This document shows, piece by piece, positions 1 to 64,000 of a DNA stretch of 64,000 bases. Each line of letters begins with the position of its first letter. The first letter of the stretch is position 1. The notes under the pieces were generated by a model, which saw only the letters and a program-made list of their open reading frames with translations, was not told the origin of the DNA and ran no database searches. The DNA is taken from positions 1 through 64,000 of the forward strand of contig NZ_JALBGV010000009.1 in the NCBI RefSeq assembly GCF_023006505.1. The letters are read 5' to 3'. The translations under genes were made by a program, and so were the position numbers. Source of the stretch: Neorhizobium sp. SHOUNA12A. Lineage in GTDB: Bacteria; Pseudomonadota; Alphaproteobacteria; Rhizobiales; Rhizobiaceae.

Positions 1-273
1 CGGACGACGGCGGCGCGCCTCGGTGAGGCCGAGCGCTTCCCGCATCAGCGTGGCGAAGGGCAGACCGGCCCCCGCCGCGCGTGCGGTCAGCGCCTGCTTT
101 TCCGATGCCGTGCAGCGGAAAACCACGACGGCATTGAGGTCGCCTTTCGGCGATCGCCGCGCGCTCTTGGTGGGGTTTGAAGGGGAGGCTTGCCTCCCCT
201 CACAAGGCTCCCTGTCGGACGGCTCGCCGTATGACAGGGGTCGCCTTGCTCCCTTCAAATCGCCGTCCGTCAT
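1..273 (-). CDS. MobC-like ribbon-helix-helix protein (partial)
   Basis: The open frame runs off the left edge, so only the first 91 codons are present. After a polar N-terminal tail of about 45 residues comes a segment reading VVVFRCTASEKQAL followed by LMREALGL, the pattern of ribbon-helix-helix relaxosome accessory proteins of the MobC type, which bind near oriT and help the relaxase. The ATG overlaps the TGA of the upstream gene (ATGA at 270-273), implying translational coupling. Bases 181-239 inside the gene hold two strong palindromes. The assignment rests on the short motif and on the replication-type neighbour; a general RHH antitoxin-like protein is the alternative. Confidence 0.55.
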   Translation of the reverse strand, partial: MTDGDLKGARRPLSYGEPSDREPCEGRQASPSNPTKSARRSPKGDLNAVVVFRCTASEKQALTARAAGAGLPFATLMREALGLTEARRRRP

Positions 274-1031
274 GACGCCCTCCGAAGGTCGGTTTGGCGG
301 GCGGTTTCGGCGGCGATGTGGTCACGGCGGCGGCTGAAGAAAGCGATCCAATCGAGCGCGCTGGAGCTTGCTTCGTCCGGTGGCCAATAGCTTGGCAGGG
401 CATAACCTGCTTTCCCGGTTTTCACCGTTCGCATGCCCAAGGCGTCGATCGAAGGAAAGCCGTGACGACGCAACCAATTGCGCCATTGCTCGACCTGATC
501 CGCCTTGGTCTCGGCCACGAAAACGAGCGGGACGGCTCGCCGCGTCTCGACGCTCGGCGGGGCGTCCTCGCGCGGGTTAGGTTTATATATTTTTTCTTTC
601 TCTAAGTTTGGTGGACATATTTGTCCCCCTTCGCCGGACAGATCTGACCACCTTTCCGGACGGTTTTGACCGCCTTTGTCAGGGTAAAGGGTGACAACTT
701 TGTCCGTCTTTTCGCGGGCGTCCGATGCGCGTAAAATCGACGCCGCTGAGGGACGATATTCTGTGTTGTGCCCGACGCCATTTCCGCGCTGGATCTCGAA
801 CCATCCTTTGACCTCAAGTTCACGGACGGCGCGCTGAATGGTCTTGACGCTCTTGCCGGTCGCGTCGGCAATCGTTTGATAGGACGGCCACGCCTTCTCG
901 GTGTGGCCGTTCAAATGCGTGGTGATAATGTAGAGTGCCACGGAGCGTGCGTTGTCGCTCAAATCCTTGTCGCAGCTCAATTGCTGAAGCCATTGCAGCT
1001 TCACATCCCGAAATGGCCGCGCCCCGCTCAT
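270..1031 (-). CDS. Helix-turn-helix replication-type protein of a mobile element
   Basis: 253 residues. The N-terminal 90 residues form a winged-helix/helix-turn-helix region (NARSVALYIITTHLNG, then SYQTIADATGKSVKTIQRAV), the arrangement of plasmid and integrative-element Rep or replisome-organiser-like proteins. A hydrophilic linker at about residues 115-160 contains a GGQNRP/GGQICPP repeat and a lysine-rich stretch; the C-terminus is tryptophan-rich (QVEQWRNWLRRHGF). It overlaps the MobC-like gene by four bases, so the two form a mobilisation/replication pair. No relaxase or integrase lies within the window. Replication is inferred from family resemblance only; a plain transcription factor is possible. 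Confidence 0.6.
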   Translation of the reverse strand: MSGARPFRDVKLQWLQQLSCDKDLSDNARSVALYIITTHLNGHTEKAWPSYQTIADATGKSVKTIQRAVRELEVKGWFEIQRGNGVGHNTEYRPSAASILRASDAREKTDKVVTLYPDKGGQNRPERWSDLSGEGGQICPPNLEKEKIYKPNPREDAPPSVETRRAVPLVFVAETKADQVEQWRNWLRRHGFPSIDALGMRTVKTGKAGYALPSYWPPDEASSSALDWIAFFSRRRDHIAAETARQTDLRRAS

Positions 1032-1471
1032 GCGCGCCTCCCTGGTCGCAATGCGACCGAGAAAGAAGGGCAGAAAATGGCCGGAAAAAGTGGGACGGCG
1101 GCTTTACTAAGCCATTGATTTTTATAAAATGGGGTCTTCGTCCCACACGGGGTTAAGCTGCTGATTTTCTTGGAATTCGGCAGGCCCTCCGGGCCCACCA
1201 ATTCTCTGTTGTCCAACCTGGAGACATAGGTAACAAAACGTACCTAAGACATGGGTGACAACCTCGTGCCGAACGGGTTGTCGATGGTTTGCAATGTCCT
1301 CTGCTCCAGGTCGATTTATCCCAGATCATGTCGTCGTCTGCCTGACGGGCACATAACCCGTCAGCCCTCAAAGATGCGTCGTCACCCATCGAAATATTGA
1401 TCTGAAACATCAGTAGGTATATTATAAATATCGAATATCCGGGTCTGCATAATAAAAACGATGGTTGAATC
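1032..1471. other. Intergenic region at the edge of the mobile element
   Basis: No gene is supported here. The stretch contains a tRNA-3'-end-like sequence (CCTCCGGGCCCACCA at 1186-1200), a 52-nt repeat at 1210-1261 that recurs at 20384-20435 in inverted orientation, and an A/T-rich segment at about 1395-1460 that is likely to hold the promoter of the XRE gene at 1472. Confidence 0.5.
1210..1261 (-). repeat. 52-nt IS-terminus-like repeat, copy 1
   Basis: Read on the minus strand this contains two related units, TGTCACCCATGTCTTAGG and TGTTACCTATGTCTCCAGG, 27 nt apart. Aligned by hand without gaps it matches 33 of 52 positions of 20384-20435, which lies in the opposite orientation. Multiple short repeats like this are typical of the ends of some insertion sequences (for example the IS21 family), but no transposase is present; the IS link is inference. 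Confidence 0.45.
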
Positions 1472-1786
1472 GTGATTACTGCTGCTCAGATGCGCGCCGC
1501 GAGGGCTCTTCTCGGCATCGACCAGCGGAAGCTGGCGGAGCTGGCGGGGATTTCGGTGCCGACGATCCAGCGCATGGAAGCGAGCGCCGACGTGGTGCGG
1601 GGAAACGTCGATTCCCTGATGCGCCTGCTGGCGGCGCTCGACAGGGCCGGGATCGAGCTGATCGGCGAGAGAGTGGCCAGCGAAAATGGGGGGCGGGGGG
1701 TCCGGCTGAAGGCTGGAGCGGGACCTTCCGGAAACGAGAAGCCGGAACCATCCGGACGCACGCATGGAGCGAGGAGGCGCCCATGA
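1472..1786 (+). CDS. XRE-family helix-turn-helix regulator
   Basis: A 104-residue protein with a GTG start (ITAAQMRAARALLG), the usual beginning of this small rhizobial XRE family. The DNA-binding helices lie at about residues 18-40 (QRKLAELAGISVPTIQRME), followed by a dimerisation-like segment ending GVELIGE-like and a GGRGVRL motif. The TGA overlaps the ATG of the hydrogenase-4-like operon (ATGA at 1783-1786), so the regulator is translationally coupled to it and probably controls its own operon through the A/T-rich region upstream. No strong Shine-Dalgarno precedes the GTG; an ATG at 1490 would remove part of the first helix. Confidence 0.8.
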   Translation: MITAAQMRAARALLGIDQRKLAELAGISVPTIQRMEASADVVRGNVDSLMRLLAALDRAGIELIGERVASENGGRGVRLKAGAGPSGNEKPEPSGRTHGARRRP

Positions 1787-3798
1787 CGTCGGTACTTGTC
1801 ATGCTGCTATGCGTTGCCGCGCTTCTGGCGACAGCGGCGCTCGCGGTTTTCATGGCCCGATCGAAGCAGGCAACGCCTGTCATCTACGGACTGAGCCTTT
1901 CCATTGCGGCTGTCGCTTTTGCAACCGGGTTGGTGCAGCTCGTCTCGCCGCCCGCCGAGGTTCCGATCCTCATGCTTCCCTTCAGCCTGCCCTGGCTCGG
2001 GGCGCATTTCAGGCTCGACCCGCTGGCCGCCTTCTTTCTTCTCGTCGTCGATCTGGGCGGTGCCTTCGCCAGTCTCTATGGCCTCGGCTACGGACGTCAC
2101 GAACATGCGCCCCACAGGGTCCTGCCTTTCTTCCCGGCGTTCCTTGCCGGCATGAACCTTGTGATCCTGGCGGACGACGCATTCACTTTCCTGTTGTCCT
2201 GGGAATTCATGTCACTGGCCTCGTGGGCACTGGTGATGGCGCATCACCGCGACGCCGAAAACCGCCGGGCGGGCTATCTCTACATCGTCATGGCGAGCTT
2301 CGGCACACTCGCCCTGCTGCTTGCCTTCGGCCTCTTGGCAGGGCCCGACGGCGCCTATGGCTTCGCCGCCATGCGGGGCATGGACCACACTCCACTCGCG
2401 ACCGGCCTCGTCCTTGTCCTGTTGCTGGTCGGCGCTGGTTCGAAGGCCGGTCTTGTGCCGCTGCATGTCTGGTTGCCGCTGGCACATCCGGCCGCACCCA
2501 GCCATGTCTCGGCCTTGATGAGCGGCGTCATGACCAAGGTTGCCGTCTACGGCTTCATCCGCGTCCTCTTCGACCTCGTCGGAACGCCGGCCTGGTGGTC
2601 GGGCCTCCTCGTCCTGCTGATCGGCAGCGGCACCGCCGTGCTCGGTATCCTGCATGCCCTGATGGAGCGGGATCTCAAGCGCATGCTCGCCTACAGCACG
2701 ATCGAGAATATCGGCGTGGTCTTCGTCGGCCTCGGACTGGCGCTCGCGTTCAAGGACGCCGGCATGGAACTGGCGGCGGCGCTTGCCATGACCGCCGCGC
2801 TCTTCCACGTCCTCAACCATTCCTTCTTCAAGAGCCTCCTCTTCTTCGGCGCCGGTGCCGTCCTGACCCGGACGGGCGAGCGCGACATGGAAAAGCTGGG
2901 CGGCCTGATCCATCGCATGCCGGTCACCGCCTTTACTTTCCTGGTCGGCTGCATGGCGATTTCGGCGCTGCCGCCGTTCAACGGCTTTGCGTCGGAATGG
3001 CTGGCCTTCCAGGCGATCCTGCAAAGCCCCGACCTGCCCCAATGGGCGCTGACCATTCTCGTGCCGGCCGTCGGCGGATTGCTGGCCCTGTCGGCGGCGC
3101 TGGCGGCGGCCTGTTTCGTCAGGGCGTTCGGCATCGCTTTCCTCGGTCGGCCGAGAACCGACCCGGCCGCGAATGCCTCGGAAGCGGATCGCTTCTCGCT
3201 GGCGGCCATGTCCATCCTGGCGGGTCTGTGCCTGCTGGCCGGCATCCTGCCCGGGATCGTCATCGACGCCCTCGCGCCGGTAACGCAGCTTCTCGTCGGC
3301 GGCCGGATGCCGGTGCAAACCGACATGCCGTGGCTGTCGATCGTGCCGGTCACGGAAAGCCGCAGTTCCTATAACGGCCTGCTCGTCTTCCTGTTCATCG
3401 GGTTCTCGGCCTGGCTCACCGCCGGTCTCGTCCACCGTTTCGCTTCGCGTGCCCTTCGCCGGGCGCCGGCCTGGGACTGCGGCTTTCCGCAGATCGACGC
3501 CACGATGCAATATTCGGCCGGCAGCTTCGCCCAGCCTGTCCGGCGGGTTTTCGGGACGCTGGTCTTCCGCGCCCGCGAGCGGGTCGACATGCCGCCGCCC
3601 GGTACGCTGAGCCCGGCACGCTTTGCATTGGAAACCCATGATCTCGTCTGGGAAGGTCTCTATCTGCCGATCGCCGGCGCCGTGGGTTACGTGGCCGAGA
3701 AGCTCAACTATCTGCAGTTCCTCACCATCCGGCGCTATCTGAGCCTCGTCTTCCTCGCGCTCGTCCTCCTGCTTCTGGTGCTGGCGTTATGGTCCTGA
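1783..3798 (+). CDS. hyfB: Hydrogenase-4 component B-like antiporter subunit
   Basis: A 671-residue polytopic membrane protein of the NuoL/MrpA/HyfB family. The family's proton-channel helices are visible: LLSWEFMSLASWALV, GAGSKAGLVPLHVWLPLAHP, SGVMTKVAVYGFIRVLF, KRMLAYSTIENIGVVFVGLG and LFHVLNHSFFKSLLFFGAGA, with the conserved Glu and Lys residues in them. The start at 1783 is chosen because it begins at a membrane helix (TSVLVMLLCVAALLATAALA) and overlaps the XRE stop; the open frame extends further upstream but without family sequence. It would form the distal proton-pumping arm of the complex encoded by the following five genes, and overlaps the next gene by ten bases. Confidence 0.88.
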   Translation: MTSVLVMLLCVAALLATAALAVFMARSKQATPVIYGLSLSIAAVAFATGLVQLVSPPAEVPILMLPFSLPWLGAHFRLDPLAAFFLLVVDLGGAFASLYGLGYGRHEHAPHRVLPFFPAFLAGMNLVILADDAFTFLLSWEFMSLASWALVMAHHRDAENRRAGYLYIVMASFGTLALLLAFGLLAGPDGAYGFAAMRGMDHTPLATGLVLVLLLVGAGSKAGLVPLHVWLPLAHPAAPSHVSALMSGVMTKVAVYGFIRVLFDLVGTPAWWSGLLVLLIGSGTAVLGILHALMERDLKRMLAYSTIENIGVVFVGLGLALAFKDAGMELAAALAMTAALFHVLNHSFFKSLLFFGAGAVLTRTGERDMEKLGGLIHRMPVTAFTFLVGCMAISALPPFNGFASEWLAFQAILQSPDLPQWALTILVPAVGGLLALSAALAAACFVRAFGIAFLGRPRTDPAANASEADRFSLAAMSILAGLCLLAGILPGIVIDALAPVTQLLVGGRMPVQTDMPWLSIVPVTESRSSYNGLLVFLFIGFSAWLTAGLVHRFASRALRRAPAWDCGFPQIDATMQYSAGSFAQPVRRVFGTLVFRARERVDMPPPGTLSPARFALETHDLVWEGLYLPIAGAVGYVAEKLNYLQFLTIRRYLSLVFLALVLLLLVLALWS

Positions 3799-4745
3799 TC
3801 CGCGATCTTCTTGTCCAGGTCGTCCAGATGGCGCTCGTCGTGGCGCTTGCGCCGCTGCTGACCGGCTTCGTCCGCAAGGCGAAGGCGCGGCTCCTGCGCC
3901 GGCGGGGAGCATCGGTTATCCAGCCCTATCGCGACCTGTCGAGACTTCTGCGCAAGGAGGCTGTGGTGGCGGAAAACGTATCCTGGCTGTTCAGGATGGC
4001 GCCCTACCTTATCTTCGCGGCGACCTGGGTTGCCGCCGCGGTCATTCCCACCTTCGCGACAGGCCTCATCTTCAGCTGGACGGTCGATCTGATCGCCATC
4101 ATTGGCCTGCTCGGCAGCGCCCGTTTTTTCCTGGCGCTCGCGGGCATGGATGTCGGTACCAGTTTCGGCGGAATCGGATCGAGCCGCGAAATGCTGATCG
4201 CCACGCTCGCCGAACCGGCGATGCTGCTGATCATCTTCGCGGTGGCGCTTATTGCCGGTTCCACCCAGCTTTCGACGATCGCCGCCTTCATGACGTCCCC
4301 GCAGGTGGGATTGCGCGTTTCGCTGGCCGTGGCGCTGATCGCCATCATCATGGTCGCGATCGCCGAGAACGCGCGCATCCCGATTGACAATCCGGCGACC
4401 CACCTCGAACTCACCATGGTGCACGAGGCCATGGTGCTCGAATATTCCGGCCGGCATCTGGCGATGATCGAGCTCGCGGCCATGCTCAAGCTGCTGCTCT
4501 ATCTCTCCATGATCGTCTGCATCTTCGTGCCCTGGAACATCAAGGGCCCAGAGGCGGGGTATCCGGCCTACCTCGTCGGCTTTGCATCCTACGTCGTCAA
4601 GCTTGCGGTCGGCGGCGCGATGCTTGCGCTGTTCGAGACGGCGACAGCCAAGATGCGAGTCTTCCGGGTGCCGCAGTTCCTCGGCGCAGCGCTGATGCTC
4701 GGCCTGCTTGCCACGCTGCTCAGATTCGTATCGAGGAGCCTGTGA
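3789..4745 (+). CDS. hyfC: Hydrogenase-4 component C-like (NuoH family) membrane subunit
   Basis: A 318-residue homologue of NuoH/HycD/HyfC, the membrane subunit that joins the peripheral arm to the antiporter subunits. Characteristic segments are QPYRDLSRLLRKEAV near residue 50 and ENARIPIDNPATHLELTM at about residue 197, the cytoplasmic acidic loop of this family, together with about eight hydrophobic helices. It overlaps hyfB by ten bases and its TGA overlaps the ATG of the next gene. Its presence argues for an ion-translocating complex rather than a soluble enzyme. Confidence 0.88.
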   Translation: MVLIRDLLVQVVQMALVVALAPLLTGFVRKAKARLLRRRGASVIQPYRDLSRLLRKEAVVAENVSWLFRMAPYLIFAATWVAAAVIPTFATGLIFSWTVDLIAIIGLLGSARFFLALAGMDVGTSFGGIGSSREMLIATLAEPAMLLIIFAVALIAGSTQLSTIAAFMTSPQVGLRVSLAVALIAIIMVAIAENARIPIDNPATHLELTMVHEAMVLEYSGRHLAMIELAAMLKLLLYLSMIVCIFVPWNIKGPEAGYPAYLVGFASYVVKLAVGGAMLALFETATAKMRVFRVPQFLGAALMLGLLATLLRFVSRSL

Positions 4746-5413
4746 TGCAGGGACCGGTCTATTTCGACATCGCCCACATGCTCGCCGGCGGCCTCGTCCT
4801 GGTCAGCATGATGATGCTCTACCAGGACCGGCTCTATGCGCTGCTCAACGTGTTCGCCCTGCATTCGCTGCTGCTCACCCTTTCGGTCGCCTGGCAGGCC
4901 TTCATCCAGGGCGCCCCACATCTCTATGTCACGGCGGCGATCGCGCTCGTCTTTAAGGTCGTCGTCATCCCGGTCGCGCTCCACCATATGATCCGCAAGC
5001 TCGGCATCCACCGGGAGATCGAGACAGTGGTCGGCATAGGCCTCACCATGCTGGCCGGCATCGGCCTCGTGGCGCTGTCGATCGTGGTGATGCTGCGGGT
5101 GACGCCCGAAGCCGACCCGCTGACCCGCGAGGACCTCGCCTTCGCGCTCTCCGTCCTGCTGCTCGGGCTGCTGATCATGGTGACGCGGCGCAATGCCGTC
5201 AGCCAGGTCGTCGGCTTCATGTCGCTCGAAAACGGACTGGTGCTCGCCGCGACCGGCGCCAAGGGCATGCCGCTGGTGGTGGAGATCAGCGTCGCCTTCT
5301 CGATCCTGATCGCCTTCATCGTCATCGGCGTCTTCCTGTTCCGCATCCGCGAGCGGTTCGACACCGTCGACGTCGGGGCGCTCGACGACGTCAGGGGAAG
5401 GCGGCGGAAATGA
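4745..5413 (+). CDS. hyfE: Hydrogenase-4 component E-like (NuoK-related) membrane subunit
   Basis: 222 residues with about six to seven hydrophobic helices. The C-terminal half carries the NuoK-like signature (RRNAVSQVVGFMSLENGLVL) with the conserved Glu in a membrane helix, as in HyfE. ATG at 4745 overlaps the TGA of hyfC (TGATG); a GTG three bases earlier is an equally possible start. The basic tail (GRRRK) is cytoplasmic by the positive-inside rule. Overlaps the next gene by four bases. Confidence 0.85.
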   Translation: MQGPVYFDIAHMLAGGLVLVSMMMLYQDRLYALLNVFALHSLLLTLSVAWQAFIQGAPHLYVTAAIALVFKVVVIPVALHHMIRKLGIHREIETVVGIGLTMLAGIGLVALSIVVMLRVTPEADPLTREDLAFALSVLLLGLLIMVTRRNAVSQVVGFMSLENGLVLAATGAKGMPLVVEISVAFSILIAFIVIGVFLFRIRERFDTVDVGALDDVRGRRRK

Positions 5414-6870
5414 ACGCATCCTCCCTCTTCACCTTCGATGCGGTCGCGGCCATTTTGGCGATCCCGGTCGTCGCGGCGACGCTGCTCGCTCTCATGCCTG
5501 GCTACAAGGTGACGGCGCGCGTTAACGTGGCGGCCAGCCTGCTGACGCTCGTCGCCGCCCTTTGCCTGTTCGTCACCGAGCGGCCGGAGCCGGGCCGGTA
5601 CCTGCTGGTCGACGACCTCAACATCGTCTTCATCGTTCTCAACACCTTCGTCGGCTTCACGACCAGCCTGTTCAGCGCCAGCTATATCGCCCACGAACTG
5701 GAGACCGGCCGGCTGACGCCGGCGAACCTGCGCTTCTACCACGCCATGTATCAGATCATGATGTTCGGCATGAACCTGGCGTTCGTCTCGAACAATATCG
5801 GCCTGATGTGGGTGGCCGTGGAACTGGCGACGCTGACCACCGTGCTGATGGTCGGCATCTATCGCACCCATGAGGCGCTGGAAGCGGCCTGGAAATACTT
5901 CATTCTGGGCAGCGTCGGTATCGCCTTCGCGCTGTTCGGCACCATTCTCGTCTATCTGGCGGCACAGCCGGTGGTCGGAGAAGGGTACGATGCCATGGTT
6001 TGGACCCTTCTCGTCGAGCGGGTCGCTGACTTCGACCCGGCGCTGCTTAACGTCGCCTTCATCTTTCTGCTGCTCGGTTACGGCACCAAGGTCGGCCTCG
6101 CGCCGCTGCATGCCTGGCTGCCGGACGCGCATGCCGAGGGGCCGACGCCAATTTCCGCCGTGCTGTCGGGACTGCTCCTGAATGTCGCGCTTTATGCCGT
6201 GCTGCGCTTCAAGATCCTGCTCGCCGCCAGTCCGGAAGCGATCAGCCCCGGGCCGCTGATGATGACCATGGGGCTGGCGTCGCTGATCTTCGCGGCGTTC
6301 ATGCTTTACCGGCGCCGCGATATCAAGCGTATGTTCGCCTATTCCTCGATCGAGCATATGGGCATCATCGTTTTCGCCTTCGGCCTCGGCGGCCCGCTCG
6401 CCAATTTCGCCGGGCTGCTGCATATGGTCATGCATTCGCTGACCAAATCGGCGATCTTCTTCGCCGTCGGCCACATCTCTCAGATCAAGGGAACCCAGCG
6501 GCTTTCGGCGATCCGCGGCCTCACCGAAACCCATCCGGTCCTCGGCTGGGGCCTGGTGATCGGCGTTGCAGCCATTGCCGGCCTGCCACCCATGGGCGTC
6601 TTCATGAGCGAGTTTCTGCTTGTCAGCTCCACCTTCGCGCGGCAGCCCCTGCTGGCCGTGCCGCTGGTGTTCGGGCTGCTGGTGGCTTTCGGGGCCTTGT
6701 TGCTGCGGCTGACGGGCGTCGCCTTTGGCCAGCCGCGCGGCAGCCGGAAGCCAGCCGATGCCTCTTATCTGCCGATGTATTCGCATCTCGTGCTGGTCCT
6801 GATCGCTGGCATTTATCTGCCGCCGCCGCTGGTCGCCTGGTTCCAGCATATCGCCAACCTGCTCCGATAA
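5410..6870 (+). CDS. hyfF: Hydrogenase-4 component F-like antiporter subunit
   Basis: 486 residues, NuoN/NuoM/HyfF family. Motifs seen are GLMWVAVELATLTTVLMVG, LGYGTKVGLAPLHAWLPDAH, DIKRMFAYSSIEHMGIIVFA and GLLHMVMHSLTKSAIFFAVG, which contain the channel Glu, Lys and His residues. Together with hyfB it gives the complex two antiporter-type subunits. The ATG overlaps the hyfE stop, keeping the six-gene operon tightly coupled; 13 bases separate it from the large subunit gene. Confidence 0.88.
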   Translation: MNASSLFTFDAVAAILAIPVVAATLLALMPGYKVTARVNVAASLLTLVAALCLFVTERPEPGRYLLVDDLNIVFIVLNTFVGFTTSLFSASYIAHELETGRLTPANLRFYHAMYQIMMFGMNLAFVSNNIGLMWVAVELATLTTVLMVGIYRTHEALEAAWKYFILGSVGIAFALFGTILVYLAAQPVVGEGYDAMVWTLLVERVADFDPALLNVAFIFLLLGYGTKVGLAPLHAWLPDAHAEGPTPISAVLSGLLLNVALYAVLRFKILLAASPEAISPGPLMMTMGLASLIFAAFMLYRRRDIKRMFAYSSIEHMGIIVFAFGLGGPLANFAGLLHMVMHSLTKSAIFFAVGHISQIKGTQRLSAIRGLTETHPVLGWGLVIGVAAIAGLPPMGVFMSEFLLVSSTFARQPLLAVPLVFGLLVAFGALLLRLTGVAFGQPRGSRKPADASYLPMYSHLVLVLIAGIYLPPPLVAWFQHIANLLR

Positions 6871-6883
6871 AGGACTGTTCGTC

Positions 6884-8395
6884 ATGCCGGCCCTGATCGC
6901 CATCGCCCCGGAGAGCCGTCTGGTCGGGCACCATCGTCCATGGCCGCGCGCCGTCGCCAATGCTGCGGGCTGGATTGCGGTAACCGAGACCCTTGCAGAC
7001 AGGCAAAGGACATTGCTCGGGCTCTGGGGAGAAGCGGATGCCGTGCACATGGCGGTGTTCGACGAGGCCGATGGCACCGTCGGCGTTATCAGCCTGGAAG
7101 GGCTTGAAGGCAACTATCCTTCGGTGGCTCGCCGTCATCCTCCCGCTCTTCGGCTGGAACGGGCGCTCCGGGATCTGACCGGCCTTGAACCGCAGGGCCT
7201 GCCCGACAGCCGGCCGTGGCTCGACCATGGCCGCTGGACCCTGCGTTTTCCGCTGGGTGAGAAGGCCATCAGGCCTGCGGAAGCTGTGCCTTACAAATTC
7301 CTGCCGGCGGAAGGCGAAAGCCTGCACCGGATCCCGGTCGGTCCGGTGCATGCGGGCATCATCGAGCCGGGACATTTCCGCTTCACGGCCAACGGCGAGA
7401 CGGTCGTCCGCCTCGAAGAGCGCCTCGGTTATGTCCATAAGGGCATCGAAGGTCTGATGACGGGGGCCGATCTCGGCAGGGCACTCCAGCTTGCCGGCCG
7501 GACCTCCGGCGACAGCACTGTCGCCTATGCCTATGCCTTCTCGCGGGCGGCCGAGGCAGCGCTCGGGCTCGACATCCCGCCGCGCGCAGTCTGGCTCCGG
7601 GCGCTGATGGCCGAGCTGGAACGGCTCGCCAACCATCTCGGCGATATCGGCGCCATCTGCAACGACGCCGCCTTCTCGCTGATGCTTGCCCATTGCGGCG
7701 CGCTGCGTGAGCGTGTGCTGAGGGCCGCCGATGCCGCTTTCGGCCATCGCCTGATGCGCGATCGCATCGTGCCCGGCGGCGTTGTCGCCGATCTCGACGA
7801 GGCCGGTGCGGCGGGCCTGCGCACGCTGCTTGCCGAGATCCGCAGAAAGTTTCCGGCATTGGTGGATCTCTATGACAATACCGCGTCTTTGCAGGACCGG
7901 ATGGTGGGCACAGGCATCCTCGTGCCGGATCTCGCCCGTCTTTACGGCGCCGGGGGCTATGTCGGGCGTGCGTCCGGGCGCGCCTTCGATGTCCGGCGCG
8001 CCTTGCCCTATCCGCCCTACGATGTTCTCCGCTTCGATGTGCCGATACTCGACCAAGGAGACGTCAACGCGCGCATCTGGATCCGCATCCGTGAGGTCGA
8101 GCAGGGGCTCTCGCTCATCGAACAGATTCTCGACCAGCTGCCGCCCGGCCCCACACGGCATGACGTAGCCGACAATGGGGAGGTGCGCGAAGGCATGGCC
8201 GTCGTGGAAGGTTTTCGCGGCGACATCCTTGTCTGGCTCAGGCTTGCCGGCAACCGGGTGGATCGGTGCCATCTGCGCGATCCTTCGTGGTTCCAGTGGC
8301 CGTTGCTGGAAGCCGCCATCGAAGGGAACATCGTTGCCGATTTCCCGCTCTGCAACAAATCCTTCAACTGCTCCTATTCCGGCCACGATCTCTAA
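6884..8395 (+). CDS. hyfG: Hydrogenase large subunit-like protein lacking Ni-Fe cysteines (Ehr type)
   Basis: 503 residues: a NuoC-like N-terminal part (about 1-130) fused to a NuoD/hydrogenase large-subunit part (about 145-503), as in HycE/HyfG. The second part is recognisable from PVGPVHAGIIEPGHFRF and LEERLGYVHKGIE. At about residues 206-214, where [NiFe] hydrogenases have the first C-x2-C pair, this protein reads RTSGDSTVAY. The C-terminal DPC-x2-C motif is also missing; only C490 and C496 remain (CNKSFNC). It therefore cannot bind a classical Ni-Fe centre and fits the energy-converting hydrogenase-related (Ehr) complexes, whose reaction is unknown. Confidence 0.85.
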   Translation: MPALIAIAPESRLVGHHRPWPRAVANAAGWIAVTETLADRQRTLLGLWGEADAVHMAVFDEADGTVGVISLEGLEGNYPSVARRHPPALRLERALRDLTGLEPQGLPDSRPWLDHGRWTLRFPLGEKAIRPAEAVPYKFLPAEGESLHRIPVGPVHAGIIEPGHFRFTANGETVVRLEERLGYVHKGIEGLMTGADLGRALQLAGRTSGDSTVAYAYAFSRAAEAALGLDIPPRAVWLRALMAELERLANHLGDIGAICNDAAFSLMLAHCGALRERVLRAADAAFGHRLMRDRIVPGGVVADLDEAGAAGLRTLLAEIRRKFPALVDLYDNTASLQDRMVGTGILVPDLARLYGAGGYVGRASGRAFDVRRALPYPPYDVLRFDVPILDQGDVNARIWIRIREVEQGLSLIEQILDQLPPGPTRHDVADNGEVREGMAVVEGFRGDILVWLRLAGNRVDRCHLRDPSWFQWPLLEAAIEGNIVADFPLCNKSFNCSYSGHDL

Positions 8396-8410
8396 CGGAG
8401 GCAGATAGCC

Positions 8411-8944
8411 ATGCGCAGGCTCCTTTTCGAAAGTCTGATCCGGCCGCCGCTCACAGAAGCGGCCCCGCGACAATCCGATGCGGCGATAGAGGAGCTTGCC
8501 ACGGCCGTCGACAGGTCGGCCCGTCGCCGGCTTGGCCGCAGCCTGTCGATCCGCGCTGTCGACGCAGGCTCCTGCAACGGCTGCGAATTGGAAATGCACG
8601 CGCTGAGCAACGTCTTCTACGATATCGAGCGTTTCGGCATCCGCTTCGTCGCCTCGCCGCGGCATGCCGACGTGCTGATGGTCACCGGTCCGGTGACGCG
8701 GAACATGGCCGAGGCGCTGGAACGGACCTACAACGCTACGCCCGGTCCCAAATGGGTCGTGGCGCTCGGCAGTTGCGCCCGCGACGGCGGCTGCTTCGCA
8801 GATAGCTATGCGGTCATCGGCGGGGTTTCGAGGGTCGTGCCGGTGGACCTTCATATTCCAGGCTGCCCGCCGCCCCCGACAGAGATCCTGAAGGGCCTGC
8901 TTGCATTGCTCGATCAGGCGGACAAGGGAGCCCGCGCTTCGTGA
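8411..8944 (+). CDS. hyfI: Hydrogenase small subunit-like (NuoB family) iron-sulfur protein
   Basis: 177 residues of the NuoB/HycG/HyfI family. The ligands of the proximal [4Fe-4S] cluster are present: C55-x2-C58 in AGSCNGCELE, C122 in LGSCARDGGCF and C152 in PGCPPPP. So the electron-transfer cluster is kept although the partner large subunit has lost its Ni-Fe site. It starts 15 bases after the large subunit gene, behind a good ribosome-binding site (CGGAGG at 8396-8401). It is the last gene of the operon; no HyfA/HyfH-type ferredoxin subunit and no HyfD follow. Confidence 0.87.
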   Translation: MRRLLFESLIRPPLTEAAPRQSDAAIEELATAVDRSARRRLGRSLSIRAVDAGSCNGCELEMHALSNVFYDIERFGIRFVASPRHADVLMVTGPVTRNMAEALERTYNATPGPKWVVALGSCARDGGCFADSYAVIGGVSRVVPVDLHIPGCPPPPTEILKGLLALLDQADKGARAS

Positions 8945-9109
8945 GGCTACTCCAATGGCTCGACGTCTTCAGACCACAGGGCGAATGACAGGTATCCGGA
9001 AGGGGCCGGTCGCGGCGCTGTCTTACAGGTTCGCCGTCGTCCGGAACCTGCTGTGGCCTGAGCAGCCTCCACGTCTTCAGGTGCTATATTGGCCTGGAGT
9101 ATCCGACAT

Positions 9110-9388
9110 CTATCGGCCGATATTGCGCCACGTGCGGACGTCCTCGGACGTCACGCGAATATGGCCGGTCGGATCGAATTGTTTTCCGTCGAACTTGTCG
9201 CTCGCAATCCGGCTGAAGACTTCGATATGTTCCTGCAGCCTGAATTCATCGGCGCGTGGGGGATCGGCGATGGCCTCAAGCGCATTGTGGGTAACCACGA
9301 CGACCTGGTCGCCGATCCCTGTATCCATCAACAGGCGACCCTCCTGTCCGGAGGATGTCAAGAATCCTGACTTCAATTTCAGCGGCAT
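9110..9388 (-). CDS. Small DUF1488-like protein
   Basis: 92 residues, preceded by a clear ribosome-binding site (GGGAGG five bases before ATG). The sequence (QVVVVTHNALEAIADPP, then HIEVFSRIASDKFDGK and GHIRVTSEDV) resembles the small DUF1488 family of alphaproteobacteria, whose function is not known. It is convergent with the hyfI-like gene and divergent from the cox operon. An FNR/FixK-type box at 9444-9457 lies 56 bases upstream of its start, so oxygen-responsive expression is plausible. Confidence 0.6.
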   Translation of the reverse strand: MPLKLKSGFLTSSGQEGRLLMDTGIGDQVVVVTHNALEAIADPPRADEFRLQEHIEVFSRIASDKFDGKQFDPTGHIRVTSEDVRTWRNIGR

Positions 9389-9443
9389 GGTAACCTCCCT
9401 TTTGGGTTAAAAGGTGAAATTACCCGCATCAGCGGCGCCATCA

Positions 9444-9457
9444 GTGATCGAGATCAA
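9444..9457. promoter_or_regulatory. FNR/FixK-type box
   Basis: GTGATCGAGATCAA matches the TTGAT-N4-ATCAA consensus at nine of ten positions. It lies between the divergent DUF1488-like gene and coxB. Its distance to the minus-strand gene suits activation near position -40; an effect on the cox operon is also possible. Confidence 0.5.
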
Positions 9458-9636
9458 TCCGGGCAGTATTTTCGAGTGCTCACGGGATGGGATACTCGGC
9501 GACCGGTACTACTCGTGCTGATTTCCCTTCGGAGGCCGACCTGTTTTTAAACAATCTTGGTCCGGCTTTCTTTCCTGGAACAAAGCCTCAGGTCGTGCGT
9601 TGCGGCTCCATGTCCGGCTGACGGCCGAATGGCGCG

Positions 9637-10719
9637 ATGGGTGCTTGTCGAATGGATGATGACCGCTTGACCGGCGTTGGCCGGCCAATCCGATCAGGAC
9701 GAGACATCGGCCGGGACGGCATTTCGGGCGGCCATCGGCCGGCAATCCGAGCCACGATCATCCTTCTTCTGTTTCCGCTTTTGGCGTCATGTTCCGGCGT
9801 CCAGTCGGCACTCGATCCGGCAGGCAGCGAGGCAAGCGCGGTCGCAACCCTCTTTTTCGTCATGCTGACCGGCGGCGCGGTGATCTGGGCGGGTGTCGTC
9901 GGGCTGCTGTTCCATGCCGCGCGCAAGCGTCGAACCTATTCGGAAAAAGGCGCGGGGCAGCTCATCCTCTGGGGCGGGGCTGTTTTGCCGTCGGTCATCC
10001 TTGCGGCCCTCCTTTCCTATGCCGTCTGGCTGATGCCCAATGTCCGGCCCTGGTTCCAGGCAGAAGATCGCGGCCTGCGGCGCGTCGAGGTGACCGGCGA
10101 GCAGTTCTGGTGGCGGGTGCGTTATCTCGATGACGGTGGCGCGGTCGTTTTCGAAACGGCCAATGAAGTGCGCGTACCGACCGGAGAGCGCGTCGTCTTT
10201 CTGCTGAAATCGCCCGACGTCATCCATTCCTTCTGGATACCCGTGCTCGGCGGCAAGATGGACATGATACCCGGCCGTGAGAACCGCCTCACATTGCAGG
10301 CGGAAAAGCCCGGTACCTATCGGGGCGTCTGCGCAGAGTTCTGCGGCGCCAGTCACGCGCTGATGGCTTTCACCGTCCATGCGATGGAACCGGAGGCGTA
10401 CGAGGACTGGTACAAGGCGCGGCAGGCATCCTCCGGCACCCGTGACGCACAGGGGTTGGAGCTGTTCCTAAGACATGGCTGTGGTGCCTGCCATGGCATT
10501 TCCGGCACGGAGGCACGGGGAGCGATAGGCCCCGATCTTACCGCCTTCGGCGAGCGTGGCTCGGTCGGAGCCGGAACCCTGGCCAACGAGAAGGATCAAA
10601 TTGCACGATTTCTGCGCGATCCCGATGCCGTGAAGCCGGAGGCCCGCATGCCTCATTTCAGCATGCTGCCGGAGGCCGAGATCGATCGGATCGCCGCCTA
10701 CCTGAAGGGGCTCAGATGA
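9637..10719 (+). CDS. coxB: Cytochrome c oxidase subunit II with cytochrome c domain
   Basis: Up to 360 residues. A lipoprotein-type signal (LLLFPLLASC, Cys 52) is followed by two membrane helices and the cupredoxin domain with CuA ligands H197, C232, C236, H240 and M243 (in CAEFCGASHALM). A C-terminal cytochrome c domain carries CGACH (282-286) and a downstream Met. This is the caa3-type layout, in which the oxidase accepts electrons through its own haem c. The start is uncertain: ATG 9637 and ATG 9652 both lack a clear ribosome-binding site and leave a long basic N-terminus. Overlaps the subunit I gene by four bases. Confidence 0.9.
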   Translation: MGACRMDDDRLTGVGRPIRSGRDIGRDGISGGHRPAIRATIILLLFPLLASCSGVQSALDPAGSEASAVATLFFVMLTGGAVIWAGVVGLLFHAARKRRTYSEKGAGQLILWGGAVLPSVILAALLSYAVWLMPNVRPWFQAEDRGLRRVEVTGEQFWWRVRYLDDGGAVVFETANEVRVPTGERVVFLLKSPDVIHSFWIPVLGGKMDMIPGRENRLTLQAEKPGTYRGVCAEFCGASHALMAFTVHAMEPEAYEDWYKARQASSGTRDAQGLELFLRHGCGACHGISGTEARGAIGPDLTAFGERGSVGAGTLANEKDQIARFLRDPDAVKPEARMPHFSMLPEAEIDRIAAYLKGLR

Positions 10720-13232
10720 CCATGGAGCTCGGCAATTTTCCGCCGGAAGAACGGGCGGCGCAGGAGGAACGGCTCCGCAAGGTATGGGAGACGCCGAAGG
10801 GCATCCGCTACTGGACCTCTGTCAACAACAGCGAGATCGGCCTTTGGTACGGCGTCACCGCCTTTGCCTTCATGCTGTTCGCCGGCCTGCTCGGGCTCCT
10901 GATGCGCCTGCAACTGGCGGTGCCGCAGAATGACTTCATCTCCGCCGAACTCTTCAACCAGGCCTTCACCCTGCATGGGACGGTGATGATGTTCCTGTTC
11001 GCGGTGCCGATCTTCGAAGCCGTCGCGATCTTTCTGTTGCCGTCGATGCTCGGCGCCCGCGAATTGCCGTTCCCGCGGCTGTCCGCCTTCGGCTTCTGGA
11101 GTTTTCTCATCGGCGGCGTCTTCGTCTGCGGCTCGATCTTCTTCAACGCCGCCCCGAACGCCGGCTGGTTCATGTATCCGCCGCTTGCGACCGACGACGA
11201 ATATGCCGGCATCGGCGCGGATATCTGGCTGCTCGGCCTGTCCTTCATCGAGGTGGCGTCGATTGCTGCCGCCGTCGAGATCATCGTCGGCATCATGAAA
11301 TGCCGGGCGCCCGGCATGCGTATCAACATCATGCCGATGTTCGCCTGGTATCTGCTGATCGTCGCGGGCATGATCCTTTTTGCCTTTCCGCCGTTGATCG
11401 CGGGCGACATCCTGTTCGAGATGGAGCGGATGTTCGACTGGCCGTTCTTCGACGCGAGGCGAGGCGGCGATCCGCTGCTTTGGCAGCACCTGTTCTGGAT
11501 CTTCGGCCACCCGGAAGTCTACATCATCTTCCTGCCCGCAATCGCTTTGATGGCGATGATCGTGCCGACCTTCTCGCAGCGGCCGATCGTTGGTTATTCG
11601 TGGATCGTCCTGGCTGCCGTCGGTACGGGTTTCCTAAGTTTCGGGCTCTGGGTGCACCATATGTTCGCGACCGGCCTGCCGCAGATCTCGCTTGCCTTTT
11701 TCTCGGCGGCATCGGAGGCGGTGGCGATCCCGACCGGCGTGCAGATCTTCGTGTTCATCGCCACCATGCTTGCCGGCCGGGTGGTCTTTTCGGTGCCGAT
11801 GCTGTTCGGGGCAGGCGGGCTGATCATCTTCGTGATCGGCGGACTGACGGGCGTCATGGTGGCGCTCGTGCCGTTCGACTGGCAGGCGCACGACACGTAT
11901 TTCGTCGTCGCGCACCTGCACTACGTGCTGATCGGCGGCATGCTGTTTCCGGTCGTCGCCGGCATCTATTACTACTTTCCGTTCGTGACGGGTAAGAAGC
12001 TCAGCGATGCCTGGGGAAGGGCTGCTTTCTGGCTGATGTTTGCCGGGTTCAACGTCGCCTTCTTCCCCATGCACTTCTCCGGCCTGCGCGGCATGCCGCG
12101 GCGGGTCTTCACCTATCCGGAAGATATCGGCTGGGACTGGTTCAACCTCATCTCGACCATCGGTGCCTTCGTCTTCGCCGCCGGTGTCGCGACCTTCGTC
12201 ATCGACATTTTTCGCCCGAAACAACAACCGGCAGGGCGCGATCTCAACCCCTGGAATTCCGGGACGCTCGAATGGACCAACGATCCGTCGGAAAGCTGGG
12301 GCATGCGCTCGGTGCCGATCATCACCAGCCGCTATCCGCTCTGGGATCAGCCAAACCTGCAGGCGGATATCGAGGCCGGGCGCTTCTATCTGCCGGATGC
12401 GAAGTCCGGCAAGCGCGAGACACTGGTGACCTCTGTTCTGGATGCGAAACCGATCCAGTGCCTGCGGGTCGGCGGCGTCTCCTACGTGACGATCATCGCG
12501 GCGATTGCGCTTGGCGGCGTGTTCATCGCGCTGACATTCAAATTGTGGATCACGACGATCGTCTTTGCGATCATCACCTTCCTAGCCGTCATCCACTGGC
12601 TCTGGAACGGAACGGCGCCGATACCGGAGGCACCGGAGATCGATGTCGGGCTAGGCGAGAAGCTGCCGATCTATGTCTCCGGGCCGGCTTCGGTCGGCTG
12701 GTGGGCGATGTTCATCACCATGGTCGGCGACGGCACGGCGTTCGCGAGCCTGATCTTCGGCTATTTCTTCTACTGGACCATCCATGACGATTTCACCGCG
12801 ATCGCCAAAGGGCCGGGCGTCCTGTGGCCGATGGCGGCGCTGGTGCTCTACGTCATCGCCTGGACGCTGACGCTGCTGGCGCGCCAACTCAACGACAAGG
12901 GTCGGCCGGATGCGCGGTTGGCGCTCACCGCAGCTTTCGCCGTTTCGGTCGCCGCCTCGCTTGCGGGTCTTGCCGGTCCCTATCTGTATGGCATGGATCC
13001 GACAGCGAATGTCTATCCGGCCATCGTCTGGATCGTCGTTATCTGGACCGTGACGCATGGCATAGTCGGTGCGATCATGCAGGCCTATTGTCTCGCGCGC
13101 AGCATCGCCGGCAGGATGACCGCGGAATACGACCAGGATATCCGCAACGTCGCGCTCTACTGGCATTTCATGGCCTTCACCGCCGTCGTCACCTTCGCGG
13201 TCCTCGGCCTTTTCCCGCTGGTGGCATCATGA
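10716..13232 (+). CDS. coxA: Fused cytochrome c oxidase subunits I and III
   Basis: 838 residues. The first ~570 are subunit I: the haem a ligand in FTLHGTVMMF (H87), the Cu-B and cross-linked Tyr motif HPEVY near residue 266, the two Cu-B histidines in VHHMF near residue 313, and the haem ligands in HDTYFVVAHLHYV near residue 392. The last ~230 residues are a subunit III-like helical bundle (VGWWAMFITMVGDGTAFASL onward). Fusion of I and III is known in some caa3/ba-type oxidases of Proteobacteria. The gene overlaps its neighbours on both sides by four bases, so the oxidase is a single translationally coupled unit. Confidence 0.92.
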   Translation: MTMELGNFPPEERAAQEERLRKVWETPKGIRYWTSVNNSEIGLWYGVTAFAFMLFAGLLGLLMRLQLAVPQNDFISAELFNQAFTLHGTVMMFLFAVPIFEAVAIFLLPSMLGARELPFPRLSAFGFWSFLIGGVFVCGSIFFNAAPNAGWFMYPPLATDDEYAGIGADIWLLGLSFIEVASIAAAVEIIVGIMKCRAPGMRINIMPMFAWYLLIVAGMILFAFPPLIAGDILFEMERMFDWPFFDARRGGDPLLWQHLFWIFGHPEVYIIFLPAIALMAMIVPTFSQRPIVGYSWIVLAAVGTGFLSFGLWVHHMFATGLPQISLAFFSAASEAVAIPTGVQIFVFIATMLAGRVVFSVPMLFGAGGLIIFVIGGLTGVMVALVPFDWQAHDTYFVVAHLHYVLIGGMLFPVVAGIYYYFPFVTGKKLSDAWGRAAFWLMFAGFNVAFFPMHFSGLRGMPRRVFTYPEDIGWDWFNLISTIGAFVFAAGVATFVIDIFRPKQQPAGRDLNPWNSGTLEWTNDPSESWGMRSVPIITSRYPLWDQPNLQADIEAGRFYLPDAKSGKRETLVTSVLDAKPIQCLRVGGVSYVTIIAAIALGGVFIALTFKLWITTIVFAIITFLAVIHWLWNGTAPIPEAPEIDVGLGEKLPIYVSGPASVGWWAMFITMVGDGTAFASLIFGYFFYWTIHDDFTAIAKGPGVLWPMAALVLYVIAWTLTLLARQLNDKGRPDARLALTAAFAVSVAASLAGLAGPYLYGMDPTANVYPAIVWIVVIWTVTHGIVGAIMQAYCLARSIAGRMTAEYDQDIRNVALYWHFMAFTAVVTFAVLGLFPLVAS

Positions 13233-13612
13233 AAAGCATCATTCCGCGCGAAGTCGAAACGCTTTGGACCCTATTTACGGCGCCGACCGTCTGGGCGCTG
13301 CATTTCATTGCCTGTTACGTCACGGTTGCGGTCTTCTGCGCGAAGCGGCTGCCGTCCTCTTTCACTTTCGACGGCGTGCGGATCGCGCTTGTCATCGTGA
13401 CCGCGCTGGCGCTGGCGATGATCGTGCTGTCGGGTTATCTCGCCTGGCGGCAATGGGGTTTCGGAGCGGCTGATCCGCCGCATGACGAGCCGACCCGCGA
13501 TGCCCGCACCCTGTTTCAGGGCTTTGCGACACTGCTGCTGTCCGGCCTCAGCTTCGTCGCCGTGGTTTTCGCGTCGATCCCGCTGATCTTCATTGCCGAG
13601 TGTCAGCCATGA
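13229..13612 (+). CDS. Small membrane protein of the cox operon
   Basis: 127 residues with three hydrophobic helices (WALHFIACYVTVAVFCAKRL; IALVIVTALALAMIVLSGYLA; the C-terminal LLLSGLSFVAVVFASIPLIF). Starts at ATG 13229, overlapping the subunit I/III stop, and ends overlapping the ctaG start. It resembles the small transmembrane proteins found in rhizobial caa3-type oxidase operons; whether it is a subunit IV equivalent or an assembly factor cannot be told from sequence. Confidence 0.75.
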   Translation: MKSIIPREVETLWTLFTAPTVWALHFIACYVTVAVFCAKRLPSSFTFDGVRIALVIVTALALAMIVLSGYLAWRQWGFGAADPPHDEPTRDARTLFQGFATLLLSGLSFVAVVFASIPLIFIAECQP

Positions 13613-14235
13613 CAAAGGCGGCGCTCACAACCGGCCTCGTCATGCTGCTGTTGTTATGGGCGGTGCTGTTGCCCTTTGCCGATCGCAGCTCTTTTTCCGT
13701 CCACATGATTGCGCATATGGGAGTGGTGGCCGGCGCTGCGCCGCTGATTGCCGTCGGAATATCGGGGACGGAGCGGGACCTTACCGCCGGCCGAGCGTGG
13801 TTCACTCCCCTGCTTGCCTCCGTCATCGAGCTTTTCGCGGTCTGGATCTGGCATATCCCGGCGCTTCGGGCGCTTTCCGAAAGCTCGATTGCTTTCGCGG
13901 CACTCGAGCAGGCAATCTTTTTCGGGGCAGGGCTGGCGCTTTGGCTCGCCTGCCTCGGCAGCGGCTTAGCCGGAAGGGAGGAGCGGCGCCTTGCCGGCAC
14001 GTTCGGCCTGCTTTTAACATCCATGCATATGACCCTGCTTGGCGCGCTGCTGGCACTTTCGCCGCGCCCGCTTTATGGAGAAGGAGAAGTGACCTGCCTC
14101 GGCGTCACTCTCGATGCCGCCGCGGATCAGCAGGTCGGCGGCGTTGTCATGCTGCTGGTCGGCGCTGCGGTCTATTTGGCCGGCGGCGTGGCGCTATTGG
14201 CCCGCATGCTGAACGCGCCGGTGCCGGATCGCTGA
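13609..14235 (+). CDS. ctaG: Cytochrome c oxidase assembly protein, caa3-type CtaG
   Basis: 208 residues, CtaG_Cox family. About six membrane helices are seen with histidines at helix ends typical of the family: VHMIAHMGVVAGAAPL, WIWHIPALRAL and SMHMTLLGALLAL. The protein is thought to help insert copper into subunit I. ATG 13609 overlaps the preceding TGA (ATGA); a GTG at 13600 is possible. Last gene of the oxidase operon. Confidence 0.85.
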   Translation: MTKAALTTGLVMLLLLWAVLLPFADRSSFSVHMIAHMGVVAGAAPLIAVGISGTERDLTAGRAWFTPLLASVIELFAVWIWHIPALRALSESSIAFAALEQAIFFGAGLALWLACLGSGLAGREERRLAGTFGLLLTSMHMTLLGALLALSPRPLYGEGEVTCLGVTLDAAADQQVGGVVMLLVGAAVYLAGGVALLARMLNAPVPDR

Positions 14236-14509
14236 GTCGCGGCGGAAAAGTGGATATGCTTCGCTCCGGTTGGTTGGAAGAGCAGGTCCACAGGTCTGCG
14301 GTTGCGGGACAGGTCGCCTCCGGTCATTGCAGAATCCGATCTTACGGAGAACATGTCGTTGTGGCGTGGAAAAGGCGGAGGAAAGAACGGTCGACCGTTG
14401 ACATCGTCGTTTGCATGACGCTGATCGATGCCATCTCTCCAGCCATCCGGCGCGGCGCTGACCTTCCGGCCCAAATTGGCGTTGCAAGTTTCAGGCTCTG
14501 GCTTATTTG

Positions 14510-16597
14510 ATGGAACGTGAACAACGGATATCGGAGTATCAGTTGAATCAAACCCGGCCAGCGCTCCTTCTCGTTACTGCGTCGCTCATCCCGCTCATCA
14601 TTCTCGCCGCAGTGATGGGCAGGTTCTTCATTCAGGAGCAGCAGAACGCGCTCGACGCCGACATTCGCAGCAAGGCGACGGCCATGGCCGCCACGCTTCA
14701 GCGCGAGCTTAAAAGCCAGATTCAGCTTCTGACCGTCGTTGCAGATTCGCCCCGTCTCGATCCGCCGATTCCCCGTTCCGCCTTCGCCGAGACCGCTCGA
14801 CGCCTGCGGGAGCGAGTGCCTGAATGGGAGCAGATCCGGATATCGGACGAAAAGGGCGAGGTGGTGCTGTCGCTGCCGCCGCTGGAGGGTTCGGTTGAAA
14901 AACAGGTCGTGGACATCGAGAGCCACCAGGCCGTGGTTCGCACGGGCGGCGCGGTGATCGGCAATGTTTCGATCGGGCCCCGGGGGCAGGCGGCCTTTGC
15001 CGTGAGGGTTCCGATCCAGAGGAATGACAAGCTTCGAGCCATTCTGTCGGTCGTCATCCGCCCGACGATCGTGACAAACCTCCTCTATGCCAACGGTCTG
15101 CCGGAAAACTGGGCAGCCTGGATCGTCGACGGTCAGGATCGCCTTGTCGCTTCCACCGGCGCTCCTGCGCTCGCCGGTAACGCGGCAAGCGAGTTCGCAA
15201 ACTTTTCCGGAACGGATTTTGGTCTGGCAACGCTCAAAAACGGGCAGGAGTTGCGTGTTGCCGAAGTTGCGCTGGGGGAAACCCCATGGCGGGTGAGGGT
15301 AGGTCTGCCGGTTGCCGAATATGACAGGCTGGCGCGCAAGGCGACATTGCTGCTCGCCGCAGCCAACTGCTTTACGCTGCTGCTCTCAGGTTCGGCTGCC
15401 TTTCTCTTTCACAGGGAGATTAGGGCCAGGAACCGCGAACGCGAAAGCATGGCAAACTGGCAGCGAATGGATGCGCTTGGAAAGCTGACGGGCCAGGCAG
15501 CCCATGATTTCAACAACCTGCTCATGGTGTTTCAGTCGGGCGTCGAGGGCATCAGGAGGAGGCGGAACGATGAGCAGCGGGTGACGCAGCTCCTTTCGCA
15601 CATGAGTGACGGAGTGACGAGGGGAAAGACGATCACCCAACGACTGCTGTCTTTCTCCAGGCGCTCCAACCAAGGTGCCGGACATGTGGAGCTGGACATC
15701 AAGCTTTCCGAATTGAGACCGCTGCTGCGACAAGCCGTCGATGACACGATTGTCATGGACATCAACGTTCCGGATGACATCTGGCCCGTTCACGTGGATC
15801 CCGCGGGTCTTGAGATCGCGCTGATCAATTTCCTGACCAATGCGCGCGAGGCGATGGGCGGCGGCGGTCAGGTAACGATTTCGGCAAGGAACGTCCTCGA
15901 TGGCGCTGTGGAAGATCCGACCCTCCAAGGGCAATTTGTTGCCTTGACGATCGCAGACACCGGAACAGGCGTCGCATCCGAGCATCTGGGGCGGGTGTTC
16001 GAGCCGTTTTTCTCCACGAAGAAGAACGGCGGCCCAGGTCTCGGACTGACCCAGGTCCATAGCTTTGCGAAAGGGAGCGGCGGTGCCGTCAAGGTGTCGA
16101 GTGTGGTTGGCCATGGCAGTGCCTTCACGCTGCTGCTTCCCCGCTCGAACGAACAGCGCATTCCACGCGAACCCGCAAAGCCGGGGGTAGATCTTCCCGG
16201 CCAGCTGTTGATAGTGGACGACACGCCGTCATCGCTGGAATCGGTGCGCCTGGCTTTGGAAGGATTGGTTTCCACGATTTTCGTGGCGACAAGCGGCAGC
16301 GAGGCAATCGAGGTTCTCGAACGTCACCCGGAGATCGAGGCGGTGATCAGCGACATCATGATGCCGGGCATGTCCGGCATCGAGCTTGCCGAAGAAATAC
16401 GTCGGAAGAACTCGCGCCTGCCGGTTGTTCTGATGACCGGCTACAGCGACAAGCTTGAGGCCGGCACGGAGGTCGGGTGCCCGGTTGTGGCGAAGCCGTT
16501 CAAGATCGAAGACCTGACTGCTTCACTGGAGGCGGCCCAGATTTCGACGGAGAAATCAACAAACGTCGTGCGCCTGGAGATCCCGGCGAAAAGCTGA
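14510..16597 (+). CDS. Membrane hybrid sensor histidine kinase with receiver domain
   Basis: 695 residues. A first membrane helix (about 18-40), a periplasmic sensing region of some 230 residues, a second helix near 275-295, then a phospho-acceptor helix with AHDFNNLLMVFQSG, an ATPase domain with N (NFLTNAREAM), D (IADTGTGVAS) and G boxes (GPGLGLTQVHSFAKGSGG), and a C-terminal receiver with LLIVDD, the phospho-acceptor Asp in VISDIMMPG, the Thr in LMTGYSD and the Lys in VAKPF. No DNA-binding partner is encoded beside it, so its output is unknown. ATG 14510 has only a weak ribosome-binding site. Confidence 0.85.
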   Translation: MEREQRISEYQLNQTRPALLLVTASLIPLIILAAVMGRFFIQEQQNALDADIRSKATAMAATLQRELKSQIQLLTVVADSPRLDPPIPRSAFAETARRLRERVPEWEQIRISDEKGEVVLSLPPLEGSVEKQVVDIESHQAVVRTGGAVIGNVSIGPRGQAAFAVRVPIQRNDKLRAILSVVIRPTIVTNLLYANGLPENWAAWIVDGQDRLVASTGAPALAGNAASEFANFSGTDFGLATLKNGQELRVAEVALGETPWRVRVGLPVAEYDRLARKATLLLAAANCFTLLLSGSAAFLFHREIRARNRERESMANWQRMDALGKLTGQAAHDFNNLLMVFQSGVEGIRRRRNDEQRVTQLLSHMSDGVTRGKTITQRLLSFSRRSNQGAGHVELDIKLSELRPLLRQAVDDTIVMDINVPDDIWPVHVDPAGLEIALINFLTNAREAMGGGGQVTISARNVLDGAVEDPTLQGQFVALTIADTGTGVASEHLGRVFEPFFSTKKNGGPGLGLTQVHSFAKGSGGAVKVSSVVGHGSAFTLLLPRSNEQRIPREPAKPGVDLPGQLLIVDDTPSSLESVRLALEGLVSTIFVATSGSEAIEVLERHPEIEAVISDIMMPGMSGIELAEEIRRKNSRLPVVLMTGYSDKLEAGTEVGCPVVAKPFKIEDLTASLEAAQISTEKSTNVVRLEIPAKS

Positions 16598-16618
16598 TCC
16601 GCTCGAGAGCGCTTCAAC

Positions 16619-17527
16619 TTACCCGACCAGGCTAAGCGGTTTGTGGACCTGCAGCGGTTCGGGAGCCTCCAGAAGCCCCGTCAGATAGCGTCCATAGGCG
16701 CTCTTCCCATATTGCCTGGCGAGGCCTTCAAGCTGAACGGCGTCGATGAAGTTCAGGCGATAGGCAATCTCCTCGGGGCAGGAAATCTTGACGCCCTGGC
16801 GGCGTTCCAGCGTCGACACGAATTCCGACGCTTCCAACAGGCTGTCCGGTGTTCCTGTGTCGAGCCAGGCATACCCGCGTCCCATCATCTCGACATGGAG
16901 CGTGCCGCGATCGAGATAGGCCCGATTGACGTCGGTGATCTCCAGCTCGCCTCGGGCGGAAGGTCTCAGGTTGGCAGCAATGTCGACGACGTCCTTGTCA
17001 TAGAAATAGAGGCCGGTAACGGCCCAGTTCGAACGAGGGCGTTCCGGTTTTTCTTCGATCGAAGCCGCCTTCATCTGCTTGTCGAACTCGACCACGCCGT
17101 AACGCTGCGGATCGTTGACATGGTAGGCAAAAACTGTGGCGCCGCTTTCCCGCGCCATGGCGCTTTTGAAGAGGTCGGTAATGCCATGGCCGAAAAAGAT
17201 GTTGTCGCCGAGGACGAGGCAGGACGAGCTGGAGCCGATGAAGTCGGCGCCGATGATATAGGCCTGCGCAAGGCCGTCAGGAGAGGGTTGTTCCGCATAG
17301 GACAACGAGAGACCCCATTTGGAACCGTCGCCGAGCAGCAGCTGGAAATTCGGGAGATCCTTGGGCGTCGATATGATCAGGATGTCGCGGATCCCCGCCA
17401 GCATCAGCGTCGACAGGGGATAATAGATCATCGGTTTGTCATAGATCGGCATCAACTGTTTGGACAGCACTTGGGTCATCGGGTGTAGCCGCGTGCCGCT
17501 GCCTCCGGCGAGAATAATCCCCTTCAT
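16619..17527 (-). CDS. rmlA: Glucose-1-phosphate thymidylyltransferase
   Basis: 302 residues. It makes dTDP-glucose from dTTP and glucose-1-phosphate, the first step to dTDP-L-rhamnose. Family motifs: [15 protein letters not shown] at the N-terminus (nucleotide-binding loop), [25 protein letters not shown] and [21 protein letters not shown]. The start ATG 17527 stands seven bases behind GGAGG; ATG 17530 adds one Met. Last gene of rmlCBDA, directly after rmlD. Confidence 0.93.
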
Positions 17528-17531
17528 CATT

Positions 17532-18461
17532 TCACCTCCCGAACTTTCTGTTTTCAAGGTCGACCGGATCCAGCAGGCGCCTGACGACATATCCCGTCGA
17601 GCCCCGCCAATCGGGCATGACGATGCCGTGGCGCCTGTAGAGTCTTGAACAGTCCAGTTGCGAATTGGCGGGTCGCCGGGCGGGTGTCGGGTAGGCGCTG
17701 GTGGGGATGCGGACGACCCTTGCGGAAGGCCCGCCATTTGCCGCCGAGATTTTGAAAATCTCGTCTGCGAAGTCTGCCCAGCTCGCCGCGCCCGTTCCGG
17801 CCATATGAAAGATGCCGCGCAGTGCACGGTCGTTTGAAGCCAGCAGATTTTGCCCGACGGCGATGATGGCATCGGCAATATCGATCGCCGAAGTCGGGTT
17901 TCCGATCTGATCCTCGACGACCTGCACCTCTTCCCTTGCCTCAGCGACTCTCAGCATGGTGCGCAAGAAATTCCGGCTGAACGGGCTGTAGACCCAGGCG
18001 GTGCGAAGGATGGCATGGTTTTCGGTTGCGGCCGCCACGTTCCGCTCACCCACCAGCTTGTCGCGGCCATAGACACCAAGCGGCGCGACCGGATCGGATT
18101 CGACATAGGGTGAGGGCTTGCTGCCGTCGAAGACATAGTCTGTGGACAGGTGAACGATAGGCACTCGGAGTGCCGCCGCTACGCGCGCCAGTTCTGCAGG
18201 GCCTGTTGCGTTGACGGTAAAGGCCACCTCCCTGTCGATTTCGGCCTGGTCGACTCCAGTAAAAGCGGCTGCGGAGACGATCAGGTCGGGGCGAGCGGCC
18301 TCGACGGCTGCGGCAATGGTCTCCGGCATCGCCAGATCGAGTTCAGGGCGGCCGAGCGCAATGATTTCGACATCGGTTCGCTTTTTCGTGTTTTCGAGGA
18401 GAGACTGAACGACCTGTCCCTTGAGCCCGGTGACCACGTATCGCTTGGGATTGCCCATCAT
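17532..18461 (-). CDS. rmlD: dTDP-4-dehydrorhamnose reductase
   Basis: 309 residues, short-chain dehydrogenase fold. It reduces dTDP-4-keto-L-rhamnose to dTDP-L-rhamnose with NAD(P)H. Visible are the N-terminal nucleotide-binding loop ([13 protein letters not shown]), the [10 protein letters not shown] motif, the catalytic Y-x3-K in YGRDK and [12 protein letters not shown]. The ATG overlaps the rmlB stop by four bases. About the family's normal length. Confidence 0.92.
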
Positions 18462-19516
18462 CCAGCCCCGGCCTTGAGAAGCCCGAGGCGACTGCCGTCA
18501 TATCCCTGGCGAAGCGGCGCCCACCACCATTCATTGTCGAGATACCAGCGCACCGTCTTTTCGATCCCGGTCTCGAAGCTCTCCTGCGCCTTCCAGCCCA
18601 GTTCCGTTTCCAGTTTGCTCGCGTCGATCGCGTAACGTGCATCATGCCCCGGCCTGTCGGTCACGAACCGGACCAGATTTTCATGACGGCCTCCGCCCGG
18701 CCGCAAATCGTCGAGGATCGCGCAGATGCGTTTTACAACGTCGATATTGCTGCGCTCATTGCGGCCTCCGACGTTGTAGGTTTCTCCGACCCTGCCGCGC
18801 TCGGCGATGAGATCCAGCGCCCGGGCATGATCCTCGACGTAAAGCCAGTCGCGAATATTCGCGCCGCTCCCATAGACTGGCAGAGATTTGCCTTCGAGCG
18901 CATTGAGGATCGTCAGCGGGATCAGCTTTTCCGGAAAGTGGAAGGGGCCGTAATTGTTCGAGCAGTTGGAGACGATGACCGGCATCTCGTAGGTGCGTGC
19001 CCATGCCTTGGCGAGATGGTCCGATGCGGCCTTCGATGCAGAATAGGGTGAACTCGGATCGTAGGGTGTGGTTTCCGAGAACAGCCCATCCCGCTCCAGC
19101 GAGCCGTAGACCTCATCCGTCGAAACGTGCAGGAAGCGGAAAGCCTCCTTTTTCCGATGCTCAAGCGATGCCCAGTACTCCCGGGCACATTCGAGCATGG
19201 TGAAGGAGCCGAGAATATTGGTTTCGACGAATTGACGTGCGCCGAGGATGGAACGGTCGACATGGCTTTCGGCGGCCAGATGCATCACGCGGTCTGGCCC
19301 GAATGTCGAAATCGCGGAACTCACCGCCGCAGCATCGCATATGTCTATCTTGAAGAACCGATAAGACGGCTTGCCTTCAACCGACCTCAGCGATGTCAGC
19401 GTGCCGGCATAGGTCAATTTATCGATGTTCAGGACCTCGTACCCCTTTTCGAGCACGAGGTAGCGGATGACCGCCGATCCAATGAACCCCGCCCCACCGG
19501 TCACAAGCACGCGCAT
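18458..19516 (-). CDS. rmlB: dTDP-glucose 4,6-dehydratase
   Basis: 352 residues, extended short-chain dehydrogenase. It dehydrates dTDP-glucose to the 4-keto-6-deoxy sugar. Motifs: [16 protein letters not shown] (NAD loop), [22 protein letters not shown], the catalytic Y-x3-K in [11 protein letters not shown] and [20 protein letters not shown] 19516 ([10 protein letters not shown]) is preferred to a TTG 18 bases upstream because it matches the family start and has AAGG just before it. Coupled to rmlD downstream. Confidence 0.93.
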
Positions 19517-19543
19517 GCCTTGGATTACCCCCAAAAGCTCTCG

Positions 19544-20140
19544 TCAACCGCTGCGGCTGAGTTTGCCGAATTGATCGTTGACGGCATAACTGAAGTTGGA
19601 CTGAAGCTCGGCGAGCGTCGGCTGCCCCCGATCCTTTTCCGACAGGATCGCCTTGTCTGCCGCGACGGGCCATTCGATCCCAAGCTCGGGATCGTTCCAG
19701 AGCAGGCCACGCTCGTGTTCCGCGCTGTAATAGTCGGTCACTTTGTAGGTGATGACCGTATCTGCCGTCAGGGTGCAGAACCCATGTGCGAAACCTGGCG
19801 GCAGCCAAAGCTGAAGGGCATTTTCGGCCGATAGTTCCACCGAGACGAACTTGCCATAGGTCGGCGATCCGGTACGGATATCAACCGCCACATCCAGGAA
19901 TGCGCCGCTGGAACACGAGACCAGCTTGCCTTGCGCACGAGGATTGGTTTGAAAGTGAAGACCGCGGACAGTTCCTGCTTCTGCCGAATAGGACCGGTTG
20001 TCCTGAACGAACGTGAAAGGACCTACTTCGGATTCAAAAAGGCTTTTCCGAAATATCTCCAGGAAATAACCTCGGGAATCTCCGAATTTCTTCGGAACCA
20101 GTAGTAAAACGTCCTCAATGATCGTTTTATCGAAGCGCAC
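19544..20140 (-). CDS. rmlC: dTDP-4-dehydrorhamnose 3,5-epimerase
   Basis: 198 residues from GTG 20140. It epimerises C3 and C5 of the 4-keto sugar. The cupin core is clear: PKKFGDSRGYFLEIF, the catalytic His in VRGLHFQ, DVAVDIRTGSPTYGK and WLPPGFAHGF. The start is uncertain: GTG 20140 fits the usual length (about 185 residues), GTG 20188 would add 16 residues, and the frame stays open further up without family sequence. First gene of the rhamnose operon, which feeds surface polysaccharide synthesis. Confidence 0.88.
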   Translation of the reverse strand: MRFDKTIIEDVLLLVPKKFGDSRGYFLEIFRKSLFESEVGPFTFVQDNRSYSAEAGTVRGLHFQTNPRAQGKLVSCSSGAFLDVAVDIRTGSPTYGKFVSVELSAENALQLWLPPGFAHGFCTLTADTVITYKVTDYYSAEHERGLLWNDPELGIEWPVAADKAILSEKDRGQPTLAELQSNFSYAVNDQFGKLSRSG

Positions 20141-20383
20141 AGGGCCCCCATGATCCTGAAACTGCGGAATGTCTAGTGATAAGGCCACATGGATATTCGC
20201 AGCGCAATTCAGACGCGGCTCATCAGATCGGCCATGGATCGTCCAATAGCGGTAGTGAAGCCTACGCCCGCTATCTTCCGTCGTTCCGACGGCAAAAGTG
20301 TTGGGGGAACGAATACGGGCAGATCGACGCCGCGGTAAATCGTCGTCTGGGTGCTCGACCGAGATCACCCGTTCGGGACGAAA

Positions 20384-20435
20384 GTGTTACCTATGTCCCA
20401 GGAATAAACCGTAACCCATGTGTCCAGAACGGACC
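20384..20435 (+). repeat. 52-nt IS-terminus-like repeat, copy 2
   Basis: Contains TGTTACCTATGTCCCAGG and a second unit TAACCCATGTGTCCAGAACG 27 nt later. It is an imperfect inverted copy of 1210-1261 (33 of 52 positions by hand alignment) and ends ten bases before the CCA end of the tRNA-Gln gene. No transposase accompanies it. The remaining gap between rmlC and this repeat (20141-20383) shows no gene. Confidence 0.45.
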
Positions 20436-20445
20436 CGGAAATAGC

Positions 20446-20519
20446 TGGCTGGGGCGCCTGGATTCGAACCAGGGATGACGGTACCAAAAACCGTTGCCTT
20501 ACCGCTTGGCGACGCCCCA
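20446..20519 (-). tRNA. tRNA-Gln (anticodon TTG)
   Basis: 74 nt including an encoded CCA. The acceptor arms TGGGGCG and CGCCCCA pair fully, the anticodon stem ACGGT/ACCGT encloses TTTTGGT with anticodon TTG, and the T arm reads CTGG-TTCGAAT-CCAG. The 3' end points left, towards the rml/cox/Ehr block, which makes it a possible integration target. Confidence 0.95.
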
Positions 20520-20688
20520 CCATGACGGCGGTGATGATACCGCCCAGGCAATGCGGGTTGCTCTAGCAAAGCTTCATTCGGCGAGCAATCACAGAACGGT
20601 CGTTTTTTGTTAAATCTCATACTTTCATTGGCTTCGGAAATTTACTCGGAACTGGTGCGCCGCCACTCCGCGCTCCGAATGCCAGCGT

Positions 20689-23040
20689 TCACCTTTCGCA
20701 AAGCCTGCGCTCGCCCCGAAAAGGTTGATAGGTGCAGTCGGAGGCCCGGAAAGAGCGGTAGCTGCGGGAGCAGGCGGTGATATTGCAGGAGGGCGCCGCC
20801 CCCGGCTCACCGGTCGCCAGACCCTTGTCCAAATCGAAATCGGGAGCGGGCTCGGTCATTGCCGCGCGGATGAAGTCCCGCCAGATCCGGGCTGGTAGTG
20901 ACCCGCCCGTCACGCCTTTCATCGGCGTATCGTCGTCATTCCCGACCCAGACGCCGACGACCAGGCGTTCGGTGAAACCGACGAACCAGGCATCGCGATT
21001 GTTCTGGCTGGTCCCGGTCTTGCCGGCCGCGAACGTGCCGGGGTCTGCATCGCGGCCGGTACCGCGTTCGATGACGAGCTGGAGCAGGCCAAGCAGGTCG
21101 GACTCGTAGGGCGACAGATCGATGGAGGGCGTCGTCTTTTCGCCCACCCTGAAAGTCTGGGATTGTCCCGATGCTCGAAAATCAACAATCCCCCATGGCT
21201 CGACCGGCGCCTTGCCGAGGCGAACCGACGCATAGGCGCTGGTGAGGTCGAGCAGGTTCACCTCCGATGTTCCGAGCGCCAGAGATGGGGTCGGTGCCAG
21301 GGGCGTGTCGATGCCGAGTTCCTTTGCGGCGGCGACGACGTTGTCGAGCCCGACATCCTGGGCGAGCGCGACGGTTGCGGCATTCAGCGAACGGGCGAAA
21401 GCTTCGGCCAATGTGACCCAGCCGCGGTAAGCGCCGCCGGAATTTTCAGGCGACCACCCGTCGATTTCGATCGGTGCGTCGAGGACGCGGTCAAAAAGGG
21501 TCAGTCCTTTCTTCAGGGCGGCGTAATAGACGAAAAGTTTGAACGTGGAGCCGGGCTGCCGCATCGCCGTGACGGCGCGGTTGAACTGGCTCGTCTTGTA
21601 GTCGTGCCCGCCGACCATGGCAACGACGGCGCCCTCTGGCGTCATCGCCACAAGCGCTGCCTGGCTTGCGCCAAGCGACTTTCCCTCTTCGTCGAGAGCC
21701 TGCGTTATCACCTTTTCGGCAATGCGCTGAAGACGCGGGACCACGGTCGTGCGTACCGTGGTCGAGCCTGGGGTGGCGCCTGCGATCTCGCTTGCCTGCG
21801 GCGAAATCCAGTCGGCGAACCAGCTTCCCGAACGGGGTGTCGGCGTCGTCGGGCGGAGCTTGCCAAATTCCGCCCTGGCGGCGGCTGCTTCGTCTGGCGT
21901 CAGCTTGGCATTGTCAACCATCGCGGCGAGCACAGTCGCTGTCCGTTGGCGGGCGCCCTCGATATTGTCGATCGGGTTCAACTGGCTCGGCGCCTTCAGG
22001 AGTCCGGCAAGTAGCGCCGATTCCGACACATTGAGGTCTCCGATGTCCTTGTTGAAGTAAATCCGTGCTGCGGCCGGCATTCCGGTGGCACCCGAACCGA
22101 GATAGGCGGCGTTCAGATATCGGGTCAGGATTTCCTGCTTGCCCAGTTTCCATTCCAGCCAGAACGCAATGACCACTTCCTGGATCTTCCGCTTCAGCGT
22201 CCGGTCGCTTTGCAGATATTGCAGCTTGATCAATTGCTGGGTGATCGTGCTGCCGCCCTGGACCACCGAGCCTGCCTGAAAATTCCTGATGAATGCGCGG
22301 CCGATTCCCTGCGGATCGACACCGTAATGGGTCATGAACCGCCTGTCCTCGATCGACAGGACAGCGTCGACGAGGGACTGCGGAAACTGATTGTAAGTCG
22401 TATATGGCCCCTGATACGGGCCTTGCCGCACAAGCGGCCCGCCATCCGCCGTTTCAAGCACGATGACAGGCTTCAGCGTGCCTGCGGCGATCTCCCGCCA
22501 CGGCACGTCCTTCAAGGCCCATACTAGAACGCCCGCCATGACGAGGACGCAGGCAAATGATGCGAGTGCTGCCACGGTTATCCAGGACAACCGTCTTGAC
22601 TGCCGGTTCTGCCTTGAAACTGGCCGCCAATGCCGTAAGGCGACCATTGCGGAGAGGGCTTTGCTGCGGAGGCCTGAAAGGCGTTCCGCTGCCGGCCTGG
22701 ATGTCGGGTCGGGTTCCCGCTTTTTCGGCCTTGTGTATTTCTCCCGAAGCGTAGCGGCGGCATTCCTTATCCAGAGAGAGCCCGATCGCCACGACGTTCC
22801 GATATCCTGGCGGAGCGCGGTCAGCAATTCACGGACGGCGCGCCCGCTTTGCCCAAAGACGGGAGCAGAATGACCGCTCGTTTTCTGATCGTCTGGCGGT
22901 TCGCCCGGGTGCAAGCCTTTTTCGTCAAGCTCGCCCGTTTCCGGCACGCCCTTTGGTGCCGCCTCTGTGTCAGTCATCGGCGCGGGCTCGCTGAGGGCAC
23001 GTTCATCCGGTTTCTTCGAGTTGTCCTCAGGGCGGGTCAT
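20689..23040 (-). CDS. Class A penicillin-binding protein (transglycosylase/transpeptidase)
   Basis: 783 residues, a bifunctional peptidoglycan synthase. A long polar cytoplasmic N-terminus (about 150 residues, Pro/Arg rich) precedes one membrane helix (ITVAALASFACVLVMAGVLV). The glycosyltransferase domain shows SIEDRRFMTHYGVD and GGSTITQQLIK. The transpeptidase domain shows the active-site Ser in RQPGSTFK, the SLN motif (ARSLNAATVA) and KTG in GKTGTSQNNRDAWFVG. The C-terminus has three Cys residues. Length and order fit PBP1-type enzymes of rhizobia; the exact paralogue cannot be assigned. Confidence 0.9.
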   Translation of the reverse strand: MTRPEDNSKKPDERALSEPAPMTDTEAAPKGVPETGELDEKGLHPGEPPDDQKTSGHSAPVFGQSGRAVRELLTALRQDIGTSWRSGSLWIRNAAATLREKYTRPKKREPDPTSRPAAERLSGLRSKALSAMVALRHWRPVSRQNRQSRRLSWITVAALASFACVLVMAGVLVWALKDVPWREIAAGTLKPVIVLETADGGPLVRQGPYQGPYTTYNQFPQSLVDAVLSIEDRRFMTHYGVDPQGIGRAFIRNFQAGSVVQGGSTITQQLIKLQYLQSDRTLKRKIQEVVIAFWLEWKLGKQEILTRYLNAAYLGSGATGMPAAARIYFNKDIGDLNVSESALLAGLLKAPSQLNPIDNIEGARQRTATVLAAMVDNAKLTPDEAAAARAEFGKLRPTTPTPRSGSWFADWISPQASEIAGATPGSTTVRTTVVPRLQRIAEKVITQALDEEGKSLGASQAALVAMTPEGAVVAMVGGHDYKTSQFNRAVTAMRQPGSTFKLFVYYAALKKGLTLFDRVLDAPIEIDGWSPENSGGAYRGWVTLAEAFARSLNAATVALAQDVGLDNVVAAAKELGIDTPLAPTPSLALGTSEVNLLDLTSAYASVRLGKAPVEPWGIVDFRASGQSQTFRVGEKTTPSIDLSPYESDLLGLLQLVIERGTGRDADPGTFAAGKTGTSQNNRDAWFVGFTERLVVGVWVGNDDDTPMKGVTGGSLPARIWRDFIRAAMTEPAPDFDLDKGLATGEPGAAPSCNITACSRSYRSFRASDCTYQPFRGERRLCER

Positions 23041-23232
23041 TCACTGCGGTGCGGTTGGATCTCGTAAATGAAATAGTGCGTGACAGCACAAAAGGAAGGT
23101 GCTGCCGCGCCTATCGGTGATCAGAAGCCGTGATGCTCTACTCCCAATGAAGTAAGCGCGGTCAAATAGATAGACGGCGAAAGCCATGTCACTATCGGAT
23201 CTGCAAGTTTGATCTGCAAGCGGAGGAAATGC

Positions 23233-23487
23233 ATGAAAAAACGGGTGATGAGCGATCCGAACTGGCCGGAGCCGGTGATCGTAACAGTCGGGCGGAGGTC
23301 TCCGGAAATTATTCGAACTCCTGCAGAGGCCTTGATCTACCTTACCAACAAATGGCCTGGCGCGCGCAACGAGCGCTATAGAACGGCGACCGAGTTCTGC
23401 TCGGCTGCGCTGCGCAGACAGGTAGACGCCGCATCTGCACGTGAGACGTTTCTGTCCGCCGCTCTCGAAGCGGGAATGCTCCAATAA
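23233..23487 (+). CDS. DUF982 family small protein
   Basis: 84 residues from ATG 23233, which follows GGAGG by six bases. The pattern WPEPVIVTVG, then TPAEALIYLTNKWPGAR, and a C-terminal helix with ARETFLSAALEAGM, is that of DUF982, a family expanded in Rhizobiales without known function. It is divergent from the penicillin-binding protein gene. Confidence 0.75.
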   Translation: MKKRVMSDPNWPEPVIVTVGRRSPEIIRTPAEALIYLTNKWPGARNERYRTATEFCSAALRRQVDAASARETFLSAALEAGMLQ

Positions 23488-23668
23488 GCCTCATCTTCTG
23501 CGGCACGGCCAATCTTCATGGACCTGTTTGCAGATGGATATAGCAAAGCGCCGAAAAATCCCGGGCCGCAAGACGGTGGCTGTCGAGCAGCGTCGGTTGG
23601 CGCTGCTTGTACGGCCGCAAGCGAGGCCGAAAATCACCTCTCATAGCGCGGTGACCATGCCATGTCGT

Positions 23669-23905
23669 TCAATCCCTGTCGTTCATGGCCGCACGGAGCG
23701 TGTCGTTGATGCGATCCTGCCAGCCGGGGCCATCTTCCTGAAAATAGGCGAGCACGTCGCTGTCGAGCTTCAGCGACACGAGCTCCTTGACATTGGGTGG
23801 CGCCCGCCGCTCGACGGCGGGAGCCGGGGCGGCCTTCTTGGTCGGCGAGAACAGCGCCTCGGCAGCTTCGAGTGGATTGACGGGCCGGCGCGGGGGACGT
23901 GTCAT
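23669..23905 (-). CDS. BrnA-like antitoxin without toxin partner
   Basis: 78 residues. The C-terminal half (KELVSLKLDSDVLAYFQEDG, then WQDRINDTLRAAM) is the ribbon-helix-helix domain of BrnA-type antitoxins, which bind DNA and neutralise the RelE-like nuclease BrnT. ATG 23905 follows GGAGATAATC. No BrnT-like gene lies upstream or downstream, so this is an orphan, perhaps acting only as a regulator. Confidence 0.65.
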   Translation of the reverse strand: MTRPPRRPVNPLEAAEALFSPTKKAAPAPAVERRAPPNVKELVSLKLDSDVLAYFQEDGPGWQDRINDTLRAAMNDRD

Positions 23906-24266
23906 GATTATCTCCGTAGTCAAAAGGGGAGGGTATTCGCCGTCGCAGTTCTGGCCTGCAGACGCGGCTCTTTTCTCGAACTATCAGCAAGCTTGGCGAA
24001 ATAGCAATCACGGAGCAGGGCGGTCAGCGGGAAGAGGCATTGCCAATCGGCATGTGGGCCGTACCGGCTCCGCAAACCTCGGAAACCCACTATGGGATTT
24101 CTGCTCTTGGTCGTATAACCGTCCTCGATCCCGAGAACGCTCTCCCGAGCACTTCTGTTGACGCACGCTGTCTCCGCCGATCGTCCTCGGATCAGTCCCG
24201 TTCGACTGGCCTCCGGTCAGTCTGTCCAAGTCCGAAGCCCATCCGTCTCACCCAAGGAGAACGACC
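23906..24266. other. Intergenic region upstream of dps
   Basis: No gene, RNA or repeat is convincingly seen. The dps ribosome-binding site (AAGGAG at about 24255) lies at its right end. Confidence 0.5.
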
Positions 24267-24785
24267 ATGGATCGTACCGCCGTTGAAAACCGCCGCAAGG
24301 CATCGTTGAACACTCCCTCCGATCTGCCCTCCAACGCCACCGCCGATATTGCCGGTGCGCTTGCGGCGCTGCTTGCGGACACGTTCGCGCTCTATCTCAA
24401 GACCAAGAATTTTCACTGGCATATGAGCGGCCCGCATTTTCGCGATTACCACGTGATGCTCGACGAACAGGGCGAGCAGATTTTTGCAATGACCGACGCG
24501 ATCGCCGAACGTGCCCGCAAGATCGGCGGCACGACGATCCGCTCGATCGGCCATATCGGCCGGCTGCAGCGCCTTCTCGACAACGACGCCGATTTCGTCA
24601 CCCCGCGCGACATGCTTGCCGAACTGAAGGACGACAACCAGCAACTCGTGTCCTTCCTGCGCCAGGCCCACGAAGTCTGCGCCGAACATAACGACGTAGC
24701 CACGACGAGCCTGCTGGAAGTCTGGATTGACGAGACGGAACGCCGCGCCTGGTTCCTGTTTGAGACGACACGCGGCGCCGAATAA
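24267..24785 (+). CDS. dps: Dps family ferritin-like DNA-protection protein
   Basis: 172 residues. It forms a spherical oligomer that oxidises and stores iron and protects DNA in starvation. The ferroxidase residues lie in KTKNFHWHMSGPHF and HVMLDEQGEQIF (His, Asp, Glu), the Dps signature. A 25-residue basic N-terminal extension could bind DNA. It stands alone behind AAGGAG; no regulatory site was identified with confidence. Confidence 0.9.
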   Translation: MDRTAVENRRKASLNTPSDLPSNATADIAGALAALLADTFALYLKTKNFHWHMSGPHFRDYHVMLDEQGEQIFAMTDAIAERARKIGGTTIRSIGHIGRLQRLLDNDADFVTPRDMLAELKDDNQQLVSFLRQAHEVCAEHNDVATTSLLEVWIDETERRAWFLFETTRGAE

Positions 24786-24894
24786 ATCGGTCACCAATTG
24801 AAATCTATAAAGAACCCCCGGCGGCAACGGCATCGCTGCCGCCGATCGTCGCGATGACATCTCATCCACCGTTCAGAACCAGTACAGGCATTTC

Positions 24895-25284
24895 ATGATT
24901 CAAGACTTCTCCTCCATCATCGACCGCTTCGGTATCGGCAGCCGCGGAAGTTCGGCTGTCGTGCATCAAGGCACCGGCTATTTCGCCGTGACGCCTCAAT
25001 CCCCTTATGACGGTGATTTGAGCACTGCCGAACAGACCCGGCAACTGCTCGCCAAAGCCGAAGCGCGGCTTGCCGAAATCGGCAGCGCCAAGCAGGGCCT
25101 GATCTTCTGCGCGATCATATTGGCCGACATGGACGGTTATGCCGAAATGAACGAGGTCTGGGACGCCTGGGTTTCGGGCATGGCTCCGCCCGCCCGGGCC
25201 TGTTTCGAGGCGCGGCTTGCCAATCCCAATCTGAAAGTCGAGATGATCATGGTGTGCGCTGCGGCATCGACCAAGGCGGAATAG
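24895..25284 (+). CDS. RidA family (YjgF/YER057c) protein
   Basis: 129 residues with the chorismate-mutase-like fold of the Rid family (TAEQTRQLLAKAEARLAEIG, CAIILADMDGYAEMNEVWDAW, PPARACFEARLANPNLKVEM). The Arg that in RidA itself binds the imino substrate carboxylate is seen in PARACFEA. Family members hydrolyse reactive enamine/imine intermediates; this divergent subgroup has no assigned substrate. Confidence 0.8.
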   Translation: MIQDFSSIIDRFGIGSRGSSAVVHQGTGYFAVTPQSPYDGDLSTAEQTRQLLAKAEARLAEIGSAKQGLIFCAIILADMDGYAEMNEVWDAWVSGMAPPARACFEARLANPNLKVEMIMVCAAASTKAE

Positions 25285-25441
25285 CGGGCATTTCCGCAAG
25301 ACCAATGCAGGTTTTGCATGGGTGCCCTGAGGCTTTGTTGCTTTTACAGGCAGGTGGGAAGGATTATATCCCTGTCATCGAACGACGCCGGAGCCAAGAA
25401 CGGTTGCTGCCGTCAGACAGTCTCGGGAAAGGGACCCGATC

Positions 25442-25588
25442 ATGAACGTAGCACGCTCTTTCAACAACTGGCGCAAGTATCGTCAGACCGTCACCGAACT
25501 CGGCCGCATGACCAGCCGCGAACTGCAGGACCTCGGCATCGACCGCTCCGACATCCGCAGCGTCGCCCGCGCAGCCATCGGTCGCTAA
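25442..25588 (+). CDS. DUF1127 small protein
   Basis: 48 residues. The sequence (NNWRKYRQTVTELGRMTSRE then LQDLGIDRSDIRSVARAA) is a typical DUF1127 protein: basic and helical. Some DUF1127 proteins bind RNA; in Rhodobacter one is co-transcribed with the CcsR sRNAs. Here a strong terminator follows at once (25620-25644) and then an RNA locus with the same CCUCCUCCC motifs. That synteny is the best clue to its role in RNA metabolism or stress response. Confidence 0.85.
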   Translation: MNVARSFNNWRKYRQTVTELGRMTSRELQDLGIDRSDIRSVARAAIGR

Positions 25589-25619
25589 TCGCGATATTGC
25601 TGCCTCGACCATGCACGAC

Positions 25620-25644
25620 GCCCGCCATTGCTGCGGGCGTTTTT
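25620..25644 (+). terminator. Rho-independent terminator after the DUF1127 gene
   Basis: GCCCGC (25620-25625) pairs with GCGGGC (25633-25638) across a 7-nt loop and is followed by a T run. Confidence 0.8.
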
Positions 25645-25780
25645 GCGTCAGAAGATGCTCCGCGCGCGCGGCCTTTTTCAGACGTTCACTACCCCGTTTT
25701 CCGGTATGCATTTTTCGTATAGCTGCACTGCAACATAATGACTATCAATCGAGCAGGATCGTTGTATAGTCATACTTATC

Positions 25781-25936
25781 GAAGCAATGCACCTCCTCCC
25801 GCAGAGCTTCGTGTTATCAGACGGCCCACTCCTCCTCCCAGGGACGTCTGTAGGAATGGCGGCACTCCTCCTCCCAGCCGCTGTTCGGTTCTTTACGGAA
25901 AGCCTGCCGCACCTCCTCCCGCGGCAGGCTTTTTCG
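25781..25936 (+). ncRNA. CCUCCUCCC-hairpin small RNA locus (CcsR/cuckoo or alpha-r14 type)
   Basis: Four hairpins each show CCTCCTCCC in the loop, at 25792-25800, 25831-25839, 25867-25875 and 25912-25920. The stems are GAAGC/GCTTC with inner TGC/GCA, AGACG/CGTCT with inner CCC/GGG, GCGGC/GCCGC, and a perfect 10-bp AGCCTGCCGC/GCGGCAGGCT, the last followed by TTTTT and serving as terminator. The motif is complementary to Shine-Dalgarno sequences. Loops of this kind define the CcsR/cuckoo RNAs and the rhizobial alpha-r14 (NfeR1) family, which act on mRNA translation. TATAGT at 25765-25770 could be a -10 box. One transcript or two tandem RNAs cannot be distinguished. Confidence 0.8.
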
Positions 25937-25944
25937 TTTTGGGG

Positions 25945-26374
25945 CTGAGGGTTTCCAGAATTCAAAATCACTCGTTCGAGAGAAGCCGCTCAGGCGGCAT
26001 CCGGATCTCGATTCGTGCCTTGAAGTCGAAGACGCGGTGAAGCGATTTATTGCCACATCGCCGAGAAGGGGGCGCGCGCGGAAAACGGTCTTCTGCGGAT
26101 TCTCACGGCAACCGGATCTCCATAACGGCCAGCATCGCAGCCATCGCGGAAGCGCCGGAAGAGATGATTCGCCTCCAGCGCATCGCCGTATCGACCGGCC
26201 TTTTCTCTTCCTCGCTACCGGTCTTCTCTTTATCGCGCGGCCTATGTCGCTGAGGTACGCCTGATGCAAAGGAAGATCGTAACGATCGGTTAAAACGAGG
26301 TCATCCGCGGGGTCTTCGTTTACCGTTTGTTAACCATGTCGGCGCTAGAAACGGTCAACGATTTCTTTACGTAG
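25945..26374. other. Intergenic region upstream of minC
   Basis: No gene is supported. Short open frames here lack ribosome-binding sites and family resemblance. The right end (about 26310-26370) is A/T-richer and should hold the minCDE promoter. Confidence 0.45.
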
Positions 26375-27103
26375 ATGACCAAAATGCTAACAGACGCTCG
26401 CGCTATTCGTATCAAGGGCCGTTCTTTTCTGGCGGTCGTGCTTGCTCCCGACCTTCCCTTCGATGACTGGCTTGTCAGGCTGGATGATCTCGCGGCGCGT
26501 TCCGCCGGGTTCTTTCTGGGCCGACCGGTCGTGCTCGATGTCACCGATCTGCCGATCGATCGCGCTCAGTTGAAAGAGCTCATCGCCGAGCTTGCCGGGC
26601 GCAGCGTCAATATCATGGGCATCGAAGGCGGCCGTCCTTCGATCCTTGGGCCAGGCATGCCTCCGGCACTCAAGGGTGGTCGGCCGGTCTCCGACGAGGC
26701 CGTCGCCAAGGAGCCGATCATCGAGCTGCACAACAGCGAGCCGAAACCGTCAGTGCCCGAGATGCGTCCGACCTTGCAGTCCATCGTCATTCGCGATCCC
26801 GTGCGGTCGGGGCAGTCGGTGATCTTCCCCGAAGGTGACGTGACGATTATCGGATCGGTCGCCTCGGGAGCTGAAATCATCGCTGGTGGCTCGATCCACA
26901 TTTACGGGACCCTGCGTGGCAGGGCCATGGCAGGATCGCTCGGAAACGCATCGGCACGCATCTTCTGCCGCAAGCTCGAAGCCGAGCTTTTGGCAATCGA
27001 CGGCATCTACAAGATGGCGGACGACATGGCCCCAGGCCTTCGCGGACATTCAGTCCAGCTTTGGCTCGAAGGGGATTCGATCATGGCAGAGAAACTTATT
27101 TGA
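26375..27103 (+). CDS. minC: Septum site-determining protein MinC
   Basis: 242 residues. It blocks FtsZ ring assembly away from midcell. The N-terminal domain (about 1-110) is weakly conserved. The C-terminal beta-helix domain that binds MinD starts near residue 135 (LQSIVIRDPVRSGQSVIFPE) and shows GDVTIIGSVASGAEIIAGGS, HIYGTLRGRAMAG and the ISARIFC-like segment NASARIFCRKLEAELLAI. First gene of minCDE, transcribed together with minD 31 bases downstream. Confidence 0.92.
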   Translation: MTKMLTDARAIRIKGRSFLAVVLAPDLPFDDWLVRLDDLAARSAGFFLGRPVVLDVTDLPIDRAQLKELIAELAGRSVNIMGIEGGRPSILGPGMPPALKGGRPVSDEAVAKEPIIELHNSEPKPSVPEMRPTLQSIVIRDPVRSGQSVIFPEGDVTIIGSVASGAEIIAGGSIHIYGTLRGRAMAGSLGNASARIFCRKLEAELLAIDGIYKMADDMAPGLRGHSVQLWLEGDSIMAEKLI

Positions 27104-27134
27104 GCCGCAACCGGCCAGCAAACAGGAGAGCAAG

Positions 27135-27950
27135 ATGGGGAAAGTCATCGTAGTCACTTCGGGCAAGGGCGGGGTTGGCAAGACGACCTCGACTGCCGCA
27201 CTCGGAGCGGCTCTGGCCCAGCGAAACGAACGGGTTGTCGTCGTCGATTTTGACGTCGGGCTGCGCAACCTCGACCTCGTGATGGGCGCCGAACGTCGGG
27301 TCGTTTACGATCTGATCAACGTCATCCAGGGCGAGGCGAAGCTCTCGCAGGCCCTGATCCGCGACAAGCGCCTGGAGACGCTGTTCCTGCTGCCGGCATC
27401 GCAGACGCGCGACAAGGACAACCTGACGCCCGAGGGCGTGGAGCGGGTCATTACCGAATTGAAGCGGGTCTTCGACTGGGTCATCTGCGATAGCCCCGCC
27501 GGTATCGAAAGCGGCGCCACGCTTGCCATGCGCCACGCCGATATGGCTGTGGTGGTCACCAATCCGGAAGTCTCGTCCGTCCGCGACTCGGACCGCATCA
27601 TCGGTCTGCTGGATTCGAAGACGATGAAGGCCGAGCGCGGCGAGCGGATGGAAAAGCACCTGCTTCTGACGCGTTACGACGCTAACCGCGCTGAGCGGGG
27701 CGATATGCTGAAGGTCGAGGACGTGCTGGAGATCCTCTCCATCCCGCTCATCGGCATCATCCCCGAAAGCATGGATGTCCTGCGCGCCTCGAATATCGGT
27801 GCGCCGGTCACCCTGGCGGACGCACGCAGCGCACCGGCCATGGCCTATTTCGATGCCGCACGCCGGCTTGCAGGAGAAGTTCTGCCGATCACGATCCCCG
27901 GGGAAAAGCGGGGGATATTCGGCAAGATCTTCGCACGGAGGGCCGCATGA
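27135..27950 (+). CDS. minD: Septum site-determining ATPase MinD
   Basis: 271 residues. A ParA/MinD-type membrane ATPase that recruits MinC and oscillates with MinE. The deviant Walker A ([16 protein letters not shown]), [19 protein letters not shown] and [10 protein letters not shown] are present, and the C-terminal amphipathic membrane-targeting helix reads [16 protein letters not shown] 27135 follows AGGAGAGCAAG. Its stop overlaps minE. Confidence 0.95.
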
Positions 27951-28207
27951 CCATATTCAACCTTTTCCGCAAACAGCGCTCCGCACCCACGGCCCGCGAA
28001 CGCCTGCAGGTGCTTCTCGCCCACGAACGCTCATCGAGCGGCTCGGACCTCGTATCCTTGCTTCGCGAAGAAATCCTTGCGGTGATCGCCAAGCACGTCC
28101 AGGTCGACAGCGACAAGGTGCAGGTCAAGATGGACCGCGACGAGAACGTCACGATCCTCGAGATCGACGTCGAGATCCCGTTGGATGCCGTCAGCCAGGC
28201 TGCCTGA
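27947..28207 (+). CDS. minE: Cell division topological specificity factor MinE
   Basis: 86 residues. It stimulates MinD ATPase and gives the Min system its midcell specificity. The N-terminal MinD-binding helix ([15 protein letters not shown]) and the C-terminal dimer domain ([20 protein letters not shown], then [13 protein letters not shown]) are typical. The ATG overlaps the minD stop by four bases. Confidence 0.93.
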
Positions 28208-28237
28208 GCCGGCAGCACTCGGCCAATTCGAATTTTG

Positions 28238-28266
28238 AACGCGGACAACCTGGTTGTCCGCGTTTC
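28238..28266 (+). terminator. Terminator after minE
   Basis: A perfect 12-bp inverted repeat, AACGCGGACAAC (28238-28249) and GTTGTCCGCGTT (28253-28264), with a 3-nt loop. The T run after it is short, so it may act with Rho or serve as an mRNA end. Confidence 0.65.
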
Positions 28267-28419
28267 GTATTTCGCCTTCTTGCGCGAAGGAAGAAGGCCG
28301 GCTTGGCATCTCGCTCAGCCGGCAGCTCCTCTCGACCGTCTCGACGCGCTGAGTGGAAACGGCCGCCAATCCGGCCCGCTTGACAGGATTGCTGAAAACC
28401 GACAGTTATCGTCGTAATT

Positions 28420-28507
28420 CCGAGGGGGGCATCTTGACGATGCTGAGATGGCGGTGAGCCGGACCCTTGAACCTGATCCGGGTTATGCCGGCGTAGGAAC
28501 GGAAATA
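28420..28507 (+). promoter_or_regulatory. TPP (thi-box) riboswitch
   Basis: The two conserved halves are seen: CTGAGATGGCGG around 28443-28454, with the GCATC/GATGC helix before it, and CCCTTGAACCTGATCCGGG at 28464-28482 followed by TTATGCCGGCGTAGGAA. This binds thiamine pyrophosphate and should switch off thiXY when the coenzyme is plentiful. No clear terminator follows, so control of translation of the short leader ORF or thiX is likely. Confidence 0.92.
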
Positions 28508-28581
28508 GGCGTCGACCGACGGCACTTTCTCTTCTCCGCTTCACCTGGGTCTCCGTGATTGACTGATCTGGAGATCGACCG

Positions 28582-28647
28582 ATGACATCCATTCTTTCCG
28601 TGGTTCCGCGAGGATATCCGGTCCTGGCGTGCAGGTTCGACGCGTAG
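28582..28647 (+). CDS. 21-residue leader ORF before thiX
   Basis: ATG 28582 stands nine bases behind GGAG and opens a 21-codon frame (TSILSVVPRGYPVLACRFDA) ending four bases before the thiX ATG, which itself has no ribosome-binding site. Translation may run through this leader into thiX, so that the riboswitch acts on the leader's ribosome-binding site. It has no family resemblance; it may be only a relic or a chance frame. Confidence 0.4.
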   Translation: MTSILSVVPRGYPVLACRFDA

Positions 28648-28651
28648 CATC

Positions 28652-29434
28652 ATGCGCGCGTCCCATGCGGTCATCGGCCTCGTCCTGCTTGTCACGCTCT
28701 GGCAAGCGGGCGTCTGGCTGTTTGCTCCGCCCCACTATATTCTGCCGTCGCCTGTAGCCGTCGCGTCCGCCTTCCTGCGGCAGCCTGGTTTCCTGCTGCA
28801 GAACAGCGCCGTCACGCTGATCGAAATCGCGCTAGGCCTCGCGATCGGGGCCGGCCTCGGCATTGCCACGGCCTTCGGCGTTGCGGCGCTGCCGCGGCTC
28901 GGCCGTCTCGTCTGGCCGATGGTGCTGATCCTGCAGGCCTTTCCCGTCTTCGTACTGGCGCCGATCCTGGTTCTCTGGCTGGGCTTCGGCCTCGCCTCGA
29001 AAGTGGCGATGACGACGATCATCATCTTCTTTCCGGTCGCCTCCGCCTTTGCCGACGGCCTTCGCCGCACCGATCAGGAAATCCTCGACGCCGTCTCGCT
29101 GGAGGGCGCCAGCCATTGGCAGACGCTGGTGTCGATGCGCGTGCCGCTGGCGATCCCGAGCCTCGTTTCCGGCCTTCGGGTCGCGGCACCCCTGGCGCCG
29201 CTCGGGGCGGTCGTCGGGGAATGGGTGGGCGCGTCCGGCGGGCTCGGCTTCGTGATGGTCCAGGCCAATGCCCGTATGCAGACCGACACGGTGTTTGCAG
29301 CGATGACCATACTGGCAATCCTTACCCTCATTCTAAGGCTTCTCATCGACCGGCTGACCGCCGGGCTCGCCCCGTGGGCTAGCGAAGCTGACCCTTCATC
29401 TTCATCCGCATCAGGGAGTTCCGTCCGATCATGA
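28652..29434 (+). CDS. thiX: HMP-precursor ABC transporter permease ThiX
   Basis: 260 residues, BPD permease family (SsuC/TauC/ThiX type). About six membrane helices and the EAA loop near residues 145-165 (DAVSLEGASHWQTLVSMRVP). The TPP riboswitch upstream and the thiY-like gene behind it point to import of a pyrimidine precursor of thiamine (formylaminopyrimidine or HMP). The stop overlaps the next ATG. The C-terminal tail is unusually Ser-rich. Confidence 0.85.
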   Translation: MRASHAVIGLVLLVTLWQAGVWLFAPPHYILPSPVAVASAFLRQPGFLLQNSAVTLIEIALGLAIGAGLGIATAFGVAALPRLGRLVWPMVLILQAFPVFVLAPILVLWLGFGLASKVAMTTIIIFFPVASAFADGLRRTDQEILDAVSLEGASHWQTLVSMRVPLAIPSLVSGLRVAAPLAPLGAVVGEWVGASGGLGFVMVQANARMQTDTVFAAMTILAILTLILRLLIDRLTAGLAPWASEADPSSSSASGSSVRS

Positions 29435-30375
29435 TCCGTATCCTCACCGCGTCCTTCATCGCGCTGGCCAGCCTTGCCACTCCGATTTCTGCGCAGGCGG
29501 CCGACAAGCTGAGCGTGCTGCTCGAATGGTTCGTCAATCCGGACCACGCGCCAATGGTCATCGCCAAAGAGCGCGGGCTGTTTGGCGATGACCATCTCGA
29601 CGTCGAGCTCATCCCGCCGTCCGATGCCTCCGCGGTGCCGCGGCTGGTTTCGGCGGGCCAGGCGGATATCGGCATCCACTACCAGCCAAACCTCTATCTC
29701 GACCACGAAGCGGGCCTGCCGCTCGTGCGGTTCGGTACCCTGGTCGAAACGCCGCTCAACACCGTCACGGTGCTGGCGGACGGTCCGATCAAGAGCCTCA
29801 AGGACCTGAAAGGCAAAAAGGTCGGCTTTTCCGTCACGGGTTTCGAGGATGCGATGCTGAAGCGCATGCTGGCTTCGGAAGGGCTTTCCAACGATGACGT
29901 GGAGCTGATCAACGTCAACTTTTCGCTGTCGCCGTCGCTGATCGGGGGCAAGGTGGATGCGACGCTTGGCGGTTTCCGCAACTTCGAGCTGACCCAGATG
30001 AAGCTGGAAGGCCATGCGGGGCGGGCGTTTTTCCCGGAAGAGCACGGGGTTCCTGCTTATGACGAGCTGATCTTCGTCACCCGCCGCGATCTTGCTGGCG
30101 ACAACCGGCTGCCGCGTTTCCTGCATGCGGTCGAACAGGCCTCGATCTACATCACAAATCATCCGCAGGAGGCCTGGCAGCTTTTCATCAAGGCCTATCC
30201 GAGCCTCGACGACGAGCTGAACCGCACCGCGTTCTTCGACACGCTGCCGCGTTTTGCCAAGCGTCCGGCCGCACTCGACCAGGGCCGTTACCAGCGCTTC
30301 GCCACCTTCATGAAGGAAACCGGGCTGATCAAGGCAGTGCCTCCGGTCTCCGACGTCGCGGTCGAAATCAAATAG
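29431..30375 (+). CDS. thiY: Pyrimidine-precursor binding protein ThiY
   Basis: 314 residues with a Sec signal peptide (FIALASLATPISAQA, cleaved after AQA) and the NMT1/THI5-like fold (LLEWFVNPDHAPMVIAKERG; GQADIGIHYQPNLYLDHEAG). It should capture thiamine pyrimidine precursors in the periplasm and hand them to ThiX. No ThiZ ATPase follows; the next gene is the nadQ-like regulator, so an ATPase from elsewhere must serve this importer. Confidence 0.87.
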   Translation: MIRILTASFIALASLATPISAQAADKLSVLLEWFVNPDHAPMVIAKERGLFGDDHLDVELIPPSDASAVPRLVSAGQADIGIHYQPNLYLDHEAGLPLVRFGTLVETPLNTVTVLADGPIKSLKDLKGKKVGFSVTGFEDAMLKRMLASEGLSNDDVELINVNFSLSPSLIGGKVDATLGGFRNFELTQMKLEGHAGRAFFPEEHGVPAYDELIFVTRRDLAGDNRLPRFLHAVEQASIYITNHPQEAWQLFIKAYPSLDDELNRTAFFDTLPRFAKRPAALDQGRYQRFATFMKETGLIKAVPPVSDVAVEIK

Positions 30376-30416
30376 GCCAAGTTGCTGATATCGTTTGATT
30401 TGAGCTCCGGGATTCG

Positions 30417-30460
30417 CGTAACGTGATTTTCATGCCAGACAGGCTTTCCACGTTACGTGA
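30417..30460. promoter_or_regulatory. Paired CGTWACGTGA repeats upstream of nadQ
   Basis: CGTAACGTGA (30417-30426) recurs as CGTTACGTGA (30451-30460). CGTAACGTG and CACGTTACG (30449-30457) are also perfect 9-bp inverted arms 32 bp apart, about three helix turns. The second copy ends 12 bases before the nadQ start. This looks like an operator for nadQ, possibly autoregulatory; there is no T run to make it a terminator. Confidence 0.45.
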
Positions 30461-30472
30461 CCCGGAGTTTGC

Positions 30473-31375
30473 TTGACCATCGGACTTGCCCATGCGGAAC
30501 TGATCGCGGTTCTGTCCGCCGTCACCGGCGACGAGCCGCGCGTGATGACGGTACGCTCGGGAGATGCGCTGCCGTCCGGCCCTTTCGAGCTCGGCCATCG
30601 CAGCCTGCAGGCCGGGCTTCGCGAATGGGTCGGGGACCAGACGGGCCATCCGCTCGGTTATCTCGAACAGCTCTATACCTTCGCCGACCGCGACCGGACC
30701 CATGAGGATGCCGAGGGGCGGACGATCTCGATCAGCTATCTCGGCCTCGTCCGCGAACAGGCCGCACCCGGCGCCGGAAAACCCGGCTGGCACGGCTGGT
30801 ACGAATACTTCCCCTGGGAGGACCATCGCGGGGGGAGGCCGGAGATACAGGCGGCCATCACCGACCGCCTGCAGGATTGGGTCACTTCGGAAACGGCGCG
30901 CCGCGAACACCGCCAGCGCCGCGTCGATTTTGCCTTCGGGCTAGACGGTGCCGCCTGGAACGAGGATCTCGGCCTGCAGCGTTACGAGTTGATGTATGAG
31001 GCAGGCCTTGTGACCGAGGCCGGTTGTCCGCCGGCCAAAAATTTCGGTCGATCGATGTTTGCCGATCACCGCCGTATCCTGGCGACCGGGATCGCGCGGC
31101 TGCGCGCCAAGATCAAATATCGCCCGGTAGTCTTCGAATTGATGCCGGAGAGTTTTACGCTGTCGCAATTGCAGCGCACCGTCGAGGCGCTGGCTGGCCT
31201 GACGCTGCACAAGCCGAACTTCCGCAGGCTGATCGACCAGCAGGAGCTGATCGAGGAAACCGGGGAGGCGACCAGCGAGACTGGCGGCCGGCCGGCCAAG
31301 CTCTTCCGCTACCGTCATGCGGTCCTCGAAGAGCGCGCGCTTTCCGGTTCGAAACTTCCGCTTTCACGCAATTGA
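30473..31375 (+). CDS. nadQ: NadQ-like Nudix-fold regulator of NAD synthesis
   Basis: 300 residues from a TTG start with GGAG eight bases before it. The N-terminal two thirds resemble a Nudix-related domain (LQAGLREWVGDQTGHPLGYLEQLYTF split by loops, then ISISYLGLVR) and the C-terminal ~90 residues a winged helix (TLSQLQRTVEALAGLTLHKPNFRR). This layout is NrtR-like, and in alphaproteobacteria the COG4111 version next to nadABC is called NadQ, a repressor of NAD biosynthesis. The Nudix catalytic box is not obvious, so it probably senses a ligand rather than hydrolysing one. Confidence 0.8.
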   Translation: MTIGLAHAELIAVLSAVTGDEPRVMTVRSGDALPSGPFELGHRSLQAGLREWVGDQTGHPLGYLEQLYTFADRDRTHEDAEGRTISISYLGLVREQAAPGAGKPGWHGWYEYFPWEDHRGGRPEIQAAITDRLQDWVTSETARREHRQRRVDFAFGLDGAAWNEDLGLQRYELMYEAGLVTEAGCPPAKNFGRSMFADHRRILATGIARLRAKIKYRPVVFELMPESFTLSQLQRTVEALAGLTLHKPNFRRLIDQQELIEETGEATSETGGRPAKLFRYRHAVLEERALSGSKLPLSRN

Positions 31376-31411
31376 CATAAACTCTAAACGAGAATATGTC
31401 TCTGCGCCGGA

Positions 31412-31430
31412 TATACTCACTTCGAGTATA
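31412..31430. promoter_or_regulatory. Palindromic operator upstream of nadA
   Basis: TATACTC-ACTTC-GAGTATA: perfect 7-bp arms around a 5-nt spacer, ending one base before the nadA ribosome-binding site (AAGGAG). Position and neighbouring regulator make it the probable NadQ operator. Confidence 0.65.
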
Positions 31431-31443
31431 AAAGGAGTCGCTC

Positions 31444-32415
31444 ATGAATTCCCCGGTTTCGGTTTCCCAGCTTTACGATCGTGTCAGCCGCGTCATCCCG
31501 AAGGCCGAGTGGATGAGCTACGAGGCGGATGTCGCCGCGATCCTGGAGCTCAAGCGCACCCGCAACGCCGTCATCCTCGCTCACAACTATCAGACGCCGG
31601 AAATCTTCCATGGCGTCGCGGATATCGTCGGCGACAGTCTGGCGCTCGCCCGCAAGGCGATCGATGTGGATGCGGATGTGATCGTGCTCGCCGGCGTGCA
31701 TTTCATGGCGGAGACGGCAAAGCTCTTGAACCCGGGGAAGACGGTGCTGATCCCGGACATGGCGGCGGGCTGTTCGCTGGCGGATTCGATCACGCCCGAG
31801 GACATCGCGCTGCTACGGCAGGCGCATCCCGGCGTGCCGATCGTCACCTACGTGAACACGTCTGCGGCGGTGAAGGCTGCATCCGACATCTGCTGCACCT
31901 CAGGCAATGCCAAGCAGGTGGCGGAATCGCTCGGCGTTCCGAAAGTGCTGATGATCCCGGACGAATATCTGGCGCAGAACGTGGCGCGGGAAACCAATGT
32001 GGAGATCATCGCATGGCACGGCCATTGCGAAGTGCACGAGCTGTTCAATGCGCAGGACATCCGCGATCTGCGCGAGGCGCATCCGGGCGTGGTGGTGCTG
32101 GCGCATCCGGAATGCCCGCCGGAAGTGGTGGCCGAGGCCGACTTTGCGGGATCGACCGCCGTCATGTCGGATTATGTCGGCCAAAAGAAGCCGGCCCGCG
32201 TCGTGCTTCTCACCGAGTGCTCGATGAGTGACAATGTCGCCGTGCATCATCCGGATGTAGAATTCGTGCGGCCCTGCAACCTCTGCCCGCACATGAAGCG
32301 GATCACGCTCGCCAACATCCGCAAGGCGCTGGAGGAAAACCAGCACGAGGTGACTGTCGATCCGTCGATCGCGGTTGCCGCCCGCCGCGCCGTCGAGAGG
32401 ATGCTCGCCATATGA
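31444..32415 (+). CDS. nadA: Quinolinate synthase
   Basis: 323 residues. It condenses iminoaspartate with dihydroxyacetone phosphate to quinolinate. The three [4Fe-4S] ligands expected for NadA are present at C110 (MAAGCSLAD), C195 ([11 protein letters not shown]) and C278 or C281 (RPCNLCPHM). AHNYQTPEI and [20 protein letters not shown] are family motifs. First gene of nadABC, overlapping nadB by four bases. Confidence 0.95.
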
Positions 32416-33953
32416 CCGAGATACTCGACCATCTCGCCGACCGCATCGCGATCGTCGGCAGCGGCCTGGCGGGCCTTGTGACGGCGCTGACCTTGGCGCC
32501 GCAGCCCGTCGTGCTGATCACCCGCGCCGCCTTGGGTGCGGAAACGTCGAGCGCCTGGGCGCAGGGCGGCATAGCTGCCAGCCTCGGGCCAGACGACAGC
32601 GCGGACCTGCATCTGGCCGATACACTCGCAGCCGGCGACGGACTTTGTGATCCGGCAGTCGCCGCTTCGATCCTGAGGCAAGCCCCGGACGCCATCGCCA
32701 TCCTGGAAAAACTCGGCGTGCGTTTCGACCGGGCCGGCGACGGTTCGCTTTCGCTCGGCCTGGAGGCTGCCCATTCGCGCCGCCGTATCGTGCATGTGGC
32801 GGGCGACGGCTCGGGCGCGGCGATCGTCCGGGCTCTGCTCGAGGCCGTTTCCAGAACGCCGTCGATTACGGTGCTTGATGGTGTTGAGGTTCGTCGGCTT
32901 TTGACGAATGGCGATGCGGTGTCCGGCCTGCTCTGCGCGGCGGGCTCGGGAGCGGTTGTTGTTCCGACCACGCGGGTGGTTCTGGCGACCGGCGGCCTTG
33001 GGGGACTTTATGATGCGACCACCAATCCCACCGGCAATTTCGGCCAGGGCGTGATGCTTGCTGCACGGGCGGACGCGGTGCTTGCGGATATGGAATTCGT
33101 GCAGTTCCACCCGACGGCGCTCGACTCCCAACGGCGGCCGCTGGCGCTGGTCAGCGAGGCGGTGCGCGGCGAGGGTGCGGTGCTGGTCAACGAAAAGGGC
33201 GAGCGTTTTCTCGCCCGCGAACCGGGGGCCGAACTGGCCGCGCGGGATATCGTGGCCCGTGCGATCAGTGCCGAGATCGCCCGCGGCGGGCGTGTCTTTC
33301 TCGATGCCCGGCCGGCGCTCGGAAACGGGTTCTCCAGACGGTTTCCGGCGATCGACGCCCTCTGCCGGGAGGCGAGTGTCGATCCCAATTCCGACCTCAT
33401 TCCGGTTCGTCCCGCCGTGCATTACCACATGGGCGGGGTGGCGACGGACGTGAACGGCCGCAGCTCGGTGCCCGGCCTCTGGGTGGTCGGGGAGGCGGCT
33501 TCGACCGGTCTCCACGGCGCCAATCGGCTCGCCAGCAACTCGCTTCTGGAAGCCGCCGTCATGGGCATGCGGGCCGCGCAGGACCTCTCGGCGACCTCTG
33601 CCGGAACGCCTCATCAGGTCAACGCTGCCGAGCTGCCGGTGCCGGCGGATATTTCTACCGTGCGGCCGATCGTATCGCGGCATCTCGGCGTCCTCAGAAA
33701 CGCCGGTGCCATTCATGGCGCTATCGCCAGCCTGTTGCCGCTCGTCGAAAGCGAAGGATCGGCCGCCGATCCAGCAATCGTCGCGTTGCTGATCGCCGTC
33801 TTCGCGTCGCTGCGAAAGGAATCCCGCGGCGCGCATGCCCGCACCGATTTCCCGCTGAAGCTCGCCTATGCGGAACGGAGGCAGATGCGCCTTGCCGATG
33901 CGCTGGATATCGCCCGCGCGACCGCTTCCCATCCCCTTGCCCGGAGTGCCTGA
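32412..33953 (+). CDS. nadB: L-aspartate oxidase
   Basis: 513 residues. A flavoprotein oxidising L-aspartate to iminoaspartate for NadA. The FAD loop is [49 protein letters not shown] and [16 protein letters not shown] are the succinate dehydrogenase/NadB family motifs. The N-terminus is short, as in the family. The nadC start follows directly. Confidence 0.94.
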
Positions 33954-33954
33954 C

Positions 33955-34812
33955 ATGATCCTTGCCGCCCTTCCGCGACTTCTCGTCGAACCGCCGGTGC
34001 GCGCAGCGCTTCTGGAAGATCTCGGCCTTGCCGGCGACGTCACCTCGGCGGCCGTCATTCCGGCCAATCATCGCTCGACGGTTGTCATGGCGGCCCGCAA
34101 GCACGGCGTCATCGCCGGCCTTGATGCGGCCGAGCTCGCCTTCCAGCTCGTCGATCCGAAGATCGTCATGACCCGTCATATCGAGGATGGCGGGGCGGTG
34201 AAGCCCGGCGATGTGATCGCCACGATCGAAGGTCCGTCCCGCGGCCTTCTGACCGGAGAACGCACCGCCCTCAATTTCCTCGGCCATCTCTCCGGCATCG
34301 CCAGCGTCACGGCCGGCATCGTTGCGGCAATCGAAGGCACCAAGGCCTCGGTCGTCTGCACCCGCAAGACGACGCCGGGGCTTCGGTCGCTGGAAAAATA
34401 CGCGGTGCGCGCCGGCGGTGGCATGAACCATCGCTTTGCGCTCTATGACGCCGTGCTGATCAAGGACAATCACCTGGCGATTGCCGGCGGCATCGCCGAA
34501 TCCATCCGCCGCGCCAAGGCGGGCGTCGGACATATGGTGAAGATCGAGGTGGAGGTGGATACGCTCGACCAGCTTCACGAAGCCATGCAGGTCGGCGTCG
34601 ATGCGGTGTTGCTCGACAACATGACGCCGGACCAGCTTCGCGAGGCTGTCGGCATCGTCGCGGGCCGGGCGATCACCGAAGCGTCCGGCGGGATCACGCC
34701 GGCGACGGCCGCAGCCGTGGCCGCCTCGGGCGTCGATCTGCTCTCCGTCGGCTGGATCACCCACAGCGCGCCGACGCTCGACATCGGGCTCGATTTCCGG
34801 TCCGCAAATTAG
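33955..34812 (+). CDS. nadC: Nicotinate-nucleotide pyrophosphorylase (quinolinate phosphoribosyltransferase)
   Basis: 285 residues. It converts quinolinate and PRPP to nicotinate mononucleotide. Visible motifs are LLTGERTALNFLGHLSGIAS, TRKTTPGLRSLEKYAVRAGG, HRFALYDAVLIKDNHL and EVEVDTLDQLHEA with the substrate-binding Arg/Lys/His. ATG 33955 follows GGAG and lies one base after the nadB stop; the frame is open further upstream inside nadB. Confidence 0.94.
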   Translation: MILAALPRLLVEPPVRAALLEDLGLAGDVTSAAVIPANHRSTVVMAARKHGVIAGLDAAELAFQLVDPKIVMTRHIEDGGAVKPGDVIATIEGPSRGLLTGERTALNFLGHLSGIASVTAGIVAAIEGTKASVVCTRKTTPGLRSLEKYAVRAGGGMNHRFALYDAVLIKDNHLAIAGGIAESIRRAKAGVGHMVKIEVEVDTLDQLHEAMQVGVDAVLLDNMTPDQLREAVGIVAGRAITEASGGITPATAAAVAASGVDLLSVGWITHSAPTLDIGLDFRSAN

Positions 34813-34899
34813 GTGACCGACGGCGCCGGAGGCTTCCGGTGTCGTTGAAAACAATGGTACATCCTTGATCCGGAACACCGAACGGGCAAGGAGTGCAAG

Positions 34900-36297
34900 A
34901 TGCCGAGAATACCCGAAGACCAGATCGACGCCGTGCTGGCTCTTGTCGATGCCGAAATCGACGAGAGCCTCGCGCGCCTCTTCGACCTGATCCGTATTCC
35001 GAGCATCTCCACCGATCCCGGCTATCGCGATCAGTGCAAGGCGGCGGCCGAGTGGCTGAGCCGCGATCTCGGAGCGATCGGCTTCGATGCCTCCGTCCGG
35101 CCGACCACGGGCCATCCGATGGTCGTCGCGCATCAGAAGGAGGCGGCCGGGCCGCATCTGCTGTTCTACGGGCATTACGACGTCCAGCCGGTCGATCCGC
35201 TGGCGCTCTGGACGAGCGATCCGTTCGAGCCGCGGCTGGAGCCGTTGCCGAATGGCGATACTGCGATCGTCGCGCGCGGCGCTTCGGACGACAAGGGGCA
35301 GATGATGACCTTCGTCGAAGCCTGCCGTGCCTGGAAGGCCGTGACCGGCAGGCTGCCGGTGCAGGTCAGCATCCTTTTCGAGGGCGAGGAGGAGGCGGGC
35401 AGCCCGAGCCTTGCGCCCTTCCTCGATGCGACCGCGAGCGAGCTGAAGGCGGACATGGTCTATGTCTGCGATACCGACATGTGGGACCGGCAAACTCCGG
35501 CCGTCACCACCATGCTGCGCGGGCTCTACAGCACCGAGGTCGAGATTACCTGCGCCGACCGGGATCTGCATTCCGGCATGTTCGGCAATGCCGCCCGCAA
35601 CGCGCTCCAGGTTCTCGCGGATGTGATCGCGAGCCTGAGGGCGCCGGATGGCGGAGTGGCGGTCGAAGGCTTTTACGACGGTGTCAAGGAACTGCCGGAA
35701 GCCATCAAGGCGCAGTGGCAGCGGCTGCCGTTCGACGAGAAGGGTTTTCTCGCCGATATCGGGCTCACGATCCCCGCGGGCGAAGCGGGCCGATCCCTCC
35801 TCGAACAGGTCTGGGCGCGGCCGAGCTGCGAGATCAACGGCATCAGCGGCGGTTATACGGGCGAGGGGTTCAAGACAGTGATCCCCGCCAAGGCGATGGC
35901 GAAGATCTCGTTCCGGCTGGTCGAGGGCCAAGTGCCGGAAAAGATCCGCGACGCCTTCAAGGCACATGTCGCGGCGCGCATCCCTTCCGACTGCTCGGTG
36001 ACATTCAACGATTTCGGCCTGGCGCCGGCGACCGTGATGCCGATCGAAAGCCCGTTCCTGACGAAGACGCTCACAGCGCTTTCGACCGAATGGGGGTGCG
36101 AGGCGGCACTTGCCGGAACGGGTGGCTCGATCCCGATCATCGGCGAGTTCAAGCGCCGGCTCGGCTGCGACGCGTTGCTTGTCGGCTTCGCCCGCTTCGA
36201 CAACCGCGTTCACAGCCCGAACGAGAAATACGACCTGTCGAGCTTCCACAAGGGCATCCGCTCCTGGGTGCGTATTCTGGCCGAGCTTGCAGACTGA
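34900..36297 (+). CDS. M20 family metallopeptidase (dipeptidase-like)
   Basis: 465 residues. Two-zinc hydrolase with ligands in YGHYDVQ, ARGASDDKGQ, FEGEEEAGS and VCDTDMW; the dimerisation domain starts at about residue 210 (DRDLHSGMFGNAARNAL) and the catalytic domain resumes near 370 with FLTKTLTAL and SPNEKYDLSSFHKG. Most similar in layout to CNDP-like dipeptidases of the M20 family. It has a good AAGGAG site and stands alone, convergent with ade. Confidence 0.85.
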   Translation: MPRIPEDQIDAVLALVDAEIDESLARLFDLIRIPSISTDPGYRDQCKAAAEWLSRDLGAIGFDASVRPTTGHPMVVAHQKEAAGPHLLFYGHYDVQPVDPLALWTSDPFEPRLEPLPNGDTAIVARGASDDKGQMMTFVEACRAWKAVTGRLPVQVSILFEGEEEAGSPSLAPFLDATASELKADMVYVCDTDMWDRQTPAVTTMLRGLYSTEVEITCADRDLHSGMFGNAARNALQVLADVIASLRAPDGGVAVEGFYDGVKELPEAIKAQWQRLPFDEKGFLADIGLTIPAGEAGRSLLEQVWARPSCEINGISGGYTGEGFKTVIPAKAMAKISFRLVEGQVPEKIRDAFKAHVAARIPSDCSVTFNDFGLAPATVMPIESPFLTKTLTALSTEWGCEAALAGTGGSIPIIGEFKRRLGCDALLVGFARFDNRVHSPNEKYDLSSFHKGIRSWVRILAELAD

Positions 36298-36309
36298 TCC
36301 TGTCGCTGC

Positions 36310-38112
36310 TCAGGCTTTTTCGAAGAGCGGCGAGATGACCATTTCCGGAACCAGGACAAGTCCCTTGTCGGTGATGCGGATTTCGGGGATGACTGAGAGC
36401 GGGATGAGGTTGAAGCCCATATAGGCAATGGTGCAGCCTGCCTTTTCCCATTCGAGCTTGAGGGCCTTCACCTCGTCGGCAACCTCGTGGACGCGCTTGT
36501 CGGAGAGCAGACCGGCGATCGGCAGCGGCACCATCGCCGTAACCTTGCCATCCATGACAACGCAGACGCCGCCCTGTTTTTCCTCGATCGCATCCAGCGC
36601 CAGCTGCATGTCGGTCTCGTTGGTGCCGGCGACGATGATGTTGTGGCTGTCATGGCCGACCGATGAGGCGACGGCGCCTTTTTTCAGGCCGAAGCCGTTG
36701 AGCAACCCATGTGCGACATTGCCGGACGATTTGCCGTGCCGTTCGACGACGGTGACGAAGCAGAGGTCGTGGCGGTCGAAATGCGCCTGCCAGTCGTCGG
36801 CGGGTTCGAGCGTCACCGTGACGTGGCCGAGCGTGATGCCGGGAAGTTCGGTACGGATCGTATGGGCGGTGACCGTGTCGGTCGGAAGATCGGGCGCCAG
36901 CTTGAGGTTTCTCGGCAGCTTGACGGTGTGGTAGGCGGCCTCTGGATAGCGATAGGGTTTTGAAAGCGCTTCATCCAGGATTGGCGTGATCTTGCGGTTG
37001 TCGACCACGAGTTCGCCGCCGTACCAGGTGCTGACTGGCTTCAGGTCGTCGCTCAGAAGCACGAGGTCCGCCCTTCGTCCGCCGCCAAGACCGCCGATCT
37101 CGCCTTCCATGCCGAAACGGGTCGCGCCGTGCAGCGAGCCCATCGCCCAGGCCTGTTCCGGCGTCATGCCGGCCTTGACAGCCTCGCGTGTCACCCAGTC
37201 GAGGCCGAAGGCGAGCAGATCCTCGGCGTCGCGGTCGTCGGTGCAGACGGCGACGCGTTTATGCGAGGCGCCAAGTTCGGTGATCGTCTTGATCGCATGC
37301 GGCAGGGAATGCCAAGGCGTTGTCGGCGGGCCACCGCGCAGGAAGAGCCAGACGCCGGCTTCGAGCAGGTCGTCGGCAATGTCGCGGTCGATCGCCTCAT
37401 GGGTATCGGTGACGCCGGAAGCGGCGTAGGCGGCAACGAATTCCCGACCATAGACGTGGCCCGAGACCGGCCGGCCGCGCTGGAGTGCTGCTGCAAGAAT
37501 GGCATGGCTGCGCTCGTCGCCCATCGCGACGGGGACGAAATCCATCTTTTCGCCGAGCGCCACGGCCTCCGGCCATTTGTCGAACAGTGCCGCGATTTTT
37601 GCCGGCGTCAGGTCGCCGCCGGCGGTTTCGAGCTGCGGAGACGTCGCCGGCACTGTGCTGGGCACGGTGAGGAAGATCGACAGTGGTGCCTGGCGCGCAT
37701 CTTCAAGCATTGCCTCAACACCCGCGACATCCATGACATTGCCGATCTCGTGGCTGTCGCAGAAGATCGTCGTGGTGCCGTTGAGGAGTGCTGCCTCGGC
37801 ATAAGCGCAGGCCGTGACCATCGAGGATTCGATGTGGATATGCGGATCGACGAGGCCCGGAGCAATGATGCCGCCTTTGGCGTCATAGAGTTTTGCCGAG
37901 CCGTTCCGGTAACTGCCGGCCGGTTTTACGGCGGCGATACGGCCACCCGAGACCCAGACCTCGCGACCGTCGAGAATGCGCTCCGAATAGGTGGACAGCA
38001 CGCGCGCACCCTGGATGACCAGATCGGGGTCGCGACGGGCCGAGGCGACATCGGCGAGACGGCGGGTCATGGTCGAAAGCGGCTGAACGGAGAAGCGGGT
38101 AAGGGTGCTCAT
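36310..38112 (-). CDS. ade: Adenine deaminase
   Basis: 600 residues. It deaminates adenine to hypoxanthine (purine salvage). Metal-binding HxH in [13 protein letters not shown], then [19 protein letters not shown] and [11 protein letters not shown]; the C-terminal domain with [19 protein letters not shown] is characteristic of Ade (COG1001) and separates it from other amidohydrolases. ATG 38112 (STLTRFSV) is preferred to ATG 38124 because it has the better spaced GAG. Single gene. Confidence 0.9.
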
Positions 38113-38308
38113 GAAAAATCTCATTTCCAGTACTTAGGGCAGGACAGGTGGATTGTAGGGAAAGCCGGCGAGGCAAGGAAGCGTCAATAGGGCGGGAAGA
38201 CTATTGGAGCGTTGCCGAAATTCGAACTCTTGCGGCGAAATATGCTTCTTTTCAGCAACGCCAAGGTTTGGGATAGTGCTGTCGAGGCAATGAGAGGCGA
38301 ACGATCCG

Positions 38309-38647
38309 ATGGCCTATATCATCACCGAACCCTGTATCGACGTGAAGGACGGCGCGTGCACCGCAGCCTGTCCTGTCGACTGTATCTACGAGGGCGGGCG
38401 GATGTTCTATATCCATCCGGACGAATGCATCAATTGCGGCCTCTGTCTCTCCATCTGTCCGGTCGATGCCATCGCCTATGACGAGGAGGCGACCGAGGCG
38501 CAGATGGCATTCATTCCGGTCAACCGGGATTATTTCGGGCCCGAAGTGACCGGGTTGGGATCACCCGGCGGCTGGGACAAAAGCCGGACGAGGGCCATCG
38601 ATCACCCGGTGGTGACATCGGCGCCCGTGCGCGAGGCGGCTCACTAA
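38309..38647 (+). CDS. fdxA: 7Fe-type ferredoxin
   Basis: 112 residues with cysteines at 9, 17, 21, 25, 40, 43, 46 and 50: C9-x7-C17-x3-C21-x3-C25 followed by C-x2-C-x2-C-x3-C. The missing Cys of the first C-x2-C pair (Asp/Val instead) is the mark of [3Fe-4S][4Fe-4S] ferredoxins such as actinobacterial FdxA. A 50-residue C-terminal extension caps the fold. Its last four bases overlap the convergent amidohydrolase gene. The partner enzyme is unknown. Confidence 0.88.
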   Translation: MAYIITEPCIDVKDGACTAACPVDCIYEGGRMFYIHPDECINCGLCLSICPVDAIAYDEEATEAQMAFIPVNRDYFGPEVTGLGSPGGWDKSRTRAIDHPVVTSAPVREAAH

Positions 38648-40047
38648 GCGTTGGTCCAGCTTCCGTAATAGGCGCGGGTGGCGGCGATCAGCTTGCCGCA
38701 TCTCTCCCGCTCGATGGTCAGGCGCGGCAGGTCGGCCTTGGCCTGGGCCAGCAGTTCCTTGCGAGCTGCGTCGAAATCGACATTCACGAGCCTGCCGTCT
38801 CGCATGACCGGCTGGCCGGCGACATAGACGGCCTTGGCATGGGTGGCGGACATGCGGTTGAGGAGCACTTCTGCCTCATCGAGATCGTCGAAGATGCTGT
38901 CGGCGATCAGCGCGCCGTAGTCGATCACCGTAAAATCCTCTCCGAGCGGGGCGTTGACGACGGTCGCGCCGGTCTGGATTGCTGCGTCGAAAATACGGGC
39001 TGCAGTGAAGCTTCGCTCCAATTCGCGTCCGCCGTGCAGGAAGTAGAGAAGCCGCATTTCGCGCCAGAGATCCTGGTCGTCGTCGAAGGCGCTGCCGTCC
39101 AGCCCGATGCCGAAGCGCAGGCCGCGTTTGACCGCATCCGCCAGCGGCGCGATGCCGGAGCGCAGGCGCAGGTTGGCGGAGGGATTGGAGACGAGCTGGA
39201 CGCCGCGTTCCGCCAGCAATTCATACTCGTCCGGACGGAGCTGCACGCCGTGTGCAACGGCAAGGCGCGGCGAAAGGAAGCCGATGTCGTCGAGATAGCG
39301 GACAATGCCTTGCGGGAAGCGACGGTCCAGCCATGCCCGTTGCCGCGGGCTTTCGAGCAGGTGCATATGGATGCGGCGGTTGTTGGCGGCCGACGCCTCG
39401 GCGATCGCTTCGAGCAGCGCGTTCGAGCACCATTGCGGGCCAATTGGGCCGTATTGAACATCGACTAGCGGATTGGAATTGGCCGCGGCAACGGCATCGG
39501 CGGCGGCGAGCTGATCGCGGAACGGGGCATAGCGTGGGGCGAGGGGAGAAAGAACCTCCCAGTCCGCCGGGCTCAGGAATGGCTTCAGCCTTTCGGGACC
39601 GCCGTCATAGGCCCAGGCGTCGTGGTCGAGAAGCGGGCAGGAGAGGCCAAGGCGGACGCCGATGTCCCCCGCCGCGCGGATCACCTCCAGAGCCTCGTCG
39701 ACCATGCGAGCCGCATTGAGGGAATTGTGGCAATGGATGGTCGCGGCGACGCCTGTCTTTGCGAGGCGCCCGAAGGCGACGAGGGCTTCGAGATAGGCGT
39801 CGGTGTGGGGGCGGAGCCGCATGGTCGGGATCCACGCTTCCAGCGCATCGTCGAGGCTGCCGAAATCCAGCGTGCGGATGCCGTAGCCGTGGTCATGGGC
39901 GTTGACCGGCATCGGCAGAAGCAGCTCTCCACCGGAAAGCGGAATGGCCGAGGCCAAGGCGGGAAGGGCGGCTTGTGCCGCATCGCCGCGCAGGGCCTTT
40001 TCGTGGCCCGGATACTGTAGGAAACGCGTGTCCTCGTTCGATGTCAC
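38644..40047 (-). CDS. Amidohydrolase of the TrzA/AtzA/cytosine deaminase-like family
   Basis: 467 residues. Metal ligands: HDH in PVNAHDHGYG, His in RIHMHLLES, His in LAVAHGVQL and Asp in GIGLDGSAFDDDQD. The C-terminal beta domain reads HAKAVYVAGQPVMRDGRLVN. Members remove amino or chloro groups from N-heterocycles or cleave amidine-like bonds; the substrate cannot be told. Its ATG overlaps the LysR stop, so the two are made together and probably belong to the catabolic locus at 41-47 kb. Confidence 0.8.
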   Translation of the reverse strand: MTSNEDTRFLQYPGHEKALRGDAAQAALPALASAIPLSGGELLLPMPVNAHDHGYGIRTLDFGSLDDALEAWIPTMRLRPHTDAYLEALVAFGRLAKTGVAATIHCHNSLNAARMVDEALEVIRAAGDIGVRLGLSCPLLDHDAWAYDGGPERLKPFLSPADWEVLSPLAPRYAPFRDQLAAADAVAAANSNPLVDVQYGPIGPQWCSNALLEAIAEASAANNRRIHMHLLESPRQRAWLDRRFPQGIVRYLDDIGFLSPRLAVAHGVQLRPDEYELLAERGVQLVSNPSANLRLRSGIAPLADAVKRGLRFGIGLDGSAFDDDQDLWREMRLLYFLHGGRELERSFTAARIFDAAIQTGATVVNAPLGEDFTVIDYGALIADSIFDDLDEAEVLLNRMSATHAKAVYVAGQPVMRDGRLVNVDFDAARKELLAQAKADLPRLTIERERCGKLIAATRAYYGSWTNA

Positions 40048-40973
40048 CGCTTGATGACCTCCGCGATCTGGTTGCTGAACTTTTCGAGATCGACGCTGAG
40101 CGCCTCGATCACGGCTTCCGTGGCGTGGGTGAGCTGACGGTTGTGGGGCGCGACGATGCCGACCTCCATGTTCTGCAGGCGGGAGCCGGCGATCGGCAGG
40201 GCGACCACGTCGCCGGCCTTCAACTCCTTCAGGAGACCGAGCGGGGTGAAGAAGGCGACGCCTTCGCCGGACAGGATCAGCGGTTTCAGCATCATCTGGT
40301 TATTGGTGGCGACAAGCGTGCGGCCGACACGATCGAGCGAGGCGAGTTCGACGGCGATCATCGAGCTCATCACCTCGTTGTCGAGCTGCAACAGCAGCTT
40401 GAACTGGGCGCATTCCTGCAGGGTGGCGCTTTTCTGGCGGGCCAGCGGATGGTGTTTTGCTACCATGACCATCAGCGGCATGCGCACGCCGTGGACCAGC
40501 TTGATATCGTGCGGCCGGGCGAGGTCGAAGGTGATGCCGATATCGCAGTCGCCGTCGGCGACAAAATGGAAAATGTTGTTGAAATTGTCGGCGCGGATGC
40601 GGAAATCGACGGCCGGGTTCTTGTGATGAAATCCCATCACGAATTCGGGCATGAACTGCACAGCAAGGCTGTCGAGGCAGGCGATGTGGACGCGGCCGGT
40701 GCGCTTGCCCTGCAGGTCGCCGAGATCCGATTTCATGATCTCGTAGTGATGAATAGTCTCCTTGACGTGCTTCAGCACCACCTTGCCGGCGGAGGTGAGG
40801 CGCAGGCCGTCGGAGAACCGTTCGAACAGCGGCGTGCCGAGCTCGTCCTCAAGCTTGCGGATTTGCCGGCTGACGGCGGAGGTCGCGACGTGCAGCTCTT
40901 CGGAGGCCTTGCGGATCGAGCCGGCGCGCGCAACTTCGACGAAATATTTCAGGATACTGGCGTGCATATTCAT
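40044..40973 (-). CDS. LysR-family transcriptional regulator
   Basis: 309 residues. N-terminal helix-turn-helix (LKYFVEVARAGSIRKASEEL, then VATSAVSRQIRKLEDELG) and a C-terminal effector-binding domain. It sits between the amidohydrolase and the enoyl-CoA hydratase genes, all on the minus strand, and likely controls this catabolic locus in response to a pathway metabolite. The 132-base gap upstream is its own promoter region. Confidence 0.88.
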   Translation of the reverse strand: MNMHASILKYFVEVARAGSIRKASEELHVATSAVSRQIRKLEDELGTPLFERFSDGLRLTSAGKVVLKHVKETIHHYEIMKSDLGDLQGKRTGRVHIACLDSLAVQFMPEFVMGFHHKNPAVDFRIRADNFNNIFHFVADGDCDIGITFDLARPHDIKLVHGVRMPLMVMVAKHHPLARQKSATLQECAQFKLLLQLDNEVMSSMIAVELASLDRVGRTLVATNNQMMLKPLILSGEGVAFFTPLGLLKELKAGDVVALPIAGSRLQNMEVGIVAPHNRQLTHATEAVIEALSVDLEKFSNQIAEVIKR

Positions 40974-41105
40974 CCCCCAAGATCCTGAAATTCATACCAT
41001 ACCTGAAGCGTGTTGCGATCCTTCGGATTCGCTTGCCACGCTTCCGTTCCTTGTTGGATGCATGTCTTTACCGCAAAACCGCCGCACACTTTTGCGCGAC
41101 ATGCA

Positions 41106-41882
41106 TCAGCGGCCCTGCCAAACCGGAGCGCGCTTTTCGCGGAAGGCCGCCACGCCTTCGACGGCGTCCTCGCTCTGCAGTGCACGGATGAGCGCGGGGG
41201 TGCGCAATCCTTGAGCTTCCGCGGGGCTGAGATGGCCGGTGCGGTTGACCGCCTGCTTGATCGCCTTCAGCGACAGCGGGGCACAGGCGACGATATCGCC
41301 CACCCATCTGTCGACGGCTGCATCAAGCGCATCGAAGGGCACGGTCTCGTTGACGATGCCGAAGCCCTGCATTTCGGCGGCGGTAAACTGCCGGCCGGTC
41401 AGCATCACGGCCATGGCAAGGTTGTGTGGGATTTTCCGCTGCAGGAGCACCATGCCGCCGTCGAGCGGCATGCGACCGACGCGCGCTTCCGGCAGGCCGA
41501 ACTTGGCGGTGTCGGCGGCGATCACAATATCGCAGCCGAGCACCATTTCGAAGCCGCCGCCGAGCGCATAACCGTTGACGCGGGCGATCACCGGCACGTC
41601 GAGCGACTTGCGGAAGGCAAGGCCGCCGAAGCCGTTGGTGCGGCTTTCAGCCCAATATTCGAGGCCACTCTTGGTGGCGCCGCCCTTGAGGTCGGCGCCG
41701 GTGCAGAAGGCCTTTTGGCCGCTGCCGGTCAGGACCACGCAGGAGATGTCGTCACGGGCCTCGATCTCGGTCCAGATCGCCTCAAGTTCCTTTTCGGTCG
41801 CGGCATCGACGGCGTTCATGCGGTCCGGGCGGTCGAGCGTGACCCGTGCCACCCGGTTCTCGACGGAAAATCCGACGGTCAT
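41106..41882 (-). CDS. Enoyl-CoA hydratase/isomerase family protein
   Basis: 258 residues, crotonase fold. The oxyanion-hole segments GQKAFCTGADLKG and RVNGYALGGGFEMVLGCD are present, and Glu residues in GLPEARVGRMPLDGG take the position of catalytic acids. It would hydrate or isomerise an acyl-CoA formed by the preceding CoA-transferase, with which it overlaps by four bases. Closest in pattern to CaiD-like members. Confidence 0.85.
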   Translation of the reverse strand: MTVGFSVENRVARVTLDRPDRMNAVDAATEKELEAIWTEIEARDDISCVVLTGSGQKAFCTGADLKGGATKSGLEYWAESRTNGFGGLAFRKSLDVPVIARVNGYALGGGFEMVLGCDIVIAADTAKFGLPEARVGRMPLDGGMVLLQRKIPHNLAMAVMLTGRQFTAAEMQGFGIVNETVPFDALDAAVDRWVGDIVACAPLSLKAIKQAVNRTGHLSPAEAQGLRTPALIRALQSEDAVEGVAAFREKRAPVWQGR

Positions 41883-43036
41883 GCTGCATCCCCGCGACGA
41901 GCTTCCAGCGAACCGAGGATTTCGTCATTGTGCTGGCCGAGACGCGGCGGGGAGATGCGAACCGAAACAGGGGCCGCCGACATGTCGATCGGCGAACCGA
42001 TCAGGCGGATGGGACCGGCAGCCGTTTCACCCGCTTCGAGGATCATCTTGTTGATGACCGTCTGCGGATCCTGCAGCGCTTCGGCGAGGTTACGCACGGG
42101 CGCGCAGAGGATATCAACCTCTTCCAGGCGCTTCAGCCAATGGGCATTGCTGTTCCTGGCAAAGTTCGCGCGAAAAATCTCCTGCAGTTCCGGGCGATGC
42201 GCCATCTGGGAATCGAAGTCCTTGTAGCGTGGCTGGGCGGAGAGATCCTCGATTTCGAGCGCGTTGCAGATGTCCTGCAGCGGGTTCTGCTTGAAGGCGC
42301 CGACCATGACGATCGCGCCGTCGGTGGTGTCGAAGACGCCGGTCAGTGGGAAGGCGCCCCAGTTCAAATCCTTCTCGCGCATCATGTGCGCGGCACCTTC
42401 CTGCATTTGCATGGCGAGCATGGAATTGTAGAGGCTGACGGCAACCTGCTGGCCTTCGCCGGTCTTTTCCCGGTGCAGGAGCGCCAGGAGGATGCCCTGG
42501 ACGAGGTGCATGCCGGCGGAATAGTCGGCGAGCGGGGTGGCATAGATCGAGGTCGGATGGGCGCTGTCGGACTTGCGGCGCATGACCCCGGAAAGCGCCT
42601 GGGCGAGGATATCCTGGCCGCCCTTGTGCTGGTAGGGGCCGGTGAGGCCAAAACCGGTGCCGACCGCATAGATCAGCCGCTTGTTGATCTTTTTCAGGTC
42701 GTCGTAGCCGAAGCCCATGCGTTCCATCACGCCGGGGCGGAAGTTGTTGACCACCACGTCTGCGCCGGCGATCAGCGCCAGCACCGCGTCGCGGGCTTCG
42801 GTGAGCTTCAGGTCGAGCGCCAGGCTCTTCTTGTTGCGGTTCAGCGAGCAGAAGACCGGATTGTTGAGGCCGTCCGGATCGGAGCCAAGCGACCAGCGCG
42901 ACAGGTCGCCGATCTTGGCCTTTTCGATCTTGATGACCTCGGCGCCGTAATCGGCGAGCGTCTGGGTGCAGCACGGGCCTAGCATGACCTGCGTGAAATC
43001 GATCACGCGGACGCCGTCGAGGGGTAGAGAATTCAT
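41879..43036 (-). CDS. Class III CoA-transferase (CaiB/BaiF family)
   Basis: 385 residues. It moves CoA between carboxylates. Starts with LDGVRVIDFTQVMLGPCCTQ-type sequence followed by LADYGAEVIKIEKAK; the catalytic Asp of the family is expected in the segment around LADYSAGMHLVQG. It activates the unknown substrate of this locus. Coupled by ATGA overlaps both to the oxidoreductase before it and the hydratase after it. Confidence 0.88.
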   Translation of the reverse strand: MNSLPLDGVRVIDFTQVMLGPCCTQTLADYGAEVIKIEKAKIGDLSRWSLGSDPDGLNNPVFCSLNRNKKSLALDLKLTEARDAVLALIAGADVVVNNFRPGVMERMGFGYDDLKKINKRLIYAVGTGFGLTGPYQHKGGQDILAQALSGVMRRKSDSAHPTSIYATPLADYSAGMHLVQGILLALLHREKTGEGQQVAVSLYNSMLAMQMQEGAAHMMREKDLNWGAFPLTGVFDTTDGAIVMVGAFKQNPLQDICNALEIEDLSAQPRYKDFDSQMAHRPELQEIFRANFARNSNAHWLKRLEEVDILCAPVRNLAEALQDPQTVINKMILEAGETAAGPIRLIGSPIDMSAAPVSVRISPPRLGQHNDEILGSLEARRGDAA

Positions 43037-44391
43037 TCCGCAGCCTCCAGGAATGTTGCATTGTCGGAGGGCACGTCGCCGGGATCGGCACCCTGGGCCC
43101 GCATCTGTTTCTGGATAGCCCGAATATCGGCTTTCCGAACGGTGGTTCCGGCGTTGAGCGCCACGACGGCGGCAACGCCCGCGGCCTCGCCCATTGCCAT
43201 GCAGGGCGGGATTTCGCGGCTCGACTTCTGCGCCTGCGGTGTCGCCGAGTAGTGACGTCCGGCGACGATCAGCTGGTCGATCTCGCGCGGCAGCATCGAG
43301 CGGTAGGGCGTGTAATAGTCGCGGCCGCGGCAGACGGTGTCGGAGAAGTGGATGCGGTTCATCACATCGTCCTTGGTGACGACGTATTCGCCTTCGAGAA
43401 GTCGCGTCTGGCGCACACCGGTCTGGGGCGCGAAATCGACCACATAGGCCTTCTCGAAGCCGGGCATCTTTTCACGGGTGAAATCGAGCAGGCGGGCGAT
43501 ACGGTTGCGGCCTTCGATTTCCGCCTTGGTCAGGTCCTCGGTCTTGAGGCCGGAGAGGTTCGGCATATGCGGGCAGTTGAGCCAGACGACGCCGGGCAGA
43601 GGGGTCTTCAGCCACCAGAAGGACCAGCAGCCGCCGATCAGGCGTTTTGCCTCATGGTCGATCTTCTTGAAGGCTTCCGGCTCCTCGAATTCGAAGCGCT
43701 CGGCAGCATCGGTATCGACGCCGCCCCAGCGGGAGACGGTGGTCAGGATGAAATTGGATTCCACATGCGAGGCGCCGGCGGAGGCCGCGACATCAAGGTC
43801 GCCGGTGGTGTCGATGACGATATCGCCGAGGATCGCTTCCATGCCGGACTTGGTCTGGCAGATGACGCCCTTGATGGTCTTGCCTTCCATGATCGCGGAG
43901 GAGAACCAGCTGTGGGTCCGGAGCTTCACTCCCGCTTCGGTCAGCACGTCGTAGGAGGCGCGCTTGAAGCCGTCCGGGTCGAAGGCGGCGGAGAAGCAGA
44001 TCGGGTGCGGCATGGACTGGGTGTGGAAATCGAACAGGCCCCAGCGCGCCCAGCGCCGCCAGGCGTCGGGCGTCTCGCGGATGTCGAGTTCGCGGTCGCG
44101 GCCGGTGGGCGTGACGCAGAGGTCCCACTTTTTCATGCGCTCGATCATCTCCATGCAGATGCCCTGCACGGTGATTTCGAGGTTGTTGATCATGTCGTCG
44201 AGCACCAGCACCATGCCGCCGGCGGCAAGCCCGCCGACATAGGGGTAGCGTTCGAGGAGGGTCACCTTGGCGCCGTTGCGGGCTGCGGAAACGGCGGCTG
44301 AAATGCCCGCCGGCCCCCCGCCGACCACCACCACATCGGAACGGTCGACCACTGCGACGTTGCGCGCCGCCTGAAGAATTGTCTGTTGCAT
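43033..44391 (-). CDS. FAD-dependent oxidoreductase
   Basis: 452 residues of the FAD-dependent oxidoreductase family PF12831. The dinucleotide loop is VVVVGGGPAGISAAVSAARN, followed by TLLERYPYVGGLAAGGMV; DIVIDTTGDLDVAASAG and VAGRHYSATPQAQKSSREI complete the family pattern. It probably introduces a double bond or oxidises a ring of the imported compound before CoA transfer. It follows the permease gene after 54 bases. Confidence 0.82.
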   Translation of the reverse strand: MQQTILQAARNVAVVDRSDVVVVGGGPAGISAAVSAARNGAKVTLLERYPYVGGLAAGGMVLVLDDMINNLEITVQGICMEMIERMKKWDLCVTPTGRDRELDIRETPDAWRRWARWGLFDFHTQSMPHPICFSAAFDPDGFKRASYDVLTEAGVKLRTHSWFSSAIMEGKTIKGVICQTKSGMEAILGDIVIDTTGDLDVAASAGASHVESNFILTTVSRWGGVDTDAAERFEFEEPEAFKKIDHEAKRLIGGCWSFWWLKTPLPGVVWLNCPHMPNLSGLKTEDLTKAEIEGRNRIARLLDFTREKMPGFEKAYVVDFAPQTGVRQTRLLEGEYVVTKDDVMNRIHFSDTVCRGRDYYTPYRSMLPREIDQLIVAGRHYSATPQAQKSSREIPPCMAMGEAAGVAAVVALNAGTTVRKADIRAIQKQMRAQGADPGDVPSDNATFLEAAE

Positions 44392-44445
44392 TGGTTCAAA
44401 CTCCCAAAAAGTTGGGCTGAGGACAGTTGGTTCGGTGCGTTGGGC

Positions 44446-45285
44446 TCAATGCGATCCGGCCGGCTTCCAGCGGATCATCCGGGCTTCGATCACCGAGACG
44501 ATGAAGAAGAGGACGACGGCAAGGACCGCGGCGATCACGACGGTTGCGTAAAGCAGCGGCGAGCGGAAATTGTAGGTCGCCTCGATGATCAGGGCGCCGA
44601 GGCCGAAGCTGGAGCCGATCCATTCGGCGACGATGGCGCCCATGACGCTGCTGGTCGCGGCGATCTTTAACGCCGCAAACAGGAACGGCATAGAACTCGG
44701 CAGCCGCACCTTCCAGAGGATTTCCGTGTTGCTGGCAGACAGCACCCGCATCAGGTCGAGCATGGCGGGGCTCGCGGATTTCAGGCCCTGAACCATGTTG
44801 ACCAAAGTCGGGAAGAAGCAGATCAGCCCGGCGATGATGATTTTTGGCGCAAGCCCGTTGCCGAAGATGAGCACAAGGATCGGGGCGAGCGCGATGATCG
44901 GGATCGCCTTGATGAAGACGGCGATCGGATAGAAAGCTTTTTCCGCCGTCGAACTGTGGACAAACCAGATCGCCAGCAGGATGGCGACGAGATTACCGAA
45001 AACGAAGCCAAGGAAGGCTTCGAGGATCGTCGGCAGCATGTTGGTCCAGAGGATCTTGGCGTTGTCTTGGAAGGCGTAGGCGACGTCGACCGGGCTCGGA
45101 GCCATGAAGGTCGGGATCTTGAAGAACCAGACGACGAACTGCCAGAGGACCACAAGCCCGACGGCGGCTGATATGGCCGGCATATGTTTGACGAGAACGC
45201 CGGCCGTTGCATCGAGAAGCGCGATCTTTCGCTCGGGTGGGGCACCGGTCTTGGTGGTGGAGGAAACGACGTGGCTCACAGGCAT
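44446..45285 (-). CDS. ABC transporter permease (SsuC/TauC type)
   Basis: 279 residues, about six membrane helices, with the EAA motif near residue 190 ([20 protein letters not shown]). Same family as transporters for taurine, sulfonates, nitrate and pyrimidine precursors. It overlaps the ATPase gene by ten bases and forms one importer with the next two genes. Confidence 0.88.
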
Positions 45286-46097
45286 TCCTCCAGAAGGCGG
45301 CGCAGGTGCGCGGTGACGCCGATGAATTCGACGGTGTCACGCACGGCAAGCGAACGCGGGAAGGGGAGATCGACCTTCATGAATTCCTTGACGCGACCCG
45401 GATGGGCTTGAAGCATCAGCACGTTCTGGCCGAGGAAAGCCGCTTCCGGGATGGAATGGGTGACGAACAGGATCGTCGTTCCCGTTTCCTGCCAGACGCG
45501 CAGCAGTTCCTCGTTCAGCCGATCACGGGTGATCTCGTCCAGTGCCCCGAATGGTTCGTCCATCAGAAGGATGCGCGGCCGCGTGATCAGCGCGCGGGCG
45601 ATCGCCACGCGCTGGCGCATGCCGCCTGAGAGCTCGTGAGGGAGCGCATTTTCGCGCCCCTTCAGCCCGACCATCGCCAGCAGTTCATGCGGGTCCGCGT
45701 GGTCGCCGGTTTGGGCGTGTTTTCCGACTTCCAGCGGCAGTCGGACATTGTCGAGCACGTTCCGCCAGGGAAGCAGCGTCGCGTCCTGGAAAACGAAGGC
45801 GAAGTCGCGGCTCTCGCGAGCTTCCTGCGGGCTGCGACCGAAGACGGAAATCGAACCGTCGCTGATGTGGACGAGATCCGCCACACATCTGAGCAGGGTC
45901 GATTTTCCGCAGCCGGACGGCCCAAGCATGGTGACGAAGGCGCCTTCCGGTATGTCCACGGAAACATCGGAAAGGGCCGTGAACTCGTTGTTCCTATCAC
46001 CAAACCGGACGGAGAGGTTTCGGATCGAAACCGCCGTGGCTGCCGGTTCGGTCTGGGGAACGTTCGGCATCAACTTCGCCGTTCCTAACATGGCCAT
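45276..46097 (-). CDS. ABC transporter ATP-binding protein (SsuB/TauB type)
   Basis: 273 residues from ATG 46097. Walker A in [15 protein letters not shown], signature [15 protein letters not shown], Walker [15 protein letters not shown] and the switch His in [11 protein letters not shown]. The ATG overlaps the stop of the binding-protein gene; a GTG three bases upstream is possible. It energises import by the neighbouring permease. Confidence 0.9.
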
Positions 46098-47131
46098 CAC
46101 CCCACCTGTTTGCGGATGTCGCTGGTGGCTTCGAGGATGGAGAAGTTCGCGACGTCGTCGACCGTCGGAACCGTTCCTTTGAACTGCTTGAGATCGGCAT
46201 AGGCCTTGATCTGCGCCGCCCAGTTTTCACGCGACATGGTGCCCCAGCCGGACGTCTTGGTGGTCGCGCCGAAGGAGAAGTCGACGCACGGGGCCACGGC
46301 TTTCATTTCGCTGGCCTTGTCGAGGATCGGATAGGCCTCACAGAGCATCTCGACCGCTTCCTTCTGGTTGTTGCGGACATAACCCCAGCCCTTGGCAGCG
46401 GCGCGGGTGAAACGTTCGAGAACATCGGAATGTTTGGCGATCTGGTCGTCGGTCGTGTAGTAGACGTTGGCATAGAGCTGAAGGCCGCTGTCCCAAAGCA
46501 TCATGTCGACGCGATTGTCGCCGAGGACATCGAGGGCATTGACGTTGGTGAGCCAGCCGGTGACCGCATCGGCCTGACCGGTGATCAGCTGGTTCATGTC
46601 CGAACCCATGTTGACCATCTTCACCTGGTCCTCGGCGATGCCGTTCTGGGCGAGCAGTGCGCGCAGCAGGATGAAGGCGGTCGGCTGGGTGGCGATCGTC
46701 TTGCCGATCATGTCTTTCGGGGTCTTGATCGCCTTGTTCTTCAGCGAAAAATAAGTGAAGGGGTGCTTCTGGTAGCCGGACAGGAAGGCCTTGACCGGCA
46801 GGCCGGCGGAACGCGCCAGCATCACGGACGGGCTGGAAGAGATCTGGCCGGTTGCGGACTGGCCCGATGCCACGCCCGCGACGCCGTCGACGCTCGGTCC
46901 GCCGGGGACGATTTCAAGCTCGATGCCCTGTTCTTCGAAGAAACCCTTCTTGATGGCGGCGACTTCGCCGAGTACGCCGTTCGAGACGAGCCAGCCGAGC
47001 TGCATGCGCACCTTGGCCACATCCTTGGCATTGCCGGCGCGGATGCCGAGGACGCTGGAGGCGGCGGCGAAGCCACCCAAGGCCGCAGCGTTGGATATGA
47101 AACGGCGGCGATTCAGTGTGAAATGAGACAT
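46097..47131 (-). CDS. Tat-exported NMT1/THI5-like substrate-binding protein
   Basis: 344 residues. A twin-arginine signal ([20 protein letters not shown]) precedes an NMT1/THI5-like periplasmic binding domain ([53 protein letters not shown]). Tat export suggests folding in the cytoplasm. First gene of the importer/catabolic operon; two palindromes lie upstream (47223-47239, 47256-47272). The substrate is unknown; this family takes up small N-, S- or ring-containing compounds. Confidence 0.87.
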
Positions 47132-47495
47132 AGCGTTCCCCTGTTGGCCTTATGGCCTGATACATTTTCGCTTGACTTGGCCGGTCTCAGCGCCGGATTG
47201 AGGGGAGGATGGCGCAATGTCGTGTTCTAATAAAGAACAATATTTCGCATATTTGGTTGCCGAAAAGGCAACGCCAAAACGCGCGGCGATTCTATTGAAT
47301 TTGCAATCGTCAAGTCCGTCGCCCGAACCGAAGCATCGATTTAACGCCAAGACTTTGCGAAGCCCTGATTTATGGTGGACGTTTACTTAATTATCCACTC
47401 AAGATAGAAAATGCTTGCAGGGGTACTCGGCAACTTATCGATGATAGGATACAAATAACACGTCAGTATCCTAGTGCCAAAGAGATGGTCCCTCA
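47132..47495. promoter_or_regulatory. Divergent promoter region with two palindromes
   Basis: No gene. It holds TGTTCT-AATAA-AGAACA (47223-47239) and GTTGCC-GAAAA-GGCAAC (47256-47272), perfect 6-bp arms each with a 5-nt spacer, their centres 33 bp apart (about three helix turns). They lie between the minus-strand catabolic operon and the plus-strand XRE gene and are operator candidates for the LysR or the XRE protein. Confidence 0.5.
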
Positions 47496-47942
47496 GTGAG
47501 CAAAGCACCGAATGCAGCCGACAGAGAGGTTGGAAAGCGGATCCGCCTCTACAGGCGAGAGAAAAAACTTACTCAGCCGCAACTTGCCCACCATGTGGGC
47601 ATCACATCTCAGCAACTTCAGAAATATGAAAACGGCATCAACCGGATTGCAGTTGGCAAGCTGGTGGAGATCGCAACTGCGCTGAAGGTCGAGATGGTGG
47701 CGTTCTTCGATCGGATCCCGACGGTCGAACCATCGAACGACAATCAGCTCGAAGACCCGCAATTCGATTTCACCCATGAGGCGCTGCTGATGAGCACCGC
47801 CTTCATGAGCATTTCCAAACCGGTTCTTCGCAAACGTATCCTGGAATTGGTTCAGGCGGTTGTTGCAAGGGAATTCGAGGCGGAAGCGCTTCTGGCCGAT
47901 ATCGAAAGACAACCGGCCCGATCAGCGGCCCCTGACGCCTAG
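47496..47942 (+). CDS. XRE-family transcriptional regulator
   Basis: 148 residues from GTG 47496. Helix-turn-helix at about residues 12-65 (KRIRLYRREKKLTQPQLAHH, VGITSQQLQKYENGINRI), followed by a helical C-terminal half. It resembles the small single-domain XRE regulators of rhizobia that act in quorum or stress circuits. It is convergent with the YcaO/TfuA genes (four-base overlap with the 82-residue protein), so it may or may not belong to that locus. Confidence 0.82.
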   Translation: MSKAPNAADREVGKRIRLYRREKKLTQPQLAHHVGITSQQLQKYENGINRIAVGKLVEIATALKVEMVAFFDRIPTVEPSNDNQLEDPQFDFTHEALLMSTAFMSISKPVLRKRILELVQAVVAREFEAEALLADIERQPARSAAPDA

Positions 47943-48187
47943 GTTCTGGGACCGTCCTCATCGAGGGCTATCTTCGTCTTGCTGCGGAATATCGCGTTCA
48001 GCTTCACGCTCCGCTCGTTTTCGGGGCTGACGCCCTCCCAATCGAGTGAGAGTTGAAGGAGAGCCATGTTCGTCAAGTGGACGACCGTGGAGAGCTGAAG
48101 CGATTCCGCCTCCTTGTTGACCGCGGAAAGCATGCGGAACAGGCGGGCATATTCGTCACTGGCGACGTCGTGGGCGAGATCAATCAT
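47939..48187 (-). CDS. 82-residue helical protein coupled to tfuA
   Basis: No family recognised. The sequence is helical and amphipathic without Cys or signal peptide (SDEYARLFRMLSAVNKEAES, STVVHLTNMALLQLSLDW). Its ATG lies inside the last codons of tfuA (eight-base overlap), so it is translated with it and is a candidate accessory protein of the peptide-modifying locus, such as a leader-binding or immunity protein. Function cannot be stated. Confidence 0.6.
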   Translation of the reverse strand: MIDLAHDVASDEYARLFRMLSAVNKEAESLQLSTVVHLTNMALLQLSLDWEGVSPENERSVKLNAIFRSKTKIALDEDGPRT

Positions 48188-48923
48188 TCATGGATCCTTG
48201 CGACGAGTCCATCTCGTCGCGCAGTTTTTCCCAATGGGCGGTCTGTGCGAACGTCCATTTGGAGTGTTTACGGGAACTGGTAATGCCGTTGAGCCAAACG
48301 AGAACGGCCCTCGCATCCTCACGTTTCAATTCCACCTTGTGGCGTTTAATGTCGTGAAGGATCACCGCACCGCGCTGAGGATCACTGAACTCGCATCGTT
48401 CGAGAATGGCCTGATAGGTCCGCTCGGTGTAGTGCATGAAATTGGCAGCGAGAAAAAACCGTTCCCGCTCGGCAGCTGAAATGAGCCCCATCCGCCCAAG
48501 CTTGCGGATCGTTGCCTCGTAGTCGACGCGCGGCACCGAGAGCGGCATCCATCCGAGCTCCTCGGGGCCGTGGATCAATGCCACGGCCTCGTCGTCGATC
48601 AGCCGGCCGGCTGCATAGTCGGAATATATCCGGCCGATGCCGATCATTCCGAATGCCTCGCATTCGGCAGCGCGCAGCGCCCCCATGCTCGAGCCGCCGC
48701 CGATGGAGACATCGCGGCTCAGCGCATAAAGAATCTCCTTGTGCCACACGGAGGCGGACTCGCCGAAATAGCCGTCGATCAGGGCGATCGCCGTGGCGCC
48801 GTCCTCGACCGCCTTCAGGATGTCTCCGCGGGCCGCAGGTCCGCGGAAGGTCAGCGACGGGAATCGCTGTTTCATCTGGCGGGTCGACGACCCGAGGCTT
48901 GGCCCGACGAAAACGACTTTCAA
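48180..48923 (-). CDS. tfuA: TfuA-like protein (YcaO partner)
   Basis: 247 residues from a TTG that overlaps the ycaO stop (TTGA) and has AAGGAG upstream. The TfuA core is at residues 1-120: KVVFVGPSLGSSTRQ, IALIDGYFGESASVWHKEIL and SIGGGSSMGALRAAECEAFG. TfuA partners YcaO enzymes in making peptide thioamides, probably by supplying sulfur, as in the thioviridamide-type pathways and archaeal McrA modification; it was first named in the trifolitoxin system. The last ~110 residues are less conserved. Confidence 0.87.
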   Translation of the reverse strand: MKVVFVGPSLGSSTRQMKQRFPSLTFRGPAARGDILKAVEDGATAIALIDGYFGESASVWHKEILYALSRDVSIGGGSSMGALRAAECEAFGMIGIGRIYSDYAAGRLIDDEAVALIHGPEELGWMPLSVPRVDYEATIRKLGRMGLISAAERERFFLAANFMHYTERTYQAILERCEFSDPQRGAVILHDIKRHKVELKREDARAVLVWLNGITSSRKHSKWTFAQTAHWEKLRDEMDSSQGSMND

Positions 48924-50290
48924 TGCCGTGATCTCCTTATGGCATTTGCAGCGCGGATACCGAGCTGCAAATATTGTCCGGAAAGTTCGACTTCCAGGCC
49001 TGGAACGATGACCCGGACGACCGAAACGGGGAGCCCGGCATCCTGCATGGGAACCGCAACCACCTGCCTGATGCCGGCAAGTCTGAGACGACCGAGTATG
49101 TGATCGATCGTGCCGTTGATGGAGTGGCGGGTTGCGTCAAGCTCGCGATACTGGACCGGGCGCCTGTCCAGCGACGACAGGGCGACCAGGCGGCTGAGAG
49201 CGTTATCCGCCCGTATGTGCTGATAGATGCGGGGCGAAAAATCGTCGCGGCTGCCGGCAATCGCGGTCAGACGGCTCTGTGCTGCTTCGGTTATGGCGCG
49301 CAGCATTGCGCGCACCGGGTCGGGATGGCAGCCGCAGCCGCCGCAAATCTGGCTCCAGCGCGGGTCTGATCGCTTGGCCGTGGCGTCCGGGATAAGCACG
49401 GCCAGAAATGCCGGAACCTGGAGGTCTGTCGTCATGTCGAGGAGAAGGAGCTGCATGCCCGCATTGCGAAGGCGGCTGACCATGAGGTCGAGCACGGCAT
49501 CCTCGACGCTGGCCGGATCGACGAGGCAGGCATTCAATTCGTCCTCGGATTTGAGCTGGACAAGGGTCCAGGCATCGCGCTCGACGAGTTCGCACAGCCC
49601 GTGCAGGAGTGCCTCCGCATGGGTGTTTCCGGATGCGAGGCCATCGCTGGACTGCTCGAACCCGGCAGGCCGTTCGCCTCGGTGATCCATCCCGGCGAGC
49701 CACCAGGGCACCATGATCTGATTGCCGGAGAGAATGTCGAGACCGGTGACCCAGGGTATCTGACGGTCGCCGATTTCGGAGGGCACGCACCGTGCGGTCG
49801 AATGAAGGTCGATCATACCCGCGGCAGAGCCGGCGACGTCGTTGACGGTCGCCCAGGTCAGCGATGCCGGTTCGACCTCGGCAACCCGTGTCTCAAGGGC
49901 TTCCATGGCGGCTGAGGTGCGCGCCGCATCGGTATCGACGCCTTTGCCCTGGAAGACGGAGAGAGTGTAGCTGTTGGGCCGCGTCGCAAAGGCGACGGGA
50001 ATGCCGACCCGGTCGAGGCCGGTCAGGAAGCCGACCCGGGTGATGCCGAGATCTCTGAAAAACGGGCTGATCGCGTCGAAGGTTTCCGCCGGCGACACGC
50101 GCCGGTCATGATACGTGCTGAAACCCTGCTCCCGCTGTGTGAGGGAGGCTGCGAATTTCTGGATCGTCTGCGTCGATGACTGGATCTGCATCATCATTTC
50201 CGGCTGCCAAATTTCGAATGACCCCGATCTCGAACGAGATTGGGCGGGCGACTGCCGGGTCTGCAAAAGTGGTTGCGATGCCGAACTCAT
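48920..50290 (-). CDS. YcaO-type peptide backbone-modifying enzyme
   Basis: 456 residues. YcaO enzymes phosphorylate backbone amides with ATP, leading to azolines, amidines or thioamides. ATP/Mg-binding motifs: SVFQGKGVDTDAARTSAAME (111-130, continuing into ALE), ASGNTHAEALLHGLCELVER (219-238) and GCGCHPDPVRAML with ITEAAQSRLTAI near residues 325-345. The C-terminus (ANAIRRSRH) has no Pro-rich PxPxP tail, which is typical of azoline-forming YcaOs, and no E1-like partner or dehydrogenase is nearby. With TfuA next to it, thioamide formation is the best inference. The first ~35 residues are a polar extension. Confidence 0.87.
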   Translation of the reverse strand: MSSASQPLLQTRQSPAQSRSRSGSFEIWQPEMMMQIQSSTQTIQKFAASLTQREQGFSTYHDRRVSPAETFDAISPFFRDLGITRVGFLTGLDRVGIPVAFATRPNSYTLSVFQGKGVDTDAARTSAAMEALETRVAEVEPASLTWATVNDVAGSAAGMIDLHSTARCVPSEIGDRQIPWVTGLDILSGNQIMVPWWLAGMDHRGERPAGFEQSSDGLASGNTHAEALLHGLCELVERDAWTLVQLKSEDELNACLVDPASVEDAVLDLMVSRLRNAGMQLLLLDMTTDLQVPAFLAVLIPDATAKRSDPRWSQICGGCGCHPDPVRAMLRAITEAAQSRLTAIAGSRDDFSPRIYQHIRADNALSRLVALSSLDRRPVQYRELDATRHSINGTIDHILGRLRLAGIRQVVAVPMQDAGLPVSVVRVIVPGLEVELSGQYLQLGIRAANAIRRSRH

Positions 50291-50342
50291 CCCGTCGATT
50301 CGTCCTCTCTAAGAGTCTCTATGGGAGAGGAGACCAAAGGCA

Positions 50343-50364
50343 CCGTGACTTGGGCGTGACAGGC
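50343..50364 (-). promoter_or_regulatory. SARP-type direct heptads upstream of ycaO
   Basis: On the minus strand GTCACGC (50354-50360), four bases CCAA, then GTCACGG (50343-50349): heptads repeating every 11 bp. The 11-mer GCCTGTCACGC (50354-50364) is identical to 50706-50716 upstream of the precursor gene. It lies 63 bases before the ycaO ATG, a fitting place for activation by the SARP regulator. Confidence 0.6.
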
Positions 50365-50438
50365 TTGTGAAGGGGCAAGTTTGGTTGCTGAAAAGACCTT
50401 TGCTTGGCGGCATTCCAGAGCCGTCGCGGCTCGTGGTT

Positions 50439-50470
50439 AAGCCCAAGGCAACCGTCGGCACCTTGGGCTT
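50439..50470 (-). terminator. Stem-loop between precursor gene and ycaO
   Basis: AAGCCCAAGG and CCTTGGGCTT are perfect 10-bp arms around a 12-nt loop, nine bases after the precursor stop codon. Only two T residues follow on the minus strand. It may be a partial terminator or an mRNA-stabilising end that lets far more precursor than enzyme be made. Confidence 0.65.
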
Positions 50471-50479
50471 CCAGGCTCA

Positions 50480-50635
50480 TTACTGATATCTCATTGCATG
50501 CGTGACCTGAGAGAGCGCGTTCGCCGCAATCTCGGTCCGGCCGCCAAGCACGGCTTCGGCAGCGGCGGAAAACCGCAGCGTCGGGGCAGAGGCAGTCGTC
50601 TCAACCGGCTTGGATGTCTTGAACTTCGTTTCCAT
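50480..50635 (-). CDS. Candidate RiPP precursor peptide
   Basis: 51 residues, ATG six bases behind GGAGAG. It begins METKFKTSKPVETT, continues APTLRFSAAAEAVLGG and ends LSQVTHAMRYQ. It has no Cys or Trp, so thiazole or lanthionine formation is excluded, but thioamide formation on the backbone is not. A weak resemblance to the trifolitoxin precursor is visible (F-x-AA, then VL, then T, then I in the same order); this is from memory and unscored. It lies between a SARP gene and ycaO-tfuA, has its own promoter element and is followed by a strong stem-loop, as RiPP precursor genes often are. Confidence 0.7.
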   Translation of the reverse strand: METKFKTSKPVETTASAPTLRFSAAAEAVLGGRTEIAANALSQVTHAMRYQ

Positions 50636-50705
50636 GCTTTCTCTCCGCTAAAAGGCAGCTTGTGCTGCGTTGCGTAGAGAAAGGACCACACAGGGTGTTA
50701 TTCCA

Positions 50706-50716
50706 GCGTGACAGGC
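50706..50716 (-). promoter_or_regulatory. Shared 11-nt element upstream of the precursor gene
   Basis: GCCTGTCACGC, identical to 50354-50364, 70 bases upstream of the precursor ATG. A degenerate second heptad (ATAACAC, four of seven positions) follows after TGGA, keeping the 11-bp period. Probable binding site of the SARP regulator encoded upstream. Confidence 0.6.
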
Positions 50717-50730
50717 ATTTTCACGCCTTT

Positions 50731-52671
50731 TTACGGCAGCCCAGCGAGCCTGAGGCCGTGAATGAGCAGCTCGGCATGCGCCGGGTCACGGTCCGGCACG
50801 AAGTAGCGGATATCTTCGCTGCGGAAATCGGGGAAATTTTCCCGGACGATCGCCGCATATCTACGCGCGGCCGGCATGTCGCCTGCCATCGCGTGACTGG
50901 CGGCAAGCAGCCGCGCGGTGGCGTGTTTGCTGCGGACCGGGTCGATCGTATCGATCGCTTTTGAATATTCCTGGCGCACGTAATAGGTGGAGCCCAGTAT
51001 CCAGTAGTAATAATCCGGCGGCAGAGGGTTCAGCTTGAAGGCTGCGAGCCCGAGATCGAGAGCCTTGTCCAGATCACCAGCATGCGACAGAGCGTCCGAA
51101 TAATCGACGAGCACGTCCGCATCACTCGGATTGAGGTTCTGGGCCTCCTGAAAAAGGTCCAGGCTTTCGTCGAAACGCCGGCGATAAAGCGAGATGAAAC
51201 CGAGCTCGCGGAAGGCGCGGCCGCTGCCGGGATCGAGATCGCGGGATGCGCGGGCGGATTGATTGGCCACATCCAGCAACTCGTTGTCCTTCATGCCGCG
51301 AACCAGCCATTCCATGCCGAGCGAGCGCGAAATTCCGGCATGCGCCGGCGAGAAACTGTCACACCGCTTGACCGCTGACTTGAACCATTTGCGCGCCTGA
51401 CGCAGATGCGGCAGGTCCGTGCCGGACAGATAGCGCTTTCCTTCGAGGTAAAGGCGGTAGGCAGAGGGGTCGACGTCGTCGAGGGACCTGGCGATTTCAT
51501 GCCGTTCGATGACATCGGTCAGCGACATCGAAATACGCCGCGCCAACTGGCTGAAGGATGCTCTCATCTGCTGGACGTCGAGCGGCAGGTTGATGGCCCA
51601 GAGCACTTCGCCGGTGCCCACCCTCGTCAGCCTGCAGGTCGCAAAGATCTCGTCGCCTTCACCCTGGATCGTCACGAACACGGAATAATCGAACTGAAGG
51701 TCGCTGAGGGCCGATTGGCGCTGATTTGGGTCGCCCGATCGATTGAGCAGCTCGAAACTTGTATGGGCGGCGATGATCTTGAAGACACGCTGATGGCTGA
51801 GACCGATCGTGACGTCTTCCAAAAGAGCTCTGCCGAGGCGCTGGACCAGCGCGTCCTGGACGATCGTCTCGGGCGGCAGGATCACCACGCGCGGCTGTGC
51901 CGGCATGAGACCCTTTGATCGCTCCTCCGTTTCCGGTGTACGGTCCGAGCTGGGCCGACTGAGGATGCCGAGTTCGTGGGCGAGCCCAACCGTCTCCGGC
52001 GTCGGCGGCGTGCCGTAGTCGGCCCTGAGCTGGTCCCGGCATCGGCTATAGGCCTGGCGGGCGGCGGCGAAGTCGCCGTGGCCGACGTGATATTTCATCA
52101 GCGCTCGCGCGGCGCCCTCGTGAGAGGCATCCAGTTCGATCAGGTGGTTGGCAAGCAAGGGTAGTGATGAGGATTGCTGGTGGGACGATATCGCGAGCAG
52201 GCTTTCGATGTGGCTCAGTCGCCAGTCACCGACCTTGCGCCGCGCATCCAGAAGCCAGTCCTCCGCGCCGCCGGTCGGAGCCTCGACGGCTTCGAGCAGT
52301 TCGCCATGAACAAGGTCCCATTTATCCTCGTCTAACGGTGCCGCCTCCATCAAGGCGAGGAGATCAACCGTGAACCGATCGCAATCAAGGCGCAGCGTTT
52401 CTTCGTCGTTGACGAGGATGGCCGGGGCGTCCGGGCCGACCGCCTTGGCGATGCGTGCCAGAAGCTGACGCAGGCTGTTGGCGCGCTTTTCCGCATCATG
52501 GGAGGGCCAGAGCAACCGCCGTATCGTTTCGCGGTCGACCGTCAATCTGGGCGCCATCGCAACGACAGCAAATAGAAAATAGGCTTTTTCCGGCAGCGCG
52601 ATGCTCACGCCGTCCAACTCAAGCGAGGGGCGACCGAGCAACCGGATTTGGAGCATCGTATTTTCGAGCAT
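50731..52671 (-). CDS. SARP/BTAD-family transcriptional activator with TPR domain
   Basis: 646 residues. OmpR-like winged helix (about 6-95: IRLLGRPSLELDGVSIALP, RRLLWPSHDAEKRANSLRQL), bacterial transcriptional activation domain (about 100-235, ending AARQAYSRCRDQLRADYGTP), a middle domain with IAAHTSFELLNRSG, and C-terminal TPR repeats (about 400-590). SARPs switch on adjacent natural-product genes by binding direct heptad repeats, and two such elements lie just downstream before the precursor and ycaO. This makes it the probable pathway activator. ATG 52671 or 52656, neither with a strong ribosome-binding site. Confidence 0.85.
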   Translation of the reverse strand: MLENTMLQIRLLGRPSLELDGVSIALPEKAYFLFAVVAMAPRLTVDRETIRRLLWPSHDAEKRANSLRQLLARIAKAVGPDAPAILVNDEETLRLDCDRFTVDLLALMEAAPLDEDKWDLVHGELLEAVEAPTGGAEDWLLDARRKVGDWRLSHIESLLAISSHQQSSSLPLLANHLIELDASHEGAARALMKYHVGHGDFAAARQAYSRCRDQLRADYGTPPTPETVGLAHELGILSRPSSDRTPETEERSKGLMPAQPRVVILPPETIVQDALVQRLGRALLEDVTIGLSHQRVFKIIAAHTSFELLNRSGDPNQRQSALSDLQFDYSVFVTIQGEGDEIFATCRLTRVGTGEVLWAINLPLDVQQMRASFSQLARRISMSLTDVIERHEIARSLDDVDPSAYRLYLEGKRYLSGTDLPHLRQARKWFKSAVKRCDSFSPAHAGISRSLGMEWLVRGMKDNELLDVANQSARASRDLDPGSGRAFRELGFISLYRRRFDESLDLFQEAQNLNPSDADVLVDYSDALSHAGDLDKALDLGLAAFKLNPLPPDYYYWILGSTYYVRQEYSKAIDTIDPVRSKHATARLLAASHAMAGDMPAARRYAAIVRENFPDFRSEDIRYFVPDRDPAHAELLIHGLRLAGLP

Positions 52672-52920
52672 TGTATTGCTGTTCGGAACTACGCGTTGTT
52701 GTAGAAAATATGTATCGTTATGGGGACGGTCTGTACATTCATTTCTGATACTGCTGAGCTAATAAGCTCCAAGTACGAAACCCGCTTCGGCAAATTACGT
52801 TGTATTGCTCTCGTCGAAGACGCGTTTTCATCCTCCGCCGCAGATCGGAAGCAGGTTGTAAGATATTTGCTCGACCGACATCAGGATATCGGCCTCGGTC
52901 GGACCGGATGAGCTCGGGAA

Positions 52921-53070
52921 TTACGCCGGGCTTCCGAGGAACTGGAAGTACGCCCAGGCGAGAACAAGGCATACGATCACGGCTGCAACAACTGCCAACT
53001 TGCGTAGCAACGGATTCGGCTCTCGCGGCGGCGGTTCCGGGCGTCGGAATTTGATGACGTTGTCGTTCAT
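52921..53070 (-). CDS. Small single-pass membrane protein
   Basis: 49 residues: a basic, Pro-rich N-terminus (NDNVIKFRRPEPPPREPNP) followed by one membrane helix (LAVVAAVIVCLVLAWAYFQF). This layout is seen in short conserved proteins of Rhizobiaceae; no function is known. The ribosome-binding site is weak. The 249 bases between it and the SARP gene, and the 178 bases to the sugar permease gene, show no other gene. Confidence 0.6.
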   Translation of the reverse strand: MNDNVIKFRRPEPPPREPNPLLRKLAVVAAVIVCLVLAWAYFQFLGSPA

Positions 53071-53248
53071 GAATCTGCTTTTACCGCTGAACGTCTTGAA
53101 CCGCTACAGGGTTGCGATTGTTTTATGGTGTTGCGGGTGCGAGCCGCATCCGAGACGTGCATAACAGCACATCGATCCGCGTTCAACTTGCCATATTCAC
53201 GGCAGTCCCTGCGTTCAGTGGGCATTCCAAGCGTGGTTCTTGACCTCC

Positions 53249-54112
53249 CTACTTCACTGCTCCCGCCGTCATGCCGTTGATGAACTGGCGGGACAGGATG
53301 ATGTAGACGATGATGACCGGCGCCGAGGACAACAGAAGCCCCGCGAACAGCACGCCCCAATCTGTCGTGTATTCGCCCATGAAGGTCGTGAGGCCTTGCG
53401 GCAGGGTCTTCAGGTTGTCCTTCTGGATGAAGATCAGCGGGAAGAAGAAATCGTTCCAGATCGGCACGACGTTCTGGATGCCGGCGATCACCAGGGCCGG
53501 CCGCACCAGCGGCAGCATGATCGACCACATGATCCGCGGTTCGCTGGCGCCGTCCATGCGGGCCGCGTCCTCAAGTTCGTTCGGAAGCGTGGCGATGAAG
53601 CCGGTCATGATGAAGACGGTGGTCGGCAGGCCCATCGCCACATAGATGACGATCAGCGACAGCTGCGTGTTCAGGATGCCGAGATCGCGCATCAGGATGA
53701 AGAGCGGGATGATCGCGAGCTTCAGGGGAAGCGTCAGTCCGGCCAAGAAGAACATCAGCACGAAGCTCGATCCCCGGAACTTGTAGCGACCGACGGCATA
53801 GGCCGCCATCGTCCCGAGCGTCAGGATCACGACGATCGACGCGCCGGTGACGATCACCGAATTCAGGAGATAGCGCAGGAAGTTGGTCTGGCTCCAGATC
53901 TTGACGATGTTGGCAAGGTTGGAGAAATCCGGGATGCCGAACGGCGACTGGAAGATCTGCGCATTGGTCTTGAACGCGGCAAACAGCATGATGACGATGG
54001 GAGCGAGCATCACCACCGTATTCAGGATCAGGATGATCTGGATCAGCCCATCCTTGCCGAGCGTGGCGAGCATGCCGCGCCGATCGTAATAGCTTTGCGA
54101 AGCAGTGCTCAT
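53249..54112 (-). CDS. Sugar ABC transporter permease (MalG type)
   Basis: 287 residues, six helices, with the EAA loop (LEDAARMDGASEPRIMWSIM) and the C-terminal RQFINGMTAGAVK of MalG-like permeases (CUT1 family). It pairs with the MalF-type permease, whose stop overlaps its start. Last gene of the importer operon. Confidence 0.9.
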   Translation of the reverse strand: MSTASQSYYDRRGMLATLGKDGLIQIILILNTVVMLAPIVIMLFAAFKTNAQIFQSPFGIPDFSNLANIVKIWSQTNFLRYLLNSVIVTGASIVVILTLGTMAAYAVGRYKFRGSSFVLMFFLAGLTLPLKLAIIPLFILMRDLGILNTQLSLIVIYVAMGLPTTVFIMTGFIATLPNELEDAARMDGASEPRIMWSIMLPLVRPALVIAGIQNVVPIWNDFFFPLIFIQKDNLKTLPQGLTTFMGEYTTDWGVLFAGLLLSSAPVIIVYIILSRQFINGMTAGAVK

Positions 54113-55029
54113 ATCTGGATTTCCCTGGCCCGCAGCTTGAAGGTGATGACGCCGGCCACCAGCGCGATGAAGACGAAGATCAGCACGGCAAGCGCGCTGC
54201 CGGCGCCGAAATCCTGGCCCGAGCCGGACATGTTGCCGAAGGCGGTGCGGTAGAAATAGAGCCCGAGCACATCGGTTGCGCCGTGCGGAGAGCCTTCAAG
54301 GCCGACCATCACGTAAGGAATCTCGAACCAGTTGAAGCTGCCGACGAAAAGAAGCGTGAAGACGACCGTGGCGCTTGGCGCCACCAGCGGCCAGACGATC
54401 TTGGTGATCTTGGTCCACTCGCTTTCGGTTTCCATGCGAACGGCATCGAGGATTTCACCCGGAATGCGCTGCATGCCTGCGAGGAAGACCAGCGTCGGGA
54501 AGCCGACCATGTGCCACGCATTGGCGAATATCAACGACCAGAGCGCGGTGGAATCCTGACCCAGCCAGGGCTGGGCAAGTCCGCCAAGGCCCAGCCCGCG
54601 GAACGAGATGTTGACCACGCCGAAAAGCGGATGAAGGAAGAGCTTCCAGAGAAAGCCAACGATGATGGTCGACAGTACGACCGGCAGGAAGACGGAAATC
54701 CGGTGGAAGGCAGCACCCGGCAGCTCGCGCCAGAGACAGTAGGCGAGCAGGAATCCGACGCCGTTCTGCAGCACCATCAGCGCAAAGAAGACCCAGACGT
54801 TGTGAAGGAACGCGTTGACGGTCCAATCGGCATAAGGCTGGGTGAACAGCACCTTGTAGAAGTTTGCGAAACCGACGAATTCGCCGCGCGCCAGCCCGTT
54901 CCAATGGAAAAAGGCATAGGCGAAGGCCGAGATGATCGGGTAGACGACAAACAGCGCTACGAAGGCAAGCGGCGGCACGATCAGGGCCGAAATCCAGAGC
55001 CTTCGCGAAACAAGGGGCGATCCGGGCAT
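54109..55029 (-). CDS. Sugar ABC transporter permease (MalF type)
   Basis: 306 residues from ATG 55029, chosen because the binding-protein gene ends at 55088 and the membrane segment begins right after it (RRLWISALIVPPLAFVALFV). EAA loop: LDAVRMETESEWTKITKIVW. CUT1-type importers take up oligosaccharides, polyols or glycerol-phosphate; the sugar is not identified. Confidence 0.88.
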   Translation of the reverse strand: MPGSPLVSRRLWISALIVPPLAFVALFVVYPIISAFAYAFFHWNGLARGEFVGFANFYKVLFTQPYADWTVNAFLHNVWVFFALMVLQNGVGFLLAYCLWRELPGAAFHRISVFLPVVLSTIIVGFLWKLFLHPLFGVVNISFRGLGLGGLAQPWLGQDSTALWSLIFANAWHMVGFPTLVFLAGMQRIPGEILDAVRMETESEWTKITKIVWPLVAPSATVVFTLLFVGSFNWFEIPYVMVGLEGSPHGATDVLGLYFYRTAFGNMSGSGQDFGAGSALAVLIFVFIALVAGVITFKLRAREIQI

Positions 55030-55087
55030 TACAACTCTCTTGAGATTGGAAGCGGGGCGGCTTGCAAAGCCGTCCCGCTGCTTGAGG

Positions 55088-56326
55088 TCACTTCTTGAAC
55101 GGGGCGTACCAGTTCGCAAGGCCGGTCGTCAGGTTCTTTCCGACCTCTTCCGGGGTCGCCTTGCCGCCAAGCAGCTTCTGGATCTCGCTCTGCAGCAGGA
55201 CCGAACCGGACGGCTCGCCGTAACGGAAATGGACCAGCATCAGATAGGGGATCGAGTGCTTGTTGAGGTCGGCGACTTCGCCAAGCAGCGGGTCCTTGAA
55301 CGTCACGCCGGGTACTGCCGAGATGTTGTTCAGGTCGTTGGCGAACATCTGGCCGAATTCCTGGCTGGCGAGGAAGTTCAGGAACTTGACCGAAGCTTCC
55401 TTGTTCTTGCCCTTGGCGTTTGCCGCATAACCGCCGTCGAAATAGAGGGCGACGAGCTTCTCGTCCTCGGCCTTCAGGCCGGGAGCCGCGAAGATGCCCA
55501 TCTTCATGTTGGGGTTCTGCTTCTTGAAGTTGGCAAGCTCGTAGGAGCCGCCGACAAACATGCCGGCCATGCCCGATGAGAAGAGCTGCTGGGCGGAAGC
55601 ATAATCAAGACCGATGAAGCCCTCCGGGAAATATTTGGTGATTTCCTTGAGCTTGGTGAGTGCCCCGACATAACGCTTGTCTGTGAAGTCCGCCTTGCCA
55701 GCCATCAGGTCATCGTAGAAACCGCGGCCCATGATCGAGGATACGAGGCCGCCGACCACGACTTCGTTCTGCCAGGCGGTTGCCGTGCCGTTGGCAAACG
55801 GCATGACGCCGGCAGCCTTCAGCTTTTCGGATGCCTTGATGAAGTCATCCCAGCTCTGCGGCTCGCTCAAGCCGTTCTTGTCGAAGATATCCTTGTTGTA
55901 AATCACCAGCATGGTCTGGCTGGCAAAGGGTACGGCGTAGGTGGTCTTGTTCGAACGCATCGTCTCCGAGGCGAGCGCCGGCGCGGTGAAGGTCGAGAGG
56001 GCCGGGACATTGGTCTTGTCCAGAGCCAGAAGATAGCCACCGCTCGCGATCGTTTCCATGCCGCCATAGGTGCGGGTGAACATCAGGTCCGGTCCCGAAC
56101 CGCCAGCAAGCGCGGTCGACAGGATCGTGTTGTAGTTCGTCGCTTCGAACGTTTCGAACTTGACTGTGATGCCCGGGTTCTTCGTCTCGAAAGCGGAGAT
56201 AAATTTCTGGTACTGGGCTTTATCTTCCTGCCGCCAGCTCCAGAAGGTCAATTCCTGCGCCATTGCCGGCAAAGCTGTCGCCAGGGCTCCCAAGGCTACT
56301 ATCGTGCTGCAAACTAGCTTTTTCAT
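55088..56326 (-). CDS. Family 1 sugar-binding protein of ABC transporter
   Basis: 412 residues. Sec signal peptide (IVALGALATALPAMAQE, cleaved after AMA) and a family 1 solute-binding fold (FWSWRQEDKAQYQKFISAFE; NPGITVKFETFEATNYNTIL; GMAGMFVGGSYELANFKKQN). Delivers an unknown sugar to the two permeases downstream. Confidence 0.9.
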   Translation of the reverse strand: MKKLVCSTIVALGALATALPAMAQELTFWSWRQEDKAQYQKFISAFETKNPGITVKFETFEATNYNTILSTALAGGSGPDLMFTRTYGGMETIASGGYLLALDKTNVPALSTFTAPALASETMRSNKTTYAVPFASQTMLVIYNKDIFDKNGLSEPQSWDDFIKASEKLKAAGVMPFANGTATAWQNEVVVGGLVSSIMGRGFYDDLMAGKADFTDKRYVGALTKLKEITKYFPEGFIGLDYASAQQLFSSGMAGMFVGGSYELANFKKQNPNMKMGIFAAPGLKAEDEKLVALYFDGGYAANAKGKNKEASVKFLNFLASQEFGQMFANDLNNISAVPGVTFKDPLLGEVADLNKHSIPYLMLVHFRYGEPSGSVLLQSEIQKLLGGKATPEEVGKNLTTGLANWYAPFKK

Positions 56327-56368
56327 CTGGTTCCATCCTCTTGGTATTTATAGGAGACGAAAGTGCTT

Positions 56369-57439
56369 TCAGGCCGCCAACCTCTCCCTCGTTGCGCGAC
56401 TGAAATAGTGGATTTCCTCTGAAGCCACCGTGATGACGACCGGCGTGTCCGGAGGCAGGTCGACCGAGGCCGAGGACCGGATGCCGACCAGCGTGCCGTC
56501 GCCGAGGCGCACATACACATATGTGTTCTCGCCCAGATATTCCGTGTAGACGACGCTGCCCTTGAAACCCTCAGTGCTTTCGTCCGTGGAGACCGTCATC
56601 GCATCCGGCCGGACGCCGATCACGAGATCCCGCTCGTCCGATTGCGGCAGGCGGGAAACATTGATCGATCCCGATCCGGGAAGGCCGAGATTGTTGCTGT
56701 CGCGTTCAACATTGAGAAGCGACATTCGGGGCGAGCCGATGAAGGTGGCGACGAACGTGTTGGCCGGCCGTTCGTAGAGTTCGCGAGGGCTGCCGAACTG
56801 TTCGACCTTGCCGTTGTTCATTACGACGATCCGGTCGGCAAGCGTCATCGCCTCGACCTGGTCGTGGGTGACGTAGATGGTGGTGCCGCCGATTTCGCGG
56901 TGAAGCCTGGCGATTTCCAACCGCACGTCGGAGCGCAGCGCGGCGTCGAGATTGGACAGCGGCTCGTCGAGAAGCAGGACCTTCGGCTTTCTGACCAATG
57001 CGCGGCCGATCGCGACGCGCTGACGCTGGCCGCCGGAAAGTTCGCGCGGCTTGCGCTTCAGGAGCGGATCGAGCCGCAGCATCTTGGAGGCTTCGTCGAT
57101 GCGCTTTTCGACTTCGTCCTTTTCGAGGCCCATCAGCCGTGCGCCAAAAGCCATGTTTTCGTAGACATCCATATGCGGATAGAGCGCATAGGACTGAAAC
57201 ACCATGGCGATGCCACGGCGCGACGGGGCGACGTCGTTCATCCGGCGGTCATCGAGGTGAAACTCGCCGGAACTGATCGTATCAAGGCCCGCGATCAATC
57301 TCAGCAGGGTCGATTTTCCGCATCCCGACGGGCCGACGAAAACGACGAATTCCCTGTCGGAAATCTGGAGGTCGATACCGTGCAGCACGTCGACGGATTT
57401 GAAGCTTTTCTTGATGCCGCTGAGGGTCATTCGAGCCAT
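56369..57439 (-). CDS. Sugar ABC transporter ATPase (UgpC/MalK type)
   Basis: 356 residues. Walker [17 protein letters not shown], signature ELSGGQRQRVAIGRAL, Walker B KVLLLDEPLSNLDA and the switch His in YVTHDQVEAM, followed by the MalK-type C-terminal regulatory beta domain (about 240-356). It powers the CUT1 importer; 18 bases downstream of the HAD gene. Confidence 0.92.
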   Translation of the reverse strand: MARMTLSGIKKSFKSVDVLHGIDLQISDREFVVFVGPSGCGKSTLLRLIAGLDTISSGEFHLDDRRMNDVAPSRRGIAMVFQSYALYPHMDVYENMAFGARLMGLEKDEVEKRIDEASKMLRLDPLLKRKPRELSGGQRQRVAIGRALVRKPKVLLLDEPLSNLDAALRSDVRLEIARLHREIGGTTIYVTHDQVEAMTLADRIVVMNNGKVEQFGSPRELYERPANTFVATFIGSPRMSLLNVERDSNNLGLPGSGSINVSRLPQSDERDLVIGVRPDAMTVSTDESTEGFKGSVVYTEYLGENTYVYVRLGDGTLVGIRSSASVDLPPDTPVVITVASEEIHYFSRATRERLAA

Positions 57440-57457
57440 GCCGAAACTCCGTACTCG

Positions 57458-58075
57458 TCAATTCAAAGTGTGCTCGGCGGCAAACGCCGTGAGCAATTCA
57501 GCCGTTTCAAACGGATCGCGATGAAGGATGCAATTCTGCCATCCGAGCTCGCGCGCTGCCACGACGTTTTCCTCGATGTCGTCGATGAAGATGACATCCT
57601 TTTCCGAACATCCTTCGACTTCCGACACCGCCTGAAAAATCATCCGGTCCGGTTTTTCAAGGCCCATGTCCTGGGAGAGGTATTCGTGATCGAAATAACC
57701 AGCGCCCAGGAGGTTGTCGCTAATATAGCGCCAGTGGATCGGCTGATTGTTGCTGAGGCAGACGACGCGATGATTTTTCCTGAGCTTGCGGACGAAACCG
57801 ATGAATTCGTCAAAACCTTCGGCGACATAGGCATGTTCGGCTTCATAGACGCTTTCGGCCGGCACGCCGAATATTCCGGCGAGCGTCTGCACGTAATCGG
57901 GCTCCGTCGACCGCCCCAGCCGAAAATCGCGGAAGATCGCCTCCGGAACGTCGCTATACCGCAGGGACGGACCTGCGCCGCCGGGCTTCGATACCGCGCG
58001 GTCGCGGGAAGCCGGATCGAGCTTCACGAACACGCCGCCAATATCAAAAATGAAGAGCTTTTCGCGTTTCTTCAT
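57458..58075 (-). CDS. HAD-family hydrolase
   Basis: 205 residues. HAD subfamily IA: motif I FIFDIGGVFVKLD, with Gly where phosphatases usually have the second Asp of DxD, motif II CLSNNQP, Lys in GLEKPDRMIF and motif IV VIFIDDIEENVVAA. The DIGGV version occurs in YihX-like sugar phosphatases, so loss of the second Asp does not by itself exclude activity. ATG 58075 is chosen over an upstream ATG at 58102. First gene of the sugar importer operon, so it may act on the imported sugar after phosphorylation. Confidence 0.82.
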   Translation of the reverse strand: MKKREKLFIFDIGGVFVKLDPASRDRAVSKPGGAGPSLRYSDVPEAIFRDFRLGRSTEPDYVQTLAGIFGVPAESVYEAEHAYVAEGFDEFIGFVRKLRKNHRVVCLSNNQPIHWRYISDNLLGAGYFDHEYLSQDMGLEKPDRMIFQAVSEVEGCSEKDVIFIDDIEENVVAARELGWQNCILHRDPFETAELLTAFAAEHTLN

Positions 58076-58766
58076 GAGCCGGTTCCAGCACCACTCCCTC
58101 ATCCCTTAAGTGTTAACAACCTATTAGATAATTCCGCCCTGTCAATTAAGGATGGAATTTTTTATTCGTATCAGATGTTTTCAACAGGCTGTTGCCGCCT
58201 TCGCTTCATTTTGGTCGGGGATCTACTATGGGTATTGGTGCGGGATGTAATGAGCCGCAGGCGATAAGGCCTTAGAAATACGCCTGATTTGCGGGTGAGT
58301 CGGTCATCTCGCAACGGCAATGCCGCGTGGCGGAATGGAATATAAAATTCTTTATGTTTTTACTGATGGGAATTTTCTATCGTAATCGTTTTGGTCACAA
58401 GGATCGCCGATCGAACGATCGGCGGGAAGACCGATATTTGGGTGGCCGGCATCATAATGGCAGGCGGTTGATTGTGTTGGGGAAGCGCGGCCGCTCGGAT
58501 GTTAGCGGCAGGACGGTCGTCGGTGGTGTTCGTGGCAGACGTCGTGTGTGAGAATGGCCTGTAGCCATCCCAGGACCACTACAGTCGGGCTGGCCAGGGG
58601 GCACGGCTGCTTCTCAAGGTCCGCAGCAGAATGCAATCGCCCTCCGCCGCGAGCGGGCCGCGGTGGAGAGGGCGGCGGAATATTATCGTGGGGTACCCGA
58701 TCGCCTGTATCTCTTGGACCAGGCGACCGGAGGACGGCTCCGACGGGAGCTTGGTCGGGGCGATCG
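58076..58766. other. 691-base intergenic region with a 20-bp palindrome
   Basis: No gene is supported; the open frames lack ribosome-binding sites and family resemblance. The left part (58100-58170) is A/T-rich and should hold the HAD promoter, with CTGTCAAT at 58139-58146 recurring upstream of the frcB gene. A perfect 9-bp palindrome, CGCCGATCG-AA-CGATCGGCG, lies at 58405-58424. The GC-rich right part is the 3' region of the frc operon. Confidence 0.5.
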
Positions 58767-59546
58767 TTACGCCGCGACCGGCTGGGCGGGCGCCTTGGCG
58801 CCGGTCATGAAGGCGACGGCGTCGGACATCGTGTATTCCTTCGGATCGATCACGGTCAGCCGTCGTCCAAGCCGATGAATATGAATGCGGTCGGCTACTT
58901 CGAACACATGCGGCATGTTGTGCGAGATGAGCACAATCGGAATGCCGCGCGAGCGCACGTCGAGGATAAGCTCCAGAACTTTCCGGCTTTCCTTGACGCC
59001 GAGTGCGGCGGTTGGTTCGTCGAGGATGATGACCTTGGAACCGAAGGCGGCGGCCCGGGCCACCGCAACGCCCTGACGCTGGCCGCCAGACAGGGTCTCG
59101 ACGGCCTGGTTGATGTTCTGGATCGTCATCAGCCCGAGTTCTGTGAGCTTGTCTCGGGCCTGCTTTTCCATGGTCGGTCGGTCGAGCATACGAAACCACT
59201 GTCCGAGCATGCCCGGTTTGCGGATCTCACGCCCGAGAAACATGTTATCGGCGATGGATAGCGCCGGTGAGAGCGCGAGGTTCTGGTAGACGGTTTCGAT
59301 GCCCGCATCGCGGGCTTCGAGCGGCGACTTGAAGTGCACCGGCCGGCCTTCCAGGGTGATTTCGCCCTCGTCGGGCCGCACCGCGCCGGAGATCGCCTTG
59401 ATCAGCGAGGATTTGCCGGCGCCGTTGTCGCCGATGACGGCGAGGATTTCGCCGGGGTAGAGATCGAAATCGGCGTTGTCGAGAGCGGTCACGCGTCCGT
59501 AACGTTTGACCAGGCCGCGGGCTGTGAGGATGGGTTCGACACTCAT
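58767..59546 (-). CDS. frcA: Fructose-type ABC transporter ATPase
   Basis: 259 residues from ATG 59546. A single ATPase domain (unlike the double-domain RbsA): Walker A GDNGAGKSSLIKAISGA, signature ETLSGGQRQGVAVARAA, Walker B KVIILDEPTAALGV and the switch His in VLISHNMPHV. FrcA of rhizobial frcBCA systems has this one-domain layout. The start is one base behind the frcC stop region, implying coupling. Confidence 0.87.
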   Translation of the reverse strand: MSVEPILTARGLVKRYGRVTALDNADFDLYPGEILAVIGDNGAGKSSLIKAISGAVRPDEGEITLEGRPVHFKSPLEARDAGIETVYQNLALSPALSIADNMFLGREIRKPGMLGQWFRMLDRPTMEKQARDKLTELGLMTIQNINQAVETLSGGQRQGVAVARAAAFGSKVIILDEPTAALGVKESRKVLELILDVRSRGIPIVLISHNMPHVFEVADRIHIHRLGRRLTVIDPKEYTMSDAVAFMTGAKAPAQPVAA

Positions 59547-59548
59547 GA

Positions 59549-60613
59549 TTACACCGAGACCTTTCTGATCCACTGATCGATGGCGACGGCGGCGATGATG
59601 AGCCAGCCGGTCAGCATGACTTTCCATTGAGGATCGGCACCGAGCATGTTGAGCCCCATCGACATGACGCCGACGAGCATGGCGCCGAACAGCGTGCCGA
59701 GGATGGAGCCGCGGCCGCCGAACAGCGAGATGCCACCGATCACCGTCGCGGTGATCGCCTGCAGGTTATAGTCGGTCACCGCGGAGGAGGGGGATATCGA
59801 ACCGTTGCGGCCGATCGAAACCCAGGCGGCGAAGGCGGCGATGATGCCGGCGATCGTGTAGACGCTGAGCAGAACCTTGCGGGTCTGGATACCGGAGAGT
59901 TTTGCCGCTTCCGGATCGTCACCGACGGCGTAGACATGCCGTCCCCAGGCCGTATGGTTGAGGATGTACCAGAGCACTGCGACGAGCAGGACCATGGCGA
60001 TGACGCCCAGCGTCAGGATTGCGCTGCCTACCTTGAAATTGAGAGCGAAGAGATGGAGGAGCGGCGCCTTTTCATCCACGTCGGTGTCGCGGATCGTCTC
60101 GTTGGCGGAATAGATGAAATTCGTCGCCATGATGATGTTCCAGGAGCCGAGCGTCACGATGAACGGCGGCAGCCTCATGACCGCGACAAGGAACCCGTTG
60201 AAGAAACCGCAGATGCCGCCGGTGATCAGTCCGACAAGGATCGCGATCCCCGCGGGCATGCCGTAGGTAACGGCGAAATTGCCCATGATGACGGCCGATA
60301 TCACCATCACCACCCCGATCGAAAGATCGATGCCGGCGGTGAGGATGATCAGCGTCTGGGCAGAGCCGAGAATACCGACCACCGCGATCTGCTGAAGGAT
60401 CAGCGTCAGCGTATAGGACGAGAAGAATCGTCCGCCGATGGCGATGCCGAAGATAATGATGGACAGGATCAGTACGATCAGCGGCACGGCAGCGGGTGTC
60501 GAATGCAGAAAATGCTGCGCGCGTTTTAAGAGAGAGACGTCCTGGCTCTCGAATGAGGCAACGCTTTTGTCGCTGCCGTCGAGAACACGCTCGAATTCCT
60601 GTGTTCCACTCAT
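59549..60613 (-). CDS. frcC: Fructose-type ABC transporter permease
   Basis: 354 residues from ATG 60613, three bases behind GGAGGAAAC-type ribosome-binding sequence. About ten membrane helices of the RbsC family (AQTLIILTAGIDLSIGVVMV; GLITGGICGFFNGFLVAVMR; GGISLFGGRGSILGTLFGAM). A long polar N-terminus of about 45 residues precedes the first helix, as in FrcC. Confidence 0.88.
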   Translation of the reverse strand: MSGTQEFERVLDGSDKSVASFESQDVSLLKRAQHFLHSTPAAVPLIVLILSIIIFGIAIGGRFFSSYTLTLILQQIAVVGILGSAQTLIILTAGIDLSIGVVMVISAVIMGNFAVTYGMPAGIAILVGLITGGICGFFNGFLVAVMRLPPFIVTLGSWNIIMATNFIYSANETIRDTDVDEKAPLLHLFALNFKVGSAILTLGVIAMVLLVAVLWYILNHTAWGRHVYAVGDDPEAAKLSGIQTRKVLLSVYTIAGIIAAFAAWVSIGRNGSISPSSAVTDYNLQAITATVIGGISLFGGRGSILGTLFGAMLVGVMSMGLNMLGADPQWKVMLTGWLIIAAVAIDQWIRKVSV

Positions 60614-60709
60614 GTTTCCTCCTCCGCGCGCCGAATGCGCAGGAACCATCCGTTGAGTTCGCCCGGTCTTCGCCGGTTGCTTCCCAGCGGCGTATCGCTG
60701 GTCGAAAAT

Positions 60710-60731
60710 GGCCGGGGATTTCGCCCCGGCC
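60710..60731 (-). terminator. Intercistronic hairpin between frcB and frcC
   Basis: GGCCGGGG and CCCCGGCC, perfect 8-bp arms with a 6-nt loop, 23 bases after the frcB stop and followed on the minus strand by ATTTT. It can act as an attenuator giving more binding protein than permease. Confidence 0.65.
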
Positions 60732-60754
60732 GGAATGGGGCTATATGATGGGGA

Positions 60755-61780
60755 TCAACCCCAGCACTTCGCCGTACCTTCCTTGACGTCGATCGACTTG
60801 ACACCGGGAACCGGTTTGTCGGTGACCAGCGAGACGCCGGTGTCAAAGAAGGACTTGCCTTCGGTCGGCTTCGGCTTTTCCTTGGTGTCGGCGAACTTCT
60901 TGATCGCCTCGATGCCGAGCGATGCCATCAGCAGCGGATATTGTTGCGAGGTGGCGCCGATCACGCCTTCCTTGACCGACTTGACGCCCGGGCAACCGCC
61001 GTCGACCGAGACGATCAGCACGTTCTTTTCCATGCCGACAGCTTTCAGGGCCTGGTAGGCACCGACTGCGGCGGGCTCGTTGATCGTGTGGATGACGTTG
61101 ATGCCGGAATTTTTCTGGAGAAGGTTTTCCATGGCCTTGCGGCCGCCTTCCTCGTTGCCGTTGGTCACGTCGTGGCCGACGATGCGCTTGTCGGTTTCGT
61201 CACCGATCTTGTCCGGGTTCTTGGGGTCGATGCCAAAGCCGATCATGAAGCCCTGGTCGCGCAAAACGTCGACCGTCGGCTGGTCCGGGGTCAGGTCCAG
61301 GAAGCCGACCTTGGCATCCTTGGCCTTGTCGCCCATGGTTTCCTTGGCCCACTGGCCGATCAGCTTGCCGGCAAGAAGATTGTCGGTGGCAAAGGTGGCG
61401 TCGGCGGCGTTGATCGGGTCGAGCGGGGTGTCGAGGGCGATGACGAGGACGCCGGCATCCCGGGCCTTCTTGACGGTCGGCACGATGCCCTTGGTGTCGG
61501 ACGCGGTGATGAGAATGCCCTTGGCGCCGTCGGCGATGCAGCTTTCGATGGCTGCGACCTGGCTTTCGCTGTCGCCGTCGATCTTACCGGCATAGGATTT
61601 CAGCGTCACGCCGAGTTCCTTGGCCTTGGCCGAGGCACCTTCCTTCATCTTGACGAAGAAGGGATTGGTATCGGTCTTGGTGATCAGGCAGGCGGACACG
61701 CCGGCGGCCTGGGCAGGGGCGGAAAACGCGACGCCCAGGACGAGGGCGCCGAACGCGGCGGACAATACGGATTTCTTCAT
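60755..61780 (-). CDS. frcB: Fructose-type periplasmic binding protein
   Basis: 341 residues. Signal peptide [16 protein letters not shown], then the ribose/fructose-type fold: [58 protein letters not shown] and [18 protein letters not shown]. This is the pattern of FrcB, the fructose/ribose/mannose binding protein of Sinorhizobium. The ROK gene opposite and the frcCA genes behind it fit. Confidence 0.88.
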
Positions 61781-62096
61781 GGTCTCCTCCCAGAGTTAAA
61801 ATTGTCCGCCATGCGGACCAAACGTTCGGACACCGGTGCCACCGAGTTCGACAGGCGTCTCCTCCAAGCCGTCCTGTGCCCTTACACCCTAATTAAGAAC
61901 GAGTTGAAATAGCCTGTCAATAATTAATTCCGATTGAATTATTTATTTCTCGTGCCATAGTTTGCCGAAGTGGAGGTTCAGAATCTGGCGATCCGTGTGC
62001 GGTGCACCTTTGGGTTTAGCTCGAGATATCAAAAGGATATCCCGCATTCCCGAATGAGGTTTCTCCGTCGATTCAAGGCTTCTGGGAGGAAGAGCC
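61781..62096. promoter_or_regulatory. frcB / ROK divergent promoter region
   Basis: No gene. A/T-rich blocks with TTAATT-type half sites lie at 61890-61960 (CTAATTAAG, AATAATTAATTCCG, GATTGAATTATT), and CTGTCAAT at 61914-61921 recurs at 58139-58146. These are candidate sites for the ROK repressor. Confidence 0.45.
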
Positions 62097-63338
62097 ATGT
62101 CGGTTTCGGATAGTGTGGCGCAAGGCCACGCGCTGCTGGGCAATTTTACCGGCGGCTCAAATCAGGTGCGGGTGAGGGCCTATAACGAGCGGCTCGTGCT
62201 TTCGCTTGTGCGCCTGAACAGCTCGATGTCGAAGGCGGATATCACGCGACGCAGCGGGCTTTCCGCCCAGACCGTCTCGGTCATCATGCGGGCGCTCGAA
62301 AAGGACGGTCTACTGTTGCGCGGCGAACCGGTGCGCGGCCGGGTGGGGCAGCCTTCGGTGCCGATGCGTCTCAATCCGGATGCGGCCTATTCGTTCGGCG
62401 TGAAGATCGGCCGGCGTAGTGCCGACCTGGTGCTGATGGATTTCGTCGGTCATATCCGGCTGCAATATCACGAGACCTATGCCTATCCGCTTCCCGGGAA
62501 GATCATCGAGATCATCACGTCCGGCATTGCGCGGCTCGAAGGCCAGTTGAATGAGGTACAGCGCGGCCGTATCGCCGGGATCGGGATCGCCGCGCCATTC
62601 GAACTCTGGAACTGGGCCGAGGAGGTGGGCGCTCCACAAGGGGCGATGGAGGTTTGGCGCGGGTTCGATCTGCAGGCGGAAATCGCAGCTAAGGTCCAGC
62701 ACGCGGTCTATCTGCAGAACGACGCGACCAGCGCCTGCGGCGCAGAACTGGTATTCGGCGTTGGCCCATCTTATCCGGATTTCGTGTATTTCTTCATCGG
62801 ATCGTTCATCGGCGGCGGGATCGTTCTGAATTCCGCGATTTTCTCCGGCCGGACCGGAACCGCCGGCGCGGTGGGGCCGCTTCCGGTGCGTGGCAAGGAT
62901 GGCGAAACGCGCCAATTGCTCGACATCGCCTCGATCTTCGTCCTGGAGAACCTTCTGAAAGAGCGGAACCTGGATCCGCAGCCGCTCTGGTATTCCGCCG
63001 ACGACTGGATCGATTTCGGAGAACCGCTCGATCTGTGGATTCTCCAGACCGCGAATGCGCTCGCCCAAGCGATCGTCGCGGCAGCCTCGATCATCGATTT
63101 TGGCGCCGCCGTGATCGACGGCGGTTTTCCGGCCTGGGTGCGGCAACGAATTGTCGCCTCGACCATCGAGGCGGTGGCACGACTCGACCTTCAGGGCGTC
63201 ATCATTCCCGATATCATCGAGGGAATGGTCGGCTCCCAGGCGCGGGCGATCGGCGGCGCCAGCCTGCCGATCTTTGCCAAATACCTCACCGACCAAAACG
63301 TGCTTTTCAAAGACCTGCGCGAGATGCCGACAGGTTAA
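62097..63338 (+). CDS. frcR: ROK-family transcriptional regulator
   Basis: 413 residues behind GGGAGGAAGAGCC. N-terminal winged helix (about 30-85: KADITRRSGLSAQTVSVIMR, ALEKDGLLLRGEPVRGRVGQ) and a C-terminal ROK sugar-kinase-like fold (IGIAAPFELWN; LQNDATSACGAELVFGVG; FIGSFIGGGIVLNSAIFSG). It is divergent from frcBCA and likely represses it until fructose or a related sugar is bound. The symbol is given by position. Confidence 0.83.
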   Translation: MSVSDSVAQGHALLGNFTGGSNQVRVRAYNERLVLSLVRLNSSMSKADITRRSGLSAQTVSVIMRALEKDGLLLRGEPVRGRVGQPSVPMRLNPDAAYSFGVKIGRRSADLVLMDFVGHIRLQYHETYAYPLPGKIIEIITSGIARLEGQLNEVQRGRIAGIGIAAPFELWNWAEEVGAPQGAMEVWRGFDLQAEIAAKVQHAVYLQNDATSACGAELVFGVGPSYPDFVYFFIGSFIGGGIVLNSAIFSGRTGTAGAVGPLPVRGKDGETRQLLDIASIFVLENLLKERNLDPQPLWYSADDWIDFGEPLDLWILQTANALAQAIVAAASIIDFGAAVIDGGFPAWVRQRIVASTIEAVARLDLQGVIIPDIIEGMVGSQARAIGGASLPIFAKYLTDQNVLFKDLREMPTG

Positions 63339-63402
63339 TTGACTGCCAGCCGGGTTCCATTGATCCCGACGCCGTTTCGTTTGATCGGTGGAGAAAGCAG
63401 CT

Positions 63403-64000
63403 TTAGCGGCCCTTGGCCTGGCGCCAGCGGGCGAAATCCGTCTTGGTCTCCTCCCTGGTCGCCGGATAGAGGCCGATGATCGAGCGGCCGCTCAGGACTT
63501 CCTCGGTGACGAAATCCTCGAATGCGGTCATCTCGACCACCTCGTCGGCGATCTCGTCGGCGATGCCGGCCGGAACGATAACAACGCCTTCATTGTCGCC
63601 GACAACCACGTCGCCCGGCCAGACTGCGACGTCGCCGCAGCCGATCGGCACGTTGATATCGAGCGCCTGATGGAGCGTCAGGTTGGTTGGGGCGGAGGGG
63701 CGGTTATGATAGGCGCGGATGCCGAGTTCGGCAATTTCGGGACTATCGCGAAATCCGCCATCGGTGACGACGCCGACGACGCCGCGTACCATCAGGCGCG
63801 ACACGAGGATGGAACCGGCGGAGGCGGCTCGGGGATCCCTGCGGCTGTCCATGACCATCACATGGCCGGCCGGGCACTGCTCGACGGCGGCGCGCTGCGG
63901 ATGCAGCGGGTTCTGGAACACCGAAAGCGGGTTGAGGTCCTCACGTGCCGGAATGTAACGCAGGGTGAAGGCTTGGCCGACCATGTTCTGCTGCTTATGG
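63403..64000 (-). CDS. RraA-family protein (5' end beyond window)
   Basis: About 199 residues are present and the frame is still open at the right edge, so the N-terminus is missing. The core GHVMVMDSRRDPRAASAGSI, VRGVVGVVTDGGFRDSPEIA and VWPGDVVVGDNEGVVIVPAG is that of the RraA/4-hydroxy-4-methyl-2-oxoglutarate aldolase family, with the Mg-binding Asp and Arg in TDGGFRDS. It may be a class II pyruvate aldolase or an oxaloacetate decarboxylase-like enzyme; the genes beyond the window would decide. Confidence 0.82.
   Translation of the reverse strand, partial: HKQQNMVGQAFTLRYIPAREDLNPLSVFQNPLHPQRAAVEQCPAGHVMVMDSRRDPRAASAGSILVSRLMVRGVVGVVTDGGFRDSPEIAELGIRAYHNRPSAPTNLTLHQALDINVPIGCGDVAVWPGDVVVGDNEGVVIVPAGIADEIADEVVEMTAFEDFVTEEVLSGRSIIGLYPATREETKTDFARWRQAKGR

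Follow-up and report, generated by a model that had tools for sequence, protein, structure and literature searches.

A short DUF1127 gene and, downstream of it, a four-hairpin RNA lie side by side in the window (the whole 64,000-nucleotide stretch of Neorhizobium sp. SHOUNA12A contig NZ_JALBGV010000009.1 analysed here), either gene preceded by a predicted promoter region of its own that contains an LsrB/VtlR-type box (Table 1). Since both the RNA family and the DUF1127 gene beside it have been described before, the locus as such is nothing new; what is contributed here is this wiring, as predicted from the DNA. The reading we prefer, with a probability of about 0.7, is that of a four-hairpin alpha-r14/cuckoo sRNA beside its frequent DUF1127 partner, together forming an LsrB-driven pair in which the loops of the RNA would block Shine-Dalgarno sequences and the DUF1127 protein would act in trans.

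Table 1. Features of the DUF1127–sRNA locus and its downstream context (window positions)
Feature	Position	Strand	Basis or detail
LsrB/VtlR-type box, DUF1127 promoter	25306..25328	+	TGC-N7-GCAT-N3-TG-N3-T, exact
Predicted −10 element of DUF1127, TTATAT	25364..25369	+	58 nt from box start
DUF1127 gene, 48 aa	25442..25588	+	ORF and PF06568
Stem resembling an intrinsic terminator, with T-run, between the two genes	25617..25644	+	9-pair stem
LsrB/VtlR-type box, sRNA promoter	25707..25729	+	one mismatch, GTAT for GCAT (core)
Predicted −10 region of sRNA, GTATAGT	25764..25770	+	sequence alignment
Hairpin 1	25780..25811	+	loop motif 25792-25800; outside Rfam match; double changes at 5/9 pairs
Rfam RF02344 ar14 match	25812..25936	+	107.7 bits; hairpins 2-4
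Hairpin 2	25818..25850	+	loop motif 25831-25839; double changes at 6/7 pairs
Hairpin 3	25854..25886	+	loop motif 25867-25875; double changes at 6/10 pairs
Hairpin 4 and terminator	25897..25934	+	loop motif 25912-25920; double change at 1/14 pairs, 5 invariant
minC	26375..27103	+	PF03775, PF05209; downstream context gene, outside the unit

The ORF at 25442-25588 matched the PF06568 profile with 56.7 bits against a curated cut-off of 23.3, which places it in the DUF1127 family, and every one of the four loops downstream carries CCUCCUCCC, a nine-base anti-Shine-Dalgarno motif. The loop motif CCTCCTCCC, all copies of which lie on the + strand at the loop starts of Table 1, was found four times on the two strands of the 64 kb where 0.76 were expected, and since none of 100 shuffles reached four, a chance run of motifs is ruled out. 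Folding of 25778-25936 gave four separate hairpins with the motif in each loop (MFE −63.9 kcal/mol, z −4.76), a stability equalled in 0/200 shuffles, and a T stretch stands directly 3′ of the fourth hairpin (25897-25934). A sequence-only reading of this stretch had described a DUF1127 gene followed by a four-hairpin RNA, with the same anti-Shine-Dalgarno motif in all four loops and a last hairpin that is also the terminator, and in each of these points it was borne out. It had also likened the hairpins to the alpha-r14/NfeR1 family, to which the RNA does belong: the covariance model of Rfam ar14 matched 25812-25936 with 107.7 bits (gathering threshold 58.8, E 6e-19). This model covers three hairpins in 123 nt and is filled by hairpins 2-4, so that the additional 5′ hairpin of the window RNA falls outside the match, and an annotation based on Rfam would therefore begin the RNA ~34 nt too late.

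Four ar14 copies and seven DUF1127 matches were found in the genome of SHOUNA12A itself. Across 40 genomes, this one included, the ar14 search gave E ≤0.001 in 32 and exceeded the cut-off in 25, and each of the 23 other genomes of the genus contained at least three matches. The ar14 places in the 24 genus genomes were sorted by eye (118 of 119; the one omitted, G012:C88:1-76, scored 36.1 bits). Class C loci have four hairpins; 17 of them, in 15 genomes, have DUF1127 upstream as in the window, and 16 have none, DUF1127 being absent within the ~1.5 kb read on each side. Class B, present as one locus per genome in 24/24, has an ar14-like RNA with two DUF1127 genes downstream, and its RNAs have three exact loops in 15/24. 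Class A comprises the remaining 61 loci, mostly with three hairpins and without DUF1127; ~760 nt 3′ of one class A copy (L002) a match to the ar35 sRNA was seen at 2385-2489 of that locus (51.7 bits, gathering threshold 45).

The stems of the four-hairpin RNA are real. Thirty-three four-hairpin copies, the window included, were aligned; they represent 22 of the 24 genus genomes (loci chosen by eye, with four exact loops in 28, three in 4 and two in 1; L097, L113, L114 and other degenerate copies were excluded). The RNAalifold consensus contained 40 pairs, with pairing in 96.8% of cells and changes on both sides at 18/40 pairs, either value being reached by 0/500 shuffles, and the count of further pair types was reached by 9/500. 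In a control in which partners were slid along the alignment, pairing fell to 39–48%, a comparison favoured here by the derivation of the structure from the same alignment. Judged by the share of its pairs with double changes (Table 1), hairpin 1 has support comparable to that of hairpins 2 and 3, and hairpin 4, the terminator, is nearly invariant across the 33 copies. Because the alignment shows compensatory changes, the covariation in relatives on which the sequence-only reading had staked its stems is in place.

The adjacency of DUF1127, which that reading had brought forward as synteny, recurs across the family. When one genome was taken from each of 30 other genera, ar14 scored over the cut-off in 29, and 45/79 copies (25/29 genomes) had a same-strand DUF1127 gene within 1 kb, against ~0.09% expected per copy; DUF1127 was absent near 34/79 copies, tandem arrays being counted more than once, and adjacency was seen in both orders. 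Much of the RNA itself had already been described. In S. meliloti the RNA families SmelA099 (four hairpins) and SmelA075 (three) are reported to carry CCUCCUCCC in each loop on variable stems (PMC3927594, Reinkensmeier 2011), and the window RNA, with adjacent hairpins, CCUCCUCCC in each loop and variable stems, is of this cuckoo/SmelA099 type; hairpin number and loops are alike, and the window copy stands between DUF1127 and minC. The same paper already groups rhizobial three- and four-hairpin RNAs with the Rhodobacter RNA, and the term DUF1127 is absent from its main text. Short DUF1127 genes are said elsewhere to be often associated with CcsR-like sRNAs, 'labeled CIN1 locus' (PMC10253847), and by that definition the window, in which a short DUF1127 gene adjoins a CcsR-like sRNA, contains a CIN1 locus. 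The proposal that the window newly links the two families had therefore been anticipated, by the grouping in PMC3927594 and by CIN1 in PMC10253847. A twin-box DUF1127–sRNA unit was not described in the titles and abstract openings of those open-licence papers that literature searches listed, which is not proof of its absence from the literature.

The box pattern TGC-N7-GCAT-N3-TG-N3-T is the union of two published descriptions: the NfeR1/LsrB site, reported as TGCA-N6-GCAT at −72 to −60 of NfeR1, where it is bound by LsrB, which activates NfeR1 (PMC10746234), and the VtlR box, GCAT-N3-TG-N3-T (PMC7486931, PMC8844928). Exact matches numbered 20 in the genome of SHOUNA12A against 2 for the reversed control, which was outnumbered in 24/24 genus genomes, and 7/20 fell at five relevant loci: three lay around a third DUF1127 gene, on contig 135, and one each at the window DUF1127 gene, a class B DUF1127 gene, an ar14 copy and ar15/AbcR. 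A LysR-type gene adjoins ar15/AbcR, with an exact upstream box, in this genome, and lsrB adjoins ar15/AbcR in S. meliloti (PMC8844928). An exact box at window position 37492 sits within an adenine deaminase gene and is probably due to chance. At G000:C135:38071-38438 (L145, L239), a DUF1127 gene has both a box and a terminator-like stem, and beyond these lies another exact box that has no hairpins behind it; this second box borders directly on the 3′ end of a gene running the opposite way, in an arrangement kept in G002 and G015, and is perhaps the remnant of a lost sRNA.

At class C loci with DUF1127 (n=17), the DUF1127 box was exact in 14 and had one mismatch in 3, and the sRNA box was exact in 4, with one mismatch in 7, two in 5 and three in 1 (11/17 with ≤1). 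Four-hairpin copies without DUF1127 (n=16) had an exact sRNA box in 12, two mismatches in 3 and three in 1. For class A and class B, box statistics were confined to the 53/61 and 23/24 loci with the first loop where expected, the rest being dropped: the class A sRNA box was exact in 31, with one mismatch in 17 and three or more in 5 (48/53 with ≤1), and in class B the box of the first DUF1127 gene was exact in 23/23 and that of the sRNA poor (one mismatch in 3, two in 15, three in 5). For the second DUF1127 genes of class B the start pattern found none (n=0 for these statistics). Shuffles of the same stretches, which keep base composition only, gave a box with ≤1 mismatch in 0.6% or fewer.

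A pattern search placed the −10 element of DUF1127 at +57 or +58 from the box start in 15/17 class C loci and found none in 2. Between the two genes, the 48-nt stretch containing the terminator-like stem at 25617-25644 folded at −21.2 kcal/mol (z −3.27), and comparable intergenic stems were seen by eye in the alignment of the 17 class C loci; a consensus scan of 25200-26000 returned 0 sigma-70 promoters and 0 terminators. The start of the window sRNA box precedes the first loop motif by 85 nt, a distance of 84–88 nt in 15/17 class C loci and constant over most loci of classes A and C, so that the promoter should go with the extra hairpin and the transcript should begin immediately ahead of hairpin 1; from the spacing reported for NfeR1 (motif from −72, PMC10746234), a start is expected near 25778. 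Because a terminator-like stem and a second predicted promoter region separate DUF1127 and the sRNA, the window locus does not look like one operon, unlike ccaF1-CcsR. The sequence-only reading's view that the locus mirrors the CcsR locus of Rhodobacter consequently holds for the DUF1127 gene beside a hairpin sRNA and probably does not hold for what lies between the two genes.

In R. sphaeroides CIN1/cuckoo, too, a short DUF1127 gene lies upstream of hairpin sRNAs. There, however, ccaF1-CcsR is an RpoHI/RpoHII operon, in which CcsR is reported to be cut by RNase E from the ccaF1 transcript (PMC10253847, PMC8625941), whereas the window has two predicted promoter regions with LsrB-type boxes. 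Were the window locus nonetheless expressed in the Rhodobacter manner, both genes would be read into one transcript in spite of the terminator-like stem, and RNase E would release the sRNA from it with the help of the DUF1127 protein. Such an arrangement has a precedent in CcsR1-4, which originate in the 3′ UTR of ccaF1 (PMC8625941), and it is in keeping with the other genera, where DUF1127 comes first in 35 of the surveyed ar14 copies and 14 of these 35 begin 28–41 nt after the DUF1127 domain. Moreover, 20 loci from other genera were read (17 close-gap, 3 wide-gap with four hairpins). In the close-gap loci the first loop comes 23–96 nt after the DUF1127 stop, and the stretch in between, mostly too short for a box, contained one with ≤1 mismatch in 0/17. 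In the window, by contrast, the stem and the second box lie between the genes, and the distance from sRNA box to first loop is kept within the narrow range given above; a CcsR-like operon is improbable here.

LsrB/VtlR control of genes of both kinds has precedents. Brucella VtlR is reported to activate AbcR2 and three DUF1127 genes (PMC12595884), and Agrobacterium VtlR to activate atu1667, an orthologue of two of the Brucella DUF1127 genes (PMC7486931). With GCAT-N3-TG-N3-T upstream, exactly for DUF1127 and with one mismatch for the sRNA, the window locus resembles this regulon, as represented by AbcR1, atu1667, VrsA and the Brucella DUF1127 genes, in its box and in having a DUF1127-type and an anti-Shine-Dalgarno sRNA target; in the regulon as reported, however, sRNA and small-protein targets lie at separate loci, whereas in the window they are neighbours with one box each. 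NfeR1 is described as having three identical, redundant anti-Shine-Dalgarno motifs and as base-pairing with ntrB (PMC8844928, PMC10746234). The window RNA matches the whole alpha-r14/NfeR1 model (RF02344), shares the loop motif and has an LsrB-type box at a like distance, and it differs from NfeR1 in its extra 5′ hairpin and in the DUF1127 gene alongside. An NfeR1-type NtrC site was also considered and rejected, the motif TGC-N11-GCA being absent from 25589-25710.

These boxes suggest that one stress regulator may switch on both genes. The weak point of such shared control is the sRNA box, whose GCAT core is altered by one mismatch in the window and which departs from the pattern at two or three positions in 6/17 class C loci. 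The core mismatch would also suit a silent extra copy, intact in sequence and without expression under ordinary conditions: of six S. meliloti alpha-r14 copies only one was reliably detected by Northern blot (review, PMC7143759), and the window copy may therefore be silent as well. Against this, SmelA075, another copy, is reported to be a stress-induced RNA with processed forms (PMC3927594), and the compensatory changes over 33 copies, together with the conserved promoter region, argue for use, so that we regard silence as unlikely.

In the LsrB-driven pair as we envisage it, the LysR-type activator LsrB (VtlR) would turn on both DUF1127 and the sRNA, and the ~157-nt RNA would offer four interchangeable CCUCCUCCC loops for pairing with the Shine-Dalgarno regions of several mRNAs; this pairing would block translation of the targets, as reported for S. 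meliloti NfeR1. The DUF1127 protein, made under the same signal, would act in trans, its target being either RNA, by analogy with CcaF1, or sensor proteins of which PhoR is an example, by analogy with the short DUF1127 proteins (SDPs) of Agrobacterium. Both analogies come from one source (PMC12501420), according to which CcaF1 binds RNA and the Salmonella DUF1127 protein YjiS showed no RNA binding, the SDPs bind PhoR, and DUF1127 proteins of S. meliloti, R. sphaeroides and E. coli complement the Agrobacterium mutant. A direct partnership between DUF1127 protein and sRNA, which the sequence-only reading had suggested, is the least certain part of the scheme. The PhoR binding and the complementation favour a plainer account, in which the two genes have a mere regulator and location in common and the protein, working for example on PhoR, is unrelated to the RNA; the 16 four-hairpin copies without nearby DUF1127 fit this account too. 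Set against it are the same-strand adjacency in 25/29 sampled genomes, in both orders, and the keeping together of the pair as a ~640-bp unit in differing surroundings, which leave it a serious contender at somewhat less than even odds.

The best MinC matches belonged to Rhizobium sp. CF080 (98% identity) and to N. galegae, in keeping with a Neorhizobium-group genome. The neighbourhood of minC was tried as a conserved context and rejected. DUF1127 and hairpins accompanied minC in 6 of the best 80 MinC loci of 404 relatives (four Neorhizobium, one Rhizobium sp. CF080 and one Rhizobiales isolate); 74 lacked the pair, with a weak DUF1127-like match in L181, L183 and L185, and it was likewise missing from some other Neorhizobium minC loci. 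Further along the window, a TPP riboswitch (28413-28516, + strand, 77.8 bits) precedes a gene for the permease of a binding-protein-dependent transporter (PF00528).

A 656-bp query spanning 25290-25945 had matches in 589 of 72,556 plasmid records, many of the 589 being closely related strains, and 128 of these extended over ≥80% of its length. Eight rhizobial plasmid copies, examined from among the matches listed, all had DUF1127, both boxes (≤1 mismatch) and, as judged by eye, a terminator-like stem; each had four loops except L262, which had three. Downstream neighbours, in the 6/8 copies with annotation, varied (dinB, groES, an EamA transporter, a cold-shock protein, kduI and an AbiEii-type gene); three plasmid copies had an exonuclease upstream in common. 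The flanks of loci were clustered by DNA. Sixteen chosen units (8 plasmid, 6/17 class C, 2 from other genera) were aligned with the window and its flanks. Their right edge fell at 25939-25950 in 16/16. The left edge fell at 25300-25316 in 10/16, which is within the first box or immediately ahead of it, and later in 5, and one unit was in two pieces; L090 shared the minC side with the window too. Five four-hairpin copies without DUF1127 (L054, L060, L081, L087 and L111) all lie 3′ of one gene family, which looks by eye like the 3′-5′ exonuclease preceding DUF1127 in L262, L266 and L267.

Beyond the genus, the 200 nt preceding the first DUF1127 gene contained a box with ≤1 mismatch in 12/17 close-gap loci and none in 5, and of the 3 wide-gap four-hairpin loci 2 had both boxes in place and 1 gave an ambiguous picture. 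Eight weaker-scoring loci came from other families of the order: box, DUF1127 and loops followed one another in three (L125, L126, L127), L032 had DUF1127 and a box with two mismatches, L033 had boxes and loops without DUF1127, and L031, L128 and L129 had neither DUF1127 nor loops. L126 (G030) contains, at 1000-2720, four consecutive DUF1127 genes, each with an LsrB-type box (one mismatch in three, two in one), anti-Shine-Dalgarno loops following three of the genes; in L127 (G033), at 1161-1915, a box with one mismatch and one DUF1127 gene precede a run of nine loop-like motifs. We give an even chance to the reading that the unit is a dispersed ~640-bp two-box cassette, derived from the one-box DUF1127–sRNA operon of other genera and families, that travels on rhizobial plasmids; from the arrangements compared here we infer, with due reserve, that the change would have run from operon to cassette.

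Were this cassette reading true, a single stress regulator would send out a small protein and, alongside it, a small RNA, and one evolutionary series would stretch from the CcsR-type operon at one end to the NfeR1-type stand-alone gene at the other. The twin-box wiring, if true, would account for the lasting proximity of two genes that look like separate transcripts, and would bring many DUF1127–sRNA pairs under one known redox regulator; an lsrB mutant would then bear on whether DUF1127 proteins act on RNA or on sensor kinases.
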